Assembly: GCF_902459735.1 (NCBI RefSeq) | Contig: NZ_CABPRV010000005.1 | Location: forward strand, 1-64,000 | Length of the DNA: 64,000 nucleotides | Direction of reading: 5' to 3' | Origin: Pandoraea capi | GTDB taxonomy: Bacteria; Pseudomonadota; Gammaproteobacteria; Burkholderiales; Burkholderiaceae | In this document: positions 1 through 64,000 of the stretch, one piece after another | Layout of the letters: the number at the start of each line of letters is the position of its first letter | How positions within the stretch are numbered: position 1 is the stretch's first letter | Program-made: the position numbers and the translations under genes | The notes under the pieces: generated by a model | What the model was told of the DNA's origin: nothing | The model's input: the letters and a program-made list of their open reading frames with translations, nothing else | The model's database searches: none

Positions 1-28
1 GTACTTGAAGAAGTCCGCATGGGCGTAG
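1..28 (+). CDS. C-terminal end of an upstream gene, possibly the liv binding protein (partial)
   Basis: Reading frame 2 gives the last residues YLKKSAWA followed by a TAG stop at 26-28. The position directly ahead of livH on the same strand is where the periplasmic branched-chain amino acid binding protein (LivJ/LivK) usually sits. Only eight residues are visible, so the family is inferred from context alone. The stop codon lies inside the following hairpin. Confidence 0.4.
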
Positions 29-50
29 GGCCGAAAGGCGCTACGCCCAT
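19..50 (+). terminator. Intercistronic hairpin with a GAAA tetraloop
   Basis: ATGGGCGTAG (19-28) pairs perfectly with CTACGCCCAT (41-50). The inner bases continue as GCC-GAAA-GGC after one mismatch, so the loop is a GNRA tetraloop. Only a weak T-rich tract (gtttct) follows. It is more likely an attenuator or an mRNA-stabilising stem between the binding-protein gene and livHMGF than a full terminator; such elements often keep the binding protein more abundant than the permease. Confidence 0.5.
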
Positions 51-118
51 CGGCGTTTCTGGCGCACGTCGCCCCCCATACGACGCGCGCTCCCGTCCCT
101 TAGGCTGGAATACACACC

Positions 119-1000
119 ATGCTGGAACAGCAACTCGTCAACGCGCTCTCCCTCGGGTGCGTGTACGCCTTGTTCGCGCTCGGGTTCACACTCGTGTTCG
201 GCATCCTCGGCGTTATCAATCTTTCACACGGCGCGGTTTTCATGGTCGGTGCCTATGCGGCACTGCAAGCTGTCGTGCGCCTGCATCTACCGCTATGGGC
301 GGCTATTCTCACGGCCGTCGTCGTCGCTGGCCTGTTAGGCCTGATCATCGACGTACTGGTGCTAAAACCGTTGCGCAAGCGCGGTGCGCCTCACCTGATT
401 CCGATGATCGCGACCATTGGCGTGGGCATTCTGCTCAACAACGGCGTACAGGGCATTTTCGGCGCGGAGAACCTGCGTTTTCCGTACGACATCGTCTCGC
501 AGGACACTCTCACGGTGGCCGGCGTTCACATGACGGTGCTTGAACTGGCGATCATCTTCATCTCGTTTGCGCTCATGGCCGTGCTGATTACCACGATCAA
601 GAAGACGCAATTGGGACGTGCGCTACGTGCCATCGCCGAATCGCCGAAGGCGGCGTATCTGCTGGGCATCAACGTCGAAGGGTTGTTTCTGGCGACGTCG
701 TTCGCTGCCGCAGGTCTGGGCGGTATGGCCGGGGTGCTGATCGGCCTTTACTCCAACGCCGTATTCCCGCTCATGGGGCAGCCGATGCTGCACAAGGGCA
801 TCGCCGTGATCATTCTCGGCGGCATGGGCGACATTCGCGGCGCGATGATCGGCGGCTTGTTCCTCGGCTTCGCCGAAGTGCTGTCGGTGGCGTACATCGG
901 CTCGAACATGCGCGATGCCGTGGCGTTCGGCCTTCTGTTCCTGATCCTGCTGGTGCGTCCGCAGGGGTTGTTCGGCAAAGTGCTCGAACGCAAAGCGTAA
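119..1000 (+). CDS. livH: Branched-chain amino acid ABC transporter permease LivH
   Basis: This is one of the two inner-membrane permease subunits of the high-affinity branched-chain amino acid (HAAT) importer. The 293 residues are almost entirely hydrophobic helices. The early run FALGFTLVFGILGVINLSHG and the conserved GRALRAIAESPKAAYLLGIN loop, the coupling contact for the ATPases, are typical of LivH. The ATG at 119 follows the upstream gene by about 90 bases and gives the usual family length. livM starts 13 bases after its stop, so the two are co-transcribed. The substrate could be another amide or amino acid of the HAAT class (urea, for example); the sequence does not settle this. Confidence 0.93.
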   Translation: MLEQQLVNALSLGCVYALFALGFTLVFGILGVINLSHGAVFMVGAYAALQAVVRLHLPLWAAILTAVVVAGLLGLIIDVLVLKPLRKRGAPHLIPMIATIGVGILLNNGVQGIFGAENLRFPYDIVSQDTLTVAGVHMTVLELAIIFISFALMAVLITTIKKTQLGRALRAIAESPKAAYLLGINVEGLFLATSFAAAGLGGMAGVLIGLYSNAVFPLMGQPMLHKGIAVIILGGMGDIRGAMIGGLFLGFAEVLSVAYIGSNMRDAVAFGLLFLILLVRPQGLFGKVLERKA

Positions 1001-1013
1001 TCACGGGGGCGCA

Positions 1014-1889
1014 ATGGACTGGTTCAATAATTTCTGGGCGGTGTACAGCAATCTGGTGCTGACGTTGGGTACCAATGCGTTGCTGGCACTGTCGATTTAC
1101 CTCACGCTCTCGTGCGGCATGCTGGCAATGGCCAACGCGGCGTTCATGGGCATTGGCGCGTACAGCGCGGCACTGCTGACGATGAATTACGACGCGCCGT
1201 TTGCCGTGTCGCTCGCTGGCGGCATGGCTGCGCCGGCGCTGATCGCGTTCATCATCGGCAAGCCGACGCTGCGTCTGTCCGGCGTGTATCTGGCCATGGC
1301 GACGCTCGGTTTCGGCGAAGTCGTGCGCGTGCTCATCCTGAACACGGAGGATCTGACGGGCGGCGCGCTCGGTCTGAACGGCATTCCGCAACTCACGCAG
1401 TGGTGGCATGTCGCGGCGGCTGTCGTGATCGTGCTGGCGGTGCTGTGGCGTCTGCGTCGTTCGAAGGTGGGACGCGCATTCGAAGCCATCAAGGAAGATG
1501 AGACGGCAGCCGGCCTCATGGGCATCAACGTCACCGGCTACAAGATGCTGGCGTTCGTGCTCGGCGCGGTGTTGGCCGGTTTAGCCGGTGCACTCAACGC
1601 ACATTTGACGTTCTTCATCGGACCGAACGAATTCGGTTTCGACCGTGGCGTCGAAATTCTGACGATGGCGATTCTCGGCGGTATCAACGGTCTCGTGGGC
1701 CCGGTGCTCGGCAGTACGATTCTGACGTTGTTGCCGGAACTGCTGCGCGCGTTCAACGACTTCCGTCTCGTGGTCAACGGCCTGATCCTGGTGCTGATCG
1801 TGTTGTTCCTGCCCAAGGGCATCTGGGACCCGATGCGTTTTCGCCGTTGGTTCCGTGCCGGCAAGGCGCGTTCGGCGTCTTCCACGTAA
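1014..1889 (+). CDS. livM: Branched-chain amino acid ABC transporter permease LivM
   Basis: This is the second permease subunit of the HAAT importer, 291 residues with about eight to ten membrane helices. The conserved block ANAAFMGIGAYSAALL near the N terminus and the cytoplasmic coupling loop SKVGRAFEAIKEDETAAGLM (about residues 148-167) identify LivM. The ATG is preceded by a GGGGGCGCA purine stretch. It lies between livH and livG with gaps of 13 and 18 bases, so the order livHMGF is intact. It is shorter than E. coli LivM, as is common for the paralogous HAAT systems of Burkholderiales. Confidence 0.93.
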   Translation: MDWFNNFWAVYSNLVLTLGTNALLALSIYLTLSCGMLAMANAAFMGIGAYSAALLTMNYDAPFAVSLAGGMAAPALIAFIIGKPTLRLSGVYLAMATLGFGEVVRVLILNTEDLTGGALGLNGIPQLTQWWHVAAAVVIVLAVLWRLRRSKVGRAFEAIKEDETAAGLMGINVTGYKMLAFVLGAVLAGLAGALNAHLTFFIGPNEFGFDRGVEILTMAILGGINGLVGPVLGSTILTLLPELLRAFNDFRLVVNGLILVLIVLFLPKGIWDPMRFRRWFRAGKARSASST

Positions 1890-1907
1890 GCGCACGGAGG
1901 ACACGAC

Positions 1908-2708
1908 ATGCTTAAGCTTTCCAATATTTCCAAACGCTTCGGTGGCCTTCACGTGTTGCAGGACGTGAACATCGAAGTCCCGCAAGGTACGATCTTTGGC
2001 CTGATCGGCCCGAACGGTGCAGGTAAGACGACCGTTTTCAACCTGATCACCGGCCTGTTGCAGCCCACGGGCGGCAGCATCACGTTCAACGGCGAGAGTC
2101 TGGTGGGCGAGAAGCCGCACCGGATTACGCAGCGCGGTATTGCGCGTACGTTCCAGAACATCCGCATCTTCAAGGAGATGACGCTGATCGAGAACGTCGT
2201 GGTCGGCATGCATCGCCATCTCACGTATGGTCCGGCGGGGCTGTTGCTGTCGTTGCCGGGCTTCCGCGATATGGAGAAGCGTTCGCGCGAGCGTGCGCAC
2301 GAGCTGCTTTCGTGGGTCAAGCTCGACCATAAGGCGTACGACATTGCGGACAACCTCTCGTACGGCGATCAGCGCAAGCTCGAACTGGCGCGCGCGCTGG
2401 CAACCGAGCCGAAACTGCTGCTGCTCGATGAGCCGGTCGCGGGCATGAACACCGGCGAGAAGGTCGATCTGATGAGCGAGATCGAGAACATCAAGGCGCG
2501 CGGTTACACGATCTTCATGATCGAGCACGACATGCGCTTCGTGATGGGGCTGTGCGAGCGAATTGCCGTACTGAACTTCGGCCGCATCATCGCCGAAGGC
2601 AAACCGGACGAGATCAAGAACAATCCGCAGGTCATTGAAGCCTATCTGGGCCGCGATGACGATGACGATGTGGCGGCCCTGGCGGCTGGCGCGGAGGACA
2701 AGGCATGA
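1908..2708 (+). CDS. livG: Branched-chain amino acid ABC transporter ATPase LivG
   Basis: This cytoplasmic ATPase subunit powers the LivHM permease. Walker A is GPNGAGKTT at residues 34-42. The signature is the LivG-specific variant LSYGDQRKLELARAL, and Walker B is LLLLDEPVAGMN. The protein has 266 residues, a little longer than most LivG because of an acidic, alanine-rich tail (DDDDD then AALAAGAEDKA) of no known role. The start has a good Shine-Dalgarno (CGGAGGACACGAC). Its last four bases overlap the livF start as ATGA, indicating translational coupling. Confidence 0.95.
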   Translation: MLKLSNISKRFGGLHVLQDVNIEVPQGTIFGLIGPNGAGKTTVFNLITGLLQPTGGSITFNGESLVGEKPHRITQRGIARTFQNIRIFKEMTLIENVVVGMHRHLTYGPAGLLLSLPGFRDMEKRSRERAHELLSWVKLDHKAYDIADNLSYGDQRKLELARALATEPKLLLLDEPVAGMNTGEKVDLMSEIENIKARGYTIFMIEHDMRFVMGLCERIAVLNFGRIIAEGKPDEIKNNPQVIEAYLGRDDDDDVAALAAGAEDKA

Positions 2709-3418
2709 GCGCGCTGCTCGAAGTGAAGGGCCTGAAAGTGGCCTACGGGCATATCGAGGCCGTGAAGGGTGTCGACTTTGCATTGCGCGAGCACGAGATC
2801 ACGTCGCTCGTCGGCGCGAACGGTGCGGGCAAGTCGACCACGTTGATTGCGCTGTCTGGCCTCATCAAGAAGCAGGCGGGAACCATTGTCTTCGAAGGTG
2901 AGGACATTGGCGGCCTGGCGCCCAACAAGATCGTGCAGCGCGGGTTGGTGCAGGTGGCGGAAGGGCGTGCCACGCTCACCACCATGTCGGTGCGCGAGAA
3001 TCTCGAACTGGGGGCGTACACGCGACGCGACAAGCAGAACATCAAGCCGGATCTGGACAAGGTGCTTGAGCGTTTTCCGCGGCTCGCAGAGCGTATCGAC
3101 CAGATGGCGGGCAATCTGTCCGGCGGTGAGCAACAGATGCTGGCGATCGGCCGTGCGTTGATGGCACGTCCGAAGTTGTTGCTGCTCGACGAGCCGTCGA
3201 TGGGGTTGGCGCCGATCATCGTGCAGGGCATTTTCGCCACGCTCAAGGAGATCAATGCCGATGGGTTGACCATCTTCCTGGTCGAGCAGAACGTGCGTCA
3301 GGCACTCAAGATCGCTCAGCACGGTTACGTGTTGGAGACCGGCAAGGTCGTGTTGGAGGACACTGGCCGGAATCTGCTCGGGAATCCGCGAGTGCTGGAG
3401 GCGTATCTGGGCGGTTAA
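2705..3418 (+). CDS. livF: Branched-chain amino acid ABC transporter ATPase LivF
   Basis: This is the second ATPase of the importer, 237 residues. Walker A is GANGAGKST (residues 37-45), the signature is LSGGEQQMLAIGRAL and Walker B is LLLLDEPSMGLAP, the last being diagnostic for LivF. The start codon overlaps the livG stop. It is the last gene of the operon: a strong terminator follows about 80 bases after its stop. Length and motifs are normal and I see no lesion. Confidence 0.95.
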   Translation: MSALLEVKGLKVAYGHIEAVKGVDFALREHEITSLVGANGAGKSTTLIALSGLIKKQAGTIVFEGEDIGGLAPNKIVQRGLVQVAEGRATLTTMSVRENLELGAYTRRDKQNIKPDLDKVLERFPRLAERIDQMAGNLSGGEQQMLAIGRALMARPKLLLLDEPSMGLAPIIVQGIFATLKEINADGLTIFLVEQNVRQALKIAQHGYVLETGKVVLEDTGRNLLGNPRVLEAYLGG

Positions 3419-3497
3419 GTCCCGAAAAGGGCACGGAACGAAGGCGTGTTCAAAACGCATATTCGAACGTTACCGGCCAACGCCATGAAGTGACGCC

Positions 3498-3550
3498 AAC
3501 GGCGTCGACGGGCTATTCGAAGATAGCTGGTCGACGCCGTTTCTCTTTTT
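3498..3550 (+). terminator. Rho-independent terminator of the liv operon, with a nested hairpin in its loop
   Basis: AACGGCGTCGAC (3498-3509) pairs perfectly with GTCGACGCCGTT (3530-3541), followed by TCTCTTTTT. The 20-base loop can itself fold (GCTAT at 3512-3516 with ATAGC at 3523-3527). It sits 80 bases after livF. The rest of the gap to 3721 shows no gene. Confidence 0.85.
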
Positions 3551-3721
3551 GTGGATGGAGGCCGAAAGGCAACACCAACGCAAGGCACGTTGGCAGGCCG
3601 TCGGAATTGGTGCATGCTCCGGCTATTCGGCCGCGGGCCCTCACGGCGACGCCGCCGACGAGGCTCCGTCGATTCGGCATCGCGCTCGACAGGAGGAAGA
3701 GATTTCAGGGACGGCTTTCTG

Positions 3722-4761
3722 ATGGAGCACGCTTCGCGTGGACAGCGGGCTTTTGCCGGCTGTCTGGCGATCGTGGCGTATCTGCTTTCTGCGCAATTTC
3801 GGGTCAGCCGTCTGCCTGTGTTTGGTTGGCTTGCCGGTGCCTACGCTTTTACGGCGATGACTGTGGCGATGCAGTTGTTGACGTTCCCCGGACTTTTCGC
3901 CCCCACGGGATTGTTTGGCGCCCATCCGACGACATCCGGCTGGATCTGGGTCTTCTGGCATGCGGGATTCCCGACGCTCGTCGTCATCGCGATGCTCTCG
4001 CAGCGCCTCTATCTATCGAATTCACGCCGAAGCTCGTGACCCAATTGCTCCCGGTCGGCCAACGCCTCTGGCTTTACCTGGGGCTATCGTGGGTCGTGGG
4101 CGTGCTGCTGTGTTTGACGGCGCTGACAGTGCGACTACCGCCGGCCTTGTCACCGGCCACTGCGCCAGGCGACTTCTCTGGCGGCGGAACCGGCATCGTT
4201 TTGCTCGTGCTCAATCTCGTGGCCATCAACGATCGTTTTCCCGGTGACTTCGAGCAAGCACGTCGCGCCGGACATCCTCTGTCGCTGTTGATGGTCGACG
4301 TCGATCATTTCAAGCGCTACAACGACGAACATGGCCATCCCGTGGGCGACGAATGCCTTGAGCACGTTGCACTGGCGTTGATGCGCTCGACGCACCGCCC
4401 AACCGATCTCGTCGCGCGCTACGGGGGATAGGAGTTCGTGATCGTGTTGCCTGAGACGAATGGCAAGGGCGCACATTTCGTAGCCACGCGCGTGACGGAG
4501 ACCGTACGTGCGTTGGCGATCCCGGGCTCGGGACCGCAGGGTGTCATGACCGTCAGCGTCGGATGCGCAACGCACGTACCGCAGCAAGGGGATGCGCGAG
4601 ATACGTCGGAGCGGTTGATTGCATTGGCCGATGAGGCGCTATACGCAGCGAAACGCTTGGGGCGTGATCGTGTCCACGTGGCAACGGGCGTTTCGGTGGG
4701 GGATGTGTGTGAAGGCGATGGCGCGGCCACTGACGTGCCGCGCGTGAACCTGAACATCTGA
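3722..4761 (+). pseudogene. Broken MASE4-GGDEF diguanylate cyclase
   Basis: A diguanylate cyclase would make cyclic di-GMP from GTP at the membrane. The N-terminal part, from ATG 3722 in frame 2, gives MASE4-like membrane segments (FGWLAGAYAFTAMTVAMQLL, then a TTSGWIWVFWHAGFP stretch) up to about 4015, then stops at 4037-4039. The rest continues in frame 1 (LWLYLGLSWVVGVLLCL), so there is a frameshift between about 4000 and 4030. The GGDEF domain starts abruptly at DFEQARRAGHPLSLL; the DPLTGLANRR segment normally just before it is missing. The active-site signature then reads RYGG-stop-EF, with TAG at 4429-4431, and the C-terminal half of the domain runs on in the same frame to 4761. Three independent lesions make a functional product very unlikely. 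Confidence 0.88.
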
Positions 4762-4789
4762 GGATCGCCCGGACAGCCGGGCGACAGTG

Positions 4790-5278
4790 TCAGACGCGTT
4801 CGTACGTAACGAACGAGTAATCGAAATCGTTCGGCGCGGGCGAGTGATGGGTTTCACGCGCGGTCTCGCGCCATTGCGCAGCCGAGAGATCCGGGAAGTG
4901 GGCATCGCCTTCGAAGGCCTTGGCGATCTCCGTAACGACGACCTTGTCGGCACTCGCCAACGATTCCGCGTACAACTGCGCGCCGCCGATCAGGCAGATT
5001 TCCTCGGCGCCCACACACATGCGCATCGCATCCACCAGCGAACCGGCCACTTCGCATCCTTCAATCTTCAGATCCGGATTGCGCGATACGACGATATTGC
5101 GGCGCCCCGGCAGCGGACGCCCGATCGAATCGTACGTCTTGCGACCCATCACGACGGGCTTGCCGAGCGTGGTGCGCTTGAAGTGGGCGAGGTCTTCCGG
5201 CAAGCGCCAAGGCAATTGGTTATCGCGCCCGATCACGCCATTCTCGGCTCGGGCGACGACCAGCGTCAGTATCGTCAT
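4790..5278 (-). CDS. folA: Dihydrofolate reductase
   Basis: The enzyme reduces dihydrofolate to tetrahydrofolate with NADPH and is the target of trimethoprim. The 162 residues match the chromosomal type I enzyme. The N-terminal [20 protein letters not shown] holds the catalytic acid Asp29 (E. coli Asp27), and [18 protein letters not shown] is the NADPH-binding stretch. Its ATG overlaps the thyA stop (ATGA), so dihydrofolate made by ThyA is recycled by the next enzyme of the same operon. A short stem (4765-4784) lies between its 3' end and the convergent cyclase pseudogene but has no T tract. Confidence 0.97.
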
Positions 5279-6069
5279 ACGGCCACCGGTGCCTTGATAT
5301 GCGGATGCGCTTCGTATCCGGTGATATGGAAGTCCTCAAATTTGTAGTCGAAGATCGAGTCGGGCTTGCGCGCGATTTCAAGCTTCGGCAGCGGGAACGG
5401 TTCACGTTCGAGCTGCGTGCGCACCTGATCGAGGTGGTTGTTGTACAGGTGACAGTCGCCGCCGGTCCAGATGAAATCGCCCACGTCCAGCCCGGTTTGC
5501 TGCGCGACCATGTGCGTGAGCAATGCGTAGCTGGCGATGTTGAACGGCACACCGAGGAAAATGTCGGCGCTACGTTGATAGAGCTGGCAGGACAGCTTGC
5601 CGTCTGCAACGTAGAACTGGAAGAACGCGTGACACGGCGGCAACGCCATTCGCGGGATCTCACCGACGTTCCACGCGGATACGATCAGGCGACGCGAATC
5701 GGGCGTCGAGCGAATCTGATCCACGATCTGCGTGATCTGGTCGATATGGCCGCCGTCCGGCGTCGGCCACGAACGCCATTGCGCACCATAGACCGGACCG
5801 AGTTCGCCGTCGGCATCGGCCCATTCGTTCCAGATGGAAACACCGTTTTCCTGCAAATAGCGCACATTGGTGCTGCCCTGCAAGAACCAGAGGAGTTCGT
5901 GCACGATGGACTTGATGTGCACTTTCTTCGTGGTGACGAGCGGGAATCCTGCCTGCAGGTTGAAGCGCATCTGATAGCCGAACACCGAGCGCGTGCCCGT
6001 GCCGGTGCGGTCAGTCTTGTCTGTGCCATGTTCAAGTACATGGCGCATGAAGTCGAGGTACTGTTTCAT
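5275..6069 (-). CDS. thyA: Thymidylate synthase
   Basis: ThyA methylates dUMP to dTMP using methylene-tetrahydrofolate and releases dihydrofolate. The 264 residues equal E. coli ThyA in length. The catalytic cysteine is Cys146 in [23 protein letters not shown] and the [20 protein letters not shown] segment carry dUMP- and folate-binding residues. It lies 59 bases downstream of the ABC ATPase gene on the same strand. A TAAAAT hexamer in that gap may be its own -10 element. folA follows with a 4-base overlap. Confidence 0.97.
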
Positions 6070-6128
6070 AGGCCCATCCGTTTTGCCGGATTTTACCAGC
6101 CTCTGCGTAACAGTGCCCTTCCCGGGCC

Positions 6129-7238
6129 TTAGACCACGGCAGGACTCGCGGTGAATGCTACCGGGTGTTGCACCGTGAGCCGAAGTCCCACGCGATCGCC
6201 TGCCTCGTGCGCGAGCTCGCCATCGACCCGGGCTACGACCTCGATACCGGACGCCAGACGCAGCGTGTACAACTGATCAGCGCCGCGAAACGCGCGTCGT
6301 ACGAGCGTGGCTTCGAAAGGGCTTGCCGGGTCGTGCGCGATGTCGTCTGCACGCAACAGGACGTCGACATGGACGGGATAGGTGTCTTTCGCTGCATTGC
6401 GCAGCAGCTTGCCGGCTATCGCCGGTGAAATGGAAATCTCTCCCAGCTCCATCGAAATGCCGCCGCCGTCCGCATTGCCGCGGAACGTACCCGGAATCAA
6501 TGCCCCGCGACCGATGAAGTCCGCAACCACGCGGTTGGCGGGCGTGCGCCAGAGTTCGCGCGCGGGAGACCACTGGGCAATAGCCCCCGCATGCATCACG
6601 CCGATGCGGTCGGCCATGGCGAACGCCTCATGCTGATCGTGTGTGACCAGAATGGCCGTGGCGCCACTCGCACGGATGATTTCGCGGACTTCGACGGCGA
6701 GGCGCTCACGCAGATCGAGGTCGAGATTCGAGAAGGGCTCGTCCAGCAGCAACAGCGCCGGCGCGGGCGCCAGCGCGCGGGCAAGCGCTACACGTTGTTG
6801 CTGGCCACCCGACAACTCGTGGGGATATTTTCGCAGTGCGCCGGACAGACCGACACGTTCGGCAAGCATCTCGACGCGGGCCTTACGTTCCCCGCGTGGT
6901 ATGCGGCCCAGACCGAAGCCGATGTTCTGCGCCACGTTCAGGTGCGGGAACAGGGCATAGTCCTGAAACACCACGCCCACGTGGCGGCGCTCCGGCGGCT
7001 CGCTGATTTGGGCATTCGCGACTTCATGACCATCGAGCACGATCCTTCCGCCGACCAACGGTTCGAAGCCGCAAACAGCCCGAAGTACGGTCGTCTTGCC
7101 GCAGCCAGACGGGCCCAAAAGGCACCCGATCTCCCCGCGTGCAAGGGACAGCGACAGATCGCGTACCGCTGTGTGGACGTGTCCTGCGGTGTCATAGCTG
7201 ACGGAGATGTGATCGAGCAGTAGATAGGGCAGAGGCAT
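6129..7238 (-). CDS. Ferric iron-type ABC transporter ATPase (FbpC/PotA-like)
   Basis: This cytoplasmic ATPase belongs to the CUT1/iron-polyamine class. Walker A is GPSGCGKT (residues 42-49), the signature [15 protein letters not shown] begins near 142 and Walker [13 protein letters not shown] follows. After about residue 240 a TOBE-type region continues to 369 residues. The divergent permease gene at 7651-9438 is of the Fe3+ (AfuB/SfuB/FbpB) class, which makes this its likely partner. There is no substrate-binding protein gene on either side. Iron is therefore the family expectation, not a demonstrated substrate; thiamine and 2-aminoethylphosphonate importers use similar ATPases. Confidence 0.85.
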
Positions 7239-7650
7239 CGGCGTGATGGAGGTTTGCGCTGGGCGGTTGACCGTTAGTTACGCTGGTTGCGTTAGCGGCG
7301 TTAGCGTACGGGACATGGTCTCGTGCTTGCCGTCTTCGACCTCGTTGGTAGATTGGTTGGTTCGTTGGCGAGTTTTGCTTGTCGGGCACTTTCCGGGCGT
7401 GGCCGTGTCAGAGGCGCAGATGGGAATGCGTATAATTTACAACGCTTTAGACCAGAGAATGATTTTCGGTTCCGTTCAGTAATACGCAAAGGGCGTCGGG
7501 TCGTGGTGACCCACGGTCACATTTCGCAGCGCTGACGCGCAGCGCTATCTGTCTAGCCACGATGCATCCTGATTGACGCTGTACTTCCCGAAATCTCCGG
7601 AACCCCTAGATCCCGGGACGCCTCTTACCGCCTCCAACCACGATTTGCCG
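7239..7650. other. Divergent intergenic region between the ABC ATPase and permease genes
   Basis: This 412-base region separates two divergent genes and holds their promoters. A perfect TATAAT occurs at 7431-7436, followed by AGAGAATGATTTTC, which only partly resembles a Fur half-site. A tandem 9-mer lies at 7289-7306. Small reading frames on both strands have no family resemblance and were not called. Confidence 0.5.
7289..7306 (+). repeat. Tandem 9-bp repeat (GCGTTAGCG twice) upstream of the ABC ATPase gene
   Basis: Two perfect adjacent copies of GCGTTAGCG lie 51 bases upstream of the ATPase start, and CCGTTAGTTACGCTG just before them is a degenerate copy. This may be a regulator site or only a slippage product. 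Confidence 0.5.
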
Positions 7651-9438
7651 ATGTCATCGACGCCTCCGTCACGCGCCGTTACCGATACGCTACCCGCTGA
7701 ATTGCCTCCGGAAGCGACACAAAGGCGACCATCGCTCACGCCTGACCCCGTCGCGCAGACGCAGGCGACGTCTTCCCCCCATTTTGAGACGCATCGCGTG
7801 CTGCGCCGCCGTCACCATCGGCTTTTCGGTGCTTCAGGTTGGCGACTGGTGGCGTGGATTCCGGCGTTGATCGTGCTCGTGCCGATGTTCGGCATTCTGG
7901 CAGCCCTGGGGGCGGGGGATGCTGACACCCGAGCGGTCCTGACGCACATGCTCGATACGGTGTTGCCCGAGTACGCGCTGAATTCACTACGCATCTCGCT
8001 GGCAGTGAGCGGTGGCGTGCTGGTGATGGGCGTGGCGAGCGCATGGCTGGTCGTGCACTACGCCTTTCCGGGACGGCGCGTGCTCGAGTGGGCGCTCATC
8101 CTGCCCCTGGCGATGCCTGCGTATGTCACCGCCTATGCGTACACTGACTTCCTCCAGTTCGCGGGACCGGTGCAGACGGGCTTGCGGCAGATGCTGGCGG
8201 TCGACCGTCTGGCATGGTTCCCCGAAATCCGTTCCTGGTATGGCGCGGCCTGGGTCTTTGCCGGTGCCTTCTATCCCTACGTGTATTTGCTGGCCCGTAC
8301 GGCGTTCACGGAGCACAGCCAACGCTTCTTCGAAGCGGCGCGCACGTTGGGATGTACGCCGCTGCGTGCGTTGGTACGCATCGCACTGCCGCTCGCGCGC
8401 CCGGCGTTGGTTGCAGGGGTGGCATTGGTCCTCATGGAGACGCTGGCCGATTACGGGGCCGTGGCGTACTTCGGCGTGCCCACTTTCACGACAGGTATTT
8501 ACCGCGCCTGGCTCTCGATGGGAGACCGAGTGGCGGCGGCACAGCTGTCCGCGTGCTTGCTGTTCGCGGTCATGCTGCTTTTGGTCGCCGAGGCACGCAG
8601 CCGGACGCGCCTGCGCTATTACGGCGCGCCGGGACGCGCGCCGACAACGTCGCGCCGTACGCGTCTCAAGGGGCTGCGTGGCAGTCTGGCGACCCTCGTT
8701 TGCGCGCTACCGCTTGTCATTGGCTTTGTGCTTCCGGCACTCATCATGGTGCGACTGGCGATATCCGAACTGGATCAGGTGCCATGGCCGCGCTATGGCG
8801 AATGGGTCTTCAATACGGTGCGGCTCGCGGCGGTGGCCGCAGTCGTAGCTTGCGCATTCGCGCTGGTCCTTGGCTATGCGCAGCGACTGGCGCCGGGGCG
8901 CATCACGCGTATCGCCGTGCGGCTGGTCGGGGTGGGGTACGCGATTCCCGGGGCGGTCATTGCGTTAGGCATTCTCACGCCGGTTCTGCATCTGGATACC
9001 TGGCTGGGCAATGCGTTCGGTGCGAACGGTCTGGTGCTTGCCGGGACCGGCGGCGTGTTGATTTATGCCTATCTCGTTCGATTCCTGCCCGCCGCGCTCC
9101 AGAGCGTGGATGCCGGCTTCGCCAGAATTGCACCGAATCTCGACGCCAGCGCCCGGAGTCTCGGGGTGGGGGGATGGGCGATGTTGCGCCGGGTTCATCT
9201 GCCATTGTTGCGGGGGAGCGTGCTGACGGCCGCCTTGCTGGTGTTTGTCGACGTCATGAAGGAGCTGCCCGCCACGCTTGCGTTGCGGCCTTTCAATATG
9301 GATACGCTGGCTGTGGTTACGAGTCATCTGGCCGCCGATGAGCGTCTGGCTGAGGCGGCAGTGCCTGCACTGACGCTGGTTCTCGTCGGACTGTTGCCGG
9401 TATTCGTGCTGGCTCGCACGATCGCACGTCGCCCTTGA
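7651..9438 (+). CDS. Ferric iron-type ABC transporter permease (fused two-domain)
   Basis: This inner-membrane permease has two BPD_transp_1 halves in one chain, typical of FbpB/SfuB/AfuB. Each half carries an EAA-type coupling loop: EAARTLGCTPLRALVRIALP in the first and ASARSLGVGGWAMLRRVHLP in the second. About twelve membrane helices are predicted. I chose ATG 7651 (595 residues). An in-frame TTG at 7573 would add 26 residues, and neither start has a clear Shine-Dalgarno. A long proline- and threonine-rich cytoplasmic tail precedes the first helix. It is divergent from its probable ATPase at 6129-7238 and no binding protein is adjacent. Confidence 0.86.
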   Translation: MSSTPPSRAVTDTLPAELPPEATQRRPSLTPDPVAQTQATSSPHFETHRVLRRRHHRLFGASGWRLVAWIPALIVLVPMFGILAALGAGDADTRAVLTHMLDTVLPEYALNSLRISLAVSGGVLVMGVASAWLVVHYAFPGRRVLEWALILPLAMPAYVTAYAYTDFLQFAGPVQTGLRQMLAVDRLAWFPEIRSWYGAAWVFAGAFYPYVYLLARTAFTEHSQRFFEAARTLGCTPLRALVRIALPLARPALVAGVALVLMETLADYGAVAYFGVPTFTTGIYRAWLSMGDRVAAAQLSACLLFAVMLLLVAEARSRTRLRYYGAPGRAPTTSRRTRLKGLRGSLATLVCALPLVIGFVLPALIMVRLAISELDQVPWPRYGEWVFNTVRLAAVAAVVACAFALVLGYAQRLAPGRITRIAVRLVGVGYAIPGAVIALGILTPVLHLDTWLGNAFGANGLVLAGTGGVLIYAYLVRFLPAALQSVDAGFARIAPNLDASARSLGVGGWAMLRRVHLPLLRGSVLTAALLVFVDVMKELPATLALRPFNMDTLAVVTSHLAADERLAEAAVPALTLVLVGLLPVFVLARTIARRP

Positions 9439-10036
9439 GGTCTCAAAATGCGCCGCGTGCGTCATCGCGGTGCCGCTTTGTTAAATCTAGAAACGTTTCA
9501 CAGTTGCCGCGTCGATAGCGTCGCACTATAGTCAAATCAGACCCGGCGACCGAGCCGGGATGATTGAGCGTCAACAAAATGATTGCGATCATCATTTGCA
9601 AATGTTGGCTGTTCATGGCCTTGGCGACGGCACCACCACCCGAGGCACCGCTCAACACGGCTGACGGCGGCTGGAGTGCCGTTTTGCTGACGGGGGCGAT
9701 GCGCTAGGCGGTTGTCCTGGGAGGGATCGGCGCAAGGACATTTCACCGGACGCAGGACGTCCGGGGGAAGCGTGCAACCTGACGAGACCATGTCGGTTAC
9801 GTGTCATGTCGGCATCGTTGCGCCTTTGACGATGCCGTCCGCTCAGGGTTGTCTCCCGCGACGGTTGATGCGTTATCAGCCAGTTGTGGCTCCGTTTGGG
9901 GCCGTTCGCGTGGGTTCGCGGACGTTGCGTGTCAATCGAGTGTTGTTTTCACGTATGGTCAGGGGCGGCCCCGAATGACGTTTTTGTCGCGTGCGCCGCA
10001 AAATCGCTGTCAATGCAGTGCCTTCGGGAGATAGGC
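9439..10036. other. Intergenic region between the permease and the LysR gene
   Basis: This is nearly 600 bases without a convincing gene. It holds a Fur-like palindrome at 9575-9599 and a 9-bp hairpin (CGGCATCGT at 9810-9818 with ACGATGCCG at 9829-9837). A 42-codon frame at 9579-9707 starts inside the palindrome and resembles no family I know. The region may be a relic of a lost gene. Confidence 0.5.
9575..9599. promoter_or_regulatory. Fur-box-like palindrome
   Basis: On the minus strand this reads GCAAATGATGATCGC followed by AATCATTTTG, close to the 25-base Fur sites seen before iron-uptake genes in Burkholderiales (outer GCAAATGA and TCATTTGC arms). It is AT-rich against its surroundings. 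No iron gene starts directly after it on the plus strand, which weakens the call. Confidence 0.4.
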
Positions 10037-10978
10037 ATGGCGCTATGGCGGATCGATCTCGTCTCGTTACGGTTGTTCGTCGCGGTTTGCGAAGAGAGCA
10101 GCATCGCTCGCGCGGCGGAGCGTGAGTTCATTGCACCTTCGGCTGTCAGTAAGCGGATCAACGACCTTGAATCGCTGGTCGGCTCCGCGCTCTTGCAGCG
10201 CCACAAGTGGGGTGTCAGGGCCACACCCGCCGGCGAAGCGCTGCTGCATCACGCGCGCAATGTACTACGCAGCCTTGAGAAGATGCAGGGCGACCTGTCG
10301 GAGTACACAAGTGGCGTACGTGGCCACATCCGCATCTTCGCCAACGTTTCCTCGATTGTCGAAACATTGCCCGACGAGCTTGGCGCCTTTCTGCGGCGTC
10401 ACGAGGGCGTGAAAGTCGACCTGGAGGAGCACACCAGCGCTCAGGTCGTGCGCGGCGTGGCCGACGGGGCCACCGATATCGGCATTTGTTGGGATGCCGT
10501 CGATACGCGCGACGTCGAAGTTTTCCCCTACCGTCACGATCAGATCGTGACCGTGCTCCACCGCGACCATCCACTCGCCTGCGCACCGCAGCTATCGTTC
10601 ATCGAAACGCTGGACTTCGATCAGATCGGCGTTCACCCGGACAGCGCGATGTACACCGTATTCCGGCGCTTAGCCGCAGAGCAGGGTAAAACCGTCAAGT
10701 TTCGGATTCACGTCTCGACGTTCGAAGCGGTCTGCCGCATGGTGCGGGCTCAACTCGGGCTTGCCATCGCGCCCAAGGAAGCCGTTGGTATTTATTCGCA
10801 GGTGACGGACGGCGAAGCTTTGCGAATCGTGCCGCTGACCGACCCGTGGGCGGCGCGCCGTCTGGTCGTCTGCGTTCGCCGCTACGACGCGTTGCCCGTC
10901 GCGTCCCGCATGCTGGTGGACCATTTGTGCGCCCGTAACGTAACGGGGGGGAACGTGCCGGAGGCGGGCGAAGCGTGA
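10037..10978 (+). CDS. LysR-family transcriptional regulator
   Basis: The protein has 313 residues: an N-terminal winged helix-turn-helix (about 5-65, with SSIARAAEREFIAPSAVSKRINDLE) and a LysR_substrate effector domain (about 90-295). ATG 10037 was chosen because a strong GGGAGATAGG precedes it; an upstream in-frame start at 9884 would add 51 atypical residues. It is encoded ahead of and in the same direction as the binding-protein, dehydratase and CoA-transferase genes, so it is the natural candidate regulator of that cluster. LysR effectors are commonly small carboxylic acids, which would fit. The target and effector are inferred. Confidence 0.9.
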   Translation: MALWRIDLVSLRLFVAVCEESSIARAAEREFIAPSAVSKRINDLESLVGSALLQRHKWGVRATPAGEALLHHARNVLRSLEKMQGDLSEYTSGVRGHIRIFANVSSIVETLPDELGAFLRRHEGVKVDLEEHTSAQVVRGVADGATDIGICWDAVDTRDVEVFPYRHDQIVTVLHRDHPLACAPQLSFIETLDFDQIGVHPDSAMYTVFRRLAAEQGKTVKFRIHVSTFEAVCRMVRAQLGLAIAPKEAVGIYSQVTDGEALRIVPLTDPWAARRLVVCVRRYDALPVASRMLVDHLCARNVTGGNVPEAGEA

Positions 10979-11168
10979 CGGAAAGGCGACAGGTCCTTAC
11001 GGCGGGTGCGAGTCCTCGCAGGCAGGCATCGTGAACCGCGATGTCTGGCATGCCGAAACACAACTTGCCGCCATGTCACGGTCAGCGGATGCTCTGGATG
11101 CCGATAGCGATTCCGGCCGACGAGCCGGGGCGCGCCTGTATCTCGCATAGTGCGGGAGGAGACACGCA

Positions 11169-12245
11169 ATGACACATGCCGAAGCGCGCCGCGTGCGCGA
11201 AGCCGTGGGACGCCTGATTCTCGTCGTTACGCTGATGGCGTTGGGCCTTATAGCACTCAGTATGAGCGCCGGCGCCTCCGCTGCACCGGCCCAACCGCTC
11301 GAAAAACCAAAGATCACCATTGCCGTCGGCGGAAAGCCCGGCCTCTATTACCTGCCCCTCACCATCGCAGAGCAACTCGGCTATTTCAAGGACGAGGGGC
11401 TCGACGTCACCATCGATGATTTTGCCGGTGGGTCGAAGGCGTTGCAGGCGGTCGTTGGCGGGAGTGCCGATGTGGGCACCGGCGCCTTCGAACATACGCT
11501 GCTCATGCAGACCAAAGGCATGACCTACCAGTCGTTCGTCGTGCTTGGTGCGGCGCCGCAACTCGTGCTGGGCGTCGTCAAGAGCAAGGCGGCAGAGGTG
11601 AAGTCGGTCAAGGATCTGAAAGGGATGCGGGTAGGCGTCAGCGCGCCCGGCTCGAGTACGCACATGCTGGTGAGTGTTGCGCTGACGAAGGCCGGGCTCA
11701 AGCCGACCGATGTGTCGATCGTTGGCGTCGGGAGCAACGCCACGGTTATTGGCGCGACCCGCAATGGACAAATCGATGCCGTTTCCAACGTGGATCCGAT
11801 GATGACGTTGCTCCAGGAGTCGGGCGACGTGAAGGTGCTGATCGATACGCGTACGCAAGCCGGGACCCGCGCAATGTTCGGCGGTCCGATGCCTGCGGCT
11901 GTCATGTATGCGCCCCAAAACTTCATCCAGAAAAATCCGAGGACGGTACAGGCGCTGGCCAATGCCATCGTGCGAGCCGACAAGTGGTTACAGCGGGCCA
12001 CAGCCGCGCAGTTGCTCAAAACGGTGCCTGAACCCTATCTGCTCGGTGACAAGACGCTCTACCTGAAAGCCTTCGCCAACTGCCGCGAGGCGTTCTCTCC
12101 GGATGGTCTGATGCCGGCCGATGGACCGGCGACAGCACTCAAAGCGCTGGCCTCGTTCTCCCCGGAGGTCAAGCCGTCGCAAATCCGTCTGGGGGATACG
12201 TGGACGAATACGTTCGCCGCACAGGCGAATCGCCAGTATCCCTGA
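11169..12245 (+). CDS. Orphan ABC-type periplasmic substrate-binding protein (NMT1/SsuA-like)
   Basis: The 358 residues begin with a long signal peptide (hydrophobic run about 17-40, cleavage near SAGASAAPAQ). The mature part has the NMT1/SsuA/TauA fold hallmarks: ITIAVGGKPGLYYLPLTIAE, then EQLGYFKDEGLDV, and later GVSAPGSSTHMLVSVAL. The start follows GGGAGGAGACACGCA, an excellent ribosome-binding site. No permease or ATPase is next to it; the next gene encodes an aconitase-like enzyme. It may share a permease encoded elsewhere or act as a sensor for the neighbouring pathway. The ligand is unknown; a carboxylate would suit the downstream enzymes. Confidence 0.82.
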   Translation: MTHAEARRVREAVGRLILVVTLMALGLIALSMSAGASAAPAQPLEKPKITIAVGGKPGLYYLPLTIAEQLGYFKDEGLDVTIDDFAGGSKALQAVVGGSADVGTGAFEHTLLMQTKGMTYQSFVVLGAAPQLVLGVVKSKAAEVKSVKDLKGMRVGVSAPGSSTHMLVSVALTKAGLKPTDVSIVGVGSNATVIGATRNGQIDAVSNVDPMMTLLQESGDVKVLIDTRTQAGTRAMFGGPMPAAVMYAPQNFIQKNPRTVQALANAIVRADKWLQRATAAQLLKTVPEPYLLGDKTLYLKAFANCREAFSPDGLMPADGPATALKALASFSPEVKPSQIRLGDTWTNTFAAQANRQYP

Positions 12246-12373
12246 GCGTTGGTCGACGAACACGCGTTTGGACGTCATGCCCCCACTTTTTCCTCGCTGT
12301 CGCCGGCTGCCTCGGCACGCAACTTGCGATCGAAACGGGTGAACCCATGCGGGAACATTCGAGGAGCGATCTC

Positions 12374-14401
12374 ATGCAAGCCACCGTGCAATTGAATGGC
12401 CGGGTACTGTGGTTGAGCGACCGGGCCGATGCGATGGTCCGTCAACTGGCGGGGGAGGACCTGACGCGTGCCGACGCCGGTCCGCTGCGCGATCAGATAT
12501 CCACCGATGAAATGACGCCCGCCCGGGCATGTCTTGCATTCGACGAATCGCTTGGCGATTACGTTTATGCGGGTTTGCGATGCAGCGAGGACACGACCGA
12601 TCCGGCGGGCGTCTTCCCGGTCAAGCCAAAAGCAGTGCGTGAAGGGGGCTTCGCGTTGTCGGTGGCGGGGTCGCGTCGCGGCAAAGGGTCGTCGCGCGAG
12701 GCCAGCCCGTTCGCCGAGTGGTGTGCCGGCATCCGTATCGTGATTGCCGAGAGTTTCGAGCGCATCTATGCGCAGAATTGCCAGAACCTCGGTCTCCTGA
12801 TGTCCACCGATCTTGCCCTTGCCGAGCGCTTGCAGCGCGGCGAGGCGATTCCCATCGAGGCGTTTCTCGAAGACTGCGATCCGTTGGGCGAGGCCATTGT
12901 CCGTAGCGGCGGGTTGTTCGGCTATACGCGCCGCAGACTGTCCGGAGACATCGTGCCGCCGCAACCTGCGCATGCGCCGGGCGCCATGACTTACGGCGAA
13001 AAAATCATCGCGCGAGCACTGGGCGTTGACCGCGTACGGGCGGGAGATGCGGTGTTCGTCCCCGCAAGCTGGCGCTTCTCCCACGAGTACGTGACACCGA
13101 TGGCCGTCAGTTTCCTGCGTCACGCTTTTGGAGACGAAACACCGGCGTTGCATGATCCGTCGACCGTTCTTTGCTTCGAAGATCATTTGACGCATCTTGA
13201 TGCGGTGTCCGCCGATGGCAGCCGCTCAACGCAAATCGTAGACGCCGCTCGGCGGTTGGGTACCGTTCAGCGCGAGTTCTGTACGCAGCACGACGTGCGT
13301 TTGCACGGACGTGCAGCGGGCGGCGGCTCCGAGGGGATCTGCCACGCGTTGATGCTGGAACGCTATGCGTTACCGGGGCAGATCATCGTTGGTACGGACT
13401 CTCACACGCCCCATTGCGGCGCGGTCGGCGCCTTCGCCTTTGGCGTGGGCGCCACTGAGATGGCGAATGCCTGGTTGACGGGAGACGCACGACTTGCGGT
13501 GCCGGGTACGTGCCTCGTCCACCTCTGTTCTCGCTTGCCGGCGGGCGTCGGCGCCAAGGATCTCGCCCTGCATCTGCTGCACTTACCGTACATCCGCGAT
13601 GGCCGCGCCATCGGGCAGATCATCGAGTTTTCCGGCGAAGCGGTGGCGCACTTGTCGACCGACGAACGGGCCACGCTCACCAACATGGTGGCCGAGATCG
13701 GCGGGCTGACGGGGCTGGTCGTACCGGATCACGAGACCGTACGCTACTTGCGCGAACGACGCGGTATCGACGTCACGTTAGATACGTGGATGACGAGTGA
13801 TACGCAGGCGTCGTATGCGCATGTGATCGAGATCGACTGCGGGCAGGTCGGCGCGATGGTGGCGAGTCCGGGAGACCCGGGCAACGGTGTGGCGCTCACC
13901 GAGCTGTCGGCCGCCGTGCCCATCGACATTGCGTACGGTGGCTCGTGTACGGGCAGCAAGCGCGACGATCTGCGCGCGTGTCACGACGTGCTGTCATGGG
14001 GCCTGTCGCAGGGGCATCGTGTCGCCGACGGCGTGCGCTTCTATCTGCAATATGGAAGCGAAGACGTGCGTCTCTGGTGCGAGGCACAAGGTTACGCGGA
14101 TGTGTTCAGGGCCGCAGGCGTGACGATGCTCTCGCCCGGTTGCGGTGCTTGTGTCAACGCAGGTCCCGGCGTGTCGACGGCAGTGGACGACGTGGTCATC
14201 AGCGCCCAGAACCGTAATTTCCCCGGCCGATCCGGGCCAGGACAAATGTGGCTGGGCAGTCCGGCCACGGTGGCGGCGAGTGCCTTGGCGGGGTACATCG
14301 TCGGCTTCGATCAATTACGACGCGACGGATTCGCGACCCACCTGGCGCGCGTGTCGCCGCGGCGTGGGGGCGAGGCCTCGCGAGTCAGTTCCGGAGGTTA
14401 G
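12374..14401 (+). CDS. Aconitase-superfamily dehydratase with reversed domain order (LeuD-like then LeuC-like)
   Basis: This probable [4Fe-4S] hydro-lyase isomerises or hydrates a hydroxy-di/tricarboxylate. Residues 1-150 form the small swivel domain, with the GSRRGKGSSREA block at 99-110 and AESFERIYAQNCQNLGLL after it. Residues about 205-650 form the large LeuC-like domain, with VGTDSHTPHCGAVGAFAFG (339-357) and the three cluster cysteines Cys525, Cys590 and Cys593 (CTGSK, then SPGCGACVNAG). Classical aconitases run large then small, and isopropylmalate dehydratase uses two chains, so small-then-large in one 675-residue chain is unusual. ATG 12374 was chosen for the GAGGAGCG just upstream; further upstream in-frame starts give low-quality sequence. 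The stop is 3 bases before the CoA-transferase ATG. The substrate cannot be read from sequence. Confidence 0.85.
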   Translation: MQATVQLNGRVLWLSDRADAMVRQLAGEDLTRADAGPLRDQISTDEMTPARACLAFDESLGDYVYAGLRCSEDTTDPAGVFPVKPKAVREGGFALSVAGSRRGKGSSREASPFAEWCAGIRIVIAESFERIYAQNCQNLGLLMSTDLALAERLQRGEAIPIEAFLEDCDPLGEAIVRSGGLFGYTRRRLSGDIVPPQPAHAPGAMTYGEKIIARALGVDRVRAGDAVFVPASWRFSHEYVTPMAVSFLRHAFGDETPALHDPSTVLCFEDHLTHLDAVSADGSRSTQIVDAARRLGTVQREFCTQHDVRLHGRAAGGGSEGICHALMLERYALPGQIIVGTDSHTPHCGAVGAFAFGVGATEMANAWLTGDARLAVPGTCLVHLCSRLPAGVGAKDLALHLLHLPYIRDGRAIGQIIEFSGEAVAHLSTDERATLTNMVAEIGGLTGLVVPDHETVRYLRERRGIDVTLDTWMTSDTQASYAHVIEIDCGQVGAMVASPGDPGNGVALTELSAAVPIDIAYGGSCTGSKRDDLRACHDVLSWGLSQGHRVADGVRFYLQYGSEDVRLWCEAQGYADVFRAAGVTMLSPGCGACVNAGPGVSTAVDDVVISAQNRNFPGRSGPGQMWLGSPATVAASALAGYIVGFDQLRRDGFATHLARVSPRRGGEASRVSSGG

Positions 14402-14404
14402 CCG

Positions 14405-15688
14405 ATGCAGGACGCATTCCCCACGGCGCCGATGCCGCTCAAAGGCATTCGTGTCGTGGAGTTTTCGCACATGGTGATGGGCCCGGCGTGCGGCATGGTG
14501 CTCGGCGATCTCGGCGCCGACGTCATCAAGGTAGAGCCGGTCGGGGGAGACGCTACGCGGCGCTTGCTCGGCACCGGTGCTGGCTTTTTCCGAACATTCA
14601 ACCGTAACAAGCGTAGCCTCGTCGTCGACGTGACGCGCCCCGAAGGCCGTGAACTTATCTTGCGGTTGGTCAGTACCGCAGATGTGCTCATGGAGAACTT
14701 CAAGCCCGGGCGCATGCGCCAGATCGGGCTGGATTACGCCACGTTGTCTCGCTTGAATCCGGCCCTTGTCTACGTCTCCCTCAAAGGTTTCCTGCCGGGG
14801 CCATACGCAGTTCGTACGGCACTCGATGAGGTCGTGCAGATGATGGCGGGACTTGCGTACATGACGGGGCCGCCGGGCCAACCGTTGCGTGCGGGGACGT
14901 CGGTCAACGACATCATGGGGGGCGTGTTCGGTGCGCTCGCTGCGTTGGCGGCGCTTTACGAACGCAAGACGACGGGACGCGGGCAGGAAGTACAGGGTGC
15001 GCTTTTCGAGAATTGCGTGCTGCTCGCGGCGCAACACATGCAACAGTACGCTGTCACCGGTGTCGCACCCGATCCGATGCCGGCACGCGTGTCTGCGTGG
15101 GGCGTGTACGACGTCTTCACGGCGCGCGACGGTGTGCAGATTTTCCTGGCCGTCGTGAGTGACAGCCAGTGGCGCATTTTCTGCGACGTGTTCGGGCGGC
15201 ACGACCTGGCGGACGATCCCCGTCTGGCAACCAATAACGATCGCGTGATGGCGCGCGACTGGTTGCTGCCGATGTTGCGGGACATGATGCAGGGTTTCGA
15301 CGCCAGCTATCTTGCGGCGGCATTCGAGCGCCACGGCTTGCCATTCGCGCCGATCGTCAAACCGGAAGCGTTGTTCGACGATCCGCATCTGCTCGCAAGT
15401 GGCGGACTGGGCGATCTGACGACCGATGACGGCGAGCAGACGCAGGTGCCATTGTTGCCGATCACGATGGCCGGGCAGCGTCTGCCCGCGCGGCGCCCGT
15501 TGCCGACATCGGGCGAGCATACGAACGAGATTTTGCGCGATCTCGGATATCCCGATAGCCAGATTGCGCGTCTGTTGAGCGAGGGGGTGGTGGCGGGACC
15601 GGTGGACGGATCGACGCCGGACGATGCATCCGGCGCGGGCGACCCCGCCGGTCCCGTTTTGTGGAAAGACGGCGCGAATCAGGGGTGA
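14405..15688 (+). CDS. Family III (CaiB/BaiF) CoA-transferase
   Basis: The enzyme moves CoA between carboxylic acids through an aspartyl-CoA thioester. The 427 residues have the fold's N-terminal GIRVVEFSHMVMGPACGMVLGDLGADVIKVE and NRNKRSLVVDV motifs. The catalytic aspartate is Asp169 in GTSVNDIMGG, the same number as in formyl-CoA transferase. The start lies 3 bases after the dehydratase stop, so the two are translationally linked and probably act in sequence. Good substrate guesses are citramalate, mesaconate, itaconate or a related branched dicarboxylate, as for the SmtAB and Ict relatives. This is inference. Confidence 0.88.
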   Translation: MQDAFPTAPMPLKGIRVVEFSHMVMGPACGMVLGDLGADVIKVEPVGGDATRRLLGTGAGFFRTFNRNKRSLVVDVTRPEGRELILRLVSTADVLMENFKPGRMRQIGLDYATLSRLNPALVYVSLKGFLPGPYAVRTALDEVVQMMAGLAYMTGPPGQPLRAGTSVNDIMGGVFGALAALAALYERKTTGRGQEVQGALFENCVLLAAQHMQQYAVTGVAPDPMPARVSAWGVYDVFTARDGVQIFLAVVSDSQWRIFCDVFGRHDLADDPRLATNNDRVMARDWLLPMLRDMMQGFDASYLAAAFERHGLPFAPIVKPEALFDDPHLLASGGLGDLTTDDGEQTQVPLLPITMAGQRLPARRPLPTSGEHTNEILRDLGYPDSQIARLLSEGVVAGPVDGSTPDDASGAGDPAGPVLWKDGANQG

Positions 15689-15803
15689 GCGCCGATTTCT
15701 CGGAGTTTTCCGAGGCGCGTCGGCGTGTTGTCTGCTTGCGGCTCGATGGGCGAGCGCGGTACGGTATGGACATCTACCGTCACTTTGCTTCCCCCATCAC
15801 GCT

Positions 15804-16886
15804 ATGACCGACACGCTCGATGCCCTGAACGCCCGTCAAACGTCCGCATTGCCCGACGCCTCAGACAAACCATTGTCCGGCGTAACCGTGCTCGATCTGA
15901 CGCGGCTGCTGCCGGGACCTCTCGCCGGTCAGCGCCTTGCCGAAATGGGGGCGCACGTCATCAAGATCGAGGACACGGGCGCGGGCGACTATGCCCGCGA
16001 GATGATGCTCAGAGAGGGAGAATCGGCACCGAGTGCCTTCTGGCGACTCCTGAATCGTGGAAAAACCGTCGAGCGGCTGGATCTCAAGCAAGCGGGAGAT
16101 CGCGCGCGGTTTCTTGCGCATGTTGCCCGTGCGGACGTCCTGCTCGAAGGGTTCCGGCCCGGTGTGATGGCGCGTCTGGGGTTCGATTTCGAAACGCTCG
16201 TGGGCGTGCGGCCATCGTTGGTGATGGCATCGATCTCCGGTTACGGACAACAGGGACCGATGTCGCAAGCGGCCGGACACGATATCAACTACATCGGTTA
16301 TGCGGGCGTACTCGATCAACTGGCCGACGCGGGCGACGCGCCAATCGTTCCGAACTTCCAGATCGGCGACCTTTATGGCGGCGGGCAGGCTGCCGTACAA
16401 GCAGTGCTGGCGGCGCTCGTCGCGGCGCAACGCACCGGACGCGGGCGTTGGCTGGACATCTCGATGACACACGAAGTGTTTCGCTCGAACATCGTTCCAG
16501 CGGTCGCGCTGCATCGTCAGTGCAGTGCTTCACGCGCGGGCAAGGATCTGCTCAATGGCGGCGTGCCGTGCTATCAGGTGTACCGCACACTCGATGACCG
16601 TTACATGGCCGTTGGCGCACTCGAACTGAAGTTTTGGGAGACGTTGTGCGATGTGCTCGAACGGAGCGATTGGAAGGCGCGTCACTGGTCGTTAGGGCAA
16701 ACGATCGGCGGTTCGGACGCTATGGCGCTTCAGGCCGAATTGGCTGCCGTGTTTGGCAGTGCGTCGCAAGCCGACTGGACCGCACGTTTTGCTGACGCCG
16801 ATTGTTGTGTGACGCCTGTACTTCGGCTTGAGGAAGCGATCAAACATCCGCTGTTTGCGCAAACGAGAGAGGCACTGCTGCCGTGA
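15804..16886 (+). CDS. Alpha-methylacyl-CoA racemase-like protein of CoA-transferase family III
   Basis: The chain is 360 residues from ATG 15804; the longer in-frame start at 15624 lies inside the preceding gene and is unlikely. The fold matches CaiB/BaiF (SGVTVLDLTRLLPGPLAGQR, then HVIKIEDTGAGDYAREMM). The residues lining the active site are those of methylacyl-CoA racemase rather than of a CoA-transferase: His159 in AGHDINY, Asp189 in IGDLYGGG and Glu274 in GALELKFW. The predicted reaction is epimerisation of the 2-methyl centre of an acyl-CoA. It lies 115 bases after the CoA-transferase on the same strand and could act on its product. Some annotations would call it simply a CoA-transferase. 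Confidence 0.83.
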   Translation: MTDTLDALNARQTSALPDASDKPLSGVTVLDLTRLLPGPLAGQRLAEMGAHVIKIEDTGAGDYAREMMLREGESAPSAFWRLLNRGKTVERLDLKQAGDRARFLAHVARADVLLEGFRPGVMARLGFDFETLVGVRPSLVMASISGYGQQGPMSQAAGHDINYIGYAGVLDQLADAGDAPIVPNFQIGDLYGGGQAAVQAVLAALVAAQRTGRGRWLDISMTHEVFRSNIVPAVALHRQCSASRAGKDLLNGGVPCYQVYRTLDDRYMAVGALELKFWETLCDVLERSDWKARHWSLGQTIGGSDAMALQAELAAVFGSASQADWTARFADADCCVTPVLRLEEAIKHPLFAQTREALLP

Positions 16887-17091
16887 TGCGGATAAGGGAG
16901 GGGTGTGGTGCGAGGGGGGAATGGATGGGGGCCGCAATCGTGGCGAGGAGGGGCCCCAGCGAGTGTGCGCTGGCGATAACAGGTGTTGGCGCCGCGAGGC
17001 GTTACCGAATGTCACAATTTTTCATGGCCGTTAGACGCGAATGGGGGGCTTCAATCGCGTAGAGTCTTTGCTGACCAAAGACCACTCCGCT

Positions 17092-17886
17092 ATGACTCGA
17101 CGGCTTGCTTCGCTCAGACCACGGCAATGGCCGATCTCCGCTGCGCGACCGCACTGGGTGAGCACTGTCGTCGCAAGTGCTGCGGTCGCCATCGTGACGT
17201 GTGCGGGATGCGCGTCGTATCAGGACGCGCCGACGGATCGAGGCAAGGTCCGTTCGACATCGATGACGACGGCCGATCTGGCGCAGACGGACATCAACCG
17301 CATGGCGACGCTGGGCATGCGGGCGAATCTCGAGAGCCTGTATCTGCTCGCGGACAAGCTCTACAAGCGCAATCCCCGTGAATGGCACAAGGGCGGGGCG
17401 GCGACGCAGTCCGAAGCCATGGCGCAGTTGCGTGCCGCCGTCGAGGGACGTCGTACGCTGGCGGCACTAAAGGATTTGCGGGACGTGAAGGCCTTGTCGC
17501 TGTCACTGGATCCGACCTTTAGCGGCGATCGGGTCGCCGCTTTCGTCTTCAGTCTGTCGGACACGATCATCGCCGCACATGGCGGCACGACGGTGTTCTA
17601 TCTCAGCGACGGGTTGGACGCGCAACGCATTTTCAACGCGGCCCGTAATGTAGAAATCGCTGCGTGGTTACTGGCGAGCCGTCGCGATATGACGGGCAAG
17701 CCGCTGCTGCTGGCGAATGAAATCGGCGATGTGCGCAATGTGAGTTTCGAGCGCGAGTTCGGCAAGATCATCGGTCGGCTCGATCTTCTCGCCGAGATGC
17801 TCGACGAGAAGTACCGTCGGGCCGGCATCGGCTACGTTCAGAACCTGCTGGGGGCGCAGTTCCTTCAGTTCTTGCCGGTACGGTGA
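17092..17886 (+). CDS. Putative lipoprotein of unknown function
   Basis: The 264 residues start with a basic region, a hydrophobic stretch (VVASAAVAIVTC) and a lipobox-like CAGC-ASYQ near residue 37, so it is probably lipid-anchored in the envelope. The mature part is helical and rich in basic and acidic residues (DKLYKRNPREWHKG, LLAEMLDEKYRR), with no catalytic motif I recognise. I preferred ATG 17092 to the upstream ATG at 17041 because it gives a normal signal peptide. It is a single gene between the racemase-like gene and the SOS-controlled dinB. Confidence 0.72.
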   Translation: MTRRLASLRPRQWPISAARPHWVSTVVASAAVAIVTCAGCASYQDAPTDRGKVRSTSMTTADLAQTDINRMATLGMRANLESLYLLADKLYKRNPREWHKGGAATQSEAMAQLRAAVEGRRTLAALKDLRDVKALSLSLDPTFSGDRVAAFVFSLSDTIIAAHGGTTVFYLSDGLDAQRIFNAARNVEIAAWLLASRRDMTGKPLLLANEIGDVRNVSFEREFGKIIGRLDLLAEMLDEKYRRAGIGYVQNLLGAQFLQFLPVR

Positions 17887-17960
17887 TCCGGCGACGCTCG
17901 TGGCGCGGATGAGATAGGTCGGACAAACGTTACCGATGGGACGCGGAATGTGCGCGAATG

Positions 17961-17976
17961 CTGTATATTTGCACAG
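17961..17976. promoter_or_regulatory. LexA (SOS) box upstream of dinB
   Basis: CTGTATATTTGCACAG fits the CTGT-N8-ACAG LexA operator exactly, with an AT-rich first half of the spacer. It ends 17 bases before the ATG at 17994, where it would block transcription. It overlaps the alternative ATG at 17958, which argues for the downstream start. Confidence 0.85.
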
Positions 17977-17993
17977 TGTTTCCGCCACCCGCC

Positions 17994-19151
17994 ATGACAG
18001 ACCCTTCAGCTCCTCTGCGCAAGATTATTCATTGCGACGCCGATTGTTTTTACGCTTCCGTAGAGATGCGTGACGACCCGTCGCTGCGTGGGATTCCGCT
18101 GGCGGTGGGCGGTCAGCCGGATCAGCGCGGCGTGGTGGCGACATGCAACTACGAGGCGCGTGCGTTTGGTGTGCGTTCCGCCATGCCGTCCGCGCAGGCT
18201 ATGAAACTCTGCCCGAGGCTTCGCATCATTGCGCCGACGATGCAGCGCTATCAGGAAGCGTCCAAACGGATCATGGCGATCTATCGTGACTACACGGAGC
18301 TGGTCGAACCGTTGTCGCTGGACGAGGCGTATCTCGATGTCACCGACAGCGAGCACTGCGGCGGATCTGCCACGCTTATCGCCCGCGAGATCCGGGCGCG
18401 CGTCGCCGCAGAGGTTGGGTTGACGGTATCGGCGGGCGTCGCACCCAACAAATTCATCGCCAAGATTGCCAGCGACTGGCGCAAGCCCGACGGTATGTTC
18501 GTCGTGAAGCCTGCCGAAGTCGATGCCTTCGTTGCTGTCCTGCCTGTCGAGCGACTATTTGGCGTTGGCAAGGTCACGGCCGAAAAACTTCGTGCGCTGG
18601 GGGTGGATTCGTGCGCCGACCTGCGCAGCCATTCGATGGCCGATCTTACTGAGCGCTTTGGTGTGTTCGGACAACGCCTGTTCGAACGCTGCCGTGGGAT
18701 CGATACCCGGGAGGTCAGCCCGGATCGCGAACGCAAGTCGATTAGCGTCGAGACGACGTACACGCGTGACCTGCGGACATTGGCTGAGTGCGAGACGGCG
18801 CTCGAACCCTTGCTTCGTCAGTTGACCGAGCGAATTGGTCGAGCCCGACGCAATGAGCCGCTAGCGATTGCCAAGGTGTTCGTCAAGATTCGTTTTGCCG
18901 ACTTTTCACGGACGACAGCGGAGGCAGGGGCGCTGGGTGTCGATCCGGGGCAGTGCCGCGAATTGCTGGCTGAAGCCGTGGGGCGAAAGCGCCGTCCGGT
19001 TCGGTTGATGGGCGTCGGGGTCCGGCTGCTTGAAGGACAGGCAACGCGTCAGTTGCGCTTGTTCGACGACTGGGAGGACGGCCGTGATGGACCGGATGAA
19101 TCGACGCACTCAACATCCGCATCGGGCGATAATGCACCCACGCAGGCCTGA
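17994..19151 (+). CDS. dinB: DNA polymerase IV (Y-family translesion polymerase)
   Basis: DinB copies past damaged bases with low fidelity during the SOS response. The 385 residues show the palm start KIIHCDADCFYASVEMRDDP (metal-binding Asp), the catalytic SLDEAYLDVTDS, the helix-hairpin-helix/thumb region (LFGVGKVTAEKLRALG) and the little-finger domain, ending RQLRLFDDWED. This last piece resembles the QLxLF clamp-binding motif, so contact with the beta clamp is likely. ATG 17994 is chosen over 17958 because the latter overlaps the LexA box. Confidence 0.96.
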   Translation: MTDPSAPLRKIIHCDADCFYASVEMRDDPSLRGIPLAVGGQPDQRGVVATCNYEARAFGVRSAMPSAQAMKLCPRLRIIAPTMQRYQEASKRIMAIYRDYTELVEPLSLDEAYLDVTDSEHCGGSATLIAREIRARVAAEVGLTVSAGVAPNKFIAKIASDWRKPDGMFVVKPAEVDAFVAVLPVERLFGVGKVTAEKLRALGVDSCADLRSHSMADLTERFGVFGQRLFERCRGIDTREVSPDRERKSISVETTYTRDLRTLAECETALEPLLRQLTERIGRARRNEPLAIAKVFVKIRFADFSRTTAEAGALGVDPGQCRELLAEAVGRKRRPVRLMGVGVRLLEGQATRQLRLFDDWEDGRDGPDESTHSTSASGDNAPTQA

Positions 19152-19176
19152 ACTGCATAGACGCGTGAGGTGAGGG

Positions 19177-19686
19177 ATGGCGGAGATCATCGAAGTCACA
19201 CTGCGGCTGACTGCCGCGTTGATCCTCGGCGGATTGGTCGGGCTCAACCGGAACCTGCATCACAAGTCGGTCGGCCTGCGGACACTGGCTATCGTTTCCT
19301 TCGGATCGGCGTTGTTCGTGCTCGCCGTGGTGCCGTTTCCGGGGACGGCGCTGCCGTACGACGGATCGTCAGTGAGTCGCGTCGTGCAAGGTATCGTCGC
19401 GGGGATCGGGTTCCTCGGTGCGGGATGCATCATCCGGCCGAGTCATAGGGCTTCGGTCCATGGTTTTACGACAGCCGCAGCGCTGTGGAGCACGACCGGA
19501 ATCGGCATCATTTGCGGCCTCGGTCGCTGGCATATCGCGTTGGTGGCCATGGTGCTGCTGCTTATCGTGCTGGCGCTCGGCGGGCGTATCGAATCGCTCG
19601 CGCACCGTTGGCTAGGACACGACGAGCCGGAAAAGCACTCACCGGACGCGGACGCGACGGTGCCGCGTGCGCACGACGACAAGTAA
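19177..19686 (+). CDS. MgtC/SapB-family membrane protein
   Basis: The 169 residues have about four or five membrane helices and the MgtC hallmarks RLTAALILGGLVGLNRN, GLRTLAIVSFGSALFV and VVQGIVAGIGFLGAGCII. Members of this family inhibit the F1Fo ATP synthase or influence Mg2+ and phosphate homeostasis during growth in macrophages. The protein ends soon after the membrane domain, without the C-terminal ACT-like domain of Salmonella MgtC, and has a histidine- and aspartate-rich tail. It lies 25 bases after dinB and may be read from the same transcript. Confidence 0.88.
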   Translation: MAEIIEVTLRLTAALILGGLVGLNRNLHHKSVGLRTLAIVSFGSALFVLAVVPFPGTALPYDGSSVSRVVQGIVAGIGFLGAGCIIRPSHRASVHGFTTAAALWSTTGIGIICGLGRWHIALVAMVLLLIVLALGGRIESLAHRWLGHDEPEKHSPDADATVPRAHDDK

Positions 19687-19770
19687 CATCGACGCGTTTG
19701 CAGAAGACGCACATCGCAGTCTCCCCGCCCTGAACGTCCTGGGCATATTCTTGTGGATGCCGAAGAAAAA

Positions 19771-19788
19771 TGCCCGCCGAAGCGGGCA
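19771..19788 (-). terminator. Rho-independent terminator, minus strand
   Basis: TGCCCGC and GCGGGCA pair around a 4-base loop. On the minus strand the stem is followed by TTTTTCTTC. It lies 155 bases past the stop of the minus-strand lipoprotein gene at 19944. Confidence 0.75.
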
Positions 19789-19860
19789 AATGACGTTGTC
19801 GCAGTACCCCCAAAAGGACGTAAGAGGGCGATTTCATTTTGGTCACCTGCCTGTGTTTCG

Positions 19861-19920
19861 CCAATCGGGGCTTGCCCGATTAGGGAAAGCACGTTCGGGT
19901 GACTACGTAACCGAACGTGC
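19861..19920 (-). other. Two consecutive hairpins in the 3' region of the lipoprotein gene
   Basis: AATCGGG/CCCGATT (19863-19881) and a perfect 10-bp stem GCACGTTCGG/CCGAACGTGC (19889-19920) stand between the lipoprotein stop and its terminator. The spacing suggests a structured 3' UTR or a 3'-derived small RNA on the minus strand. No protein is evident. Confidence 0.45.
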
Positions 19921-19943
19921 TCGATTGAAATGTGCGCTTCATA

Positions 19944-20399
19944 TCATTGAAGTGCGCGCAACTCGGTGGCACGTGCGCGCGCGACGCGAAGACCGTCGGT
20001 CTGAAGGGTGACGGTGGCGGCGTCGGCTTGTTGGGCGGCGTCCGATGCTGAGGTGTACGTCACGATGGCCGCCTGCCGTTCGCGGCGAAAACGCTCGGTA
20101 ATCGGCGCGCATTCGGTGGCGGCTTCGTCGGCCAGACGGATCGGGTCCGGCACGAGATTGACGTAACGGGCGACGTGACCGTAAAGGCAGGTGCGGTACT
20201 GATCGGCGGCAGCATCGGCGGCGGTCAGATGCCGCTCACGCAGCGTCGCGGCGTCCGGGCTCGTCTGGCGTGTAGTCATCGAATCGCCGTGAGGCTTCCA
20301 AGGCGCTGCACACCCTGCAAGGATCAGCACGGTAACGGCGCTGCACAGGGTTGGCACAACGTGGCGGGAACAGGCCAAAATCGGAAACTTCCGAGTCAT
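19944..20399 (-). CDS. Small putative lipoprotein
   Basis: The 151 residues have a signal peptide with a clear lipobox, VLILAGC-AAPW, cysteine near residue 30. The mature part is helical and alanine-rich (AADAAADQYRTCLYGHVARY, then ATECAPITERFRRERQ), with two further cysteines that could pair. It probably sits in the envelope. I recognise no named family. It is convergent with mgtC and its message seems to run on through two hairpins to a terminator. Confidence 0.7.
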   Translation of the reverse strand: MTRKFPILACSRHVVPTLCSAVTVLILAGCAAPWKPHGDSMTTRQTSPDAATLRERHLTAADAAADQYRTCLYGHVARYVNLVPDPIRLADEAATECAPITERFRRERQAAIVTYTSASDAAQQADAATVTLQTDGLRVARARATELRALQ

Positions 20400-20531
20400 G
20401 AGGTAATCGAGGCCGATGGCGTAAAGTTCATGATCTCGCTATGGTACGGGATTTGGCGGATTCGTCCCGGATTCCGCAAGGCACCTGCGACTTAACCCGA
20501 TGACGGCGCACACCTGTCGCGCCAATCAGAC

Positions 20532-22022
20532 ATGAGCGAATTCCAAAAAGGGCTGGTATGGCTGCGACGCGATCTGCGTTGCGCCGACAATGCGACGCTG
20601 GCGCAAGCGCTAGCGACCTGTAGCGAGGTCTACGTCGCGTTCGTTTTCGATACGACGATCCTCGACGAACTGCCGCGAGACGACCGTCGTGTTGCGTTCA
20701 TTCACGACAGCGTCGGCGAGTTGGCGAAGACCTTCGCCGATGCAGGCGGTGGGCTGATCGTCCGGCATGGTGATCCGTCGAAGGAAATTCCGGCGTTGGC
20801 CAAATCGTTGGGGGTACAGGCGGTATTTGCCGGCCGCGATTATGAGCCGGCGGCCGTCGCTCGCGACCGATCCGTCGCCCACACCCTGGCGGATGCGGAC
20901 GTGGCGTTCGAACTGGTCAAGGATCAGGTGATCTTCGAGATGAACGAGATCCTGACGGCGCAGGGCGAACCCTACAGCGTCTTCACGCCGTATTCGCGCG
21001 CCTGGCTCAAGCAGGTGCGTCCGGTCGATCTGGCGCCGCATGGACGCCCGACAGACCTGAAACGTCTGGCGAAGCCGCCGCACGGTCACGGCAAACTGCC
21101 TTCGCTGGCGTCTCTCGGATTCGATGTGCCGGCGTCACGCCGTATGGCGGTGCCTGCGGGGGAGGCGGGGGCGCGCCAGTTGCTCGACGACTTCCTGCCG
21201 CGCATGTCGCACTACCATGAGCGGCGCGATTATCCTGCGGTGAAAGGACCGAGCTATCTGTCGGTGCATCTTCGTTTCGGCACGGTATCGATCCGGACCC
21301 TGGCACGTGAGGCGCATGCGGCCATGCTGCGCAGCGGCGACGCCGGGAATGGCGCGAAGACGTGGCTCAGCGAACTGATCTGGCGTGAGTTCTATTTCAT
21401 GATCCTGCACCATCATCCGGATGTCGTCGGTAACGCCTTCAAGCCGGCCTATGATGCGATCGAGTGGGCGTCCGGCAAGGCAGCCGACGCACTTTTTCAG
21501 GCGTGGTGCGACGGGCGCACGGGCTACCCCCTGGTAGACGCGGCCATGCGTCAGATCAATGAGACCGGTTACATGCACAATCGGCTGCGCATGGTGACGG
21601 CCAGCTTTCTGGTCAAGGATCTCGGGATCGACTGGCGGCGCGGGGAGGCGTACTTCGCGCGTCAGTTGAACGACTTCGATCTGGCGGCAAACAACGGGGG
21701 CTGGCAATGGGCCGCCTCTACCGGTTGCGACGCGCAACCGTACTTTCGCATTTTCAATCCGGTCACGCAGTCGGAGAAGTTCGACCCGGAGGGCCGTTTT
21801 ATCCGGAAGTACGTCCCGGAACTGGCCGACTTGTCGGACAAGGCGATTCATGCGCCGTGGCGTGTCGACGCTGAAATACTACGAGACGCCAAGGTGACGC
21901 TCGGACGCGACTATCCGCACCCGTTGGTGGCGCACGACGTGGCGCGCAAGGAAACATTGGCGAGATACGCCGTGGTGAAGACGCCCGCGGTGTCCAGCGA
22001 GGCTGGGGCCGAAGACGAATGA
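20532..22022 (+). CDS. phrB: Deoxyribodipyrimidine photolyase (class I)
   Basis: The enzyme uses blue light and reduced FAD to split cyclobutane pyrimidine dimers. The 496 residues comprise an N-terminal antenna-chromophore domain (GLVWLRRDLRCADNATLAQA, up to about 130) and a C-terminal FAD domain. The latter holds LSELIWREFYFMIL, GYPLVDAAMRQINETGYMHN and the diagnostic NNGGWQWAASTGCDAQPYFR with FNPVTQSEKFDPEG. It belongs with the CPD photolyases rather than the DASH cryptochromes. It is a single gene; no LexA box is seen in its short upstream region. Confidence 0.95.
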   Translation: MSEFQKGLVWLRRDLRCADNATLAQALATCSEVYVAFVFDTTILDELPRDDRRVAFIHDSVGELAKTFADAGGGLIVRHGDPSKEIPALAKSLGVQAVFAGRDYEPAAVARDRSVAHTLADADVAFELVKDQVIFEMNEILTAQGEPYSVFTPYSRAWLKQVRPVDLAPHGRPTDLKRLAKPPHGHGKLPSLASLGFDVPASRRMAVPAGEAGARQLLDDFLPRMSHYHERRDYPAVKGPSYLSVHLRFGTVSIRTLAREAHAAMLRSGDAGNGAKTWLSELIWREFYFMILHHHPDVVGNAFKPAYDAIEWASGKAADALFQAWCDGRTGYPLVDAAMRQINETGYMHNRLRMVTASFLVKDLGIDWRRGEAYFARQLNDFDLAANNGGWQWAASTGCDAQPYFRIFNPVTQSEKFDPEGRFIRKYVPELADLSDKAIHAPWRVDAEILRDAKVTLGRDYPHPLVAHDVARKETLARYAVVKTPAVSSEAGAEDE

Positions 22023-22330
22023 TCGCGGGGTAAATCCTGCCCAGTGCGAATCCACGTAGATACGTGCGCAGATACGTGTATACCCCGGTCAACTTTTTCC
22101 ATGGTCGGCCGTTGATACGGGTATGGCACGCAAGAGGCCTGGGCTTCGATATCGGTTCGCAACGTCGGGGGGCGTTAGTGAGCGTCAGGGAGGAAGCAGT
22201 ACTACAACAGCAGATGTGCTCAAAATGCTCTGAAACGAGCAAGGGCAGGCCAAAACCACACGGGGAAGCTGGAGTTAATCCTTGGCCGCATAGACGGCAG
22301 CTTCGAACCACGGGGTTCGCGTTGAGCGAG
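22023..22330 (+). ncRNA. Possible non-coding RNA between phrB and a strong terminator
   Basis: The gap has no plausible protein but ends in a perfect terminator, 308 bases after the phrB stop, which is far for a 3' end. Internal pairings include TGCTC with GAGCA around 22217-22241, GAAGCTG (22265-22271) with CAGCTTC (22297-22303), and GAACC with GGTTC (22304-22318). I cannot assign an RNA family. An unusually long phrB 3' UTR is the alternative. Confidence 0.3.
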
Positions 22331-22363
22331 TGCCCGGAACGTAAGCGTTCCGGGCATTTTTTT
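22331..22363 (+). terminator. Strong rho-independent terminator, plus strand
   Basis: An 11-bp perfect stem (TGCCCGGAACG at 22331-22341 with CGTTCCGGGCA at 22346-22356), loop TAAG, is followed by seven T. It acts on plus-strand transcripts only and its T tract overlaps the stop codon of the convergent transporter gene. Confidence 0.92.
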
Positions 22364-23447
22364 ATGCCGTCGCTTTTTGCTTGGTCTCTTGTTTGGTCTT
22401 TTGTTTCGCCTGATGTCCACGCCATGCGCCGATCCCAAGGACAAGCCAGACGGCCAGATTGAACGGCAAGGTGAAGTATGGCCATCGCAATGGCGCGAGC
22501 CATGTGCCCAATACCACGCAGATAGTCGCCGCCAGCATCGCGCCAAGCAGGCGAAGCTTTGGAGGGCGCCCGAAAACCCCTAATCCAAGCGCGGCAAGGA
22601 AGGCATTGACGCCGGCGCCTCCCATCTGAACAGTCATGGAGGGCCAAGGCGTTGCCATCAAGGTAAAGATCATCCAGACGGTCGTGGCAGCGATCAAAGC
22701 CCAGAGCGTCGCACGCACATTCCCGAGCGCCAGCACGTACCAGGTGAGCAGACCCAGCACCAGCGGCGCGATGAAGACGACCTGCCCGACAGTGCAGAAG
22801 ACGAAGCCGGGCGTGCCCGCATCGCACGCCAGAGCGCCGCTGCGGGGTAGCAGATCCAGCCACGGCCGGAGGGCCCATGTCACGGTCATGGCGACCACGA
22901 AGGGGCCAGTCAGCGCGGGAATCCGGTATCGAGCGAGGACGGCCGTCGCGACGACGCTCATGCCCACGCATAGCGTGAGCCAGGCGGCAAAGCTGGCATC
23001 CGGTTGCCACAAGGCGCCGAAGGCAATCCCGGTCAGCGCCCCGTTATACCCGATCAGTCCCGCCCGACGCCGGTCTCGCGGCATCCGCAGTGCGATGGCA
23101 AAACCCGAGGCGCTCACGCTCGCCGCCAACCCCGTCATGGCGGCCGACAGGTCGGCCAGCGCGAGCACGGCCAGAAGCAATGCACCGACGCCGGGCGACG
23201 GCATGAAGTAGATTTGCGCAAAGTTGGCCATGACCCCACGCATCTCTGCAATCATCCATTGACGCTCGCCGGCCAGCGACGATGAGGCTTTCGACGTGGG
23301 CGGGGGCGTTACGATGGGCGAGCGGGGCACGGTCATGACGGAAACGACAGCGACGTTGGCGGACGTGAGAGGGGGCTCGCGCGCGGTCGTCGGATCGGCC
23401 AGTGACAGCAACGCAGCGATGGCGGCGAGCTTACGCCGAACCGTCAT
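22362..23447 (-). CDS. Urea transporter (UT family)-like membrane protein
   Basis: The 361 residues (from the first ATG) contain about ten helices arranged as two similar halves, as in the urea channel family. Each half carries the selectivity-filter-like motif: ALTGPFVVAMTVTW in the first and FTLPFNLAVWLVL in the second. GYNGALTGIAFGA and TVGQVVFIAPLVLGLLTW are also family landmarks. It would let urea cross the inner membrane down its gradient. The N terminus has about 60 polar, low-complexity residues and may start later, near MIAEMRGVMANFAQ. The C terminus is an odd lysine/glutamine/threonine run. No urease gene is in the window. Confidence 0.8.
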   Translation of the reverse strand: MTVRRKLAAIAALLSLADPTTAREPPLTSANVAVVSVMTVPRSPIVTPPPTSKASSSLAGERQWMIAEMRGVMANFAQIYFMPSPGVGALLLAVLALADLSAAMTGLAASVSASGFAIALRMPRDRRRAGLIGYNGALTGIAFGALWQPDASFAAWLTLCVGMSVVATAVLARYRIPALTGPFVVAMTVTWALRPWLDLLPRSGALACDAGTPGFVFCTVGQVVFIAPLVLGLLTWYVLALGNVRATLWALIAATTVWMIFTLMATPWPSMTVQMGGAGVNAFLAALGLGVFGRPPKLRLLGAMLAATICVVLGTWLAPLRWPYFTLPFNLAVWLVLGIGAWRGHQAKQKTKQETKQKATA

Positions 23448-23520
23448 CGCCGGGTATGTGGCCTCGTTATAGTCGGTATTTGAGCGGCCGAAAGCCCCGA
23501 TCCACCGTCCCGGAAATGCT

Positions 23521-23547
23521 AAACCCGCGCACGAGGGCGCGGGTTTT
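23521..23547. terminator. Terminator hairpin between glnS and the urea transporter gene
   Basis: AAACCCGCGC (23521-23530) pairs with GCGCGGGTTT (23537-23546). T residues follow on the plus strand and a shorter run on the minus strand. Its position 35 bases past the glnS stop makes it the likely glnS terminator. Confidence 0.65.
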
Positions 23548-23580
23548 GTTCAACGGGTGTCAGGCTGTCAGGCGCAGCGC

Positions 23581-25299
23581 TTACTTGCCGCCGCCCTTGG
23601 CCGGTTTCACTGCCCAGCTGTCCTTGAGCGAGACGATCCGGTTGAAGACCGGCTTGCCCGGCACCGAATCGTGACGGTCCGCCACGAAGTAACCGTGACG
23701 CTCGAACTGCACGCGATCTTCCGGCGCGAAGTTCAGCATGCCCGGCTCGACATAAGCCTGCGTGACCCGCTTGGCGTTCGGATTGATGGCGTCGAGGAAA
23801 TTCTTGTCGCCGGCATCCGGGTTCGGGTCGAGGAACAGACGGTCGTAGATACGCACTTCCGCCGCCAGTGCGTGCGGCGCGCTCACCCAGTGAATGTTGC
23901 CCTTGACCTTGTAGTTGTCAGCGCCCGGCGTGCCCGAACGGCTGTCTTCGAAGTAGTTGCAATGCACGGCGCTCACGTTGCCGTCGGCATCGGTATCGAA
24001 GCCAGTGCACTCCACCACGTACCCGTAGCGCAGGCGAACCTTGTTGCCCGGGAAGAGACGGAAGAAGCCTTTGACCGGCTCGGCCTGGAAGTCTTCGCGC
24101 TCGATCCACAGCTCGCGCGAGATCGGGAAAGTACGCACGCCGCGCTCAGGGAAGTGCGGATGCACCGGCGCTTGACAGTCTTCCTGCTTGCCTTCCGGGT
24201 AGTTGTCGATGATGAGTTTGAGCGGGTCGAGCACTGCCGTGGCGCGCGGCGCCTTCGGGTCGAGGTCGTCGCGCAGGGCCTGTTCGAGAATGCTCATGTC
24301 GATCCACGACGCTGACTTGGCCACGCCGATACGATCGCAGAACAGTTGCAGGCTCTCGGGCGAGAAGCCGCGACGGCGCAGGCCTACGAGCGTCGGCATG
24401 CGCGGGTCGTCCCAGCCGTCGACGTGCTTTTCGTCCACCAACTGACGCAGCTTGCGCTTGCTCGTGATCGCGTAGGTCAGTTGCAGACGGGCGAATTCGA
24501 TCTGCTGCGGCGTGGGGCGGCTGAACATGCCCGCGTCTGCCAGCTCACCGAGCACCCAGTCGTAGAACGGACGCTGGTCTTCGAACTCCAGCGTACACAA
24601 GCTGTGGGTGATGTTCTCGATGGCGTCTTCGAGCGGGTGCGCGTACGTGTACATCGGGTAGATGCACCAGGCGTCGCCCGTACGATGATGGTGCGCGTGA
24701 CGGATACGATAGATGGCCGGGTCGCGCAAGTTGATGTTGGGCGACGCCATGTCGATCTTCGCGCGCAGCACGTGCGTACCGTCGGCGAACTCGCCCGCAC
24801 GCATACGGCGGAACAGGTCGAGGTTTTCTTCGACGGTGCGATTGCGGAACGGCGAGTCCTTGCCGGGCTCGACGAGCGTGCCGCGATTGGCGCGCATGTC
24901 GTCGGCGCTCTGGCTGTCGACATATGCCTTGCCGCGTTGAATCAGCATCTCGGCGGCTTGATAGAGCTGCTCGAAATAGTCGCTCGCGAAGTAGAGATGT
25001 TCTTTCTGCGGCGTCTGATAGCTGAAACCGAGCCACTTGACCATGTCGATGATCGAGTCGACGTATTCGGTTTCTTCTTTCTCGGGGTTGGTGTCGTCGA
25101 AGCGCAGATGGCACACGCCATCGTAGTCGCGGGCGATACCGAAGTTCACACAAATCGCTTTTGCGTGACCGATATGCAGATAGCCGTTCGGCTCCGGCGG
25201 GAAGCGCGTTTCGACGCGCTGGCCCCATTTGCCCGAGCGATTGTCTTCGTCAATGATGTTGCGGATGAAATTGGATGCCGCGCTCAGCTCTGTGCTCAT
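23581..25299 (-). CDS. glnS: Glutaminyl-tRNA synthetase
   Basis: This class I aminoacyl-tRNA synthetase charges tRNA-Gln. The 572 residues show the HIGH motif in RFPPEPNGYLHIGHAKAICV and the KMSKS equivalent in AITSKRKLRQLVDEKHV, followed by GWDDPRMPTLVGLRRRG, then the anticodon-binding beta-barrels (EDFQAEPVKGFFRLFPGNKV). ATG 25299 (MSTELSAAS) is preceded by GGACAGG and fits the family; an upstream start would add 18 unconserved residues. Having GlnRS, the organism need not make Gln-tRNA by transamidation. Confidence 0.96.
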   Translation of the reverse strand: MSTELSAASNFIRNIIDEDNRSGKWGQRVETRFPPEPNGYLHIGHAKAICVNFGIARDYDGVCHLRFDDTNPEKEETEYVDSIIDMVKWLGFSYQTPQKEHLYFASDYFEQLYQAAEMLIQRGKAYVDSQSADDMRANRGTLVEPGKDSPFRNRTVEENLDLFRRMRAGEFADGTHVLRAKIDMASPNINLRDPAIYRIRHAHHHRTGDAWCIYPMYTYAHPLEDAIENITHSLCTLEFEDQRPFYDWVLGELADAGMFSRPTPQQIEFARLQLTYAITSKRKLRQLVDEKHVDGWDDPRMPTLVGLRRRGFSPESLQLFCDRIGVAKSASWIDMSILEQALRDDLDPKAPRATAVLDPLKLIIDNYPEGKQEDCQAPVHPHFPERGVRTFPISRELWIEREDFQAEPVKGFFRLFPGNKVRLRYGYVVECTGFDTDADGNVSAVHCNYFEDSRSGTPGADNYKVKGNIHWVSAPHALAAEVRIYDRLFLDPNPDAGDKNFLDAINPNAKRVTQAYVEPGMLNFAPEDRVQFERHGYFVADRHDSVPGKPVFNRIVSLKDSWAVKPAKGGGK

Positions 25300-25422
25300 G
25301 CCTGTCCAGTGTTCGGAGTTTGGCGAATATTCTACCGTACCGCACTGCACCACGGGAGAGCGTCATCTCCACGCCACGCGACGTCGCAATTCAGGACACG
25401 GCATCGAGCCGCGATGCCGCGT

Positions 25423-25443
25423 CCTCCTGCCTCCTGCCTCCTG
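25423..25443. repeat. Three tandem copies of CCTCCTG upstream of glnS
   Basis: Three perfect 7-bp units lie between the small membrane gene and glnS. A GGCATCG/CGATGCC hairpin (25400-25418) is next to them. Such repeats can change in number by slippage; any effect would be on spacing in the glnS upstream region. Confidence 0.7.
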
Positions 25444-25460
25444 CGGCCTGACCGGTGGGA

Positions 25461-25661
25461 TCAGGGCGTTTGCGTCGGGGCGCGTTGGCTGGGCCAGTTG
25501 GCGTATGAGAGTAGCCAGAGTGAAATGATGTTGACGATCGGAATGAAGGCCAGCACCGTGAGCCAGGGGGAAAAGCCGAGCCGTCGAAGAATGCGCCACA
25601 CCGGGACACCGATCAGCACGATGCTGACGAGTAGAGCGAGAAAGCTTGGCGTATTAGCCAT
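25461..25661 (-). CDS. Small inner-membrane protein, 66 residues
   Basis: The chain starts at ATG 25661, preceded by AGGGAGATGTC, a good ribosome-binding site. It has two hydrophobic helices: LALLVSIVLIGVPVWRIL and WLTVLAFIPIVNIISLWLLS, joined by a short basic loop (RRLGFSP). It ends in a short polar tail. I recognise no named family. It lies upstream of glnS on the same strand, about 160 bases away, and is divergent from the 171-residue membrane protein. Confidence 0.7.
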   Translation of the reverse strand: MANTPSFLALLVSIVLIGVPVWRILRRLGFSPWLTVLAFIPIVNIISLWLLSYANWPSQRAPTQTP

Positions 25662-25818
25662 GAGACATCTCCCTATGCGCCCCACCCAATGCGAGGCCCA
25701 GGGGCAAGTATAAGGAAGGGATCGGTGTGCGCGGACACGTTTCCCGGATTGTGTCCTATGCTGGAAACACTGTCGGCGTGGCCGGCGGCTCTGTGCCTGA
25801 CCCTCAATGGAGGAGATC

Positions 25819-26334
25819 ATGGAACTGCATCTCAGCTCGCATCGCTATACGCACCGCTCGCCGGACTGGGCCGCCGCGGCCGTCGCCGGTTTTGTGGCCT
25901 GCGCCTTCTTCTCCGCTGTCGAAATGCTCATGGTGCTGCTCGTCTCGGGCCAGAGCCCATGGGTGCCGCCCCGTATGGTGGCGGCCATCGTGCTCGGGCC
26001 GGGCATTCTGTCGCAGCCGGCCACGTTCGACGTGTCGATCGTCGCCATGGCATTGATGGTGCACGCGGCCATCGGTGTCGTGCTGGGCGTGGTGCTCGGG
26101 GCGATCATCGCGCCGTTCCGGCTCGACTCCGACGTCGCGACCGTGTCGATTGCCGGCGGCGTCTTCGGCCTGATCGTCTATGCCGTCAATTTCTATGTGA
26201 TGACCCAGATGTTCCCGTGGTTCATGGAGTCGCGCGGGTGGACGATGGTGGCGGGTCACGTAATTTTCGGTGCATTCGCAGGGTATATGTACTGGGTATT
26301 GCGGCAAATGGACGACGACAAGTCGACACCGTAG
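25819..26334 (+). CDS. Conserved hypothetical integral membrane protein
   Basis: The 171 residues have four probable helices, with WAAAAVAGFVACAFFSAVEM, IVAMALMVHAAIGVVLGVVL, IAGGVFGLIVYAVNFYVM and GHVIFGAFAGYMYWVL. The start is fixed by AGGAG seven bases before ATG 25819; another ATG lies 12 bases upstream. A histidine near the end of helix 2 and another at the start of helix 4 are conserved-looking but unassigned. It is transcribed alone. Confidence 0.72.
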   Translation: MELHLSSHRYTHRSPDWAAAAVAGFVACAFFSAVEMLMVLLVSGQSPWVPPRMVAAIVLGPGILSQPATFDVSIVAMALMVHAAIGVVLGVVLGAIIAPFRLDSDVATVSIAGGVFGLIVYAVNFYVMTQMFPWFMESRGWTMVAGHVIFGAFAGYMYWVLRQMDDDKSTP

Positions 26335-26879
26335 TCCAGCGCCATCCGGCGGGCGTTGACGCACTTTGGTGCAAGTCGGATCGTTTTCTGCTATGATTCG
26401 CCAACTGCATTCATTCGCCCGTCAACTTCGGGTTTGCTTGAGGCAGTTTCTCGTGGCATGAAATGCCCGGCAGATAAGACATCTGCCCGGCGTCGGCCAA
26501 ACGCGCGGCACGAAAATCACTACAGATGTGTCGCATGTACGTTGCCGACGCATGTCACCCTGAACGCTTAGTCGTTCAAGTCGCCGTTCCGAAAGGACGG
26601 GCGACACCGTTCCCCGAAACAGGAAGTCGTACAGAACGCCCGGATTGCGCCTTGTTTTTTCGCGCCGTCGGTGCGCATGCGGACTTGCGCCGTATGCAAC
26701 GTTCAGTCGCATCGCTTGTCGTATGTCAGTCACTTTTTTGTCGTGTGACTGTCATATTCGACAGCTACGCTGCGTGCACTTCACGGAAACATTTGTGCAA
26801 ATTTGCACTCTCATCACCGTAAGCCGATTCGAGAGGGATAGTTATTAGTCAATTTTCTTGCAGTAAAGAAGGATACAAA
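26335..26879. other. Long leader region upstream of the 77-residue gene
   Basis: This 545-base stretch is without a convincing gene. It contains several inverted repeats: GGCAGAT/ATCTGCC (26469-26487), GTCGCC/GGCGAC closed by a GAAA loop (26580-26605), CAGTCAC/GTGACTG (26727-26751) and a 14-bp palindrome (26795-26808). The last 180 bases are notably AT-rich for this genome, as expected for a strong or regulated promoter. Confidence 0.5.
26795..26808. promoter_or_regulatory. Perfect 14-bp palindrome, candidate operator
   Basis: GTGCAAATTTGCAC is fully self-complementary and lies 71 bases upstream of the 77-residue gene. A second inverted repeat (CAGTCAC...GTGACTG) lies 43 bases further up. 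A dimeric regulator probably binds here; which one is unknown. Confidence 0.5.
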
Positions 26880-27113
26880 ATGAAAACAACGCAATATCAA
26901 GAATTCCAGTACAGTGTCCACGCCATCGAGCGAGACAATGCCCGTTGGGACGCGTTCTACGAGATTCATCGTCCGACCCAGAAGGGTCTGGAAAAAGTGG
27001 GTGCCTATCAGGTGCAGACGGCCTACGGCTTCGCCACGCAGGGTAACGCCCTCGACGACGCCGAGCGCAACGCCCGCGCCGACATCGAGCAAGGTATCGT
27101 CTTTTACCAGTAA
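26880..27113 (+). CDS. Small conserved hypothetical protein, 77 residues
   Basis: The ATG at 26880 follows AAGGA at 26869-26873. The protein is soluble and mixed in charge, with an aromatic-rich N-terminal half (YQEFQYSVHAIERDNARWDAFYEIHR) and an acidic helical end (ALDDAERNARADIEQGIVF). The alternation suggests a small alpha-beta domain, in the style of short RNA- or DNA-binding or regulatory proteins, but I cannot name a family. It is monocistronic with a long, palindrome-rich leader, so it is probably conditionally expressed. Confidence 0.72.
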   Translation: MKTTQYQEFQYSVHAIERDNARWDAFYEIHRPTQKGLEKVGAYQVQTAYGFATQGNALDDAERNARADIEQGIVFYQ

Positions 27114-27277
27114 GTCCGGGACATTCCCGTTCGACTGCCTCGTTCGCTTTTCTCGTTCGTCTTTTTCGTCTTCCCCCTATTCATCCCATGTGCGCGATCC
27201 CGGCATCGTCGCTTTGCGACGGTGCTATAGTCCCGCCTTTCTCACGATTTCCCTCGGCAAAGGGCGGAGCGTCGGCA

Positions 27278-27751
27278 ATGGAATGGATGTGCAAGTCGTT
27301 CGATGAGTTGGGCAGCGCGCTGCTCTATCGCATTCTGGCCGCAAGAAACGCGGTGTTCGTGGTCGAGCAAAACTGCCCGTATCAGGACATCGACGGACGT
27401 GATCCGCACAGCCTCCACCTGGTGGCGCAAGCCACGACGAGCACCTCGGATGGGGCGCAGATCGCTGCCTATCTGCGATTGCTGCCCCCCGGGTTGGCCT
27501 ATGAGGAGGCCTCGATCGGGCGTGTCATCACGGCGTCGTCCCATCGGGGGACCGGGCTTGGCCGGGAACTGCTCGCGCGGGCGGTCGCGATTGCCGACGC
27601 GCAGTGGCCGACGGCGGCGTTGCGTATCGGTGCCCAGGCGCATCTAGAGGCGTTTTACGGCGGATTCGGCTTCGTCAAAGCCAGTGAGCCCTACGATGAA
27701 GACGGCATCATGCACATCGAAATGGTGCGTGCAGCACCGCGCAACGCCTGA
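27278..27751 (+). CDS. GNAT-family N-acetyltransferase, ElaA-like
   Basis: The 157 residues begin at ATG 27278; a longer in-frame start at 27188 adds an unconserved stretch. The ElaA-type opening RILAARNAVFVVEQNCPYQDIDGRD, and the acetyl-CoA loop region IGRVITASSHRGTGLGRELL, identify a GNAT fold. The end, HLEAFYGGFGFVKASEPYDEDGI, is typical of ElaA. The acceptor substrate of ElaA is not known. Neighbouring genes give no clue. Confidence 0.88.
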   Translation: MEWMCKSFDELGSALLYRILAARNAVFVVEQNCPYQDIDGRDPHSLHLVAQATTSTSDGAQIAAYLRLLPPGLAYEEASIGRVITASSHRGTGLGRELLARAVAIADAQWPTAALRIGAQAHLEAFYGGFGFVKASEPYDEDGIMHIEMVRAAPRNA

Positions 27752-27895
27752 TTCGATGCCTGCGAGCGCGGTAACATCGCTGCCATCGCCGAGCACATAT
27801 TCGCGCAGTATCACGCTTTATCGGCCGGGCCATCGCGCCCGGCACTACAATATCTCCCACCGCAGTTCACGCGTTCCAGAGACTTTCCCCGACAC

Positions 27896-29827
27896 ATGGC
27901 CTTGTACTCCATCACCGGCGCCCAACTGGCGTTCGGTCACCACGCATTGCTCGACAATGCCGATTTTTCACTCGAAGCCGGTGAGCGCGTCGGGCTTATC
28001 GGCCGTAACGGCGCCGGCAAGTCGTCGCTGCTCAAGATCGTGGCCGGACTCACGTCCCCGGACGACGGTCTGGTGGCGCGTCAGGCCGGGCTGCATACGG
28101 TCTACGTCCAGCAGGAGCCGGAGTTCGATCCCGAGCAGTCGGTGTTCGACGCCGTCGCGTTGGGGCTCGGTGACTCGCACGTCCTGCTCTCCGAATACGA
28201 CCGCACGGCAGAAGCGCTGTCGGTGGCCCCGGAGGGTGCCGAGCATGATGCCCTGCTTGCCCGTCTGAACTCGCTGCAATCGTCGCTCGATGCGGCCGAT
28301 GCGTGGCAACTCAAGACACGTGTGGAGACGACCATCGCGCAGCTCGGACTCGACGGGCACGCCCGCGTCGGCGCGCTCTCCGGCGGGATGCAGAAGCGGG
28401 TCTCGCTCGCGCAGGCGTGGGTCGCGAAGCCCGATGTGTTGCTGCTCGACGAACCGACCAACCACCTCGATTTCGACGCGATCCGCTGGCTTGAAGAGCT
28501 GCTCGTCAACTACCGTGGCGCGTTGCTGTTCATCACCCACGACCGGAGCTTTCTGGATCGGGTCGCCACGCGCATCGTCGAGCTCGACCGGGGGCGTTTG
28601 CTCTCGTACCCGGGCAACTTCACGCAGTATCAGGAGCGCAAGGCCGAGCAGTTGGAAATCGAACGTGTGGAGAACGCGAAGTTCGACAAGCTGCTCGCGC
28701 AGGAGGAAGTGTGGATTCGCAAGGGCGTCGAGGCGCGTCGCACGCGGAGCGTGTCGCGTATCGAGCGTCTGAAGACGATGCGCAGCGAACGTGCCGAACG
28801 TCGCGAGCAGCAGGGCAACGTGCGCATGGATGTGGCGCAGGCGGAAAAGTCGGGCAAGATCGTGGCCGAACTCACCAACGTGACGAAGGCCTACGGCGGG
28901 CGCGTCATCGTGCGCGACTTTTCCGCGACGCTCATGCGTGGCGACAAGGTCGGTCTCGTGGGCCCCAACGGGGTCGGCAAGACGACGATGCTCAAGCTGA
29001 TCCTTGGGGAAATCACGCCGGACAGCGGCCAGATTCGCGTCGGCACGAACCTTCAGGTGGCGTACTTCGATCAGATGCGCGCGCAACTCGATCCGGAGCG
29101 CAGCCTGCTCGACACCATCAGCCCGGGCAGCGACTGGATCGAGATCAACGGCACGCGCAAGCACGTCATGAGCTATCTCGGCGACTTCCTGTTTTCGCCG
29201 GAACGCGCGCGCTCCCCGGTGAAGTCGCTTTCCGGCGGTGAGCGCAACCGCTTGCTGCTTGCCCGGTTGTTCGCGCGTCCGGCCAATGTGCTGGTGCTCG
29301 ACGAACCGACCAACGACCTCGACATTCCGACACTTGAGCTGCTCGAAGAATTGCTTGAGGAATATAGCGGGACGGTGTTCCTCGTGAGCCACGACCGTAC
29401 GTTCCTCGACAACGTGGTGACTTCGGTCATCGCAGCGGAGGGCGACGGCAACTGGCGGGAGTATGTCGGTGGCTTTACCGACTGGCAGGTGCAGAGCGAG
29501 CGCTCGGCGGCTCTTGCCGCGCAACGTGCGCCGGCGGACGACACGCCGAAGGAAACGGCGAGCGCGCCCAAGCGGGGCACGAATCGTACCGTCAAGCTCA
29601 GTTACAAGGAGCAACGCGAACTCGATGGATTGCCAGAGCGCATTGCGTCGCTCGAAAACGAGCAGAAAGCGGCCGCAGCCACGATCGAAGACGGTTCGAT
29701 CTTTGTGAAAGATCCGGCAGCGGGTGCGGCGTTGTCCGAACGTTTCGAAGCGATTGAACTGGAGTTGCTCGAAGCGCTCGAACGCTGGGAAGTGCTCGAA
29801 GCCAAGCAGCGCGGCGAGGGCGCGTAA
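27896..29827 (+). CDS. uup: ABC-F ATPase Uup
   Basis: This soluble protein has two ABC domains and no membrane part. ABC-F proteins act on ribosomes, and Uup also limits precise excision of transposons and aids replication-fork processing. Domain 1: GRNGAGKSS, LSGGMQKRVSLAQ, LLLDEPTNHLD. Domain 2: GPNGVGKTT, LSGGERNRLLLARLF, LVLDEPTNDLD. Between them is a charged linker (about residues 240-310). The C terminus (after about 560) is a charged coiled coil (LSYKEQRELDGLPERIASLE), the DNA-binding tail that separates Uup from other ABC-F members. The length of 643 residues is normal. Confidence 0.93.
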   Translation: MALYSITGAQLAFGHHALLDNADFSLEAGERVGLIGRNGAGKSSLLKIVAGLTSPDDGLVARQAGLHTVYVQQEPEFDPEQSVFDAVALGLGDSHVLLSEYDRTAEALSVAPEGAEHDALLARLNSLQSSLDAADAWQLKTRVETTIAQLGLDGHARVGALSGGMQKRVSLAQAWVAKPDVLLLDEPTNHLDFDAIRWLEELLVNYRGALLFITHDRSFLDRVATRIVELDRGRLLSYPGNFTQYQERKAEQLEIERVENAKFDKLLAQEEVWIRKGVEARRTRSVSRIERLKTMRSERAERREQQGNVRMDVAQAEKSGKIVAELTNVTKAYGGRVIVRDFSATLMRGDKVGLVGPNGVGKTTMLKLILGEITPDSGQIRVGTNLQVAYFDQMRAQLDPERSLLDTISPGSDWIEINGTRKHVMSYLGDFLFSPERARSPVKSLSGGERNRLLLARLFARPANVLVLDEPTNDLDIPTLELLEELLEEYSGTVFLVSHDRTFLDNVVTSVIAAEGDGNWREYVGGFTDWQVQSERSAALAAQRAPADDTPKETASAPKRGTNRTVKLSYKEQRELDGLPERIASLENEQKAAAATIEDGSIFVKDPAAGAALSERFEAIELELLEALERWEVLEAKQRGEGA

Positions 29828-29872
29828 GCCCGTTGGCTCACGTGAACCGCCGTGTCGCGGACAACTGAAACG

Positions 29873-29900
29873 GCGGCCGGTTTTCCGGCCGCATTTCTTT
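29873..29900 (+). terminator. Terminator of uup
   Basis: GCGGCCGG and CCGGCCGC pair around TTTT, followed by ATTTCTTT. It lies 45 bases after the uup stop. Confidence 0.85.
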
Positions 29901-29923
29901 GGATGTCACGATGGATGTCACGA
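29900..29923. repeat. Tandem 12-bp repeat upstream of the parE promoter
   Basis: Two perfect adjacent copies of TGGATGTCACGA are followed ten bases later by a shortened copy (GATGTCAC, 29934-29941). They sit immediately upstream of the likely parE -35 element, so they may bind a regulator. Confidence 0.6.
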
Positions 29924-29941
29924 GGTGATCGGCGATGTCAC

Positions 29942-29969
29942 TTGAGCGCGCCGCGAGTGACAGTACAAT
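29942..29969 (+). promoter_or_regulatory. Candidate sigma-70 promoter of parE
   Basis: TTGAGC (29942-29947), a 16-base spacer and TACAAT (29964-29969). The predicted transcript has a leader of about 195 bases containing the two DnaA boxes. Confidence 0.5.
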
Positions 29970-30114
29970 AGGCCGCGATTCATCGGGCGTCGGGCGTCTG
30001 CCGGAGCATTGGCCGTTGCCGCACGAACACCCGAGTGCCCATTATGTGGGCGCCGCAACACAAGTCGTTGATCCGGCGTCACTTTTGTCATGTGTTAATG
30101 GGTTTTCCCCGTGG

Positions 30115-30137
30115 TTGTCCACAGGAAATGTGGATAA
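30115..30137. promoter_or_regulatory. Pair of inverted DnaA boxes upstream of parE
   Basis: TTGTCCACA (30115-30123, one mismatch to TTATCCACA) faces a perfect box on the other strand (TGTGGATAA, 30129-30137) with five bases between. They end 33 bases before the parE start. DnaA binding could link topoisomerase IV synthesis to replication initiation; this is inference. Confidence 0.6.
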
Positions 30138-30170
30138 TCGCCGGGCGTCGAACCCCAATTCAGTCACGCT

Positions 30171-32150
30171 ATGTCGAAAAAAAATACGCCTGCCCAGTAC
30201 AGCGAAGCGTCCATCAAGGTCCTGAAGGGCCTTGAGCCGGTCAAGCAGCGCCCGGGCATGTACACCCGCACCGAAAATCCGCTGCACATCATTCAGGAAG
30301 TCATCGACAACGCTTCTGACGAAGCGCTTGGCGGCTATGGCAAGCAGATTCTCGTCACGCTGAACAAAGACGGTTCGGTGAGTGTCGAGGACGATGGCCG
30401 TGGTATTCCCGTCGGCATCCACCCGGAAGAGGGTGTGCCGGTCGTGGAAATCGTGTTCACTCGTCTGCACGCGGGCGGCAAGTTCGATAAGGCCGCGGGC
30501 GGCGCTTACACGTTCTCGGGCGGCTTGCACGGCGTTGGTGTGTCGGTGACGAACGCACTCGCGACGCGACTGGCCGTGACGGTCTGGCGTGACGGTCAGG
30601 TCTCGGAACTCGAATTTGCCGACGGCGGCAACGTCGACGTCGCGCTCCACTCGCGTGCGGCGCAACGCGGCGAGAAGAAGAGCGGTACGCGCGTGACCGT
30701 GTGGCCGGACGCCAAGTACTTCGATAGCCCGACGCTGCCGCTGGGTGAGCTGCAACGCCTGCTGCGCTCGAAGGCCGTGTTGCTGCCCGGCGTGCGTGTG
30801 ACGTTGCGTCAGGAAAAGAACGGTGAAGAGCAGACGTGGTTTTACGAGCATGGCCTGCGCGGCTATCTCGTCGAATCGCTGGGTGGCGCAGAGCCTCTCA
30901 TTCCACTCTTCGAAGGCGAGCGTTTTGCCGACGGCAGCGAAGACAGTTTTGCCGAAGGCGAAGGCGCTGCGTGGGTCGTGGCCTGGACGGAGGACGGCGC
31001 GCAGGTGCGCGAGTCCTACGTCAACCTGATTCCGACGCCCGCAGGCGGCACGCACGAATCAGGGCTGCGCGAAGGGCTGTTCCAGGCTGTGCGCGGCTTC
31101 ATCGAATTGCACAATCTTCAGCCCAAGGGCGTGAAGCTGCTGCCCGAAGACGTGTTCTCGCGCGTGTCGTTCGTGCTCTCGGCAAAGGTGCTCGATCCGC
31201 AGTTTCAGGGGCAGATCAAGGAGCGCCTGAACAGTCGTGACGCGGTGCGTCTCGTGTCGTCCTTTACACGCCCGGCGCTCGAGTTGTGGCTCAATCATCA
31301 CGTCGAGCATGGCAAGAAGCTTGCCGAACTCGTGATTCGTCAGGCGCAGGCGCGTACGCGTGCCGGCCAGAAGATCGAAAAGAAAAAGAGTTCGGGCGTG
31401 GCCGTTCTGCCGGGCAAGCTCACGGATTGCGAGACGGAAGACATCACGCGTAACGAACTGTTCCTTGTCGAGGGCGACTCGGCAGGTGGTTCGGCGAAGA
31501 TGGGGCGTGACAAAGAGTTTCAGGCGATTCTGCCGTTGCGCGGCAAGGTCCTCAATACGTGGGAGACCGAGCGCGACCGACTGTTCGCCAACAACGAAGT
31601 GCACGATATCGCGGTGGCGATCGGCGTCGATCCGCATGGCGCGAACGACACGCCCGATTTGTCGAATTTGCGTTATGGCAAGATCTGCATCCTCTCCGAT
31701 GCGGACGTGGATGGCTCGCACATTCAGGTGCTACTGCTGACGCTCTTCTTCCGCCACTTCCCGCAACTGATCGCGACGGGGCACGTGTTCGTGGCGCGCC
31801 CGCCGTTGTATCGTGTCGACGCCCCGGCACGCGGCAAGAAGCCCGCGCAAAAGCTCTACGCGCTCGACGAGGGCGAACTCGAAGCGATTCTCGACAAGCT
31901 GCGCAAGGACGGTGTTCGCGAATCGGCATGGTCCATCAGCCGCTTCAAGGGGCTGGGCGAGATGAGTGCCGAGCAACTATGGGAGACGACGATGAATCCC
32001 GACACGCGGCGCTTGAGCCCCGTGGCCCTGGGGCATCTCGATTTCGACGCAACCGTGTCGCGGATGAACATGCTCATGGGCAAGGGCGAGGCGGCGCAGC
32101 GCCGTAGCTGGCTCGAAGCCAAGGGCAACGAAGTGGAAGCCGATATCTGA
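30171..32150 (+). CDS. parE: DNA topoisomerase IV subunit B
   Basis: This is the ATPase subunit of topoisomerase IV, which decatenates daughter chromosomes. The GHKL domain shows IIQEVIDNASDEALGG (Glu43 and Asn47 region) and DDGRGIPV, then GGLHGVGVSVTNAL. The TOPRIM part has LVEGDSAGGSAKMGRD and DADVDGSHIQVLLL. With 659 residues and no insert of the GyrB type it is ParE. The start ATG follows the DnaA-box region. It is separated from parC by two secreted-protein genes, so the subunits are close but not adjacent. Confidence 0.95.
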   Translation: MSKKNTPAQYSEASIKVLKGLEPVKQRPGMYTRTENPLHIIQEVIDNASDEALGGYGKQILVTLNKDGSVSVEDDGRGIPVGIHPEEGVPVVEIVFTRLHAGGKFDKAAGGAYTFSGGLHGVGVSVTNALATRLAVTVWRDGQVSELEFADGGNVDVALHSRAAQRGEKKSGTRVTVWPDAKYFDSPTLPLGELQRLLRSKAVLLPGVRVTLRQEKNGEEQTWFYEHGLRGYLVESLGGAEPLIPLFEGERFADGSEDSFAEGEGAAWVVAWTEDGAQVRESYVNLIPTPAGGTHESGLREGLFQAVRGFIELHNLQPKGVKLLPEDVFSRVSFVLSAKVLDPQFQGQIKERLNSRDAVRLVSSFTRPALELWLNHHVEHGKKLAELVIRQAQARTRAGQKIEKKKSSGVAVLPGKLTDCETEDITRNELFLVEGDSAGGSAKMGRDKEFQAILPLRGKVLNTWETERDRLFANNEVHDIAVAIGVDPHGANDTPDLSNLRYGKICILSDADVDGSHIQVLLLTLFFRHFPQLIATGHVFVARPPLYRVDAPARGKKPAQKLYALDEGELEAILDKLRKDGVRESAWSISRFKGLGEMSAEQLWETTMNPDTRRLSPVALGHLDFDATVSRMNMLMGKGEAAQRRSWLEAKGNEVEADI

Positions 32151-32256
32151 GCGGAATGCCGTAGGCCCGCGTCTGGCGGGCGATCAGTGGGGTGTCGGCG
32201 TGTCGGAAAGTGTCCATTCATCGCATTTTCGCCGCGCTCACGCAGGGCAAACCAGC

Positions 32257-32268
32257 GTGAGCGCTCAC
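32257..32268. promoter_or_regulatory. Perfect palindrome GTGAGCGCTCAC in the DUF4399 promoter region
   Basis: The 12-bp palindrome is followed by GATAAT (32276-32281), a plausible -10. A GCGCTCACG copy at 32234-32242 pairs with CGTGAGCGC at 32256-32264, so the sequence could be either an operator pair or a parE 3' hairpin. The core equals the symmetric lac operator core, but no LacI-type gene is nearby. Confidence 0.45.
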
Positions 32269-32310
32269 ATAGTGGGATAATCCACCCTTCACCCTACCGG
32301 GAGTCGCGTT

Positions 32311-32730
32311 ATGTTGCGTTCTATGCGTTGCATTTTCGTGCCGATGTTGCTTGCCGGTGCAAGCGTTACCGCCTTGGCACAGTCGGCCCAGCCGCGCGTC
32401 TTCTTCGTTGCCCCTACTGATGGGGCGACGGTTTCGAACCCGGTCGTGGTCAAGTTCGGCGTCGCGGGCATGGCGATCAAACCGGCGGGCGACATGACGT
32501 CCGACACGGGCCATCACCATCTCATCATCGACGGCGATCCGGTTCCGGCAGGTCAGGTCGTTCCTACCGACGACACGCACCTGCATTTCGGCAAAGGACA
32601 GACCGAGACGAGCGTCAATCTGACGCCAGGCGATCACACCCTGACGATGCAATTCGCCAACGGTGCGCACCAGTCGTACGGTCCGGCCATGAGCCAGACG
32701 ATCAAGGTGCATGTCAAAGGTCAGCAATAA
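32311..32730 (+). CDS. Secreted DUF4399 protein
   Basis: The 139 residues have a signal peptide (hydrophobic to about residue 23, ALAQSAQP cleavage site). The mature part is a small beta domain. It is rich in histidines (DTGHHHLIIDGD, and DTHLHFGKGQTE), which is the DUF4399 signature and looks suited to metal binding; the function is unknown. Its last 20 bases overlap the following transglycosylase gene in another frame, so the two are coupled in translation. Confidence 0.85.
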   Translation: MLRSMRCIFVPMLLAGASVTALAQSAQPRVFFVAPTDGATVSNPVVVKFGVAGMAIKPAGDMTSDTGHHHLIIDGDPVPAGQVVPTDDTHLHFGKGQTETSVNLTPGDHTLTMQFANGAHQSYGPAMSQTIKVHVKGQQ

Positions 32731-33649
32731 TCCAGTTTCGACGGCAGAGCGCCTCAGCGCGATCCGCCGAAAGTTCTCTCTGCGGCAGTTCGCAGGTCCC
32801 GCGTTGGCAGCTTTGCTGCTTGCCGCGACGCCACTCGCGCACGCCGAGCTTTACGGTTACGTCGACGAAAACGGTGTCGCTCACCTGGCGGCGCGCAAGC
32901 TCGATGCGCGCTATCGGCTGGTGGTCGGTAATGGCGGCGACGTCGATTTGCGCACGCAGCAGCAGGGCGGTGCGGTCAGCACCACCGATCGTTCGCGTCT
33001 GTACGACGCGCTTGCCCGTCATCCCAATCTGAAAAAACTGGCGCCCGTGATCTCACAGGCAGCGCAGAAATTTCATGTCGATGCCGCGTTGCTGAAAGCC
33101 GTGATTGCGGCTGAGTCGGGATTCGATAGCGATGCCGTGTCACCCAAAGGCGCGGTGGGATTGATGCAGGTGCTGCCGACCACCGGGGAGCGTTACGGGG
33201 TACGTTCGGACGCTCGCCGCACGGTGGCCCAGAAACTCACCGATCCGCGTACCAATGTGCTGACAGGCGCACGCTACTTGCGTGACCTGCAAGCGCGATA
33301 TCCCGACCGTCTCGAACTGGTGCTCGCGTCGTACAACGCAGGTGAGGGTGCTGTCGCCCGGCACGCGAATCAGATTCCGCCTTATGCGGAAACGCGCGAT
33401 TACGTCGCAGCCGTGCTCGAACTGTATCGACGTTTCAATCCCGATGCAGCCGGCATGCCGGGCGGGAATGTCGTCAGGACCGGCGCCGGGAAATTCGGCA
33501 ATGCCCGCGTGAACGGCTCGCGCGACGGCCGCATACACGTCGTTCTGGGCGCACCGTCGGGCCTGCCCGTGGTGCCTGCTACTATGCCGAACGCCTCCGG
33601 GCGTGAATCGGCACCCTCCGGGTTGTCGGCGCCGCCCGCCACCGACTGA
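32711..33649 (+). CDS. Lytic transglycosylase (SLT domain)
   Basis: The enzyme would cleave peptidoglycan glycan strands in the periplasm, leaving 1,6-anhydro ends. The 312 residues have a basic N-terminal stretch, a signal sequence (ALAALLLAATPLAHA) and a short DUF4124-like region (YGYVDENGVAHLA). The catalytic SLT domain follows at about 110-235. It contains the catalytic glutamate in VIAAESGFDSDAVSPKGAVG, LMQVLPTT, and later VLASYNAGEGAV. The C-terminal 70 residues are disordered and proline/glycine-rich. It starts within the DUF4399 gene. Confidence 0.92.
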   Translation: MSKVSNNPVSTAERLSAIRRKFSLRQFAGPALAALLLAATPLAHAELYGYVDENGVAHLAARKLDARYRLVVGNGGDVDLRTQQQGGAVSTTDRSRLYDALARHPNLKKLAPVISQAAQKFHVDAALLKAVIAAESGFDSDAVSPKGAVGLMQVLPTTGERYGVRSDARRTVAQKLTDPRTNVLTGARYLRDLQARYPDRLELVLASYNAGEGAVARHANQIPPYAETRDYVAAVLELYRRFNPDAAGMPGGNVVRTGAGKFGNARVNGSRDGRIHVVLGAPSGLPVVPATMPNASGRESAPSGLSAPPATD

Positions 33650-33866
33650 GGCCGCTTCCCGCATGCGGTATGCGGCATGGCGACTCGGAATCTTCCGAAT
33701 TGCGGTCGGAATTCCGGTAGTTTCACTCGCCGTCGATCCCAAAATCACATCTCGCTTTGCCATTCAGACGCGTTTTTGCCGAAATGTACCGGCGAGCTTG
33801 GTATGATCTCGCGGTCAACGTCCTCCCGAACTCTCGTCAAACGTTCGCAGCAAACCCACAGGTTTT

Positions 33867-36203
33867 ATGGAACAAGCAGAAGATCTCTTTACGCAACCGT
33901 CGGATGACGACACGCTAACGCTCGGCGCGTATGCCGAGCGCGCTTATTTGGACTACGCGATCAGCGTGGTCAAGGGCCGCGCCCTGCCGGACGTCTGCGA
34001 TGGTCAGAAGCCGGTACAGCGCCGCATCCTGTTCGCGATGAACGAAATGGGCCTTGCGTCCGACGCCAAGCCGGTGAAGTCGGCACGCGTCGTCGGCGAT
34101 GTGCTCGGTAAATTCCACCCGCACGGCGACCAGTCCGCGTATGACGCCCTGGTGCGTCTCGCGCAGGACTTCTCGATGCGCTATCCGCTCATCGACGGTC
34201 AGGGCAACTTCGGCTCGCGCGATGGCGACGGCGCGGCGGCAATGCGATACACCGAAGCGCGTCTGACGCCGATCGCGAAGCTGCTGCTCGACGAGATCGA
34301 TGCGGGCACGGTCGATTTCGTGCCGAACTACGATGGCTCCACGGAGGAGCCGCGCTTGTTGCCGGCGCGCCTGCCGTTCGTGCTGCTCAACGGCGCCTCG
34401 GGGATCGCGGTTGGTCTGGCCACGGAAATCCCCTCGCATAACCTGCGCGAAGTCGCGTCGGCTGCCGTCGCCCTGATCCGCAATCCCAAGCTCGACGATG
34501 CCGAGCTGATGACCCACGTGCAGGGGCCGGACTTCCCGGGCGGCGGGCAACTGATCTCGAGTGCGGCAGAGATTCGCGCCGCTTACGAGAGCGGCCGTGG
34601 CAGTCTCAAGATGCGGGCGCGCTGGAAGATCGAAGAAATGGCGCGCGGTCAGTGGCAGGCGGTGGTGTATGAACTGCCACCGAATACCTCCGGTCAGAAG
34701 GTGCTCGAGGAAATCGAGGAGCTGACGAATCCGAAGGTCAAGCTCGGCAAGAAGTCGCTCACGCCCGAGCAGCAGAATCTGAAGCAATCGATGTTGGCGA
34801 TGCTCGATGCCGTGCGCGACGAATCGGGTAAGGACGCGCCGGTACGTCTCGTGTTCGAGCCGAAATCGAGCCGCATCGATCAGCAGGAATTCATCACCAC
34901 GCTGCTCGCGCACACGAGCCTGGAGTCGAGTGCGTCGGTGAACCTCGTGATGGTGGGCGCCGATGGCCGTCCGGGCCAGAAGTCGTTGCGCGACATCATT
35001 ACCGAATGGATCGGCTTCCGCTTCGAGACGGTCACGCGTCGCACGCGTCACCGTCTGGGCAAGGTCGACGACCGCATCCATATTCTCGAAGGCCGCATGA
35101 TCGTCTTCCTGAATATCGACGAAGTCATTCGTATCATTCGCGAGTCGGACGAGCCGAAGGCCGCGCTGATGGCATCGTTCAAGCTGAGCGAGCGTCAGGC
35201 TGAAGACATTCTGGAAATTCGCCTGCGTCAGTTGGCGCGTCTGGAAGCGATCAAGATCGAGCAGGAACTCGCGTCGTTGCGCGACGAGAAGGCGAAGCTC
35301 GAAGACCTGCTCGCCAACGAGAGCACGATGAAGCGCCTGATCATCAAGGAAATCGAAACCGACGCCAAGCAATTTGGCGACGAGCGTCGCACCTTGATTC
35401 AGGAGGAGAAGCGTGCGGTGGCCGAAGCACGCGTCGTCGATGAGCCAGTGACCGTTGTCGTTTCTGCCAAGGGTTGGGTCCGGGCGCTCAAGGGCCACGG
35501 TCTGGACGCGCAGGGTTTCTCGTTCAAGCAGGGCGACTCGCTGTATGGCGCCTTCGAATGCCGGACGGTCGATCCGTTGATTGCATGGGGCAGCAACGGC
35601 CGTGTCTATTCGGTCGCGGTGGCGCTCCTGCCGGGCGGGCGTGGCGACGGCGTGCCGCTGACCTCGCTGATCGAACTCGAATCGGGTTCACGTCTGTTGC
35701 ACTACTACGCGGCCTCGGGCGAGCAACCGCTGTTGCTGGCCACGACGGCTGGCTTTGGCTTCACGACCAAACTGGGCGATATGGTCAGCCGCGTGAAGGC
35801 TGGCAAGTCGTTCATGACGATTGATGACGGTGCCGAGCCGTTGGCGCCCACGCCGATCTGGCAGGGGGCGAGTGCCGTGGCCTGTCTGTCGAGCGATGGA
35901 CGTCTGCTCGTATTCGGCATGGACGAAATGAAGGCGCTCACCGGAGGCGGACGTGGTGTCACGCTGATCGGTCTCGAAAGCAAGCAGACGCTGGTGTCGG
36001 TCGTACCGATCAGCGAAGCGGGGGTCACGGTGTACGGTGAGGTACGGGGCGGCAAGTTGCAGTCCGAGACGCTCTCGGGTGCATCGCTGGCGCCGAACAT
36101 CGGCAAGCGCGCTCGCAAGGGACGCGCACCGGCAGTGAAGTTTGCGACGTTCAAACCGCGTTCGCTCGAGCCGGTGTTGCCGGCCGCGCCGACGGCATCC
36201 TGA
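33867..36203 (+). CDS. parC: DNA topoisomerase IV subunit A
   Basis: This is the DNA-cleaving subunit of topoisomerase IV. In 778 residues it has the winged-helix/tower region, the active-site Tyr128 in [16 protein letters not shown], and a C-terminal beta-pinwheel. The quinolone-determining segment reads [16 protein letters not shown]: the site of E. coli Ser80 is Gln89 and that of Glu84 is Asp93. The C-terminal domain is ParC-like without the GyrA box. The upstream gap of 217 bases contains a TATGAT -10-like element. The small membrane gene starts 11 bases downstream. Confidence 0.94.
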
Positions 36204-36214
36204 GAGGATCACGC

Positions 36215-36667
36215 ATGAGTGTCTACGCCTTCAGCCTGTTCCTGCATCTGGTGAGTGTCGCCGTCTGGATCGGTGGAATGTTCTTCGCGCTGGTGTGTCT
36301 GCGTCCGGCGTCGTCGGAGCTCTCGCCCCAGCAACGTCTGCCGTTGTGGGAAGCCGCGTTCACGCGCTTTTTCACGTGGGTCGGCGTTGCCATCGTGCTG
36401 ATTCTGCTCTCCGGCGGGCACATGATGATGGGCATGGGTGGTTTGCATGCCCGTTGGCCGGTGCATGCCATGGCGGGGATCGGTGTGCTGATGATGCTGG
36501 TCTTCGGGCACATCCGTTTCGCGCTGTTCCCGCGTCTGCAACGCGCGGTGCAGGCGCAGTCCTGGCCCGACGGGGCTGCGGCCGTCAACGGCATTCGCCG
36601 GCTCGTGATTCTGAATCTCGTGCTGGGGATCGTGGTGATCGGTCTGGCGGCGTCGCTGCGCGGCTAA
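36215..36667 (+). CDS. Small CopD-like membrane protein
   Basis: The 150 residues form four helices, starting AFSLFLHLVSVAVWIGGMFFALVCL, and ending LVILNLVLGIVVIGLAASL. Histidines in helix 1 (LFLHLVS), helix 2-3 (GGHMMMGMG) and the HIRFALFPRLQ segment resemble the CopD/DUF2269-type haem- or copper-handling proteins. Function is not established. It follows parC by 11 bases with GAGAGGATCACGC before its ATG, so it is probably co-transcribed with parC. Confidence 0.75.
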   Translation: MSVYAFSLFLHLVSVAVWIGGMFFALVCLRPASSELSPQQRLPLWEAAFTRFFTWVGVAIVLILLSGGHMMMGMGGLHARWPVHAMAGIGVLMMLVFGHIRFALFPRLQRAVQAQSWPDGAAAVNGIRRLVILNLVLGIVVIGLAASLRG

Positions 36668-36718
36668 TACGGCTGATACCGGTCGCGCCGATCACATCCG
36701 ATCGCAAGATTGGCGGCA

Positions 36719-37642
36719 TCACGTGGCTGGCTGACGCTCGTCGCGGAGATGGCCGGCCACTTCGTGGCACATCGCCACGAAAGCCTGAACAAGCGGGCTA
36801 TTGTCGTCGCGGCGCTTTCCCAGGAGCAACGGTGCATGGGCATCGGGTTCGCTGACATCCATGAAGTGCGCCCCTTCGATCTGGATGCAACGCACCGCTG
36901 CCGGTAGGATCGCCACACCCAATCCACTTGCCGCGAGCGCGACAATCGTCGTCGACTCGCGCGCCTCCTGCACGACACGCGGTGTAAAACCAGCGCGCTC
37001 GCACATGCCCCGAATCTGACCGTCGATCGCCGTGCCCACGCCGTGGGGATGCATGATGAAGGCTTCGTCAGCCAGATCGGCAATCGACAGGCTGGCCCGC
37101 CGCGCGAGTCGATGCCCTTGATGCAAGACCACGACCAGCGCCTCATCGATCAATGTCTCGAAACTCAGGCCTGCGACCGGCGGCGCATCTTCTGCCTGGC
37201 GCAACAGACCGATGTCGAGCGTGCGAGCGACCAGTGCCTCGCGCTGATTCTCCGAGGGCGACTCGCTCAGCGTGAGCGTGACGCGTGGATACCGCTGACG
37301 GTAGCTCGTGAGCACGCGTTTCATGAGATTCGTCATCGGCGCCGACGTCGTAAAGGCGATGCGTAACTCACCGGCGTCGAGTCCTGCAATTTGCTGCACT
37401 TCGAGGCGCGCAGCGTCGGCATCGGCCAGAATCTGGCGTGCCCGCACGAGGAACGCGCGCCCCGCGGCAGTGAGGAAGACGCGTCGCTGCGAGCGCTCGA
37501 AGAGCGGCACGCCCAACTCATCTTCCAGTGCGCGGATCTGCATCGACAGCGGCGGTTGCCCGATGTTGAGCTTCTGGGCTGCACGGCTGAAATGCAGTTC
37601 CTCGGCGACCGTCACGAAGTAGCGGAGATGACGCAGTTCCAT
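36719..37642 (-). CDS. LysR-family transcriptional regulator
   Basis: The 307 residues show the standard LysR N terminus ELRHLRYFVTVAEELHFSRA followed by AQKLNIGQPPLSMQIRALE and a C-terminal effector domain. The opening RYFVTVAEELHFSRAA and QPPLSMQI are typical of the BenM/CatM-like or HcaR-like group. It is divergent from an MFS transporter gene with a 131-base AT-rich gap, the usual layout for a LysR protein that controls its neighbour. Confidence 0.9.
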   Translation of the reverse strand: MELRHLRYFVTVAEELHFSRAAQKLNIGQPPLSMQIRALEDELGVPLFERSQRRVFLTAAGRAFLVRARQILADADAARLEVQQIAGLDAGELRIAFTTSAPMTNLMKRVLTSYRQRYPRVTLTLSESPSENQREALVARTLDIGLLRQAEDAPPVAGLSFETLIDEALVVVLHQGHRLARRASLSIADLADEAFIMHPHGVGTAIDGQIRGMCERAGFTPRVVQEARESTTIVALAASGLGVAILPAAVRCIQIEGAHFMDVSEPDAHAPLLLGKRRDDNSPLVQAFVAMCHEVAGHLRDERQPAT

Positions 37643-37660
37643 GCTTGGAGCCTCAATTGA

Positions 37661-37677
37661 TCTATTTTATATATAGA
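37661..37677. promoter_or_regulatory. AT-rich palindrome between divergent LysR and MFS genes
   Basis: TCTAT (37661-37665) and ATAGA (37673-37677) form an inverted repeat in an AT-rich patch that is unlike the surrounding high-GC sequence. A second patch (TTAAATATATATT) follows at 37686-37698. It is the likely site for the LysR protein or for the two promoters. Confidence 0.5.
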
Positions 37678-37773
37678 AAAGTCGCTTAAATATATATTGG
37701 ACGCGAGGTAAGGGCAAACCTATCATTCGTTGTATACATTTCACCCTTGGTTCGCGCGAGGCGAGCCATCTCC

Positions 37774-39042
37774 ATGGCATCAACGAATTCCCTCCCTCTT
37801 GCTACCGGCGGTGCGTCCGTCGCTGGCGCGTCTGCCCCGAAACTTCCTGCGGGCGTAGCCCGTGGCACGCGTGAATACGCCGTTATCAGCCGGGCGCTCT
37901 TTTTCGGCGGTTTTTCAACGTTCGCGCAGCTTTACTGCATGCAATCGCTGCTCCCGCTGCTGACGACGACGTTCGGCATCAGCCCCGCGCAGGCGAGTTG
38001 GTCGGTGTCTGCGGCAACGATGATGATGGCGCTTGGCCTGCTCGTGACGTGTGTCGCCGCAGACCGCGTGAGTCGCAAGCGCATGATGACCATTGCGTTG
38101 CTCAGTTCGTCGGTGCTGACGCTGGCGAGTGCGTTCTCGACCAACTTCGAGACGATCGTCATTCTGGCGGCGCTCAAGGGGCTCGCCCTGTCGGGCTTGC
38201 CCGCCATTGCCATGGCCTACCTCAGCGAAGAGATCGATCAACGCTCGCTCGGCATGTCGATGGGCCTCTACATCGGCGGCAACATTCTGGGCGGGATGGC
38301 GGGCCGGGTGATGGCCGCTTTCGTCGCCGACATGTTCTCGTGGCGTGTGTCCGTCGCGCTGATCGGACTCGTCTGCCTGGCGATGGGACTCGAATTCGCC
38401 CGCAGCTTGCCTCATTCACGCCGCTTCACGCCGCGCCACATGCCCGTGCGCGAGGCGCTTGGTCATGCCCGCCGCCATCTGGGCGATCCGGCGCTGCTTG
38501 GCCTGTATCTGTTCGCCGGGCTGATGATGGGCAGCTTCGTGAGCATTTACAACTATCTCGGCTTCCATTTGTCGGCAGCTCCGTTCCATCTGCCGCATGC
38601 GGCCATCGGCGCCATTTTCGGGATGTATCTGATTGGGGTGGCCGGCTCGTTCATCGCGGGGCCGCTCTCGGATCGCGTGGGGCGTCCACGCCTGCTCTGG
38701 GCGCTCGTGGCGTTGGCGATGGTCGGGCTTGTGACGATGTTGTTGCCGCAGGTGCTGGGCGTGGTGGCCGGACTGGCGATCTTTACGTTCGGCTTCTTCG
38801 GTGCCCATACGGTTGCCAGCAGTTGGGTCGGACGGCGTGCGACAGAAGGGCGGGCGATCGCGTCGGCGTTGTATCTGTTCTTTTATTACCTCGGCTCCAG
38901 CCTACTCGGCAGCTTCTCTGGTGTGATGCTCAAGTCGAACGGCTGGCACGGTGTGGTCGCCTTGCTGTGCGTCGCTGTGGTGATTTCATTGGCCGTCGCC
39001 ATCGCGATGCGGCGTGCGTACGGATCGGGCAAGCCGGTCTGA
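37774..39042 (+). CDS. MFS transporter (YnfM/DHA1-like)
   Basis: The 422 residues have twelve predicted helices. FATFAQLYCMQSLLPLL-like helix 1 (FSTFAQLYCMQSLLPLLTTT), the motif-A loop (ADRVSRKRMM) and the repeat in the second half (GPLSDRVGRPRLLWALVA) place it with the YnfM-type drug/metabolite exporters. I chose ATG 37774; a TTG nine codons upstream is possible. Divergent LysR control suggests induction by a small acid or aromatic compound. The substrate is unknown. Confidence 0.88.
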   Translation: MASTNSLPLATGGASVAGASAPKLPAGVARGTREYAVISRALFFGGFSTFAQLYCMQSLLPLLTTTFGISPAQASWSVSAATMMMALGLLVTCVAADRVSRKRMMTIALLSSSVLTLASAFSTNFETIVILAALKGLALSGLPAIAMAYLSEEIDQRSLGMSMGLYIGGNILGGMAGRVMAAFVADMFSWRVSVALIGLVCLAMGLEFARSLPHSRRFTPRHMPVREALGHARRHLGDPALLGLYLFAGLMMGSFVSIYNYLGFHLSAAPFHLPHAAIGAIFGMYLIGVAGSFIAGPLSDRVGRPRLLWALVALAMVGLVTMLLPQVLGVVAGLAIFTFGFFGAHTVASSWVGRRATEGRAIASALYLFFYYLGSSLLGSFSGVMLKSNGWHGVVALLCVAVVISLAVAIAMRRAYGSGKPV

Positions 39043-39077
39043 TCGACGTCACAGCGAGTGCGGTACCGCGTCAAAAC

Positions 39078-39105
39078 ACAACAGCCACCCGAGGGTGGCT
39101 GTTGT
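39078..39105. terminator. Terminator hairpin after the MFS gene
   Basis: ACAACAGCCACC pairs with GGTGGCTGTTGT around a 4-base loop. Both sides are flanked only by short A or T runs. It lies 35 bases after the MFS stop, between convergent genes. Confidence 0.65.
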
Positions 39106-39241
39106 CATATTCGCGGGACGAGCGTGCCGACTACGCTGACGGTGCGACATCGAATGTCGTCGTCGCGGCGGCATGTCGGCGCGCTCGAGAGCGCTACCTC
39201 GAGCCCGTCCCGCGAACGCATGCGCAGGGCTGACGCAGTGC

Positions 39242-39697
39242 TTACGCGAGTTCGGCGATCAGTTCAATCTCGACACAGGCGCCCAGCGGAATCTGCGCGA
39301 CGCCAAAGGCCGAACGGGCGTGTTTGCCCGCGTCGCCGAACACTTCACCGAACAGTTCCGACGCACCGTTCGTCACCAGATGCTGGTCGGTGAATTCCTG
39401 TGTCGAGTTCACGAGGCTCATCAGCTTCACGATGCGCTTGACCTTGTTCAGGTCACCCGTGTGCGCATGCAGCGTGGCGATCAGCTCGATCGCGACAGCA
39501 CGTGCGGCGGCCTTGCCCTCTTCGACGCTCACGTCCTGACCGAGCTTGCCGGTCCAGACCTTACCGTCTTTCTTCGGCAGGTGACCCGAGAGGAAAACGG
39601 TGTTGCCGGTCTGAGCGGCCATGACGTAGGCAGCGGCCGGGGCGGCGGAGGTCGGCAGTTCGATACCGAGTTGCTTGAGTTTGTCGTAGACGGACAT
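39242..39697 (-). CDS. RidA-family (YjgF) protein
   Basis: RidA proteins hydrolyse reactive enamine/imine intermediates released by PLP enzymes. The 151 residues start at ATG 39697 (MSVYDKLKQLG) with AAGGAAG upstream. The motifs TGNTVFLSGHLPKKDGKVWTGK-like N-terminal half, TLHAHTGDLNKVKRIVKL and GVAQIPLGACVEIELIAEL fit the RutC/RidA group; the arginine of classical RidA is not obvious in the last motif, so this may be a non-hydrolytic subgroup (Rid4-7). The aminotransferase gene upstream on the same strand is a natural source of imine products. Confidence 0.88.
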   Translation of the reverse strand: MSVYDKLKQLGIELPTSAAPAAAYVMAAQTGNTVFLSGHLPKKDGKVWTGKLGQDVSVEEGKAAARAVAIELIATLHAHTGDLNKVKRIVKLMSLVNSTQEFTDQHLVTNGASELFGEVFGDAGKHARSAFGVAQIPLGACVEIELIAELA

Positions 39698-39874
39698 GTA
39701 CGGCTTCCTTGCAGATACGGTGAAATCGGGCCGATCGATTCGTAGATGCGATCGGTGGGGCTGGTTCGGCGATGGGTTGCGCGATTCCCGTCGATCCCTT
39801 GGCAATTGGCCCGAGGCAGGCTCGGGCCAATCAGCGCAAGACGGGTTACGGGTCGCTGTCGCGCGGGGGGCGAA

Positions 39875-41065
39875 TCAGGCAGCGCGTCGGGTCGCGGCGT
39901 CTGCAATCAATGCCCCCAGGCGTGCGATACCGATCTCGATCTTCTCGGGCGGCACCGTCACGAACGACAATCGCAGCGTGTTCGTTTGCGGCGTGCCGAC
40001 ATAAAACGGCGCGCCGGGCACGAACGCGACATTCTGCGCAATCGCTTTTTCCAGTAGCTGCATGGTGTCGATGCCAGCGGGCAATGTCAACCAGATGAAC
40101 ATGCCGCCCGCAGGCGTGGTCCACGTGGCTCCGGCGGGCATGTGCTGCTTCAGCGATGCGAGCATCGCTTGCGCCTGCGAGGCGTAAAGCGTGCGAATCG
40201 ACGGGATATGCGTGTCGAGAAATCCGTCTTTCACGACTTCGTAGGCGATGCGCTGCGTGACGCTGGGCGTGTGCAAATCCGCGGCCTGCTTGGCCTGGAC
40301 GAGCTTGGCAATCACCGCCGTCGGGCCGATGATGAAGCCGAGTCGCAGCCCCGGGGCGAGAATCTTGGAGAACGAGCCCATATGGAGTACGTGCTCGGGC
40401 GCAAGCGACAGGAGGCTCGGTAGGCGCTGGCCTTCGTAGTCGAGTTCGCCGTAGGGGTCGTCTTCGATAATCGCCAGACCGTCGCGCTTGGCCACGGCCG
40501 CCAATGCTTCACGACGCGCCATGGGCAAGCGACGTCCCGTCGGATTCTGGAAGTTCGGCATGGCGTACAGGAAGCGGGCGCCTTTCGCCAGTTCCGGCGT
40601 GAGCGCCTCGGGAAGCAGGCCATGATCGTCGGTCGGCACCGGCACGTATTTCGGCGCGAACAGCGAGAACGATTGCAGTGCCCCCAGATAACTCGGCGCT
40701 TCGACGAGCACCCGGCTGCCCTCATCGATGAAGATCTTGCCGATCAGATCGAGACCCTGCTGCGATCCGGTGGTGATCAGTACGTTGTCGGAAGAGAGCG
40801 TCAGGCCGTCGCGTGAGTAACGCTTGGCGATCCATTCGCGCAGCGGGGCAAACCCCTCGGTCGCGCTGTATTGCAGCGCAGTCTGCGGCGACTCGGTGAG
40901 AACGCGCTCTGCGGCCGCACGCATCTGTGCGACGGGGAACGTCGCCGGGGAGGGCAGGCCGCCAGCGAACGAGATGACTTCGGGGCGCTCGGTGACCTTG
41001 AGAATTTCGCGAATGGCCGAGCTGGTCAGATTGCGGGCGCGTTCGGAATATTGCCAATCGTGCAT
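39875..41065 (-). CDS. PLP-dependent aminotransferase (fold type I, LysN/2-aminoadipate type)
   Basis: The 396 residues carry VISFAGGLPSPATFP near the N terminus, ITTGSQQGLDLIGKIF, NPTGRRLP and the PLP lysine Lys234 in HMGSFSKILAPGLRLGF. This is the class I/II subgroup near LysN (2-aminoadipate) and MocR-like aminotransferase domains, often broad for aromatic and branched amino acids. ATG 41065 gives MHDWQYSERA and normal length; the longer start adds 29 unlikely residues. It is followed on the same strand by a RidA gene and preceded by an EamA exporter. Confidence 0.88.
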   Translation of the reverse strand: MHDWQYSERARNLTSSAIREILKVTERPEVISFAGGLPSPATFPVAQMRAAAERVLTESPQTALQYSATEGFAPLREWIAKRYSRDGLTLSSDNVLITTGSQQGLDLIGKIFIDEGSRVLVEAPSYLGALQSFSLFAPKYVPVPTDDHGLLPEALTPELAKGARFLYAMPNFQNPTGRRLPMARREALAAVAKRDGLAIIEDDPYGELDYEGQRLPSLLSLAPEHVLHMGSFSKILAPGLRLGFIIGPTAVIAKLVQAKQAADLHTPSVTQRIAYEVVKDGFLDTHIPSIRTLYASQAQAMLASLKQHMPAGATWTTPAGGMFIWLTLPAGIDTMQLLEKAIAQNVAFVPGAPFYVGTPQTNTLRLSFVTVPPEKIEIGIARLGALIADAATRRAA

Positions 41066-41206
41066 GATGGTCTCGCTTGGAATGTGCGGCTTTTCTGCGT
41101 GAGCCGCGAGTATCGGGCGTTGCGGGTGCCGAGCGCTTGGGGGCAGGCGCAACGCCAGGGGGCTGACACGTCACGGCGCAGGGATCGCATGCGCCGTGGT
41201 GTGTCG

Positions 41207-42103
41207 TCAGACCGGTTTGCCCGTGAGTCGCGAAGCGCCGATCTTCATGTTCTTGCCAAGTGCGATCGTCGTAACGACGCCCGCGGCAAACAGCCACGTG
41301 ACGGCATCGACCTGTTCGCCGAAAAAGAGGGCGGACAGCGCAATCGTGAAGAAAATCTGTAGCAATTGTACTTGGCCGACACGCGCGATACCGCCCATGG
41401 CGAGGCCGGCGTACCAGGCGAAGAAGCCGATGAACTGAGAGAAGAGCGTCACGTAGGCGAATGCGCCCCAGGCGCGGCCGCTCACGGGCCAGGGTTGCTG
41501 CCATGCAAGCCATCCCACAGGCAACAGCAATACCGGGGCCGACACCACCAGTGCCCAGCAGATGACCTGCCAGCCGCCCATCTCGCGGGCGAGTTTGCCG
41601 CCTTCTGCGTAGCCCAGTGCGCCGATGACGACGGCGAGCAGCATCAGGCCGTCCGCAGCATGCAGACTACCGCCCCCGGCGCGCAGCGCGAAAGCGATCA
41701 CCAGTGCGCTGCCGAGCAGCGCGAAGATCCAGAAGCCGCGCGACGGGCGCTCGCCACCGAGCCAGTAGGCATAGATTGCGACGAAGAACGGCTGCAAGCC
41801 GTTGACGACGGCGCCATGTGAGGCCGGGATCGTCTTCATCGCCCAGGCCGAGAACACCGGAAAGGCGACGATGACGCCGAGCGAAGTGACCGCAAGGCTC
41901 TTGAGCTGCGACCGGGTGGGCCAGGGCTCCTTGCGCCACCAAAGCAGCGCCCCGGCGAATACCGCTGCCACCAGCGCGCGTCCCAGTCCATTGAGCAGCG
42001 GGTTGACTTCCGCTACGACGATGCGCGTCATGGGCAACGTCAGACTGAAGATGAGCACGCCGATCAATCCGATCAGCATGCCCCGGGATTCACGCGAATT
42101 CAT
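41207..42103 (-). CDS. EamA-family (DMT) transporter
   Basis: The 298 residues form about ten helices in two EamA repeats (LIGLIGVLIFSLTLPMTRIV at the start, and FGEQVDAVTWLFAAGVV near the end). ATG 42103 is preceded by GAGGCGAC and gives the family length. EamA proteins export amino acids or metabolites. The position next to an aminotransferase gene suggests amino acid export, without direct evidence. Confidence 0.87.
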   Translation of the reverse strand: MNSRESRGMLIGLIGVLIFSLTLPMTRIVVAEVNPLLNGLGRALVAAVFAGALLWWRKEPWPTRSQLKSLAVTSLGVIVAFPVFSAWAMKTIPASHGAVVNGLQPFFVAIYAYWLGGERPSRGFWIFALLGSALVIAFALRAGGGSLHAADGLMLLAVVIGALGYAEGGKLAREMGGWQVICWALVVSAPVLLLPVGWLAWQQPWPVSGRAWGAFAYVTLFSQFIGFFAWYAGLAMGGIARVGQVQLLQIFFTIALSALFFGEQVDAVTWLFAAGVVTTIALGKNMKIGASRLTGKPV

Positions 42104-42174
42104 GGTGTCGCCTCGTGGTTCTGGTAATGATCCGCCCGCCATGCGCTGTGGCCGGGCGTTGGGATCGATAAGGT

Positions 42175-42870
42175 CTAACGCAAGGTGCGAGGACCGTTCG
42201 GGGTTTCGATTTCTGCGGCGAGCGAGGGCTCGACCAATGTCGCTTCCACGTTGACGAGCGCATCGGCGCCCAGCCATTGCAGTTGTTCTGCAATCACCGT
42301 TGCCTGCGGGTGAAAGCCACGCAACGATGTGACCGCGCAGTCTGCGGACGGCAAGGCATCGGCCGGATGCTGCTGCGTATCCCACTGGATCAGCGTAGGC
42401 AGCAGCCCCTGCCCTGCGCCTTGCCACGACGGAAGACTGCCGTCGTCGGGTACGCCGATCTGCCAGGTCAGCGCCCCGCGCTGCATGGCCATTACCGGCG
42501 CCAGCCGCTGCGGATATTGCGCTTGCCAGCGAGGCAGCGAACGCGGTCGATCGACGCGCGCCACCCAGTGCGCGAGGTACGGGCCTCGGGCAAGGCGTGC
42601 CTGTACGGTCTCGTCGTCAAGTCCGAACCAGCGCGCACGACTCGGGGCCGGCGCGTCCGGGTCGATCGCGATGATCTCCAGATACGTGCCCCCCCACAGT
42701 CCCAGCAAGCTGTTATGCGTTCCCATCCGGGCATGCTTGCCGCCGCGTTGCGGCATGACATCGGTGAGGCCAAGTTGCTCGATGACATGCGCTTCCCCCG
42801 CTTCCAGCGTTTGTGCGGCAACGACGAGGTGATCGAGTTTCAAAGCCCTGGAGGCATTCAGTGCGGTCAT
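42175..42870 (-). CDS. Glyoxalase-like domain protein
   Basis: The 231 residues start ALKLDHLVVAAQTLEAGEAH with the HLVVA strand of the vicinal oxygen chelate fold, then KHARMGTHNSLLGLWGGTYLEIIAIDP, typical of the Glyoxalase_3 (PF13468) group. The His and Glu residues in these strands (His14, Glu65 approximately) are likely metal ligands. No substrate is known for the group. It is upstream of the EamA gene on the same strand, 71 bases apart, and may be co-transcribed with it. Confidence 0.82.
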   Translation of the reverse strand: MTALNASRALKLDHLVVAAQTLEAGEAHVIEQLGLTDVMPQRGGKHARMGTHNSLLGLWGGTYLEIIAIDPDAPAPSRARWFGLDDETVQARLARGPYLAHWVARVDRPRSLPRWQAQYPQRLAPVMAMQRGALTWQIGVPDDGSLPSWQGAGQGLLPTLIQWDTQQHPADALPSADCAVTSLRGFHPQATVIAEQLQWLGADALVNVEATLVEPSLAAEIETPNGPRTLR

Positions 42871-43066
42871 ATTCGGTTCTGGCGAAGTCGGGCGGCAAAG
42901 CTGAGCCGCAAAAGCGATAGCTTACCTGTGACATGTCCGCTACGTGAGGTTTGCGCATCCCGGGGATTTGTCGGGCGTGCGTTGGGCGATCCGTGCCGAT
43001 GTCGTGCGCCGATCCGCTTGTCTGCGCTTGTCTGCGCTTGTCCTCGCGTCGTGGCGCCCGGCCGGC

Positions 43067-43429
43067 TTACCCGCGAGAGAGCGGCGTCGCCTGCCGATTC
43101 GTCAGACGCGGTACGCGGGCGGCGATTTCACGCCATGCCAGACGCCATCCGCTACGAAGCAGGCCGCTGCCACCTGACGCGCAAAGCGTCTTGGCGGGCT
43201 GACTCACGCGCATACGGGCGCCGTCTTGCCAGGTGCCGAGCCACACGCGCTGACCGCCCCGAATCTCGAAGCTCTCACCCGCACGCAGCCAGTGGTCGGC
43301 CGGTTCGCCTTCCACGGTCAGCCACAGTACGCCCTGCAGCACTTGCAGCGACTGAGGCGGTTCGATAGCCGGGCTTTGCCAGAAGACGGTCTGTCCCGGA
43401 TCTAGCTCGAAGAGTCGGATTTCACGCAT
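43067..43429 (-). CDS. DUF2917 protein
   Basis: The 120 residues start at ATG 43429 (MREIRLFELDPG). The DUF2917 core is visible: LQVLQGVLWLTVEGEPADHWLRAGE, then EIRGGQRVWLG, a cupin-like beta fold. A basic tail of 35 residues follows. Function is unknown. It is divergent from a MocR regulator with 278 bases between that contain repeated motifs, so it is probably the regulator's target. Confidence 0.82.
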   Translation of the reverse strand: MREIRLFELDPGQTVFWQSPAIEPPQSLQVLQGVLWLTVEGEPADHWLRAGESFEIRGGQRVWLGTWQDGARMRVSQPAKTLCASGGSGLLRSGWRLAWREIAARVPRLTNRQATPLSRG

Positions 43430-43456
43430 GGCGGTCTCCAGTTGAGAGGACACTTT

Positions 43457-43511
43457 ATCGGTTAACTCCGATACAGTACCGATACAGATGTCGAGGGAGT
43501 TTTCGGTACAG
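43457..43511. promoter_or_regulatory. Repeated CCGATACAG motifs, candidate MocR operator
   Basis: CCGATACAG occurs at 43468-43476 and 43479-43487, eleven bases apart (one helical turn), and TCGGTACAG at 43503-43511. The first copy also forms an inverted repeat with ATCGG at 43457-43461. MocR regulators such as PdxR and GabR bind direct repeats of this kind in divergent intergenic regions. Confidence 0.6.
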
Positions 43512-43707
43512 TTCGGCATTGACAGGGAATTTGACTAGCGTAGAGTGGCGACCCATAGCGACATCGGGCTGACACTTTCGGCATACGAGCGTGTCAACCT
43601 GGCGAGGGACGCCAATCGGTGACCTTCGCAAATGTCCGCATCGGCACGACCGGTGCGTTCTGTTAGGGATGGCTGCGCTCGTGCGGCGCGCCACAAGGTG
43701 GACGACG

Positions 43708-45153
43708 ATGACGACAACGAACCGTATTTCTCCGTTGATTCTGGCGGACAACGCCGCGCTCGACACGGCGCGCATGACGCTCGTCGATCAACTGGTGCAT
43801 TGGGCGCGCTTGCGTATCGAGGAGCGCGTCTTTCTGCCGGGCATGCGGATGCCGTCGATCCGCTCGCTGGCCGAAGACAAGGGCGTATCGCGGTTCTCGG
43901 TCGTGGAAGCGTATGAGCGGCTGGTCGCGCAGGGCTATCTCGAAGCACGGCGGGGTTCGGGCTTTTACGTGCGCGAGCGTCCGGCGGTGCCGCCGCAGAA
44001 CGTTGCGGCGCCGATGGTGGCGCAAGGGCCGCTCGATGTGGCCTGGCTGGTCCGCAGCATGCTGCATCAGGTCGCGCCCGAACGCGGCCCGGGAATGGGG
44101 TACCTGCCGCCCGGCTGGCTCGATGCGGACATGATGACGTCTGCCATGCGGTCCATGAGCCGACAGTCGAGCGCGCATCTGCTTCAGAGCGGCAATCCGC
44201 ACGGTTTTCTACCGCTGCGCATGCAGTTGCAGACGCAGCTTGCGGAGCTCGAGATTGGCGCGCGTCCGGAGCAGATCGTGTTGACGTCGGGCATTACGCA
44301 AGCTGTGGACTTCCTGCTGCGGCTGTACGTTGGCGCAGGGGATACGGTGCTCGTGGGGGATCCCGCGTGGTTCGTCATGTTCGGACGAATCGCGTCGCAA
44401 GGCGCGCATACGATCGGCGTGCCGTACACACCGGACGGCCTCGACATGCAGGCGCTGGAGCGACTGGTTCAGCAGCATCGCCCCAAGTTGCTCATCCTCA
44501 ATTCGATTCTTCACAACCCGACCGGCACGTCGCTGACCCCGGCGCGCGCGTTCCAGATTCTGCGGCTGGCGGAGCAGTACGACTTCATGGTGCTGGAGGA
44601 CGACATCTACTGCGATCTGTGTCCGCCGCATCAGCAGGTGGCGCGTCTGGCGAGTCTGGATCAGCTCAAGCGCGTGATCTACATGGGCAGCTTCTCGAAG
44701 ACGCTCGCCGCCAATCTTCGCGTGGCGTTCGTGGCCTGTTCGCCGGAGTTGGCGAAGACGTTTGTCGATCACAAGATGCTATCGAGTTCGACCACGCCGG
44801 AGATCAACGAGCGCATCGTCTACAAGGCGTTGACCGAGGGGCACTATCGACGTCACGTCGAGCGTTTGCGCACGCGACTCGACGAGGTGCGCGATGGTAC
44901 GCGACGGCATCTGGAGCGAATCGGATTGCGGATGTTCGGGGAGCCGACGTCCGGCATGTTTCTCTGGGTCGACACGGGGATCGATACGAACGCCATTGCA
45001 GTTGCGGGACACGAGGCAGGATTTCTGTTTGCGCCCGGTGCGTTGTTTTCGCCGCGACAGACGCCGAGTACGTGGATGCGCATGAACATCACATGCTCCA
45101 GCGATCCGTCAATGCTGTCGTTCCTGTCGCGGCAGCTCGAACTGGCGGCGTGA
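43708..45153 (+). CDS. MocR-type regulator (GntR wHTH fused to aminotransferase-like domain)
   Basis: This 481-residue transcription factor has an N-terminal GntR winged helix (about 15-85: RMPSIRSLAEDKGVSRFSVVEAYERL) and a fold-type I aminotransferase domain. The PLP lysine is Lys331 in YMGSFSKTLAANLRVAF. IVLTSGITQAVDFLLRLYV and ILNSILHNPTGTSLTP are typical. I took ATG 43708, as upstream in-frame starts add unconserved sequence. PLP or a PLP-amine adduct is the expected effector. The divergent DUF2917 gene is the likely target. Confidence 0.92.
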   Translation: MTTTNRISPLILADNAALDTARMTLVDQLVHWARLRIEERVFLPGMRMPSIRSLAEDKGVSRFSVVEAYERLVAQGYLEARRGSGFYVRERPAVPPQNVAAPMVAQGPLDVAWLVRSMLHQVAPERGPGMGYLPPGWLDADMMTSAMRSMSRQSSAHLLQSGNPHGFLPLRMQLQTQLAELEIGARPEQIVLTSGITQAVDFLLRLYVGAGDTVLVGDPAWFVMFGRIASQGAHTIGVPYTPDGLDMQALERLVQQHRPKLLILNSILHNPTGTSLTPARAFQILRLAEQYDFMVLEDDIYCDLCPPHQQVARLASLDQLKRVIYMGSFSKTLAANLRVAFVACSPELAKTFVDHKMLSSSTTPEINERIVYKALTEGHYRRHVERLRTRLDEVRDGTRRHLERIGLRMFGEPTSGMFLWVDTGIDTNAIAVAGHEAGFLFAPGALFSPRQTPSTWMRMNITCSSDPSMLSFLSRQLELAA

Positions 45154-45529
45154 TATCCGCTACGGTGCGATCGGAGGGCCGACCGATCGGTTGGTAGGGC
45201 GTGTCTGCGTACCGATGATCCGCAGGGTGCGGGCCGATTCCACGGATTCCACCGCTTCCGTCATTTCCATCGTTTGTCGCACCGTTTTTACGTCATCTCC
45301 GGTGCCGGAGCCAAGGCTGGCGCTTTGGGTTTTTGCCGGGTCTTGCCGCATTTCACAAACATGTTGGGCCAGCATCGGCAAAATAACCCTCCTGCCGGCC
45401 TTGAAATGCAGGCGGGCAGTCCCATGTTCCGACCTGTACCGCCTTTGCGGCAGCGCGCGCGCAAGTGCGCCCGGCGGCGGTCCGAGTCGACATTTCATCC
45501 ATCTCACCGATTCATGAGGGTTCCCGACC
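45154..45529. other. Upstream region of htpG
   Basis: This 376-base gap has no convincing gene. It holds the sigma-32 promoter at 45400-45427 and a leader of about 95 bases before htpG. Nothing else is recognised. Confidence 0.6.
45400..45427 (+). promoter_or_regulatory. Sigma-32 (RpoH) heat-shock promoter of htpG
   Basis: CTTGAAA (45400-45406), a 13-base spacer and TCCCATGT (45420-45427) match the RpoH consensus CTTGAAA and CCCCATNT with one mismatch. The predicted transcript starts near 45434. Confidence 0.85.
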
Positions 45530-47416
45530 ATGGCGCAAGAAACCATGAGCTTTCAGGCAGAAGTCAAACAACTTCTGCAACTGATGATTCATTCGCTGTA
45601 CAGCAACAAGGAAATCTTCCTGCGCGAACTGATCTCCAACGCTTCGGATGCCGCTGACAAGCTGCGTTTCGAAGCGATCAACGACGGCGCGCTGTACGAG
45701 CAGGATCCGGAACTCAAGATTCGCGTGTCGTTCGACAAGGACGCCCGCACTGTCACCATCGAAGACAACGGCATCGGCATGAGCCGTGAGGAAGCCATCG
45801 CGCACCTCGGCACGATTGCCAAGTCCGGCACCAAGGAGTTTTTCTCGCGTCTGTCGGGCGATCAGCAAAAGGACGCCGCCCTGATCGGGCAGTTCGGCGT
45901 GGGCTTCTACTCGGGGTTCATCGTCGCCGATCGCATGACGGTCGAATCGCGCCGTGCCGGTCTGCCCGCCGCAGAGGGCGTGCGCTGGTCGTCGACGGGC
46001 GAAGGCGACTTCTCGGTCGAAACCATCGAGCGCGCACCGCGCGGCACGGCGATCACGCTGCATCTGCGCGAAGGCGAAGACGAGCTGCTTTCGTCGTGGC
46101 AATTGCAGTCGATCATCCGCAAGTATTCGGACCATATTTCACTGCCCATCGTGATGCGCGGCGAAGCGTGGAACGAAGAGAAACAGGCAATGGAGCCTGC
46201 CGAGGCCGACGAAACCGTCAATCAGGCCAGCGCACTATGGACCCGCAGCAAGAGCGAGATTACGGACGAGCAGTACACGCAGTTCTACCAGCACATTGCC
46301 CACGACATGCAACCGCCGCTTGCGTGGACTCATAACCGCGTAGAGGGCCGCAGCGAATACACGCAACTGCTGTATGTGCCGGGCCATGCGCCGTACGATC
46401 TCTGGGACCGTAATTCGCAAGGCGGCTTGAAACTGTACGTCAAGCGCGTGTTCATCATGGACGACGCCGAGCAACTGCTTCCGAATTACCTGCGCTTCGT
46501 GCGTGGGGTCGTCGATTCCGCCGATCTGCCGTTGAACGTCTCGCGCGAAATCCTTCAGGAGAGCCGCGATGTGAAGGCCATTCGCGAGGGATGTGCCAAG
46601 CGGGTGCTCGGCCTGCTCGAGGATCTGGCCGAGAACCAGCAGGACAAGTACACCCAGTTCTGGGGCGCCTTCGGTCAGGTACTCAAGGAAGGCACCGGTG
46701 AGGATCAGGCCAACCGCGAGCGTATCGCCAAGCTGCTGCGCTTTGCCAGCACGCACAATGATTCGGCCGAACAAAACGTGTCGCTGGCGGATTACGTCGG
46801 CCGCATGAAGGAAGGTCAGGACAAGATCTACTATGTGACGGCAGAGAGCTGGGTGGCCGCAAGCCACAGCCCGCATCTTGAGGTGTTCCGCAAGAAGGGG
46901 GTGGAAGTGCTGCTGCTGACCGATCGCGTAGACGAGTGGATGTTGTCCTACGTGCACGACTTCGACGGCAAGGCGCTCGTGAGCGTAGCGCGTGGCGATC
47001 TGGACCTCGGCGCGCTGGAAGATGCCGGTGAGAAGGAAGCGCAGGAGAAGACCAGCGACGACCTCAAGCCGCTCGTCGAAAAGATGAAGGAAGTGCTCGC
47101 GGACAAGGCGAAGGACGTGCGTGTCACGTTCCGTCTGACCGATTCGCCGTCTTGCCTGGTGTCGGACGAGAACGATATGAGCGGCACGCTCCAGCGTCTG
47201 ATGAAGGCGGCCGGGCAGAAGATGCCCGAATTCCGCCCGATTCTCGAGATCAATCCGGAGCACGCGCTGATTCAGCGTCTGAATGCCGAGAGCGCCGATC
47301 TGGCGGACTGGACGCAACTGCTGTTCGATCAGGCATTGCTCGCTGAAGGCGGCAGTCTGGAAGACCCGGCGGCGTTCGTGAAGCGGACCAACGCACTGTT
47401 GCTCTCCGCGCGCTGA
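45530..47416 (+). CDS. htpG: Molecular chaperone HtpG (bacterial Hsp90)
   Basis: This ATP-dependent cytoplasmic chaperone remodels late folding intermediates with DnaK. The 628 residues have the GHKL ATPase domain ([32 protein letters not shown] and [18 protein letters not shown]), the middle domain ([20 protein letters not shown], and [15 protein letters not shown]) and a C-terminal dimerisation domain. The ATG follows a short purine-poor leader. It is monocistronic with a heat-shock promoter upstream and a strong terminator downstream. Confidence 0.97.
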
Positions 47417-47469
47417 TTTCACCGGTTCCGCTGAGCGGCACCCAAGTCGCTCCACCGTGCCATGAAAAG

Positions 47470-47500
47470 CCCCCGTGACGAAATGTCGCGGGGGTTTTTT
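47470..47500 (+). terminator. Terminator of htpG
   Basis: CCCCCGTGAC (47470-47479) pairs with GTCGCGGGGG (47485-47494), including one GU pair, followed by six T. Confidence 0.92.
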
Positions 47501-47594
47501 CATGGGGCGCGTCGGTCCGCAGGCATTGACTGTGCGGTGTCGGGCGGACATCCGCGGCCGCCGTGGTGCACGGCGCGTTGTCGCGTGGCGCCTT

Positions 47595-47600
47595 TATAAT
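47595..47600 (+). promoter_or_regulatory. Perfect -10 element (TATAAT) just before ubiC
   Basis: TATAAT ends eight bases before the ubiC ATG, so a transcript starting at the usual distance would be leaderless. No good -35 is visible at 17 bases, so a weak or extended -10 promoter is assumed. Confidence 0.5.
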
Positions 47601-47608
47601 GCCGAGCC

Positions 47609-48205
47609 ATGACTTTCCGATTCGAAGTAAGCGGGCGGCGCTGGCAGGCTGTCCCGGCACCGGCGCTTTCGCGTCGTCACAAGGACTGGTTGACCCGGGG
47701 CGGCGCACTCACGCGGCATCTGTCCGCGCTGGGGCGTGTGAGCGTGCGCGTCGTGGCTGAGCGGGTCATGCCCGCCGATGCGGATCAGTGCCGTGCCATC
47801 GGCGTGCCGTTGCGTACCCCCATGTGGGCGCGCGACGTCATTCTGCTTGTGGACGACGAACCCGTTGTCGTTGCGCACAGCGTTACGCCGCTCACGTACA
47901 GCCGTTCGATCTGGCAGGCGATGCGTCGCTTGCGTACACGACCGCTTGCCGATCTGCTTTATCACGACCCCACCGTCACGCGCTCCGTGTTGGTGTCCAG
48001 CCCGTTGGGGTCGCGACATCTGCTGCACACTCGCGCGCGTCGCGATGCACGTGACCCGCTGGTGGGTACGCATCCGAACGCGCGCCTGTGGGCACGTCGC
48101 TCGGTGTTTCTGCGGCATGGCGCGCCATTGCTCGTGACGGAAGCGTTCTTGCCGCGCTTCTGGCGCCGCCTTCAAGCCACGCATCGTGAGACGGTGAAGG
48201 ACTGA
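47609..48205 (+). CDS. ubiC: Chorismate lyase
   Basis: UbiC converts chorismate to 4-hydroxybenzoate plus pyruvate, the first committed step of ubiquinone synthesis. The 198 residues include the active-site region MWARDVILLVDDEPVVVAHSV (Arg and Glu/Asp side chains that hold chorismate), LGSRHLLHTRARRDARDPLV, and the closing WARRSVFLRHGAPLLVTEAFLP. It has a normal family length. There is no Shine-Dalgarno before the ATG. A prenyltransferase gene (ubiA) does not follow; a DNA glycosylase gene begins 5 bases downstream. Confidence 0.93.
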   Translation: MTFRFEVSGRRWQAVPAPALSRRHKDWLTRGGALTRHLSALGRVSVRVVAERVMPADADQCRAIGVPLRTPMWARDVILLVDDEPVVVAHSVTPLTYSRSIWQAMRRLRTRPLADLLYHDPTVTRSVLVSSPLGSRHLLHTRARRDARDPLVGTHPNARLWARRSVFLRHGAPLLVTEAFLPRFWRRLQATHRETVKD

Positions 48206-48210
48206 GCGGC

Positions 48211-48753
48211 GTGTCCACATCTCCCATCCCGGCACTGAAGCGCAACTTTCCCCCTGTCGTGGATGCGAATACGCGCGTGCTGATTCTCGGCAGTCTGCCG
48301 GGTGAAGTGTCGCTGGCGCAGCAGCAGTACTACGCGCATCCGCAAAATCGCTTCTGGCATCTGGTCGGCGACGTAATCGGCGTGCCGCTGCCGACACTGG
48401 CGTACGAGGCCCGGCTCGACGTGCTGCGCGCGCATGGCGTTGGACTTTGGGATGTGGTGGCGCAGGCGCGTCGCGAGGGCAGCCTCGACAGCAATATCCG
48501 CTTGCATGAGGGGAGTGACCTCGTCGGATTGATCGAGACGTTGCCGTCGTTGCGTGCTGTGGCGTTCAATGGCGGGACCGCCGCCCGCATCGGTCAACGC
48601 GCGCTGGCGCAAGGCGGGGGCAGGGTGACATTGCCGGTGGCGTTGCTACCCTCCAGCAGCCCGGCCTATACGATTCCGTTCGCTACGAAGCGCGACGCCT
48701 GGCTTGCGTTGCGCGAGTGGCTCGGTGAGCCCGGATCGATGACATCCGCATAA
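48211..48753 (+). CDS. Uracil/hypoxanthine-DNA glycosylase, family 6-like
   Basis: The 180-residue protein starts with GTG at 48211, five bases after ubiC. ILGSLPGEVSLAQQQYYAHPQNRFWHL is the family 6 (hypoxanthine-DNA glycosylase) motif, and LLPSSSPAYTIPFATK is the second catalytic loop of the UDG fold. It would remove deaminated purines or uracil from DNA as a base-excision repair enzyme. Databases often name it DNA-deoxyinosine glycosylase. Confidence 0.88.
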   Translation: MSTSPIPALKRNFPPVVDANTRVLILGSLPGEVSLAQQQYYAHPQNRFWHLVGDVIGVPLPTLAYEARLDVLRAHGVGLWDVVAQARREGSLDSNIRLHEGSDLVGLIETLPSLRAVAFNGGTAARIGQRALAQGGGRVTLPVALLPSSSPAYTIPFATKRDAWLALREWLGEPGSMTSA

Positions 48754-48871
48754 TTTGCGGACACCACCACAGAGCGTATGCGCACCAAACGTACTGTCAC
48801 CGCCGGGACTGGATCCCGAACCCGGTACAATGCGAACCCATCGGAATTTCCCGAGCTTTACTGAAGGACAC

Positions 48872-49714
48872 ATGACCCTCATCAAACGCAAATCCATTGA
48901 AGCCGAAGCGTTCGTCGCCGACGATCGTGCCGCCCGTTCCCCGCGTCCCGCATACAAGCCGCGTTTCGCGCCGGTGACGTTCTCCGAAATTGGTGGCGTG
49001 CGTTACCTGCACTTCGGCACAGAGTGGGTGCAAGGCGCGATGCGTTTGTCCAAGCCCGATCGCATCGAGCTGGAATACGCGCAGCAGATGATGGCGTGGT
49101 TGCTGTTCATGCACGTACCGAAGCACGTGGTGCAGCTCGGCCTGGGCACGGGCTCGATCACGAAGTTTTCCGCCAGGCAGTTCCCGCGCACGCAAGTCAC
49201 GGCTGTCGAACTGAACCCGGCCGTGGTCGTGGCCGCGCGGACGATGTTCGATCTTCCGAGCGATTCGCGCCGCCTGAAGGTGCTTGAAGCCGACGCCTGG
49301 GATTTCGTCACGAATACCGTGAATCACGGGACCATCGACGTGTTGCAAGTCGACCTTTACGACGCCACCGCCCGCGGCCCGGTGCATGACACCCCCGCGT
49401 TCTACAAGGCCTGCCGCGCAGCGCTGCGCGAACCGGGCATGCTGACGATGAATCTTTTCGGCGATCACGACAGCTATCCGAAGAACATCCGTCGTCTGCG
49501 TCAGGCGTTCGACAACCGGGTGATCGAGTTTCCGGAAGTTCACGACGGCAATGTGATCGTGCTGGCCTTCAACGGTCCGCTGCTGTCGGTGGAGTGGAAG
49601 GACGTGGAAGCGCGCGCCAAGGTCGTGGAAGCGGCCACCGGCCTGCCTGCCAAGCGTTGGGTCAAGCAACTGCGTGAGACCAACGGCGACGGTGGTCCGG
49701 TACTGACGGTCTGA
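48872..49714 (+). CDS. Spermidine synthase-like methyltransferase-fold protein
   Basis: The 280 residues start at ATG 48872, with GAAGGAC upstream. They carry a Rossmann-like binding region (HVVQLGLGTGSITKFSARQF, TAVELNPAVVVAARTMF, then LKVLEADAWDFVTN, and DVLQVDLYDATARGP). This is the PAPT/spermidine synthase fold. The standard catalytic aspartate is replaced in context: the loop reads VDLYD rather than IDVSD of SpeE, so true polyamine synthesis is doubtful. No speD or speE partner gene is adjacent. Confidence 0.83.
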   Translation: MTLIKRKSIEAEAFVADDRAARSPRPAYKPRFAPVTFSEIGGVRYLHFGTEWVQGAMRLSKPDRIELEYAQQMMAWLLFMHVPKHVVQLGLGTGSITKFSARQFPRTQVTAVELNPAVVVAARTMFDLPSDSRRLKVLEADAWDFVTNTVNHGTIDVLQVDLYDATARGPVHDTPAFYKACRAALREPGMLTMNLFGDHDSYPKNIRRLRQAFDNRVIEFPEVHDGNVIVLAFNGPLLSVEWKDVEARAKVVEAATGLPAKRWVKQLRETNGDGGPVLTV

Positions 49715-49770
49715 CGCGTATCGCGTACCGAGCATTGCTGCGCCGATGGCGTTTGCTCGTGGCGTACGTA

Positions 49771-49798
49771 AAAAAGCCAGCCGATCGGCTGGCTTTTT
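49771..49798. terminator. Bidirectional terminator
   Basis: AAAAAGCCAGCC and GGCTGGCTTTTT form a perfect palindrome around GATC. It serves the spermidine synthase-like gene on the plus strand and the DUF2322 gene on the minus strand. Confidence 0.92.
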
Positions 49799-49828
49799 TA
49801 TTGCCCGTTGGACGCCACGTGTCAGGTA

Positions 49829-50173
49829 TCAGGCCGTGACTTCCTCGATCGTCAGCGCTTCGCCGCCGGCGACGATAGCCAGCAGACGGTCGACGTTCGG
49901 ATGTGCGCCCGGACGGTTGCGGGCATCGGCAGTGTGCTCGCCAAAGACGGCCAGCGCGTGCTCGGCAGCCTTCGCGTCAAGCGTGCCGAAGGCTTGCTTC
50001 AGATAGTGGTAGACGGCGAGCGAGCCTTGCTTGCCCGGTGCGTTTTCGATGGTGCCCACCACGGCGCCGCTGCCGTTGCGCAAATCGATACGGGCGATGC
50101 CCTCGACGCTGCCGATGGCGGCCATCAATGCCAGATTGTCCTTGAAGACCGGGGTCGGTTCGATCACTGCCAT
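49829..50173 (-). CDS. DUF2322 protein
   Basis: The 114 residues show the DUF2322 conserved core: IARIDLRNGSGAVVGTIENAPGK, GSLAVYHYLKQAFG and EHTADARNRPGAHPNVDRLLAI. The family is small, betaproteobacterial and without a known function. The gene is preceded by GCAGGAGCAG and stands alone, 80 bases after the BenE-type gene on the same strand. Confidence 0.85.
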   Translation of the reverse strand: MAVIEPTPVFKDNLALMAAIGSVEGIARIDLRNGSGAVVGTIENAPGKQGSLAVYHYLKQAFGTLDAKAAEHALAVFGEHTADARNRPGAHPNVDRLLAIVAGGEALTIEEVTA

Positions 50174-50254
50174 GGTTCTGCTGCTCCTGCGGTTACGTCA
50201 AAAGTGATTGGAAAACGTTGCGGGCCGAATGGTATCACCTCGGCCCGCGCGGGT

Positions 50255-51457
50255 TCACGCGCGACGCCATTCCAGAATCGCGAGCGTCACCACGCCCGCA
50301 ATCAACCCCCAGAACGCGGAGCCGATGGACAACAGTGTCAGACCCGACGCCGTCACCATGAACGTGATGAGCGCCGCTTCGCGCTGGCGAGTGTCGTGCA
50401 TGGCGTTGGCCAGGCCGTTCATGATCGACCCGAACAGCGCGAGCGCCGCAATGGAGACCACAAGCGCCTTGGGAAATGCGGCGAACAGGGCAGCGATGGT
50501 CGCGCCGAACGTGCCCGCGATGAGATAAAAGACGCCGGACCACACGGCAGCCGTATAGCGCTTGGCCGGATCTTCATGCGCCTCCCTTCCGGTGCAGATG
50601 GCCGCCGTGATGGCCGCCAGATGGATGCCGTGCGAGCCGAACGGCGCCAGCAGCACCGACGCAATTCCCGTAGTCGAAATCAAGGGTGACGCCGGCACCT
50701 TGTAGCCGTCGGCCCGAAGTACGGCTAGACCCGGCACATTCTGCGAGGCCATCGCCACGACGAACAACGGAATCGCGATGCTGATCGTTGCCGACAGCGA
50801 GAACGCAGGCGTGGTCCAGACCGGCTTTGCGAGCGAGATGTCGAAGTGGCTGAAGTCGAGCAGACCAAGCCCACCGGCAACGGCCGTTCCCACGATCAGG
50901 GCCAGCAGAATGGCGTAACGCGATGCGAAGCGCTTGACGACGAGATACGTGAAGAACATCGACAACACCAGTGCCGTCTGCTGTTGTGCCGCGACGAAGA
51001 TCTCGAGTCCGATGCGGAACAGAATGCCGGCGAGCAAGGCCGACGCCAGCGCTGGCGGCACGCGCCGCATGATCGTCTCGAAACCGCCTGTCAGCCCGCA
51101 AATGGCAATGAGCGCATTGCAGACGATGAAGGCCCCGATGGCCTCGCCGTACGGCACGCCGGGCAGTGAGGTGATCAGGAGTGCTGCGCCCGGGGTCGAC
51201 CACGCCACGACGACCGGCGTGCGGTACCGCAGCGAGAGCCCGACAGTCGTCACGCCCATGCCGATGGACAGCGCCCAGATCCACGATGAAATCTGCGCAG
51301 ACGTAAGATGTGCGGCTTGCCCCGCCTGAAACATGAGGACGAGCGAGCTGGTGTAGCCCGTCATCATCGCGACGAAGCCGGCCACGATGGCCGACGGCGA
51401 AGTATCCGCGAGGGGGCGCAAAGGTGGCGGCGTCACGGGAGTCGTGCTGGACGTCAT
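50255..51457 (-). CDS. benE: BenE-family benzoate transporter
   Basis: The 400-residue protein has about twelve helices and the BenE signature features: VAGFVAMMTGYTSSLVLMFQ near the N terminus, AWSTPGAALLITSL, FVVAMASQNVPGLAVLRADG and APFGSHGIHLAAITAAICTG. It is a putative proton/benzoate symporter. ATG 51457 (MTSSTTPV) fits the family. No benzoate catabolic genes are in the window, so the aromatic-acid substrate is a family expectation only. Confidence 0.9.
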   Translation of the reverse strand: MTSSTTPVTPPPLRPLADTSPSAIVAGFVAMMTGYTSSLVLMFQAGQAAHLTSAQISSWIWALSIGMGVTTVGLSLRYRTPVVVAWSTPGAALLITSLPGVPYGEAIGAFIVCNALIAICGLTGGFETIMRRVPPALASALLAGILFRIGLEIFVAAQQQTALVLSMFFTYLVVKRFASRYAILLALIVGTAVAGGLGLLDFSHFDISLAKPVWTTPAFSLSATISIAIPLFVVAMASQNVPGLAVLRADGYKVPASPLISTTGIASVLLAPFGSHGIHLAAITAAICTGREAHEDPAKRYTAAVWSGVFYLIAGTFGATIAALFAAFPKALVVSIAALALFGSIMNGLANAMHDTRQREAALITFMVTASGLTLLSIGSAFWGLIAGVVTLAILEWRRA

Positions 51458-51594
51458 GATGGCGTATGTCTCTGTCGTTACGTTGTTGTTGTGATTGCCG
51501 CTTGCTAAACGATACAGATTTGCGGCGGGCAGCAAAAGCCCCGTGTGCCGGACAGGCGTCCGGCATCGGTTCGGCGGGAGTGGAAGAGGGACGG

Positions 51595-52770
51595 TTACTT
51601 GCTGAGTACCCGCATCGCCGACTCCAGTCCCGCCAGCGTAATGGGATACATGCGATTCGCAAACAGCTGGCGGATCACCGAAATCGACTGGCGATACTGC
51701 CAGATGCCTTCCGGTTCCGGGTTGAGCCACGCGTGATGCGGGAAGCGATCGATGAAGCGCCGCAGCCAGACGGCGCCGGCTTCCTTGTTGTTGTACTCGA
51801 CCGAGCCGCCCGGCTGCAGCACTTCGTACGGGCTCATCGTCGCGTCGCCCACGAAGATCAGCTTGTAGTCTGACGGGTATTTGCGCAGCACGTCCCACGT
51901 CTCGAAGCGCTCGTTATGGCGGCGTCGGTTCTGCCGCCACAGATAGTCGTAGACGCAGTTGTGGAAGTAGTAGAACTCGAGGTGCTTGAATTCCGATTTC
52001 GCCGCCGAAAACAGTTCTTCCGTGCGGGCGATGTGATCGTCCATCGAGCCGCCGACATCGAGCAGCATCAACACTTTCACGTTGTTGTGGCGCTCGGGCA
52101 CGAGCTTCAGATCGAGCCAGCCCGCGTTGGCTGCCGTCGATCGAATGGTGTCATCGAGATCCAGTTCCTCGGCGGCGCCTTCACGCGCAAACTTGCGTAG
52201 ACGCCGCAGTGCGACCTTGATGTTGCGGGTGCCGAGTTCAACGGTGTCGTCGTAGTCGCGGTACGTCCGCTGGTCCCATACCTTGACTGCGGTGCGATTG
52301 CCGTTACTTTCGCCGCCGATGCGAATGCCCTCCGGGTTGAATCCGCCGTTGCCGAACGGCGACGTTCCCCCCGTGCCGATCCACTTGCTGCCGCCCTCAT
52401 GCCGGCCTTTCTGCTCGTCGAACAGTTGCTGCAGACGTTCCATGAGCTTGTCGAGCCCCCCCAGCGCCTGAATGCGCGCCTTGTCCTCCGGGGACAACTC
52501 GCGTTGCATACGTTTCTTGAGCCAGTCCAGCGGCACTTCCCCCGAGGCGTCCACCATTTGCTGTACGCCTTTGAAGTAGGCGCCGAAGGCCTGATCGAAC
52601 TTGTCGTAGTGCTTCTCGTCCTTGATGAGCGAGAGGCGAGCCAGATAGTAGAAGTCATCGAGCGACGGCGCGATGACCTGACGCTGCAACGCTTCGAGCA
52701 GCGTCAGATATTCCTTCACCGAGACTGGCAGTTTCGCCGCGCGCAATGTGTAGAAAAAGTCGATCAGCAT
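51595..52770 (-). CDS. CoxE-like von Willebrand factor A domain protein
   Basis: The 391 residues have a helical N-terminal half (FYTLRAAKLPVSVKEYLTLL) and a C-terminal VWA-like domain with a MIDAS-type start, NVKVLMLLDVGGSMDDHIARTE, and DYKLIFVGDATMSPYEVL. In this family the DxSxS motif is present as DVGGS. MoxR-VWA pairs act as chaperones that insert metals or assemble enzymes. Its partner ATPase gene is 13 bases upstream on the same strand. CO dehydrogenase genes are absent, so a different target is likely. Confidence 0.9.
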   Translation of the reverse strand: MLIDFFYTLRAAKLPVSVKEYLTLLEALQRQVIAPSLDDFYYLARLSLIKDEKHYDKFDQAFGAYFKGVQQMVDASGEVPLDWLKKRMQRELSPEDKARIQALGGLDKLMERLQQLFDEQKGRHEGGSKWIGTGGTSPFGNGGFNPEGIRIGGESNGNRTAVKVWDQRTYRDYDDTVELGTRNIKVALRRLRKFAREGAAEELDLDDTIRSTAANAGWLDLKLVPERHNNVKVLMLLDVGGSMDDHIARTEELFSAAKSEFKHLEFYYFHNCVYDYLWRQNRRRHNERFETWDVLRKYPSDYKLIFVGDATMSPYEVLQPGGSVEYNNKEAGAVWLRRFIDRFPHHAWLNPEPEGIWQYRQSISVIRQLFANRMYPITLAGLESAMRVLSK

Positions 52771-52783
52771 GACGTGGGTACGC

Positions 52784-53626
52784 TTACCGGTTGGCGCGAT
52801 TCATGAACACGAGTCGCTCGAACAGATGCATGTCCTGTTCGTTCTTGAGCAGCGCGCCGGCCAGCGGCGGGATCGCCAGCTTGTTGTCGGCGCTACGCAA
52901 CGCTTCGGGGCCGATCTCTTCCGCCATCAACAGCTTGAGCCAGTCGATGAGTTCCGACGTCGACGGCTTCTTCTTCAGTCCGGGGATTTCGCGCACCTCG
53001 AAGAATGTGGCCATGGCCGCACTCACCAGTTCGCGGCGGATATTGGGGAAATGCACGTCGATGATCGACTGCATGGTCGCCGGATCCGGGAACTTGATGT
53101 AGTGGAAGAAGCAGCGGCGCAGGAAGGCGTCCGGCAGCTCCTTTTCGTTGTTCGACGTGATGATGACGAGCGGACGGTGACGTGCCGTGATCAGCTCGCG
53201 CGTCTCGTAAACGTAGAACTCCATGCGATCGAGTTCGCGCAGCAGGTCGTTCGGAAACTCGATGTCGGCCTTGTCGATTTCGTCGATGAGCAACACGACC
53301 GGATGATCGGCCTCGAAGGCTTGCCAGAGTACGCCCTTGACGATGTAGTTGGCGATGTCGCGCACACGCTCGTCGCCCAGTTGCGAATCGCGCAGGCGCG
53401 AGACGGCGTCGTACTCGTACAGGCCTTGCTGCGCCTTGGTCGTGGATTTGACGTGCCATTGCAGCAACGGCATATCGAGCGCGGCAGCGACTTCCTCCGC
53501 CAGCATGGTCTTGCCGGTGCCCGGTTCACCCTTGATGAGCAGCGGCCGTTGCAGCGTGGATGCCGCGTTCACGGCGAGCTTGAGGTCGTCGGTGGCGACG
53601 TATTGGGAAGAGCCTTCAAAGCGCAT
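52784..53626 (-). CDS. MoxR-family AAA+ ATPase
   Basis: The 280 residues start at ATG 53626 (MRFEGSSQYVATDDL). Walker A is GEPGTGKTMLAEEVA, Walker B VVLLIDEIDKADIEFP, and the sensor regions are VIITSNNEKELPDAFLRRC and IPPLAGALLKNEQD. MoxR ATPases work with VWA proteins in assembly of metalloenzymes or complexes. The CoxE-like gene follows after 13 bases, forming a two-gene operon. Confidence 0.92.
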   Translation of the reverse strand: MRFEGSSQYVATDDLKLAVNAASTLQRPLLIKGEPGTGKTMLAEEVAAALDMPLLQWHVKSTTKAQQGLYEYDAVSRLRDSQLGDERVRDIANYIVKGVLWQAFEADHPVVLLIDEIDKADIEFPNDLLRELDRMEFYVYETRELITARHRPLVIITSNNEKELPDAFLRRCFFHYIKFPDPATMQSIIDVHFPNIRRELVSAAMATFFEVREIPGLKKKPSTSELIDWLKLLMAEEIGPEALRSADNKLAIPPLAGALLKNEQDMHLFERLVFMNRANR

Positions 53627-53782
53627 TGTCGGTGCCGTCCGCAAACAGCCGGCCAACCGGCCGGGCAGGGAAAAAGTTCAGTATAAGACATTGCGCATAT
53701 GGCTCGCTCGGGCGTTGAAAATGTGTTTTGACATCAAAGGCTTGCGGAAAAACTTCGGAGAACTGTGCGGGTCAGCACCGAG

Positions 53783-53811
53783 TTTGCGCCCGCGAGGGTG
53801 TGGGTTACAAT
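53783..53811 (+). promoter_or_regulatory. Sigma-70 promoter for the cytochrome c pair
   Basis: TTTGCG (53783-53788), a 17-base spacer and TACAAT (53806-53811). It is 97 bases before the first cytochrome start. Confidence 0.6.
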
Positions 53812-53907
53812 CGATTGCTTTTTTCACGGGTCGACGGCCTTGGAGCCAGGACGTCGACCTGCGTGTTGCGGGCCGGTATTCCAACCAAAAACGTTCCCAA
53901 GAAGACC

Positions 53908-54267
53908 ATGAAAAAGTTCCTCACGATGATGGCGCTGGCGCTTGGCAGCACGTCGCTGATGTCTGCGGCGCATGCGGCAGAGCTCAAGCCCGATCTCGAC
54001 GCCGCGAAGAGCAAGGTTGCCATGTGCATTGGCTGCCACGGCATTCCCGACTATCGCACCGCGTTTCCCGAGGTTTACCGGGTGCCGCGTATCGGCGGGC
54101 AGAATGCCAAATACATCGAGAACGCACTGAACGAATACAAGAAGGGCGACCGCAAGTTCTCGACCATGCATGCCATTGCGCAGACGCTGAGCGATCAGGA
54201 CATCGTCAACATCGCCGCGTACTACGCTGCGCAGACGGCGTCGTCGCCGGTCAATCCCCAAAAGTAA
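53908..54267 (+). CDS. Periplasmic c-type cytochrome (class I)
   Basis: The 119-residue chain has a signal peptide (MKKFLTMMALALGSTSLMSA, cleaved near AHA-AE) and a single haem site CIGCH, Cys40, Cys43 and His44. FSTMHAIAQTLSDQDIVNIAAYYA holds the likely Met ligand and C-terminal helix. It resembles the cytochrome c553/c4 half-domain group that donates electrons to terminal oxidases. Upstream starts add unconserved sequence, so ATG 53908 was chosen. The second cytochrome gene starts 25 bases later. Confidence 0.9.
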   Translation: MKKFLTMMALALGSTSLMSAAHAAELKPDLDAAKSKVAMCIGCHGIPDYRTAFPEVYRVPRIGGQNAKYIENALNEYKKGDRKFSTMHAIAQTLSDQDIVNIAAYYAAQTASSPVNPQK

Positions 54268-54292
54268 ATCGTGCGTGGCTGAGGAGAACAAG

Positions 54293-54706
54293 ATGAAGCA
54301 TTCGATGGCAAAGGCCGCTGCTGCGGTGTCGCTCACGCTCGGTGCGGTGCTCGCTTCGCTTAGCGGTTCGGCCATGGCCGCAGGTAACGTCGCTAATGGC
54401 AAGGCGCTCGTCGACAAGGGAATGTGTGCGAGCTGCCACGGCGCCAATTTGAACGCGCCCATTACCCCCGAATACCCCAAGCTGGCTGGTCAGTACGCTG
54501 ACTACGTCTATAACGCCTTGCGTGCGTATCAGAACGAAACCAGCACCGTGTATGGGCGCAGCAACGCAATCATGAAGACGCAGGTCATGTCCAATCCTGC
54601 GACGATCGGTAAGGACGGCAAGCCGCGTCCGTTCACGTCGCAAGAACTCAAGGACATTTCGGCCTATATCGAATCGCTGCCGGGCGATCTCGTCACCAAG
54701 AAGTAA
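54293..54706 (+). CDS. Second periplasmic c-type cytochrome (class I)
   Basis: The 137 residues begin at ATG 54293, with a strong GAGGAGAACAAG upstream. The signal peptide ends near GSAMAA-GN, and the haem motif CASCH uses Cys45, Cys48 and His49. An insert relative to the first protein holds IMKTQVMSNPATIGKDG, with two methionines as possible distal ligands. The end, ELKDISAYIESLPGDL, is the usual last helix. The pair acts as a likely di-haem unit made of two chains, equivalent to cytochrome c4. Confidence 0.9.
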   Translation: MKHSMAKAAAAVSLTLGAVLASLSGSAMAAGNVANGKALVDKGMCASCHGANLNAPITPEYPKLAGQYADYVYNALRAYQNETSTVYGRSNAIMKTQVMSNPATIGKDGKPRPFTSQELKDISAYIESLPGDLVTKK

Positions 54707-54741
54707 GCTTGCGAGCGCCTGTCATGGCGCCGGACGTAAAA

Positions 54742-54774
54742 AAACGACGGTTGCCGTAGCGGCAGCCGTCGTTT
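54742..54774. terminator. Bidirectional terminator after the cytochrome genes
   Basis: A 15-bp stem with one GU pair, AAACGACGGTTGCCG (54742-54756) with CGGCAGCCGTCGTTT (54760-54774), lies between the cytochrome pair and the convergent DUF1841 gene. Confidence 0.88.
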
Positions 54775-54869
54775 GCTTTCCTTCCGGGCATCACGTCTAT
54801 CGCATATTCATCGGCGTCGGTTGCGGTAGGTGCGGTTCCCGTCGTTCCGAGTGACGCCGAGGGGCTCGC

Positions 54870-55301
54870 TCAGCGCGACGCCTGTTGTTCGATGCGTTGC
54901 AGATACGCGTCTGAATCGGGCGGTTGGCCGCTGCGCTGTGCTTCCCAGAGCGTTTGTCCCAGGCATTCCATGATGCGGTGCTGTGCTTCGTGCGGCGAGT
55001 CGAGCCGATGGGTCAGCTTTTCATAAGCCGCGCGGATGCCCGGCGGCTGGTCGATCGAGACCTGCTCGCTGATCGCCAGGTGCATCGACAGATGCAGGAA
55101 CGGGTTGGTCTGCCCGGCTTCCGGCGAGTAATCGCGCCCGCTGGCGTCTTCCGTATCGGCGAGCGCTTCGTGATATTCGGGATGTTCCTGGATCCAGTCG
55201 GCGGCAATCGTTTCGAGTGGCGTGAGAATGCCGCCGCTGCGCTGCTTTTGCCAGGTGGTGCAGAAGAATTGCCGGACTTCGTCGCGGCTCGGATTGAACA
55301 T
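54870..55301 (-). CDS. DUF1841 protein
   Basis: The 143 residues match DUF1841 in style and length: MFNPSRDEVRQFFCTTWQKQ at the start, PLETIAADWIQEHPEYHEAL, and NPFLHLSMHLAISEQVSID. The HLSMH histidines and HPEYH could bind metal, but this is unproved. The protein is soluble, of unknown function and common in betaproteobacteria. It stands alone, divergent from an EamA gene. Confidence 0.85.
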   Translation of the reverse strand: MFNPSRDEVRQFFCTTWQKQRSGGILTPLETIAADWIQEHPEYHEALADTEDASGRDYSPEAGQTNPFLHLSMHLAISEQVSIDQPPGIRAAYEKLTHRLDSPHEAQHRIMECLGQTLWEAQRSGQPPDSDAYLQRIEQQASR

Positions 55302-55488
55302 GGGGACTCCGTGGGGGTTCTTTTTTCGGGCATCTTGCGGCGTGCCTTACCGTGACTACAATGGCGCATCCGCCTGCGGGGAGCCGCAGCGCGCGTATTG
55401 CCGCAAACTGCCCGGCGGTCCGGGAATGACCGGATCACGCCGATAACGCAAGAAAAACACGCCGTATTGTCGCTCAATTTGCTCAATC

Positions 55489-56460
55489 ATGCCGCAAAGC
55501 CCCCGCAGCCCAGTCATTCCCCCGGCGCTTGGCGATGCGCCGCCCGTGCCTATGTCACCAGCGCCATCCGCACGCGGCGGCATTGCGCTGATTGCGGTGT
55601 CGGCGGCGGCGTTCGGCGCCATGGCCATCTTTGCGCGCGGCGCGGCCGCTTCCGGTGCCGACATGTTCGCGATGCTGCTGTTCCGTTTTTTCGTGGCAAC
55701 GGTGTTGCTGCTCGTCTGGTGCCGGATACAGCAGGTGCGTTTCCCTTCGCGGCGTCAGTCGCTGCATATCGCCCTGATGGGGGGCATTGGCTACGTGGGG
55801 CAATCGCTTTGTTTCTTCGGGGCGCTCCAGTATGCGCAGGCTTCGCTCGTCGCATTGCTGTTGTATCTGTACCCCGTTTTCGTAACGATTCTGGCCGCGA
55901 TTTTTCTGCATGAACGTCTCACCCCGGTAAAGATCGGCGCGTTGGTGCTGTGCTCGTTTGGCACGGCCTTGACGGTCGGGGGCGGACACGGCCAACCGCT
56001 CGGTATGGCGCTGGCTGTGGCGTCGGCCTTGATTTATTCGGGGTATATCGTCGTCGGCGCGCGTGTGACACGCGGCGTGGATGCCCGGGCGACTGCCACG
56101 CTCGTCTGCCTGGCGGCGACGGTGTCGTTTGGTGCGATCGCGGCGGTTCGGGCATGGCATGGGTTGCCGCTGCACTGGCCGGACGGCGCCATGGGGTGGG
56201 CCGCGCTCACCGCAATTGCCGTGTGCTCGACGGTCATCGCGATCCTGACGTTCTTCGCCGGTTTGCAGCGCCTCGGCGCCGGACGTGCCTCGATGCTCTC
56301 GACGCTGGAGCCCGTGGTGACCGTGCTGCTCGCGGCCATGCTGCTGGGTGAAACGCTCACCGTCGCGCAGTTGGGCGGCGGGGCGCTGATTCTTGCCGGC
56401 GTGGTCTGGCTTTCGGCCCCTGGTGCGTCGGCAGACACAGCGAACACCGCAAGTGCCTGA
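55489..56460 (+). CDS. EamA-family (DMT) transporter
   Basis: The 323 residues contain ten predicted helices in two EamA repeats, after a proline-rich cytoplasmic tail of about 28 residues. Landmarks are ALIAVSAAAFGAMAIFARGA, SLVALLLYLYPVFVTILAAI and, in repeat 2, LEPVVTVLLAAMLLGETLT. The last is the classic EamA end. The substrate is unknown. A second EamA gene is at 41207-42103 but the two are not close copies. Confidence 0.88.
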   Translation: MPQSPRSPVIPPALGDAPPVPMSPAPSARGGIALIAVSAAAFGAMAIFARGAAASGADMFAMLLFRFFVATVLLLVWCRIQQVRFPSRRQSLHIALMGGIGYVGQSLCFFGALQYAQASLVALLLYLYPVFVTILAAIFLHERLTPVKIGALVLCSFGTALTVGGGHGQPLGMALAVASALIYSGYIVVGARVTRGVDARATATLVCLAATVSFGAIAAVRAWHGLPLHWPDGAMGWAALTAIAVCSTVIAILTFFAGLQRLGAGRASMLSTLEPVVTVLLAAMLLGETLTVAQLGGGALILAGVVWLSAPGASADTANTASA

Positions 56461-56562
56461 TCCTTCTGCGATTTTTGGCTCGCGAGCGCCTGCCATGCGA
56501 CGACGGTACAATCGCCCATCGTTTGCCATTCGTTCGACGTTCAACACCAGAGGTCATCCGTC

Positions 56563-57156
56563 ATGAGCACCATTGCCAAAGAAGCTGTCGCCCAACTGTT
56601 CACCGATGCCCGCACGCACAACGTGTGGCTCGACAAGCCGATCAGCGACGAAACGCTGCGCGAACTCTATGACCTCGTGAAATGGGGACCGACCTCGGCC
56701 AACACCACGCCCGCCCGTATCGTGTTCGTGAAGAGTCCGGAAGCCAAGGCGAAGCTGCTCGAGTGCATGGCGCCCGGCAACGTCGACAAGACGCGTACCG
56801 CACCGGTGACGGCGATCATCGCTTATGACCTGAAGTTCTACGAACATCTCCCCAAGCTGTTCCCGAACGGTGCTGAAAAGATGGTGCCGATGTTCTCGGG
56901 GGACGCCGCCAAGGCTGCCGGCGCGGCGCACATGAACAGTTCGCTGCAAGGTGGGTATTTCATCCTCGCAGCACGTGCACTGGGCCTCGATTGCGGTCCG
57001 ATGGCCGGCTTCGACGCGCAGAAGGTCAACGATACGTTCTTTGCTGGCACTGAGTGGCGTGTGAACTTCATCTGTAATCTGGGCTACGGCGATCAGAGCA
57101 AACTGTTCCCCCGCAATCCGCGTCTGTCGTTCGACGAAGCGGCACGCATCATCTAA
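56563..57156 (+). CDS. rutE: Nitroreductase-family protein, RutE-like (malonic semialdehyde reductase type)
   Basis: This is an FMN-binding nitroreductase of 197 residues. [24 protein letters not shown] is the N-terminal FMN and NAD(P)H-binding motif, and [15 protein letters not shown] with [20 protein letters not shown] the C-terminal one. It equals RutE, which in uracil catabolism reduces malonic semialdehyde to 3-hydroxypropionate. The other rut genes are not present, so the physiological substrate here is unclear. TACAAT at 56505-56510 is a plausible -10. Confidence 0.88.
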
Positions 57157-57204
57157 CACGCTGTCTGCGTACGCCGCCGCATTTCGTGGGCGAGCGCAAG
57201 ACAA

Positions 57205-57235
57205 AACGGGCGGTCCCGCTATCGGGCCGCCCGTT
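57205..57235. terminator. Bidirectional terminator between the RutE-like gene and nth
   Basis: AACGGGCGG with CCGCCCGTT, plus an inner CCCG/CGGG, forms a 13-bp stem with a bulged T. Short A and T runs flank it on the two sides. Confidence 0.7.
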
Positions 57236-57292
57236 GTCGTTTCAAGGTTCGTGCGTGGGTACGTTGTGCCGTGACGCGTCGCCGGTGCCGTA

Positions 57293-57937
57293 TCAGACCT
57301 TTGGGGCGGGCGTCTTGGGCCGGAAGTCGCACAGCGGTTCGATGGCGCAGTGCCAGCACTCCGGCTTGCGTGCCTTACATACGTAGCGGCCGTGCAGAAT
57401 GAGCCAGTGATGCGCGTCGTGCTTGAATTCGCGCGGGGTGAAGCGCTCCAACGCCAGTTCCACGGCCAGCGGATCCTTGCCAGGCGCCAGCCCGGTACGA
57501 TTGGCGACACGGAAGATATGCGTATCGACGGCAATCGTATCCTCGCCAAACGCCGTATTGAGTACGACGTTCGCGGTCTTGCGGCCAACCCCAGGTAATG
57601 ATTCCAGCGCCTCGCGGGATCGCGGTACCTCACCGCCATGCACATCGAGCAGCAACTGACAGGTCGCGATGACGTTTTTGGCCTTCGTGCGATACAGGCC
57701 GATCGTCTTGATGAAATCAGACACGCCAGCTTCGCCGAGGGCAAGCATCTTGGCCGGGGTGTTCGCCACGGCGTAAAGCTTGCGCGTCGCCTTGTTCACG
57801 GAGACGTCGGTAGCCTGCGCCGAGAGCAGCACGGCGATCAGCAGTTCGAATGGCGACGTGTATTCCAGTTCGGTCGTCGGCGTCGGATTGAGCTGTTGCA
57901 GCGTCTCGAACAGGGCGCGGCGTTTGGCGTCGTTCAT
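57293..57937 (-). CDS. nth: Endonuclease III
   Basis: Nth removes oxidised pyrimidines and cuts the strand at the abasic site. The 214 residues have the helix-hairpin-helix LPGVGRKTANVVL with catalytic Lys120, and Asp138 in VDTHIFRV. The C-terminal cluster loop is C-KARKPE-CWHC-AIEPL-C, giving the C-x6-C-x2-C-x5-C spacing for the [4Fe-4S] cluster. It follows the RsxB-like gene by 72 bases on the same strand, a common gammaproteobacterial and betaproteobacterial pairing of nth and rnf genes. Confidence 0.97.
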   Translation of the reverse strand: MNDAKRRALFETLQQLNPTPTTELEYTSPFELLIAVLLSAQATDVSVNKATRKLYAVANTPAKMLALGEAGVSDFIKTIGLYRTKAKNVIATCQLLLDVHGGEVPRSREALESLPGVGRKTANVVLNTAFGEDTIAVDTHIFRVANRTGLAPGKDPLAVELALERFTPREFKHDAHHWLILHGRYVCKARKPECWHCAIEPLCDFRPKTPAPKV

Positions 57938-58009
57938 GGCGGGGGCGCGTGTGGGGTGGCGTCTGTCTTGTTATTGATGGGGATGGCGTCCAAGCGTGGT
58001 GCCGCTCGT

Positions 58010-58918
58010 TCAGGCCTTGTCGTTGTCCGGGCTGTCGATCTCAAGCCCCAGTCGCCTGCGACGCGCTTCCGCCTCGTCGATCTGTGCCTGCACCGATGCG
58101 GAGACATTTTCGGTGTTCTTCGGGCCAAGACCTTCGGCAGCCAGTGCCGCCTTCTTCTGACGGGCGCGTTCCAGCGCCGCTTGAATGATCGCCTGCTTGC
58201 GTGCGGCGGCTGCCGCAGCATCATCGGCCGCCGGGGGCGTTTGCGAAGTGTCTTGTGGTGCCACCGGTATGGACGCAGCAGTTTGCGTGGATTGCGTTGC
58301 GACCGTGTTTCCTGGCGACGCGGTGGGCGTGGCGGGTGGAGTCGGTGCACCCGCTGCACCCGGTTCGACACGCGCTGTCCGTGCGGCGAGACGCGCCTCG
58401 CGCTCGGCTTTGTCTTTGGCCAGACGTGCCTGATGCGCGTCGAAATGGGTGCGTGCCTCGTCGGCCAGCGCCGGCGACCAGGCATCCCAGCCCGTACGCT
58501 CCCCCGTGACCGGAACCATCTCGATGCAGTCGACAGGGCAGGGCGGTACGCAGAGATCGCAGCCCGTGCAGCGATCGGCGATCACCGTATGCATCAGTTT
58601 TGCGGCACCGGCGATGGCGTCGACCGGGCAGGCCTGAATACACAATGTGCAACCGATGCACAATGACTCGTCGATGACGGCACGAGGGCGCGGGCGCTCG
58701 ACGCCGTTCTCCGGATTAAGCGGAATGACGGGGCGGCCGAGCAGTTTCGCAAGACGTTCCACGCCTTCGGCGCCGCCGGGCGGGCACTGGTTATAGCTGG
58801 CTTGCCCGCTGGCGATGGCGTCGGCGTACGGACGGCAACCGGCGTAACCGCATTTGGTGCATTGCGTCTGGGGCAATAGGGCATCGATGCGCTGAGCGAG
58901 CGCGCTGACTTCGGACAC
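58010..58918 (-). CDS. rsxB: RsxB/RnfB-like iron-sulphur protein without membrane anchor
   Basis: The 302 residues carry three iron-sulphur sites: an N-terminal [4Fe-4S] domain with Cys20, Cys23, Cys28 and Cys45 ([17 protein letters not shown]...), and two ferredoxin clusters ([14 protein letters not shown] at 87-100 and [14 protein letters not shown] at 117-130). The usual RnfB begins with a hydrophobic helix; here the chain starts right at the cluster domain. After residue 145 it is a long alanine-rich, charged tail. The other Rnf/Rsx subunits are not next to it, so it may act as a soluble electron donor, perhaps to Nth or a SoxR-reducing system. Function is inferred. Confidence 0.88.
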
Positions 58919-58955
58919 GTCTTTTGTGGAGGATTCGGCAGAAAGTCGAATTATC

Positions 58956-58968
58956 CTGCATTTTGCAG
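58956..58968. promoter_or_regulatory. Palindrome between divergent rsxB and tetR genes
   Basis: CTGCA-TTT-TGCAG is a 13-bp inverted repeat 37 bases from the rsxB start and 54 from the tetR start. TetR-type regulators commonly bind such a site and control both genes. Confidence 0.5.
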
Positions 58969-59022
58969 AAACACTGAAACCGTTGTGCCATAATTCCGCC
59001 CGATGAGAACGACCGGCCGATC

Positions 59023-59661
59023 ATGACAACACTAGAAACCAAGATCAAACGTGACCCGGAACGCACCCGCCAGCGGATTCTTGCCGCTGCGATCGAGGAG
59101 TTTGCGGAACGTGGTTCGAGTGGTGCGCGCGTGGACAGCATTGCACGGCGAGCCGAGATCAACGAGCGCATGCTCTATTACTACTTCGGCAACAAGGACC
59201 AGCTATATCTGGCGGTGCTCGAAGAGGTCTATGGCGAGTTCAACCGTGCCGAACATGGGCTGAAGCTCGACCTGCTGGCACCGCTCGATGCCGTGGCGGA
59301 ACTGGCCCACTTCGTGTGGGACTATTACGCCGACCATCCGGAACTGATCCAGCTCATCAACAACGAGAATCTGCACGAGGCGAAGTCGATGCGTCAGTCG
59401 ACGGAGATTCGTCAGCAAGTCTCGCCGATCGTAGAGTTGCTCTCCCAGACCCTCAAGCGGGGCCAGATCAGCGGGGAGATTCGAGATGGCATCGACCCTG
59501 TCGACCTCTACGTGACGATTTCCGCAATGGGCTATTACGTGATGTCGAACCGGCATACGCTTTCCATCGTCATGGGACGCGATGTCATGAGCGACGAGGC
59601 GCGAAAGACGTACTCGTCGTTCAATACGCAGATGCTGCTGGATTCTTTGCGTACGCGATGA
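59023..59661 (+). CDS. TetR-family transcriptional regulator
   Basis: The 212 residues begin with a charged tail and a TetR helix-turn-helix: RTRQRILAAAIEEFAERGSS then VDSIARRAEINERMLYYYFGNKDQLYLAVL. The C-terminal part resembles the group in which LIQLINNENLHEAKSM follows a YYADHPELIQ helix (TetR_C with PaaR- and RutR-like features). The ligand is not known. It is divergent from rsxB and upstream of a convergent phaZ gene. Confidence 0.9.
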   Translation: MTTLETKIKRDPERTRQRILAAAIEEFAERGSSGARVDSIARRAEINERMLYYYFGNKDQLYLAVLEEVYGEFNRAEHGLKLDLLAPLDAVAELAHFVWDYYADHPELIQLINNENLHEAKSMRQSTEIRQQVSPIVELLSQTLKRGQISGEIRDGIDPVDLYVTISAMGYYVMSNRHTLSIVMGRDVMSDEARKTYSSFNTQMLLDSLRTR

Positions 59662-59704
59662 CCGTCCAGCCGCACCCTGCGGCTTAGGCGTCTGGCCTGG
59701 AAAC

Positions 59705-59742
59705 AAAACCGCCGCGTGGGCCGAAGCTCACGCGGCGGTTTT
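59705..59742. terminator. Bidirectional terminator between tetR and phaZ
   Basis: AAAACCGCCGCGTG (59705-59718) pairs with CACGCGGCGGTTTT (59729-59742). The ends give A and T runs in both directions. Confidence 0.92.
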
Positions 59743-59786
59743 GGTATGACTGTCAGGATTCGCGAACGGGGATCAGAGCACGACGC

Positions 59787-61028
59787 TCAGGCGTGCTTCG
59801 CAATGAAGTCGCGGATCTGCGGATAGATCACGTTACGCCAGCGGCTGCCGGAAAAAATCCCGTAATGCCCGCACTTCGGCGCGGTGAAATGCGCGCGTCG
59901 CTTGGCCGGAATCCCGGTGCACAGCTCGTGCGCGGCTTGCGTCTGACCGCTACCCGAGATGTCGTCCAGCTCGCCTTCGATGGTGAAGAGGGCTGTGGTC
60001 TTGATATCCTGCGGGCGCACTCGCTCACCGGCCACGTCCCACGTCCCGCGTGCCAGACTGAAGTCCTGGAACACCGTCTTGATGGTATCGAGGTAGTACT
60101 CGGCCGACATGTCGAGCACGGCGTTGTACTCGTCGTAAAAGCGCCGGTGCGAGTCGGCATCGTCGTTATCGCCGCGCATCAGATCCAGATAGAAGTCCCA
60201 GTGCGACTTCAGGTGGCGGTCCGGATTCATGGCAACGAAGCCCGCGTGTTGCAGGAAGCCCGGGTAGACCAGTCGGCCCGCGCCGGGATAGTTCGCCGGC
60301 ACCGCGTGAATCACGTGATTCTCGAACCACTCGTACGACTTGTTCATTGCCAGCGAGTTGACTGCCGTCGGGCTCTTGCGAGCATCGATCGGGCCGCCCA
60401 TCATCGTCATGGTCCTGGGCGTCTTCTCGCCGTTCGACGCCATGAGCGAGATTGCGCCGAGCACCGGCACCGTCGGCTGGCAGACCGAAATGACATGCAG
60501 GTTCTCGGCGCCGATGTGCCGGATGAATTCCTGAATGTACGCAACGTAGTCGTCCAGATGGAACGCCCCCGCTTCAAGCGGCACCATGCGCGCGTCGACC
60601 CAGTCGGTGATGTACACCTTGTGGTCTTTGAGCAGCGTGGAGACCGTGTCGCGCAGCAACGTAGCGTGGTGGCCAGACAGCGGGGCCACGACCAGCACGA
60701 CCGGGTCGTCCTTGAGCTGCCCGACAGCACTGGCGTCGTCCGCATAGCGCTTGAAACGCAGCAGGCGGCAGAACGGCTTCTCCATCGCGGTCATTTCCAC
60801 GACCGGGATGTTGTGACCATCGACCTCGACTGCCTTGATATTGAATTCGGGCTTTTCGTAATCCTTGCCGAGCCGGTAGAGGAGTTCGTATCCGGCGGCG
60901 ATGCGGGGTGCGCCCGGCATCATGGCAAGCAGGCTGCCCGGGTTGACGAAAGTCGTCGCCGCCGCCTTTGCCCACGTGGTGAGGGGATTCAGCCACGCAC
61001 GGTTGTACTCATGAATCTGATACAGCAT
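59787..61028 (-). CDS. phaZ: Intracellular polyhydroxyalkanoate depolymerase
   Basis: PhaZ hydrolyses stored PHB granules to release hydroxybutyrate. The 413 residues from ATG 61028 match Ralstonia eutropha PhaZ1 in numbering: the nucleophile is Cys183 (HVISVCQPTVPVLG), with Asp355 (GELDDISG) and His388 (KCGHYGIFSG) completing the triad. There is no signal peptide, as expected for the granule-bound enzyme. The longer frame to 61115 has an unlikely start. It implies the cell makes PHB; synthesis genes are outside the window. Confidence 0.94.
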   Translation of the reverse strand: MLYQIHEYNRAWLNPLTTWAKAAATTFVNPGSLLAMMPGAPRIAAGYELLYRLGKDYEKPEFNIKAVEVDGHNIPVVEMTAMEKPFCRLLRFKRYADDASAVGQLKDDPVVLVVAPLSGHHATLLRDTVSTLLKDHKVYITDWVDARMVPLEAGAFHLDDYVAYIQEFIRHIGAENLHVISVCQPTVPVLGAISLMASNGEKTPRTMTMMGGPIDARKSPTAVNSLAMNKSYEWFENHVIHAVPANYPGAGRLVYPGFLQHAGFVAMNPDRHLKSHWDFYLDLMRGDNDDADSHRRFYDEYNAVLDMSAEYYLDTIKTVFQDFSLARGTWDVAGERVRPQDIKTTALFTIEGELDDISGSGQTQAAHELCTGIPAKRRAHFTAPKCGHYGIFSGSRWRNVIYPQIRDFIAKHA

Positions 61029-61196
61029 GTTGTGTGCCCTGAGGCGGATGATGGGGGGAATTATGCAACCGTTTATCGCGGCTGTGCAACGCAGCATAAC
61101 CCTGATATATGGCATTTCCGCATCATCTCGATAGTTTTAGCTTATTCAGGTCATTGTTATTAACTATCGTTGCTGCGACGCAACAATGCGAGAGAT

Positions 61197-61224
61197 AAAA
61201 AAAGCCCGCCGAGTGGCGGGCTTT
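61197..61224 (-). terminator. Terminator of the aromatic aminotransferase gene
   Basis: GCCCGCC and GGCGGGC pair around GAGT. On the minus strand seven T follow the stem. It is 24 bases past the gene's stop. Confidence 0.92.
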
Positions 61225-61247
61225 CTCATTGGGTGCGACTCAAGGGC

Positions 61248-62447
61248 TTAGCGAAGTACTTGCGCGATGGCCGATGCCACGTGGTCGATGTTCTTGTCGT
61301 TGAGCGCAGCCACGCAGATGCGGCCGGTGCTCACGGCGTAAATGCCGAACTCTTCACGCAGACGTTCGACCTGGTCGGCGGTCAGGCCCGAGTACGAGAA
61401 CATGCCGCGCTGCTTGATCACGAACGAGAAATCGCGGTCCACGCCCTGGGCGCGGAGCTTCTCGACCAGTGCCAGACGCATGGCGCGGATGCGCTCGCGC
61501 ATCTCGGCAAGTTCTTCTTCCCACAGGGCGCGCAGTTCGGCGTTGCCCAGAACGGCGGCGACCACCGAGCCACCATGCGTCGGCGGGTTCGAGTAGTTGG
61601 TGCGGATCACGCGCTTGAGTTGCGAGAGCACACGGGCCGATTCGTCCTTGTTGCCCGTCACGATCGACAGGGCGCCAACGCGCTCACCGTACAGCGAGAA
61701 CGACTTGGAGAACGAGCTGGAGACAAAGAAGTTCAGGCCGGTCGCGGCGAACAGACGCACCACAGCGGCGTCGGCATCGATGCCGTCACCAAAGCCCTGG
61801 TAGGCGATGTCGAGGAACGGCACCAGCTTGCGGGCCTTCACGACTTCCACGACTTGCGCCCACTGGTCCATCGTCAGGTCGACGCCGGTCGGGTTGTGGC
61901 AGCAAGCGTGCAGCACGACGATCGTGCCTTCCGGTTCCTTGCCGAGCATGTCGAGCATGCCGGTGATGTTCACACCATGCGATGCGGCGTCGTAGTACGG
62001 GTACGAAACGACGTTGAAGCCGGCCGTGGTGAACAGGGCGCGGTGGTTTTCCCAGCTCGGATCGCTGATCGCGACCGTGGCGTTCGGGTTCAGTTGCTTC
62101 AGGAAATCAGCGCCGATCTTCAGTGCGCCCGTGCCACCCAGCGCCTGGGCGGTCACAACACGGCCTTCGGCCAGCACCGGCGATTCTTTGCCGAACAGCA
62201 TTTCCTGCACGGCCTTGTCGTAGGCGGCAATGCCTTCCATCGGCAGATAGCCGCGCGGCAGGCCGGCGGCCACACGTTGTTCTTCCGCTGCCTTCACAGC
62301 CTTGAGCAGGGGCAGTTTGCCTTCCGCATTGAAATACACGCCGACGCCCAGGTTCACCTTATCGGTGCGGTGATCGGCGTTGTAGGCTTCGTTCAGACCA
62401 AGAATGGGGTCGCGCGGGGCGAGTTCGACAGCGGAAAAGAGGGTCAT
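61248..62447 (-). CDS. tyrB: Aromatic amino acid / aspartate aminotransferase
   Basis: The 399 residues match the AspC/TyrB family: LAPRDPILGLNEAYNADHRT, ACCHNPTGVDLTMDQWAQVV and the PLP-binding Lys248 in FVSSSFSKSFSLYGERVGAL. The C-terminal GMFSYSGLTADQVERLREEF and VAALNDKNIDHVASAI follow. It transfers amino groups between glutamate and aspartate or aromatic amino acids. TyrB versus AspC cannot be settled; betaproteobacterial members of this group are usually called aromatic aminotransferase. It is divergent from uvrB. Confidence 0.92.
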   Translation of the reverse strand: MTLFSAVELAPRDPILGLNEAYNADHRTDKVNLGVGVYFNAEGKLPLLKAVKAAEEQRVAAGLPRGYLPMEGIAAYDKAVQEMLFGKESPVLAEGRVVTAQALGGTGALKIGADFLKQLNPNATVAISDPSWENHRALFTTAGFNVVSYPYYDAASHGVNITGMLDMLGKEPEGTIVVLHACCHNPTGVDLTMDQWAQVVEVVKARKLVPFLDIAYQGFGDGIDADAAVVRLFAATGLNFFVSSSFSKSFSLYGERVGALSIVTGNKDESARVLSQLKRVIRTNYSNPPTHGGSVVAAVLGNAELRALWEEELAEMRERIRAMRLALVEKLRAQGVDRDFSFVIKQRGMFSYSGLTADQVERLREEFGIYAVSTGRICVAALNDKNIDHVASAIAQVLR

Positions 62448-62722
62448 TTCGACGGCTCGAGGCAGGTAGTAGGAAAATGCAGCGGGACGGCCGCAACTTA
62501 CGCAGGATCGGCCCAGCGGGCTATTTTAGCGAAGATTACCCGCCCTTGTGGTAAACACCGGCCCGTAATGCACGAAATCGTGCCTTTTCGGCACAAAAAG
62601 TGCCACGTATTGCCAGAAATTGACGAAAGCCCGGGGAACCCCTCGACGTAACCCATTGGCGTCAGGGAATCGTCCGACGCGCTAGAATGCCAGATTACGT
62701 CCCTCATGTTCGCGCCCCCGCC

Positions 62723-64000
62723 ATGACCCCTGCGGCTGACACCGATCTCGACGAAAGCAAGTTCCTCACGTTCCCGGATTCGCCTTATCAGCTTTACTGC
62801 CCGTTTCCTGCGGCAGGCGATCAGCCCACGGCCATCGCGCAACTGGCGGAGGGCATTGAGGACGGGCTGGCATTTCAGACCCTGCTTGGCGTGACGGGCT
62901 CAGGCAAGACGTTCACGATGGCCAACGTCATTGCTCGTCTGGGCCGTCCCGCTATCGTGTTCGCGCCGAACAAGACGCTCGCGGCACAGTTGTATTCGGA
63001 GTTTCGCGAGTTTTTCCCGCGAAATGCGGTGGAGTATTTCGTCTCGTACTACGACTACTACCAACCGGAAGCGTACGTTCCGCAGCGCGACCTTTTCATC
63101 GAAAAGGATTCGTCGGTCAACGAGCACATCGAGCAGATGCGTCTGTCGGCGACGAAGAGTCTGCTTGAGCGGCGAGACGTGGTGATCGTGGCTACGGTGT
63201 CGGCCATCTACGGTATCGGTAATCCGAGCGAGTACCACCAGATGATCCTGACCGTGCGCCAGGGCGACAAACTGGGGCAGCGCGAAATCATCGCCCGTCT
63301 GATTGCGATGCAGTACACGCGTAACGAAACGGATTTTGGCCGAGGGACGTTCCGCGTTCGTGGCGACACCATCGACGTGTTTCCGGCTGAACATGCCGAG
63401 TTGGCCTTGCGTGTAGAGTTGTTCGACGACGAAGTCGACTCGTTGCAGTTGTTTGATCCGCTCACGGGGCGTGTGCGTCAGAAGGTGCCGCGATTCACGG
63501 TGTATCCGTCCTCACACTACGTGACGCCGCGAGATACGGTGTTGCGGGCGATCGAGACGATCAAGGACGAATTGCGCGAGCGGCTCGACTTCTTCTATAA
63601 GGACGGCAAGCTGGTCGAGGCGCAGCGCCTTGAACAACGTACCCGCTTCGATCTGGAAATGTTGCAGGAGCTGGGTTTCTGCAAGGGCATCGAAAACTAC
63701 TCGCGGCATCTGTCCGGCGCCGCACCGGGCGAGCCGCCACCGACGCTCGTCGACTACCTCCCGCCGGACGCCCTGATGTTCCTCGACGAGTCACATGTGC
63801 TCATCGGTCAGTTCAACGGCATGTACAACGGTGACCGGGCACGTAAGGAGAACCTCGTCAATTACGGATTCCGTTTGCCATCGGCGCTCGATAACCGTCC
63901 GCTCAAGTTTGCCGAGTATGAACGCAAGATGCGTCAGGCCATCTTCGTCTCGGCGACCCCCGCAGATTACGAAGCGAAGCGTACGGGGCAGGTGGTCGAG
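62723..64000 (+). CDS. uvrB: Excinuclease ABC subunit B (5' part, runs off the window)
   Basis: UvrB verifies DNA damage in nucleotide excision repair and loads UvrC. The visible 426 codons from ATG 62723 are open to the window end. Walker A is GVTGSGKT (residues 56-63). The beta-hairpin region [13 protein letters not shown] and the helicase elements [17 protein letters not shown] and MFLDESHV are clear. About 250 residues, including the UVR motif, lie beyond the window. I see no LexA box upstream, unlike E. coli uvrB, although TAGAAT (62683-62688) is a possible -10. Confidence 0.96.

What the first reader, a model, noticed from the sequence alone, without database searches (positions are those of the whole stretch)
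10037..16886. Possible undescribed branched-dicarboxylate pathway: LysR, orphan binding protein, fused dehydratase, CoA-transferase and racemase
Five same-strand genes combine an NMT1-type binding protein, an aconitase-superfamily hydro-lyase, a CoA-transferase starting 3 bases later and a methylacyl-CoA-racemase-like enzyme. Chemically this reads as: hydrate or isomerise a branched hydroxy-dicarboxylate, activate it with CoA, then epimerise the methyl carbon. The pieces resemble parts of the itaconate, citramalate and dimethylmalate routes but not in an arrangement I know. A CoA-ester lyase is missing and would have to be elsewhere.
Basis: partly seen in the sequence, partly recalled or inferred. 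Interest (0 to 1): 0.72.

Follow-up and report, generated by a model that had tools for sequence, protein, structure and literature searches.

The report
Pandoraea operon for branched-acid breakdown
A small gene cluster in the bacterium Pandoraea probably imports a branched acid, rearranges it and tags it with coenzyme A; related bacteria carry the likely next enzyme beside the same genes, so the cluster looks like most of an undescribed breakdown route whose exact food molecule is still unknown.

Summary
LysR, an NMT1-type binding protein, a one-chain isopropylmalate-isomerase-like dehydratase and a family III CoA-transferase form a unit under purifying selection. The racemase does not belong: in 18 of 19 other-genus loci its orthologue sits in an ABC-F/radA/alr block, and one Pandoraea (G245) has the unit but no racemase.
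The missing lyase is suggested by neighbourhood. In 38 of 40 sampled loci of other genera the CoA-transferase orthologue lies within 3 kb of a same-strand HMG-CoA-lyase-like gene. In Trinickia, Burkholderia, Paraburkholderia and Microvirga the dehydratase joins that pair; in Microvirga an NMT1-type ABC importer does too; in Roseomonas gilardii lyase and transferase are fused, their gene overlapping the dehydratase gene.
Best model: import, isomerisation or hydration of a substituted malate/maleate, CoA activation, cleavage to a 2-oxo acid plus acetyl-CoA: leucine-type chain extension backwards. Substrate inferred, not shown.
Against: two Pandoraea lost the dehydratase independently and kept the transferase; no window-type Pandoraea locus examined carries the lyase; 0 of the 40 sampled loci has the dehydratase (three known positives were left out of that sample). 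A new variant of a known kind.

The parts
10037..10978 (+). LysR-type regulator, probably of the operon behind it
   Evidence: PF00126 and PF03466; 68-98% identical at the same place in 20 of 21 other Pandoraea loci (the 21st, L073, ends before it); relatives at 35-51% stand beside many HMGL-CoA-transferase pairs in other genera
11044..11056 (+). putative LysR box (T-N11-A around the dyad GGCATGCC) between LysR and the binding protein
   Evidence: GGCATGCC conserved in 15 of 15 Pandoraea aligned; the first T is changed in G154; the exact 13-mer occurs once on the + strand of the window. Binding not tested
11169..12245 (+). NMT1/SsuA-type periplasmic binding protein without its own permease or ATPase genes beside it
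   Evidence: PF09084, PF13379; TIGR01728 SsuA family, below its cut-off; absent in G048 and G072, whose loci reach that place. A distant NMT1-type protein with ATPase and permease stands in the corresponding Microvirga run of genes
12374..14401 (+). single-chain aconitase/isopropylmalate-isomerase-like dehydratase, small domain first (675 aa)
   Evidence: PF00694 + PF00330; three cluster cysteines and catalytic motifs kept; own clade, support 100/99, on the C-terminal part; start from a conserved ribosome site
14405..15688 (+). family III (CaiB/BaiF) CoA-transferase; nearest named profile succinate-glutarate CoA-transferase
   Evidence: PF02515 complete; NCBIfam NF052585 281 bits against cut-off 750; aspartate of the acyl-enzyme site aligned; orthologues beside an HMG-CoA-lyase-like gene in 38 of 40 sampled loci
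15736..15765 (+). conserved promoter-like element in front of the racemase (TTGCGG, 18 bases, TACGGT)
   Evidence: TTGC and TACGGT present in 15 of 15 Pandoraea aligned; the consensus scanner did not report it
15804..16886 (+). alpha-methylacyl-CoA-racemase-type protein; a neighbour, not judged part of the pathway
   Evidence: His126, Asp156 and Glu241 of mycobacterial MCR aligned and kept (roles recalled); orthologue in another conserved block in 18 of 19 other-genus loci; absent in G245

Best explanation
LysR, binding protein, dehydratase and CoA-transferase are the Pandoraea form of a catabolic module for a substituted malate or maleate (HOOC-C(OH)R1-CHR2-COOH or the matching maleate). Steps: (1) the binding protein delivers the acid to an NMT1-type ABC importer encoded elsewhere; (2) the [4Fe-4S] dehydratase, the catabolic counterpart of isopropylmalate isomerase, hydrates the maleate or turns the 3-substituted malate into the 2-substituted one; (3) the CoA-transferase moves CoA from an acyl-CoA such as succinyl-CoA to the distal carboxyl; (4) an HMG-CoA-lyase-like enzyme, encoded beside the transferase in relatives and in trans in Pandoraea, cleaves the 3-hydroxyacyl-CoA to a 2-oxo acid plus acetyl-CoA (or another acyl-CoA). 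This is LeuA/LeuCD chain-extension chemistry run in the degradative direction. Shown here: gene content, conserved catalytic residues, linkage, selection, loss pattern. Inferred: all reactions, the direction and the substrate; citramalate/citraconate-type acids are the simplest candidates.
For: CoA-transferase orthologues (59-68% identical): 38 of 40 loci sampled from other genera have an HMGL-like gene within 3 kb on the same strand; L278 and L289 have none. Baseline in the window's own genome: of at most 16 family III CoA-transferase genes, 2 have an HMGL-like gene within 3 kb, 1 of them on the same strand. Dehydratase, CoA-transferase and HMGL-like gene together: Trinickia L092, Burkholderia L093 and L094, Paraburkholderia L096, order relative L132, P. 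terrae L203 and Caballeronia L204, Microvirga L212 with NMT1-type binding protein, ATPase and permease in the same run, Comamonadaceae L208 in neighbouring operons. Roseomonas gilardii L202: HMGL and CoA-transferase domains in one 755-aa protein whose gene overlaps the dehydratase gene by 4 bases. The dehydratase family also stands between LeuA-like and isopropylmalate-dehydrogenase-like genes in Streptomyces KN37, which fits alkylmalate isomerisation. Catalytic residues kept in the window enzymes.
Against: The dehydratase is missing at the locus in G031 and G154 with different relics, and split in G140, while LysR, binding protein and CoA-transferase stay with dN/dS of 0.02-0.13 in the pairs computed: the rest has a use without it. 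None of the 21 other Pandoraea loci examined carries the lyase. 0 of the 40 sampled CoA-transferase loci has the dehydratase in the roughly 6 kb fetched on each side; three further listed loci that do have it (G013, G169, G113: L040, L042, L058) were known before and not put into the 40. In the sister half of the dehydratase tree only L049, L058 and L132 of 34 rows have such a CoA-transferase nearby. In several Pandoraea genomes (for example G192, G222, G109) the search with the HMGL-like protein finds only one relative, at about 40% identity. No binding, activity or expression data.
Confidence: 0.55

Rival explanations
1. The CoA-transferase and its usual HMGL partner break down 3-hydroxy-3-methylglutarate: CoA transfer gives HMG-CoA, which HMG-CoA lyase cleaves to acetyl-CoA and acetoacetate. 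The dehydratase is an occasional neighbour for another acid or for an unsaturated precursor. In Pandoraea the general HMG-CoA lyase serves.
For: The best named profile is succinate-glutarate CoA-transferase and human succinate-hydroxymethylglutarate CoA-transferase is among the nearest solved structures; the partner passes the HMG-CoA-lyase profile NF004283 (261 against 246 bits); dehydratase loss is tolerated; the own genome has a strong HMG-CoA lyase at C3:519967 (480 bits), a second over the cut-off at C2 (328) and a third just under it at C7 (245.8).
Against: All CoA-transferase profile scores lie far under their cut-offs. The dehydratase keeps canonical aconitase residues, which fit a malate-type acid and not HMG (family knowledge). 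It recurs with the HMGL-transferase pair in several lineages and beside the fusion gene.
Confidence: 0.24
2. The dehydratase is a passenger: it uses a separate acid, as its own-genome paralogue with LysR and MFS may do, and shares only a transcript with the binding protein and CoA-transferase.
For: Two independent deletions that leave neighbours intact; most rows of the sister clade stand without such a CoA-transferase, for example as LysR-dehydratase-MFS or LysR-dehydratase-TctC-RraA.
Against: 3-base spacing to the CoA-transferase gene in the window, joint recurrence in other genera and classes, 4-base overlap with an HMGL-CoA-transferase fusion gene.
Confidence: 0.15
3. One reading: dehydratase, CoA-transferase and racemase act in series and the racemase epimerises a methyl-bearing CoA ester such as 3-methylmalyl-CoA or 2,3-dimethylmalyl-CoA before a lyase encoded elsewhere.
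For: The racemase gene follows the CoA-transferase gene in 20 of 21 other Pandoraea loci examined, its catalytic residues are intact, and three CitE-like (PF03328) proteins exist elsewhere in the genome.
Against: The orthologue stands in another conserved block in 18 of 19 other-genus loci and in none of the 40 sampled CoA-transferase loci; it remains where the dehydratase is lost; G245 keeps the rest and has no racemase at the locus or, at E<=1e-85, in the genome; it has its own conserved upstream element.
Confidence: 0.05

Closest known systems
Isopropylmalate isomerase (LeuCD) and its benzylmalate relative HphCD
   Same: Same fold family and conserved catalytic residues; a relative of the window enzyme stands between LeuA-like and LeuB-like genes in Streptomyces. 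HphCD was seen only as a name and role in passages of PMC12961565.
   Different: One chain with the small domain first; own clade apart from the genome's two LeuC-type proteins; all NCBIfam scores under cut-off; set among degradative genes. The HphCD sequence was not compared.
Bacterial itaconate/methylsuccinate degradation cluster (ict-ich-ccl)
   Same: CoA activation of a branched dicarboxylate by a CoA-transferase and later cleavage by a CoA-ester lyase (start of abstract and passages of PMC12290011).
   Different: No itaconyl-CoA hydratase or CitE-type lyase at the locus; a [4Fe-4S] dehydratase would act before activation; the lyase of relatives is HMGL-type.
Mesaconate route of Burkholderia xenovorans (class I fumarase, citramalate CoA-transferase, citramalyl-CoA lyase)
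   Same: Hydration first, then CoA transfer, then cleavage (figure legend among passages of PMC4682846).
   Different: There the hydratase is a class I fumarase. The original paper PMC4510160 is not held, so its transferase and lyase genes could not be compared.
Dimethylmalate dehydratase DmdAB (Eubacterium barkeri)
   Same: LeuCD-type hydratase of a branched malate (recalled).
   Different: Two subunits and a following lyase of another superfamily that acts without CoA (recalled); here one chain plus CoA-transferase.
SUGCT plus HMG-CoA lyase
   Same: Nearest named CoA-transferase and lyase profiles.
   Different: No dehydratase in that pair (recalled); transferase score far below the named family's cut-off.

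Membership tests
Aconitase superfamily (canonical, not AcnX) | Three cluster cysteines and the DSH, RNFxGR and GSSRE motifs | tested here: met
   Aligned with porcine aconitase and archaeal isomerases; invariant over 9 diverse members
Isopropylmalate isomerase LeuCD | Separate large and small subunits, leucine operon, NCBIfam cut-offs | tested here: not met
   One chain, small domain first; best 308 bits against cut-off 385; separate large- and small-subunit genes at C5:177032 and C5:178730 of the same genome, taken by me as the leucine enzyme
Family III CoA-transferases | PF02515 over full length and catalytic Asp | tested here: met
   370 bits; Asp aligned with SUGCT and YfdE; which Asp is catalytic is recalled
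Alpha-methylacyl-CoA racemase (second PF02515 gene) | His126, Asp156, Glu241 of mycobacterial MCR | tested here: met
   All three aligned identically; residue roles recalled. Activity not testable here
Itaconate degradation cluster | itaconyl-CoA hydratase and CitE-like lyase with the CoA-transferase | tested here: not met
   Pfam on eight genes between 6.1 and 17.9 kb shows neither; the next genes (ThyA, DinB, MgtC, photolyase) were named by eye; PF03328 hits lie on other contigs. No genome-wide search for the hydratase was made
Dimethylmalate pathway (Dmd) | dehydratase of two subunits plus dimethylmalate lyase | tested here: not met
   One-chain enzyme; no such lyase among the eight neighbours scanned; not sought genome-wide
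HMGL-CoA-transferase module | HMG-CoA-lyase-like gene beside the CoA-transferase gene | tested here: not met
   Absent at the window and at 21 other window-type Pandoraea loci; present in 38 of 40 sampled orthologous loci and at separate loci of Pandoraea G062, G031, G216, G168
All of the above | Substrate and activity | not testable with these tools

The most novel reading that the evidence does not exclude
An undescribed catabolic pathway that runs 2-oxo-acid chain extension backwards: a one-chain malate isomerase, a CoA-transferase and an HMGL-type lyase turn 2- or 3-substituted malates into a 2-oxo acid and acetyl-CoA. Where a 4-hydroxyphenylpyruvate dioxygenase gene joins the lyase-transferase cluster (B. 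territorii, P. panacisoli, P. terrae, G877, G034 and, apparently split, Caballeronia Sq4a) the substrate could be an aryl malate such as the plant metabolite eucomic acid, 2-(4-hydroxybenzyl)malate (recalled), which would release 4-hydroxyphenylpyruvate for that dioxygenase.
Probability: 0.3. Interest if true: 0.72.

Novelty: new variant of a known kind. Interest (0 to 1): 0.5.

Why it matters
It offers a testable function for a dehydratase family that public records mostly call 'aconitase family protein' and for which no NCBIfam model reaches its cut-off on the window protein, and for a CoA-transferase that 148 of 299 Burkholderiaceae genomes carry at E<=1e-115, usually beside an HMGL-like gene in the sample examined (38 of 40). 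If the reverse-chain-extension model holds, it explains how soil and plant bacteria could use substituted malates, and it removes the racemase from the picture.

Tried and rejected
Racemase as pathway member: rejected. Itaconate cluster: rejected for lack of the hydratase and a CitE-type lyase at the locus. Leucine biosynthesis: unlikely, separate large- and small-subunit genes exist elsewhere. A shared operator with the HMGL clusters: GGCATGCC was found in 1 of 27 LysR-HMGL intergenic stretches (L315); the printed part of their alignment shows an ATTCC...GGAA motif instead, so this is not used as evidence. A spaced T/A pattern of my own choosing, not a proper T-N11-A box, gave 89 matches in the window against a mean of 79 in shuffles (18 shuffles reached it), so it says nothing; the box rests on conservation alone. 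Structure of the dehydratase: not obtained. Literature: the listings show no paper that I could recognise as describing dehydratase plus CoA-transferase plus HMGL; the library lacks most subscription papers, among them PMC4510160. Class- and phylum-wide draws found few family members (1 of 369 and 5 of 398 genomes at E<=1e-90, the window's own genome counted), so it is mainly Burkholderiaceae in those draws, although plasmid records of other groups carry it.

Limits of own scripts and samples: the gene caller is simple and picked antisense frames in some loci (for example L068, L071, L072), so linkage counts rest on tblastn. Row L228 in the tree was a wrong-frame translation and is ignored. 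Trees contain duplicate loci of one genome, and includes loci fetched by an HMGL search (L103-L112, L128, L129, L136, L137), so its linkage is biased; one search was made to avoid this. Its 40 loci were picked by hand from 111 non-Pandoraea hits listed (counted by hand; more were not listed), spread over genera; three listed loci already known to have the dehydratase (G013, G169 at C2:465652, G113) were not included; some stretches end near a contig end (L300, L310, L313). The 13 plasmid loci were chosen from 33 records.
Full report
WHAT IS THERE. The window lies in a Pandoraea genome (G000, contig C5; 5.85 Mb; named relatives). The dehydratase carries PF00694 before PF00330 in one chain. Its ATG at 12374 follows an AGGAG conserved in 13 of 13 Pandoraea aligned. 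Domain order 4-linker-1-2-3 is a known variant of the superfamily (passages of PMC8184944), but all NCBIfam models score under their cut-offs.

CATALYTIC PARTS. Against porcine aconitase and archaeal isomerases the dehydratase keeps three cluster cysteines, the DSH and RNFPGR motifs and GSSRE; these are invariant over nine members from Pandoraea to Streptomyces. The CoA-transferase keeps the acyl-enzyme aspartate when aligned with human SUGCT and YfdE. The racemase keeps His126, Asp156 and Glu241 of mycobacterial MCR (roles recalled).

CONSERVATION IN THE GENUS. Of 32 Pandoraea genomes (one reduced, G010, 1.2 Mb), the window-type CoA-transferase is found in 31, the window-type dehydratase in 29, counting the split copy of G140 (G031 and G154 have only the paralogue), and the racemase in 30 (missing in G010 and G245). 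In tblastn of 21 other Pandoraea stretches (L059-L077, L178, L201) the order LysR, binding protein, dehydratase, CoA-transferase, racemase recurs, with these exceptions: no binding protein in G048 and G072 (the G228 contig L073 stops before that place), no dehydratase in G031 and G154, no racemase in G245. In G245 the contig goes on 2.5 kb past the CoA-transferase with an unrelated 642-aa frame. The genes are under purifying selection in the pairs computed.

A NATURAL EXPERIMENT. In G031 and G154 the dehydratase is gone. G031 keeps a relic that matches window 12629-12803 and resumes at 14369; G154 resumes at 14231. Neither remnant contains the other, and the nearest relative of G031 in the CoA-transferase tree, G062 (support 100/99), has the gene, so the losses are independent. 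LysR, binding protein, CoA-transferase and racemase remain at 81-94% identity (the LysR alignment of G031 runs into one stop, which I place near its end from the frame listed). dN/dS of LysR, binding protein and CoA-transferase in pairs with these two species is 0.02-0.13 (the highest, 0.134, is the CoA-transferase between G031 and terrigena, where Phr gives 0.125 and F12 0.201). The CoA-transferase therefore seems to have a use without the dehydratase. This fits an accessory dehydratase that feeds isomers or unsaturated forms into a core route; it also fits the passenger rival.

THE RACEMASE IS NOT PART OF IT. Matches at E<=1e-85 occur in 66 of 150 family genomes, 14 of them Pandoraea. Of 19 other-genus loci examined (50-64% identical), 18 share one block: ABC-F ATPase, racemase, RadA, alanine racemase, LplT-like transporter (names read from the sequences by me; L193 is the exception), and none of the 19 has a dehydratase or CoA-transferase of this kind in its 17 kb. 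None of the 40 CoA-transferase loci has it. G245 lacks it. In Pandoraea TTGC...TACGGT upstream is conserved in 15 of 15, which suggests its own promoter; the scanner did not report it. For the other side: 20 of the 21 Pandoraea loci do have it next to the CoA-transferase.

THE MISSING LYASE. In a tree of 58 rows the window CoA-transferase belongs to a clade of 41 rows (support 83/79; 100/99 with the next branch, L049) in which all 19 rows outside the Pandoraea window-type locus are next to an HMGL-like gene, L049 being without one. Part of those rows came from an HMGL search, so I made a count without that bias: 299 family genomes were searched with the CoA-transferase (148 matched), 40 of the 111 listed hits outside Pandoraea were fetched, and an HMGL-like gene lies within 3 kb on the same strand in 38 of 40, LysR in 24, the MFS transporter in 21, the dioxygenase in 1, the dehydratase in 0 (checked). 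Three listed loci already in hand that do have the dehydratase (G013, G169, G113) were not among the 40. Baseline: of at most 16 CoA-transferase genes of this family in the window's genome, 2 have an HMGL-like gene within 3 kb, 1 on the same strand. The HMGL-like protein passes the HMG-CoA-lyase subfamily cut-off (261 against 246 bits) and aligns over most of its length with solved HMG-CoA lyases.

WHERE ALL PARTS MEET. Dehydratase, CoA-transferase and HMGL-like gene are together in Trinickia terrae L092, Burkholderia E7m39 L093, B. territorii L094, P. panacisoli L096 and G877 L132, P. terrae L203 and Caballeronia L204. Of 13 plasmid loci examined, out of 33 records, 6 have the three within the stretch (L202, L203, L204, L206, L208, L212). 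In Roseomonas gilardii L202 lyase and transferase are one 755-aa protein (PF00682 at 11-287, PF02515 at 343-721), and its gene overlaps the dehydratase gene by 4 bases. In Microvirga VF16 L212 one run reads HMGL, CoA-transferase, a hexapeptide protein, an NMT1-type binding protein, ATPase, permease, dehydratase. That run suggests that the orphan binding protein of Pandoraea is the remaining part of a comparable importer, though the two binding proteins are at most distant relatives (no match at the limits).

WHAT THE DEHYDRATASE FAMILY DOES. On its C-terminal part it forms its own clade apart from the genome's LeuC-type, AcnA/AcnD-type and AcnB-type proteins (20 rows, of which L228 is a wrong frame). 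Relatives stand as LysR-dehydratase-MFS (for example L039 in the own genome, L213, L214), LysR-dehydratase-TctC-RraA (L207, L208, L209), and LeuA-like, dehydratase, isopropylmalate-dehydrogenase-like in a Streptomyces NRPS/PKS cluster (L211). The last is the clearest hint to chemistry: isomerisation of a 2-substituted malate made by a LeuA-like synthase. In degradation the same step followed by CoA transfer and an HMGL-type cleavage is the reverse.

SUBSTRATE. Not determined. HMGL chemistry on a 2-substituted malyl-CoA would give a 2-oxo acid and acetyl-CoA; with a methyl group that is citramalate to pyruvate. Where a 4-hydroxyphenylpyruvate dioxygenase gene (TIGR01263, 393 bits against 277) and an MFS protein nearest to the aromatic acid/H+ symport model (184 bits against a cut-off of 419) join the cluster, an aryl malate such as eucomic acid would fit; this is my proposal and rests on no assay. 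In Pandoraea no dioxygenase is adjacent. Candidate lyases in trans in the own genome are three HMGL-like proteins (C3:519967, C2:257340, C7:100536) and three CitE-like proteins.

REGULATION. Between LysR and the binding protein GGCATGCC (inside 11044-11056) is conserved in 15 of 15 Pandoraea, a plausible LysR box. Divergent LysR-HMGL clusters show a different dyad.

VERDICT. Observation confirmed; interpretation partly supported. The four-gene unit is most likely a degradative module of a new variety whose lyase is suggested by its relatives; the racemase should be dropped. I found no description of it in the papers I could search (calls named under Tried and rejected), but a key subscription paper could not be read.

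Noticed in passing
G000:C4:88881-90827 (L039): Own-genome paralogue of the dehydratase (54% identical) in a LysR-dehydratase-MFS unit that recurs in other Burkholderiaceae loci; function unknown.
   Followed up: partly
L202 6737-9004: Roseomonas gilardii plasmid: HMG-CoA-lyase-like and CoA-transferase domains fused in one protein, gene overlapping the dehydratase gene by 4 bases.
   Followed up: yes
L211 6704-10972: Streptomyces KN37 plasmid: LeuA-like, dehydratase of this family and isopropylmalate-dehydrogenase-like genes inside an NRPS/PKS cluster, probably a 2-oxo-acid chain-extension cassette.
   Followed up: partly
L094, L096, L203, L132, L313; L204: A 4-hydroxyphenylpyruvate dioxygenase gene sits inside the HMGL-CoA-transferase cluster; in Caballeronia L204 it appears split over two frames and is not listed as a gene.
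   Followed up: partly
L207, L208, L209, L210, L212: RraA-family (aldolase-like) genes accompany the dehydratase in Comamonadaceae, Cupriavidus and Microvirga, with TctC-type binding proteins in the first two groups.
   Followed up: no
L294, L298, L292 and others of L277-L316: In one search, families B4-B6 (by eye: an IclR-type regulator, another MFS transporter, an amidohydrolase that looks like a lactonase) each occur in 10 of the 40 CoA-transferase loci.
   Followed up: no
G000:C2:256126-258173, C2:328710-330554, C14:69819-72198: Three further CoA-transferase plus lyase pairs in the same genome (one HMGL-like, two CitE-like).
   Followed up: no
window 15804-16886; L067: The racemase gene stands next to the CoA-transferase and near dinB in Pandoraea instead of in the ABC-F/radA/alr block of the other genera, and is missing in G245.
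   Followed up: partly
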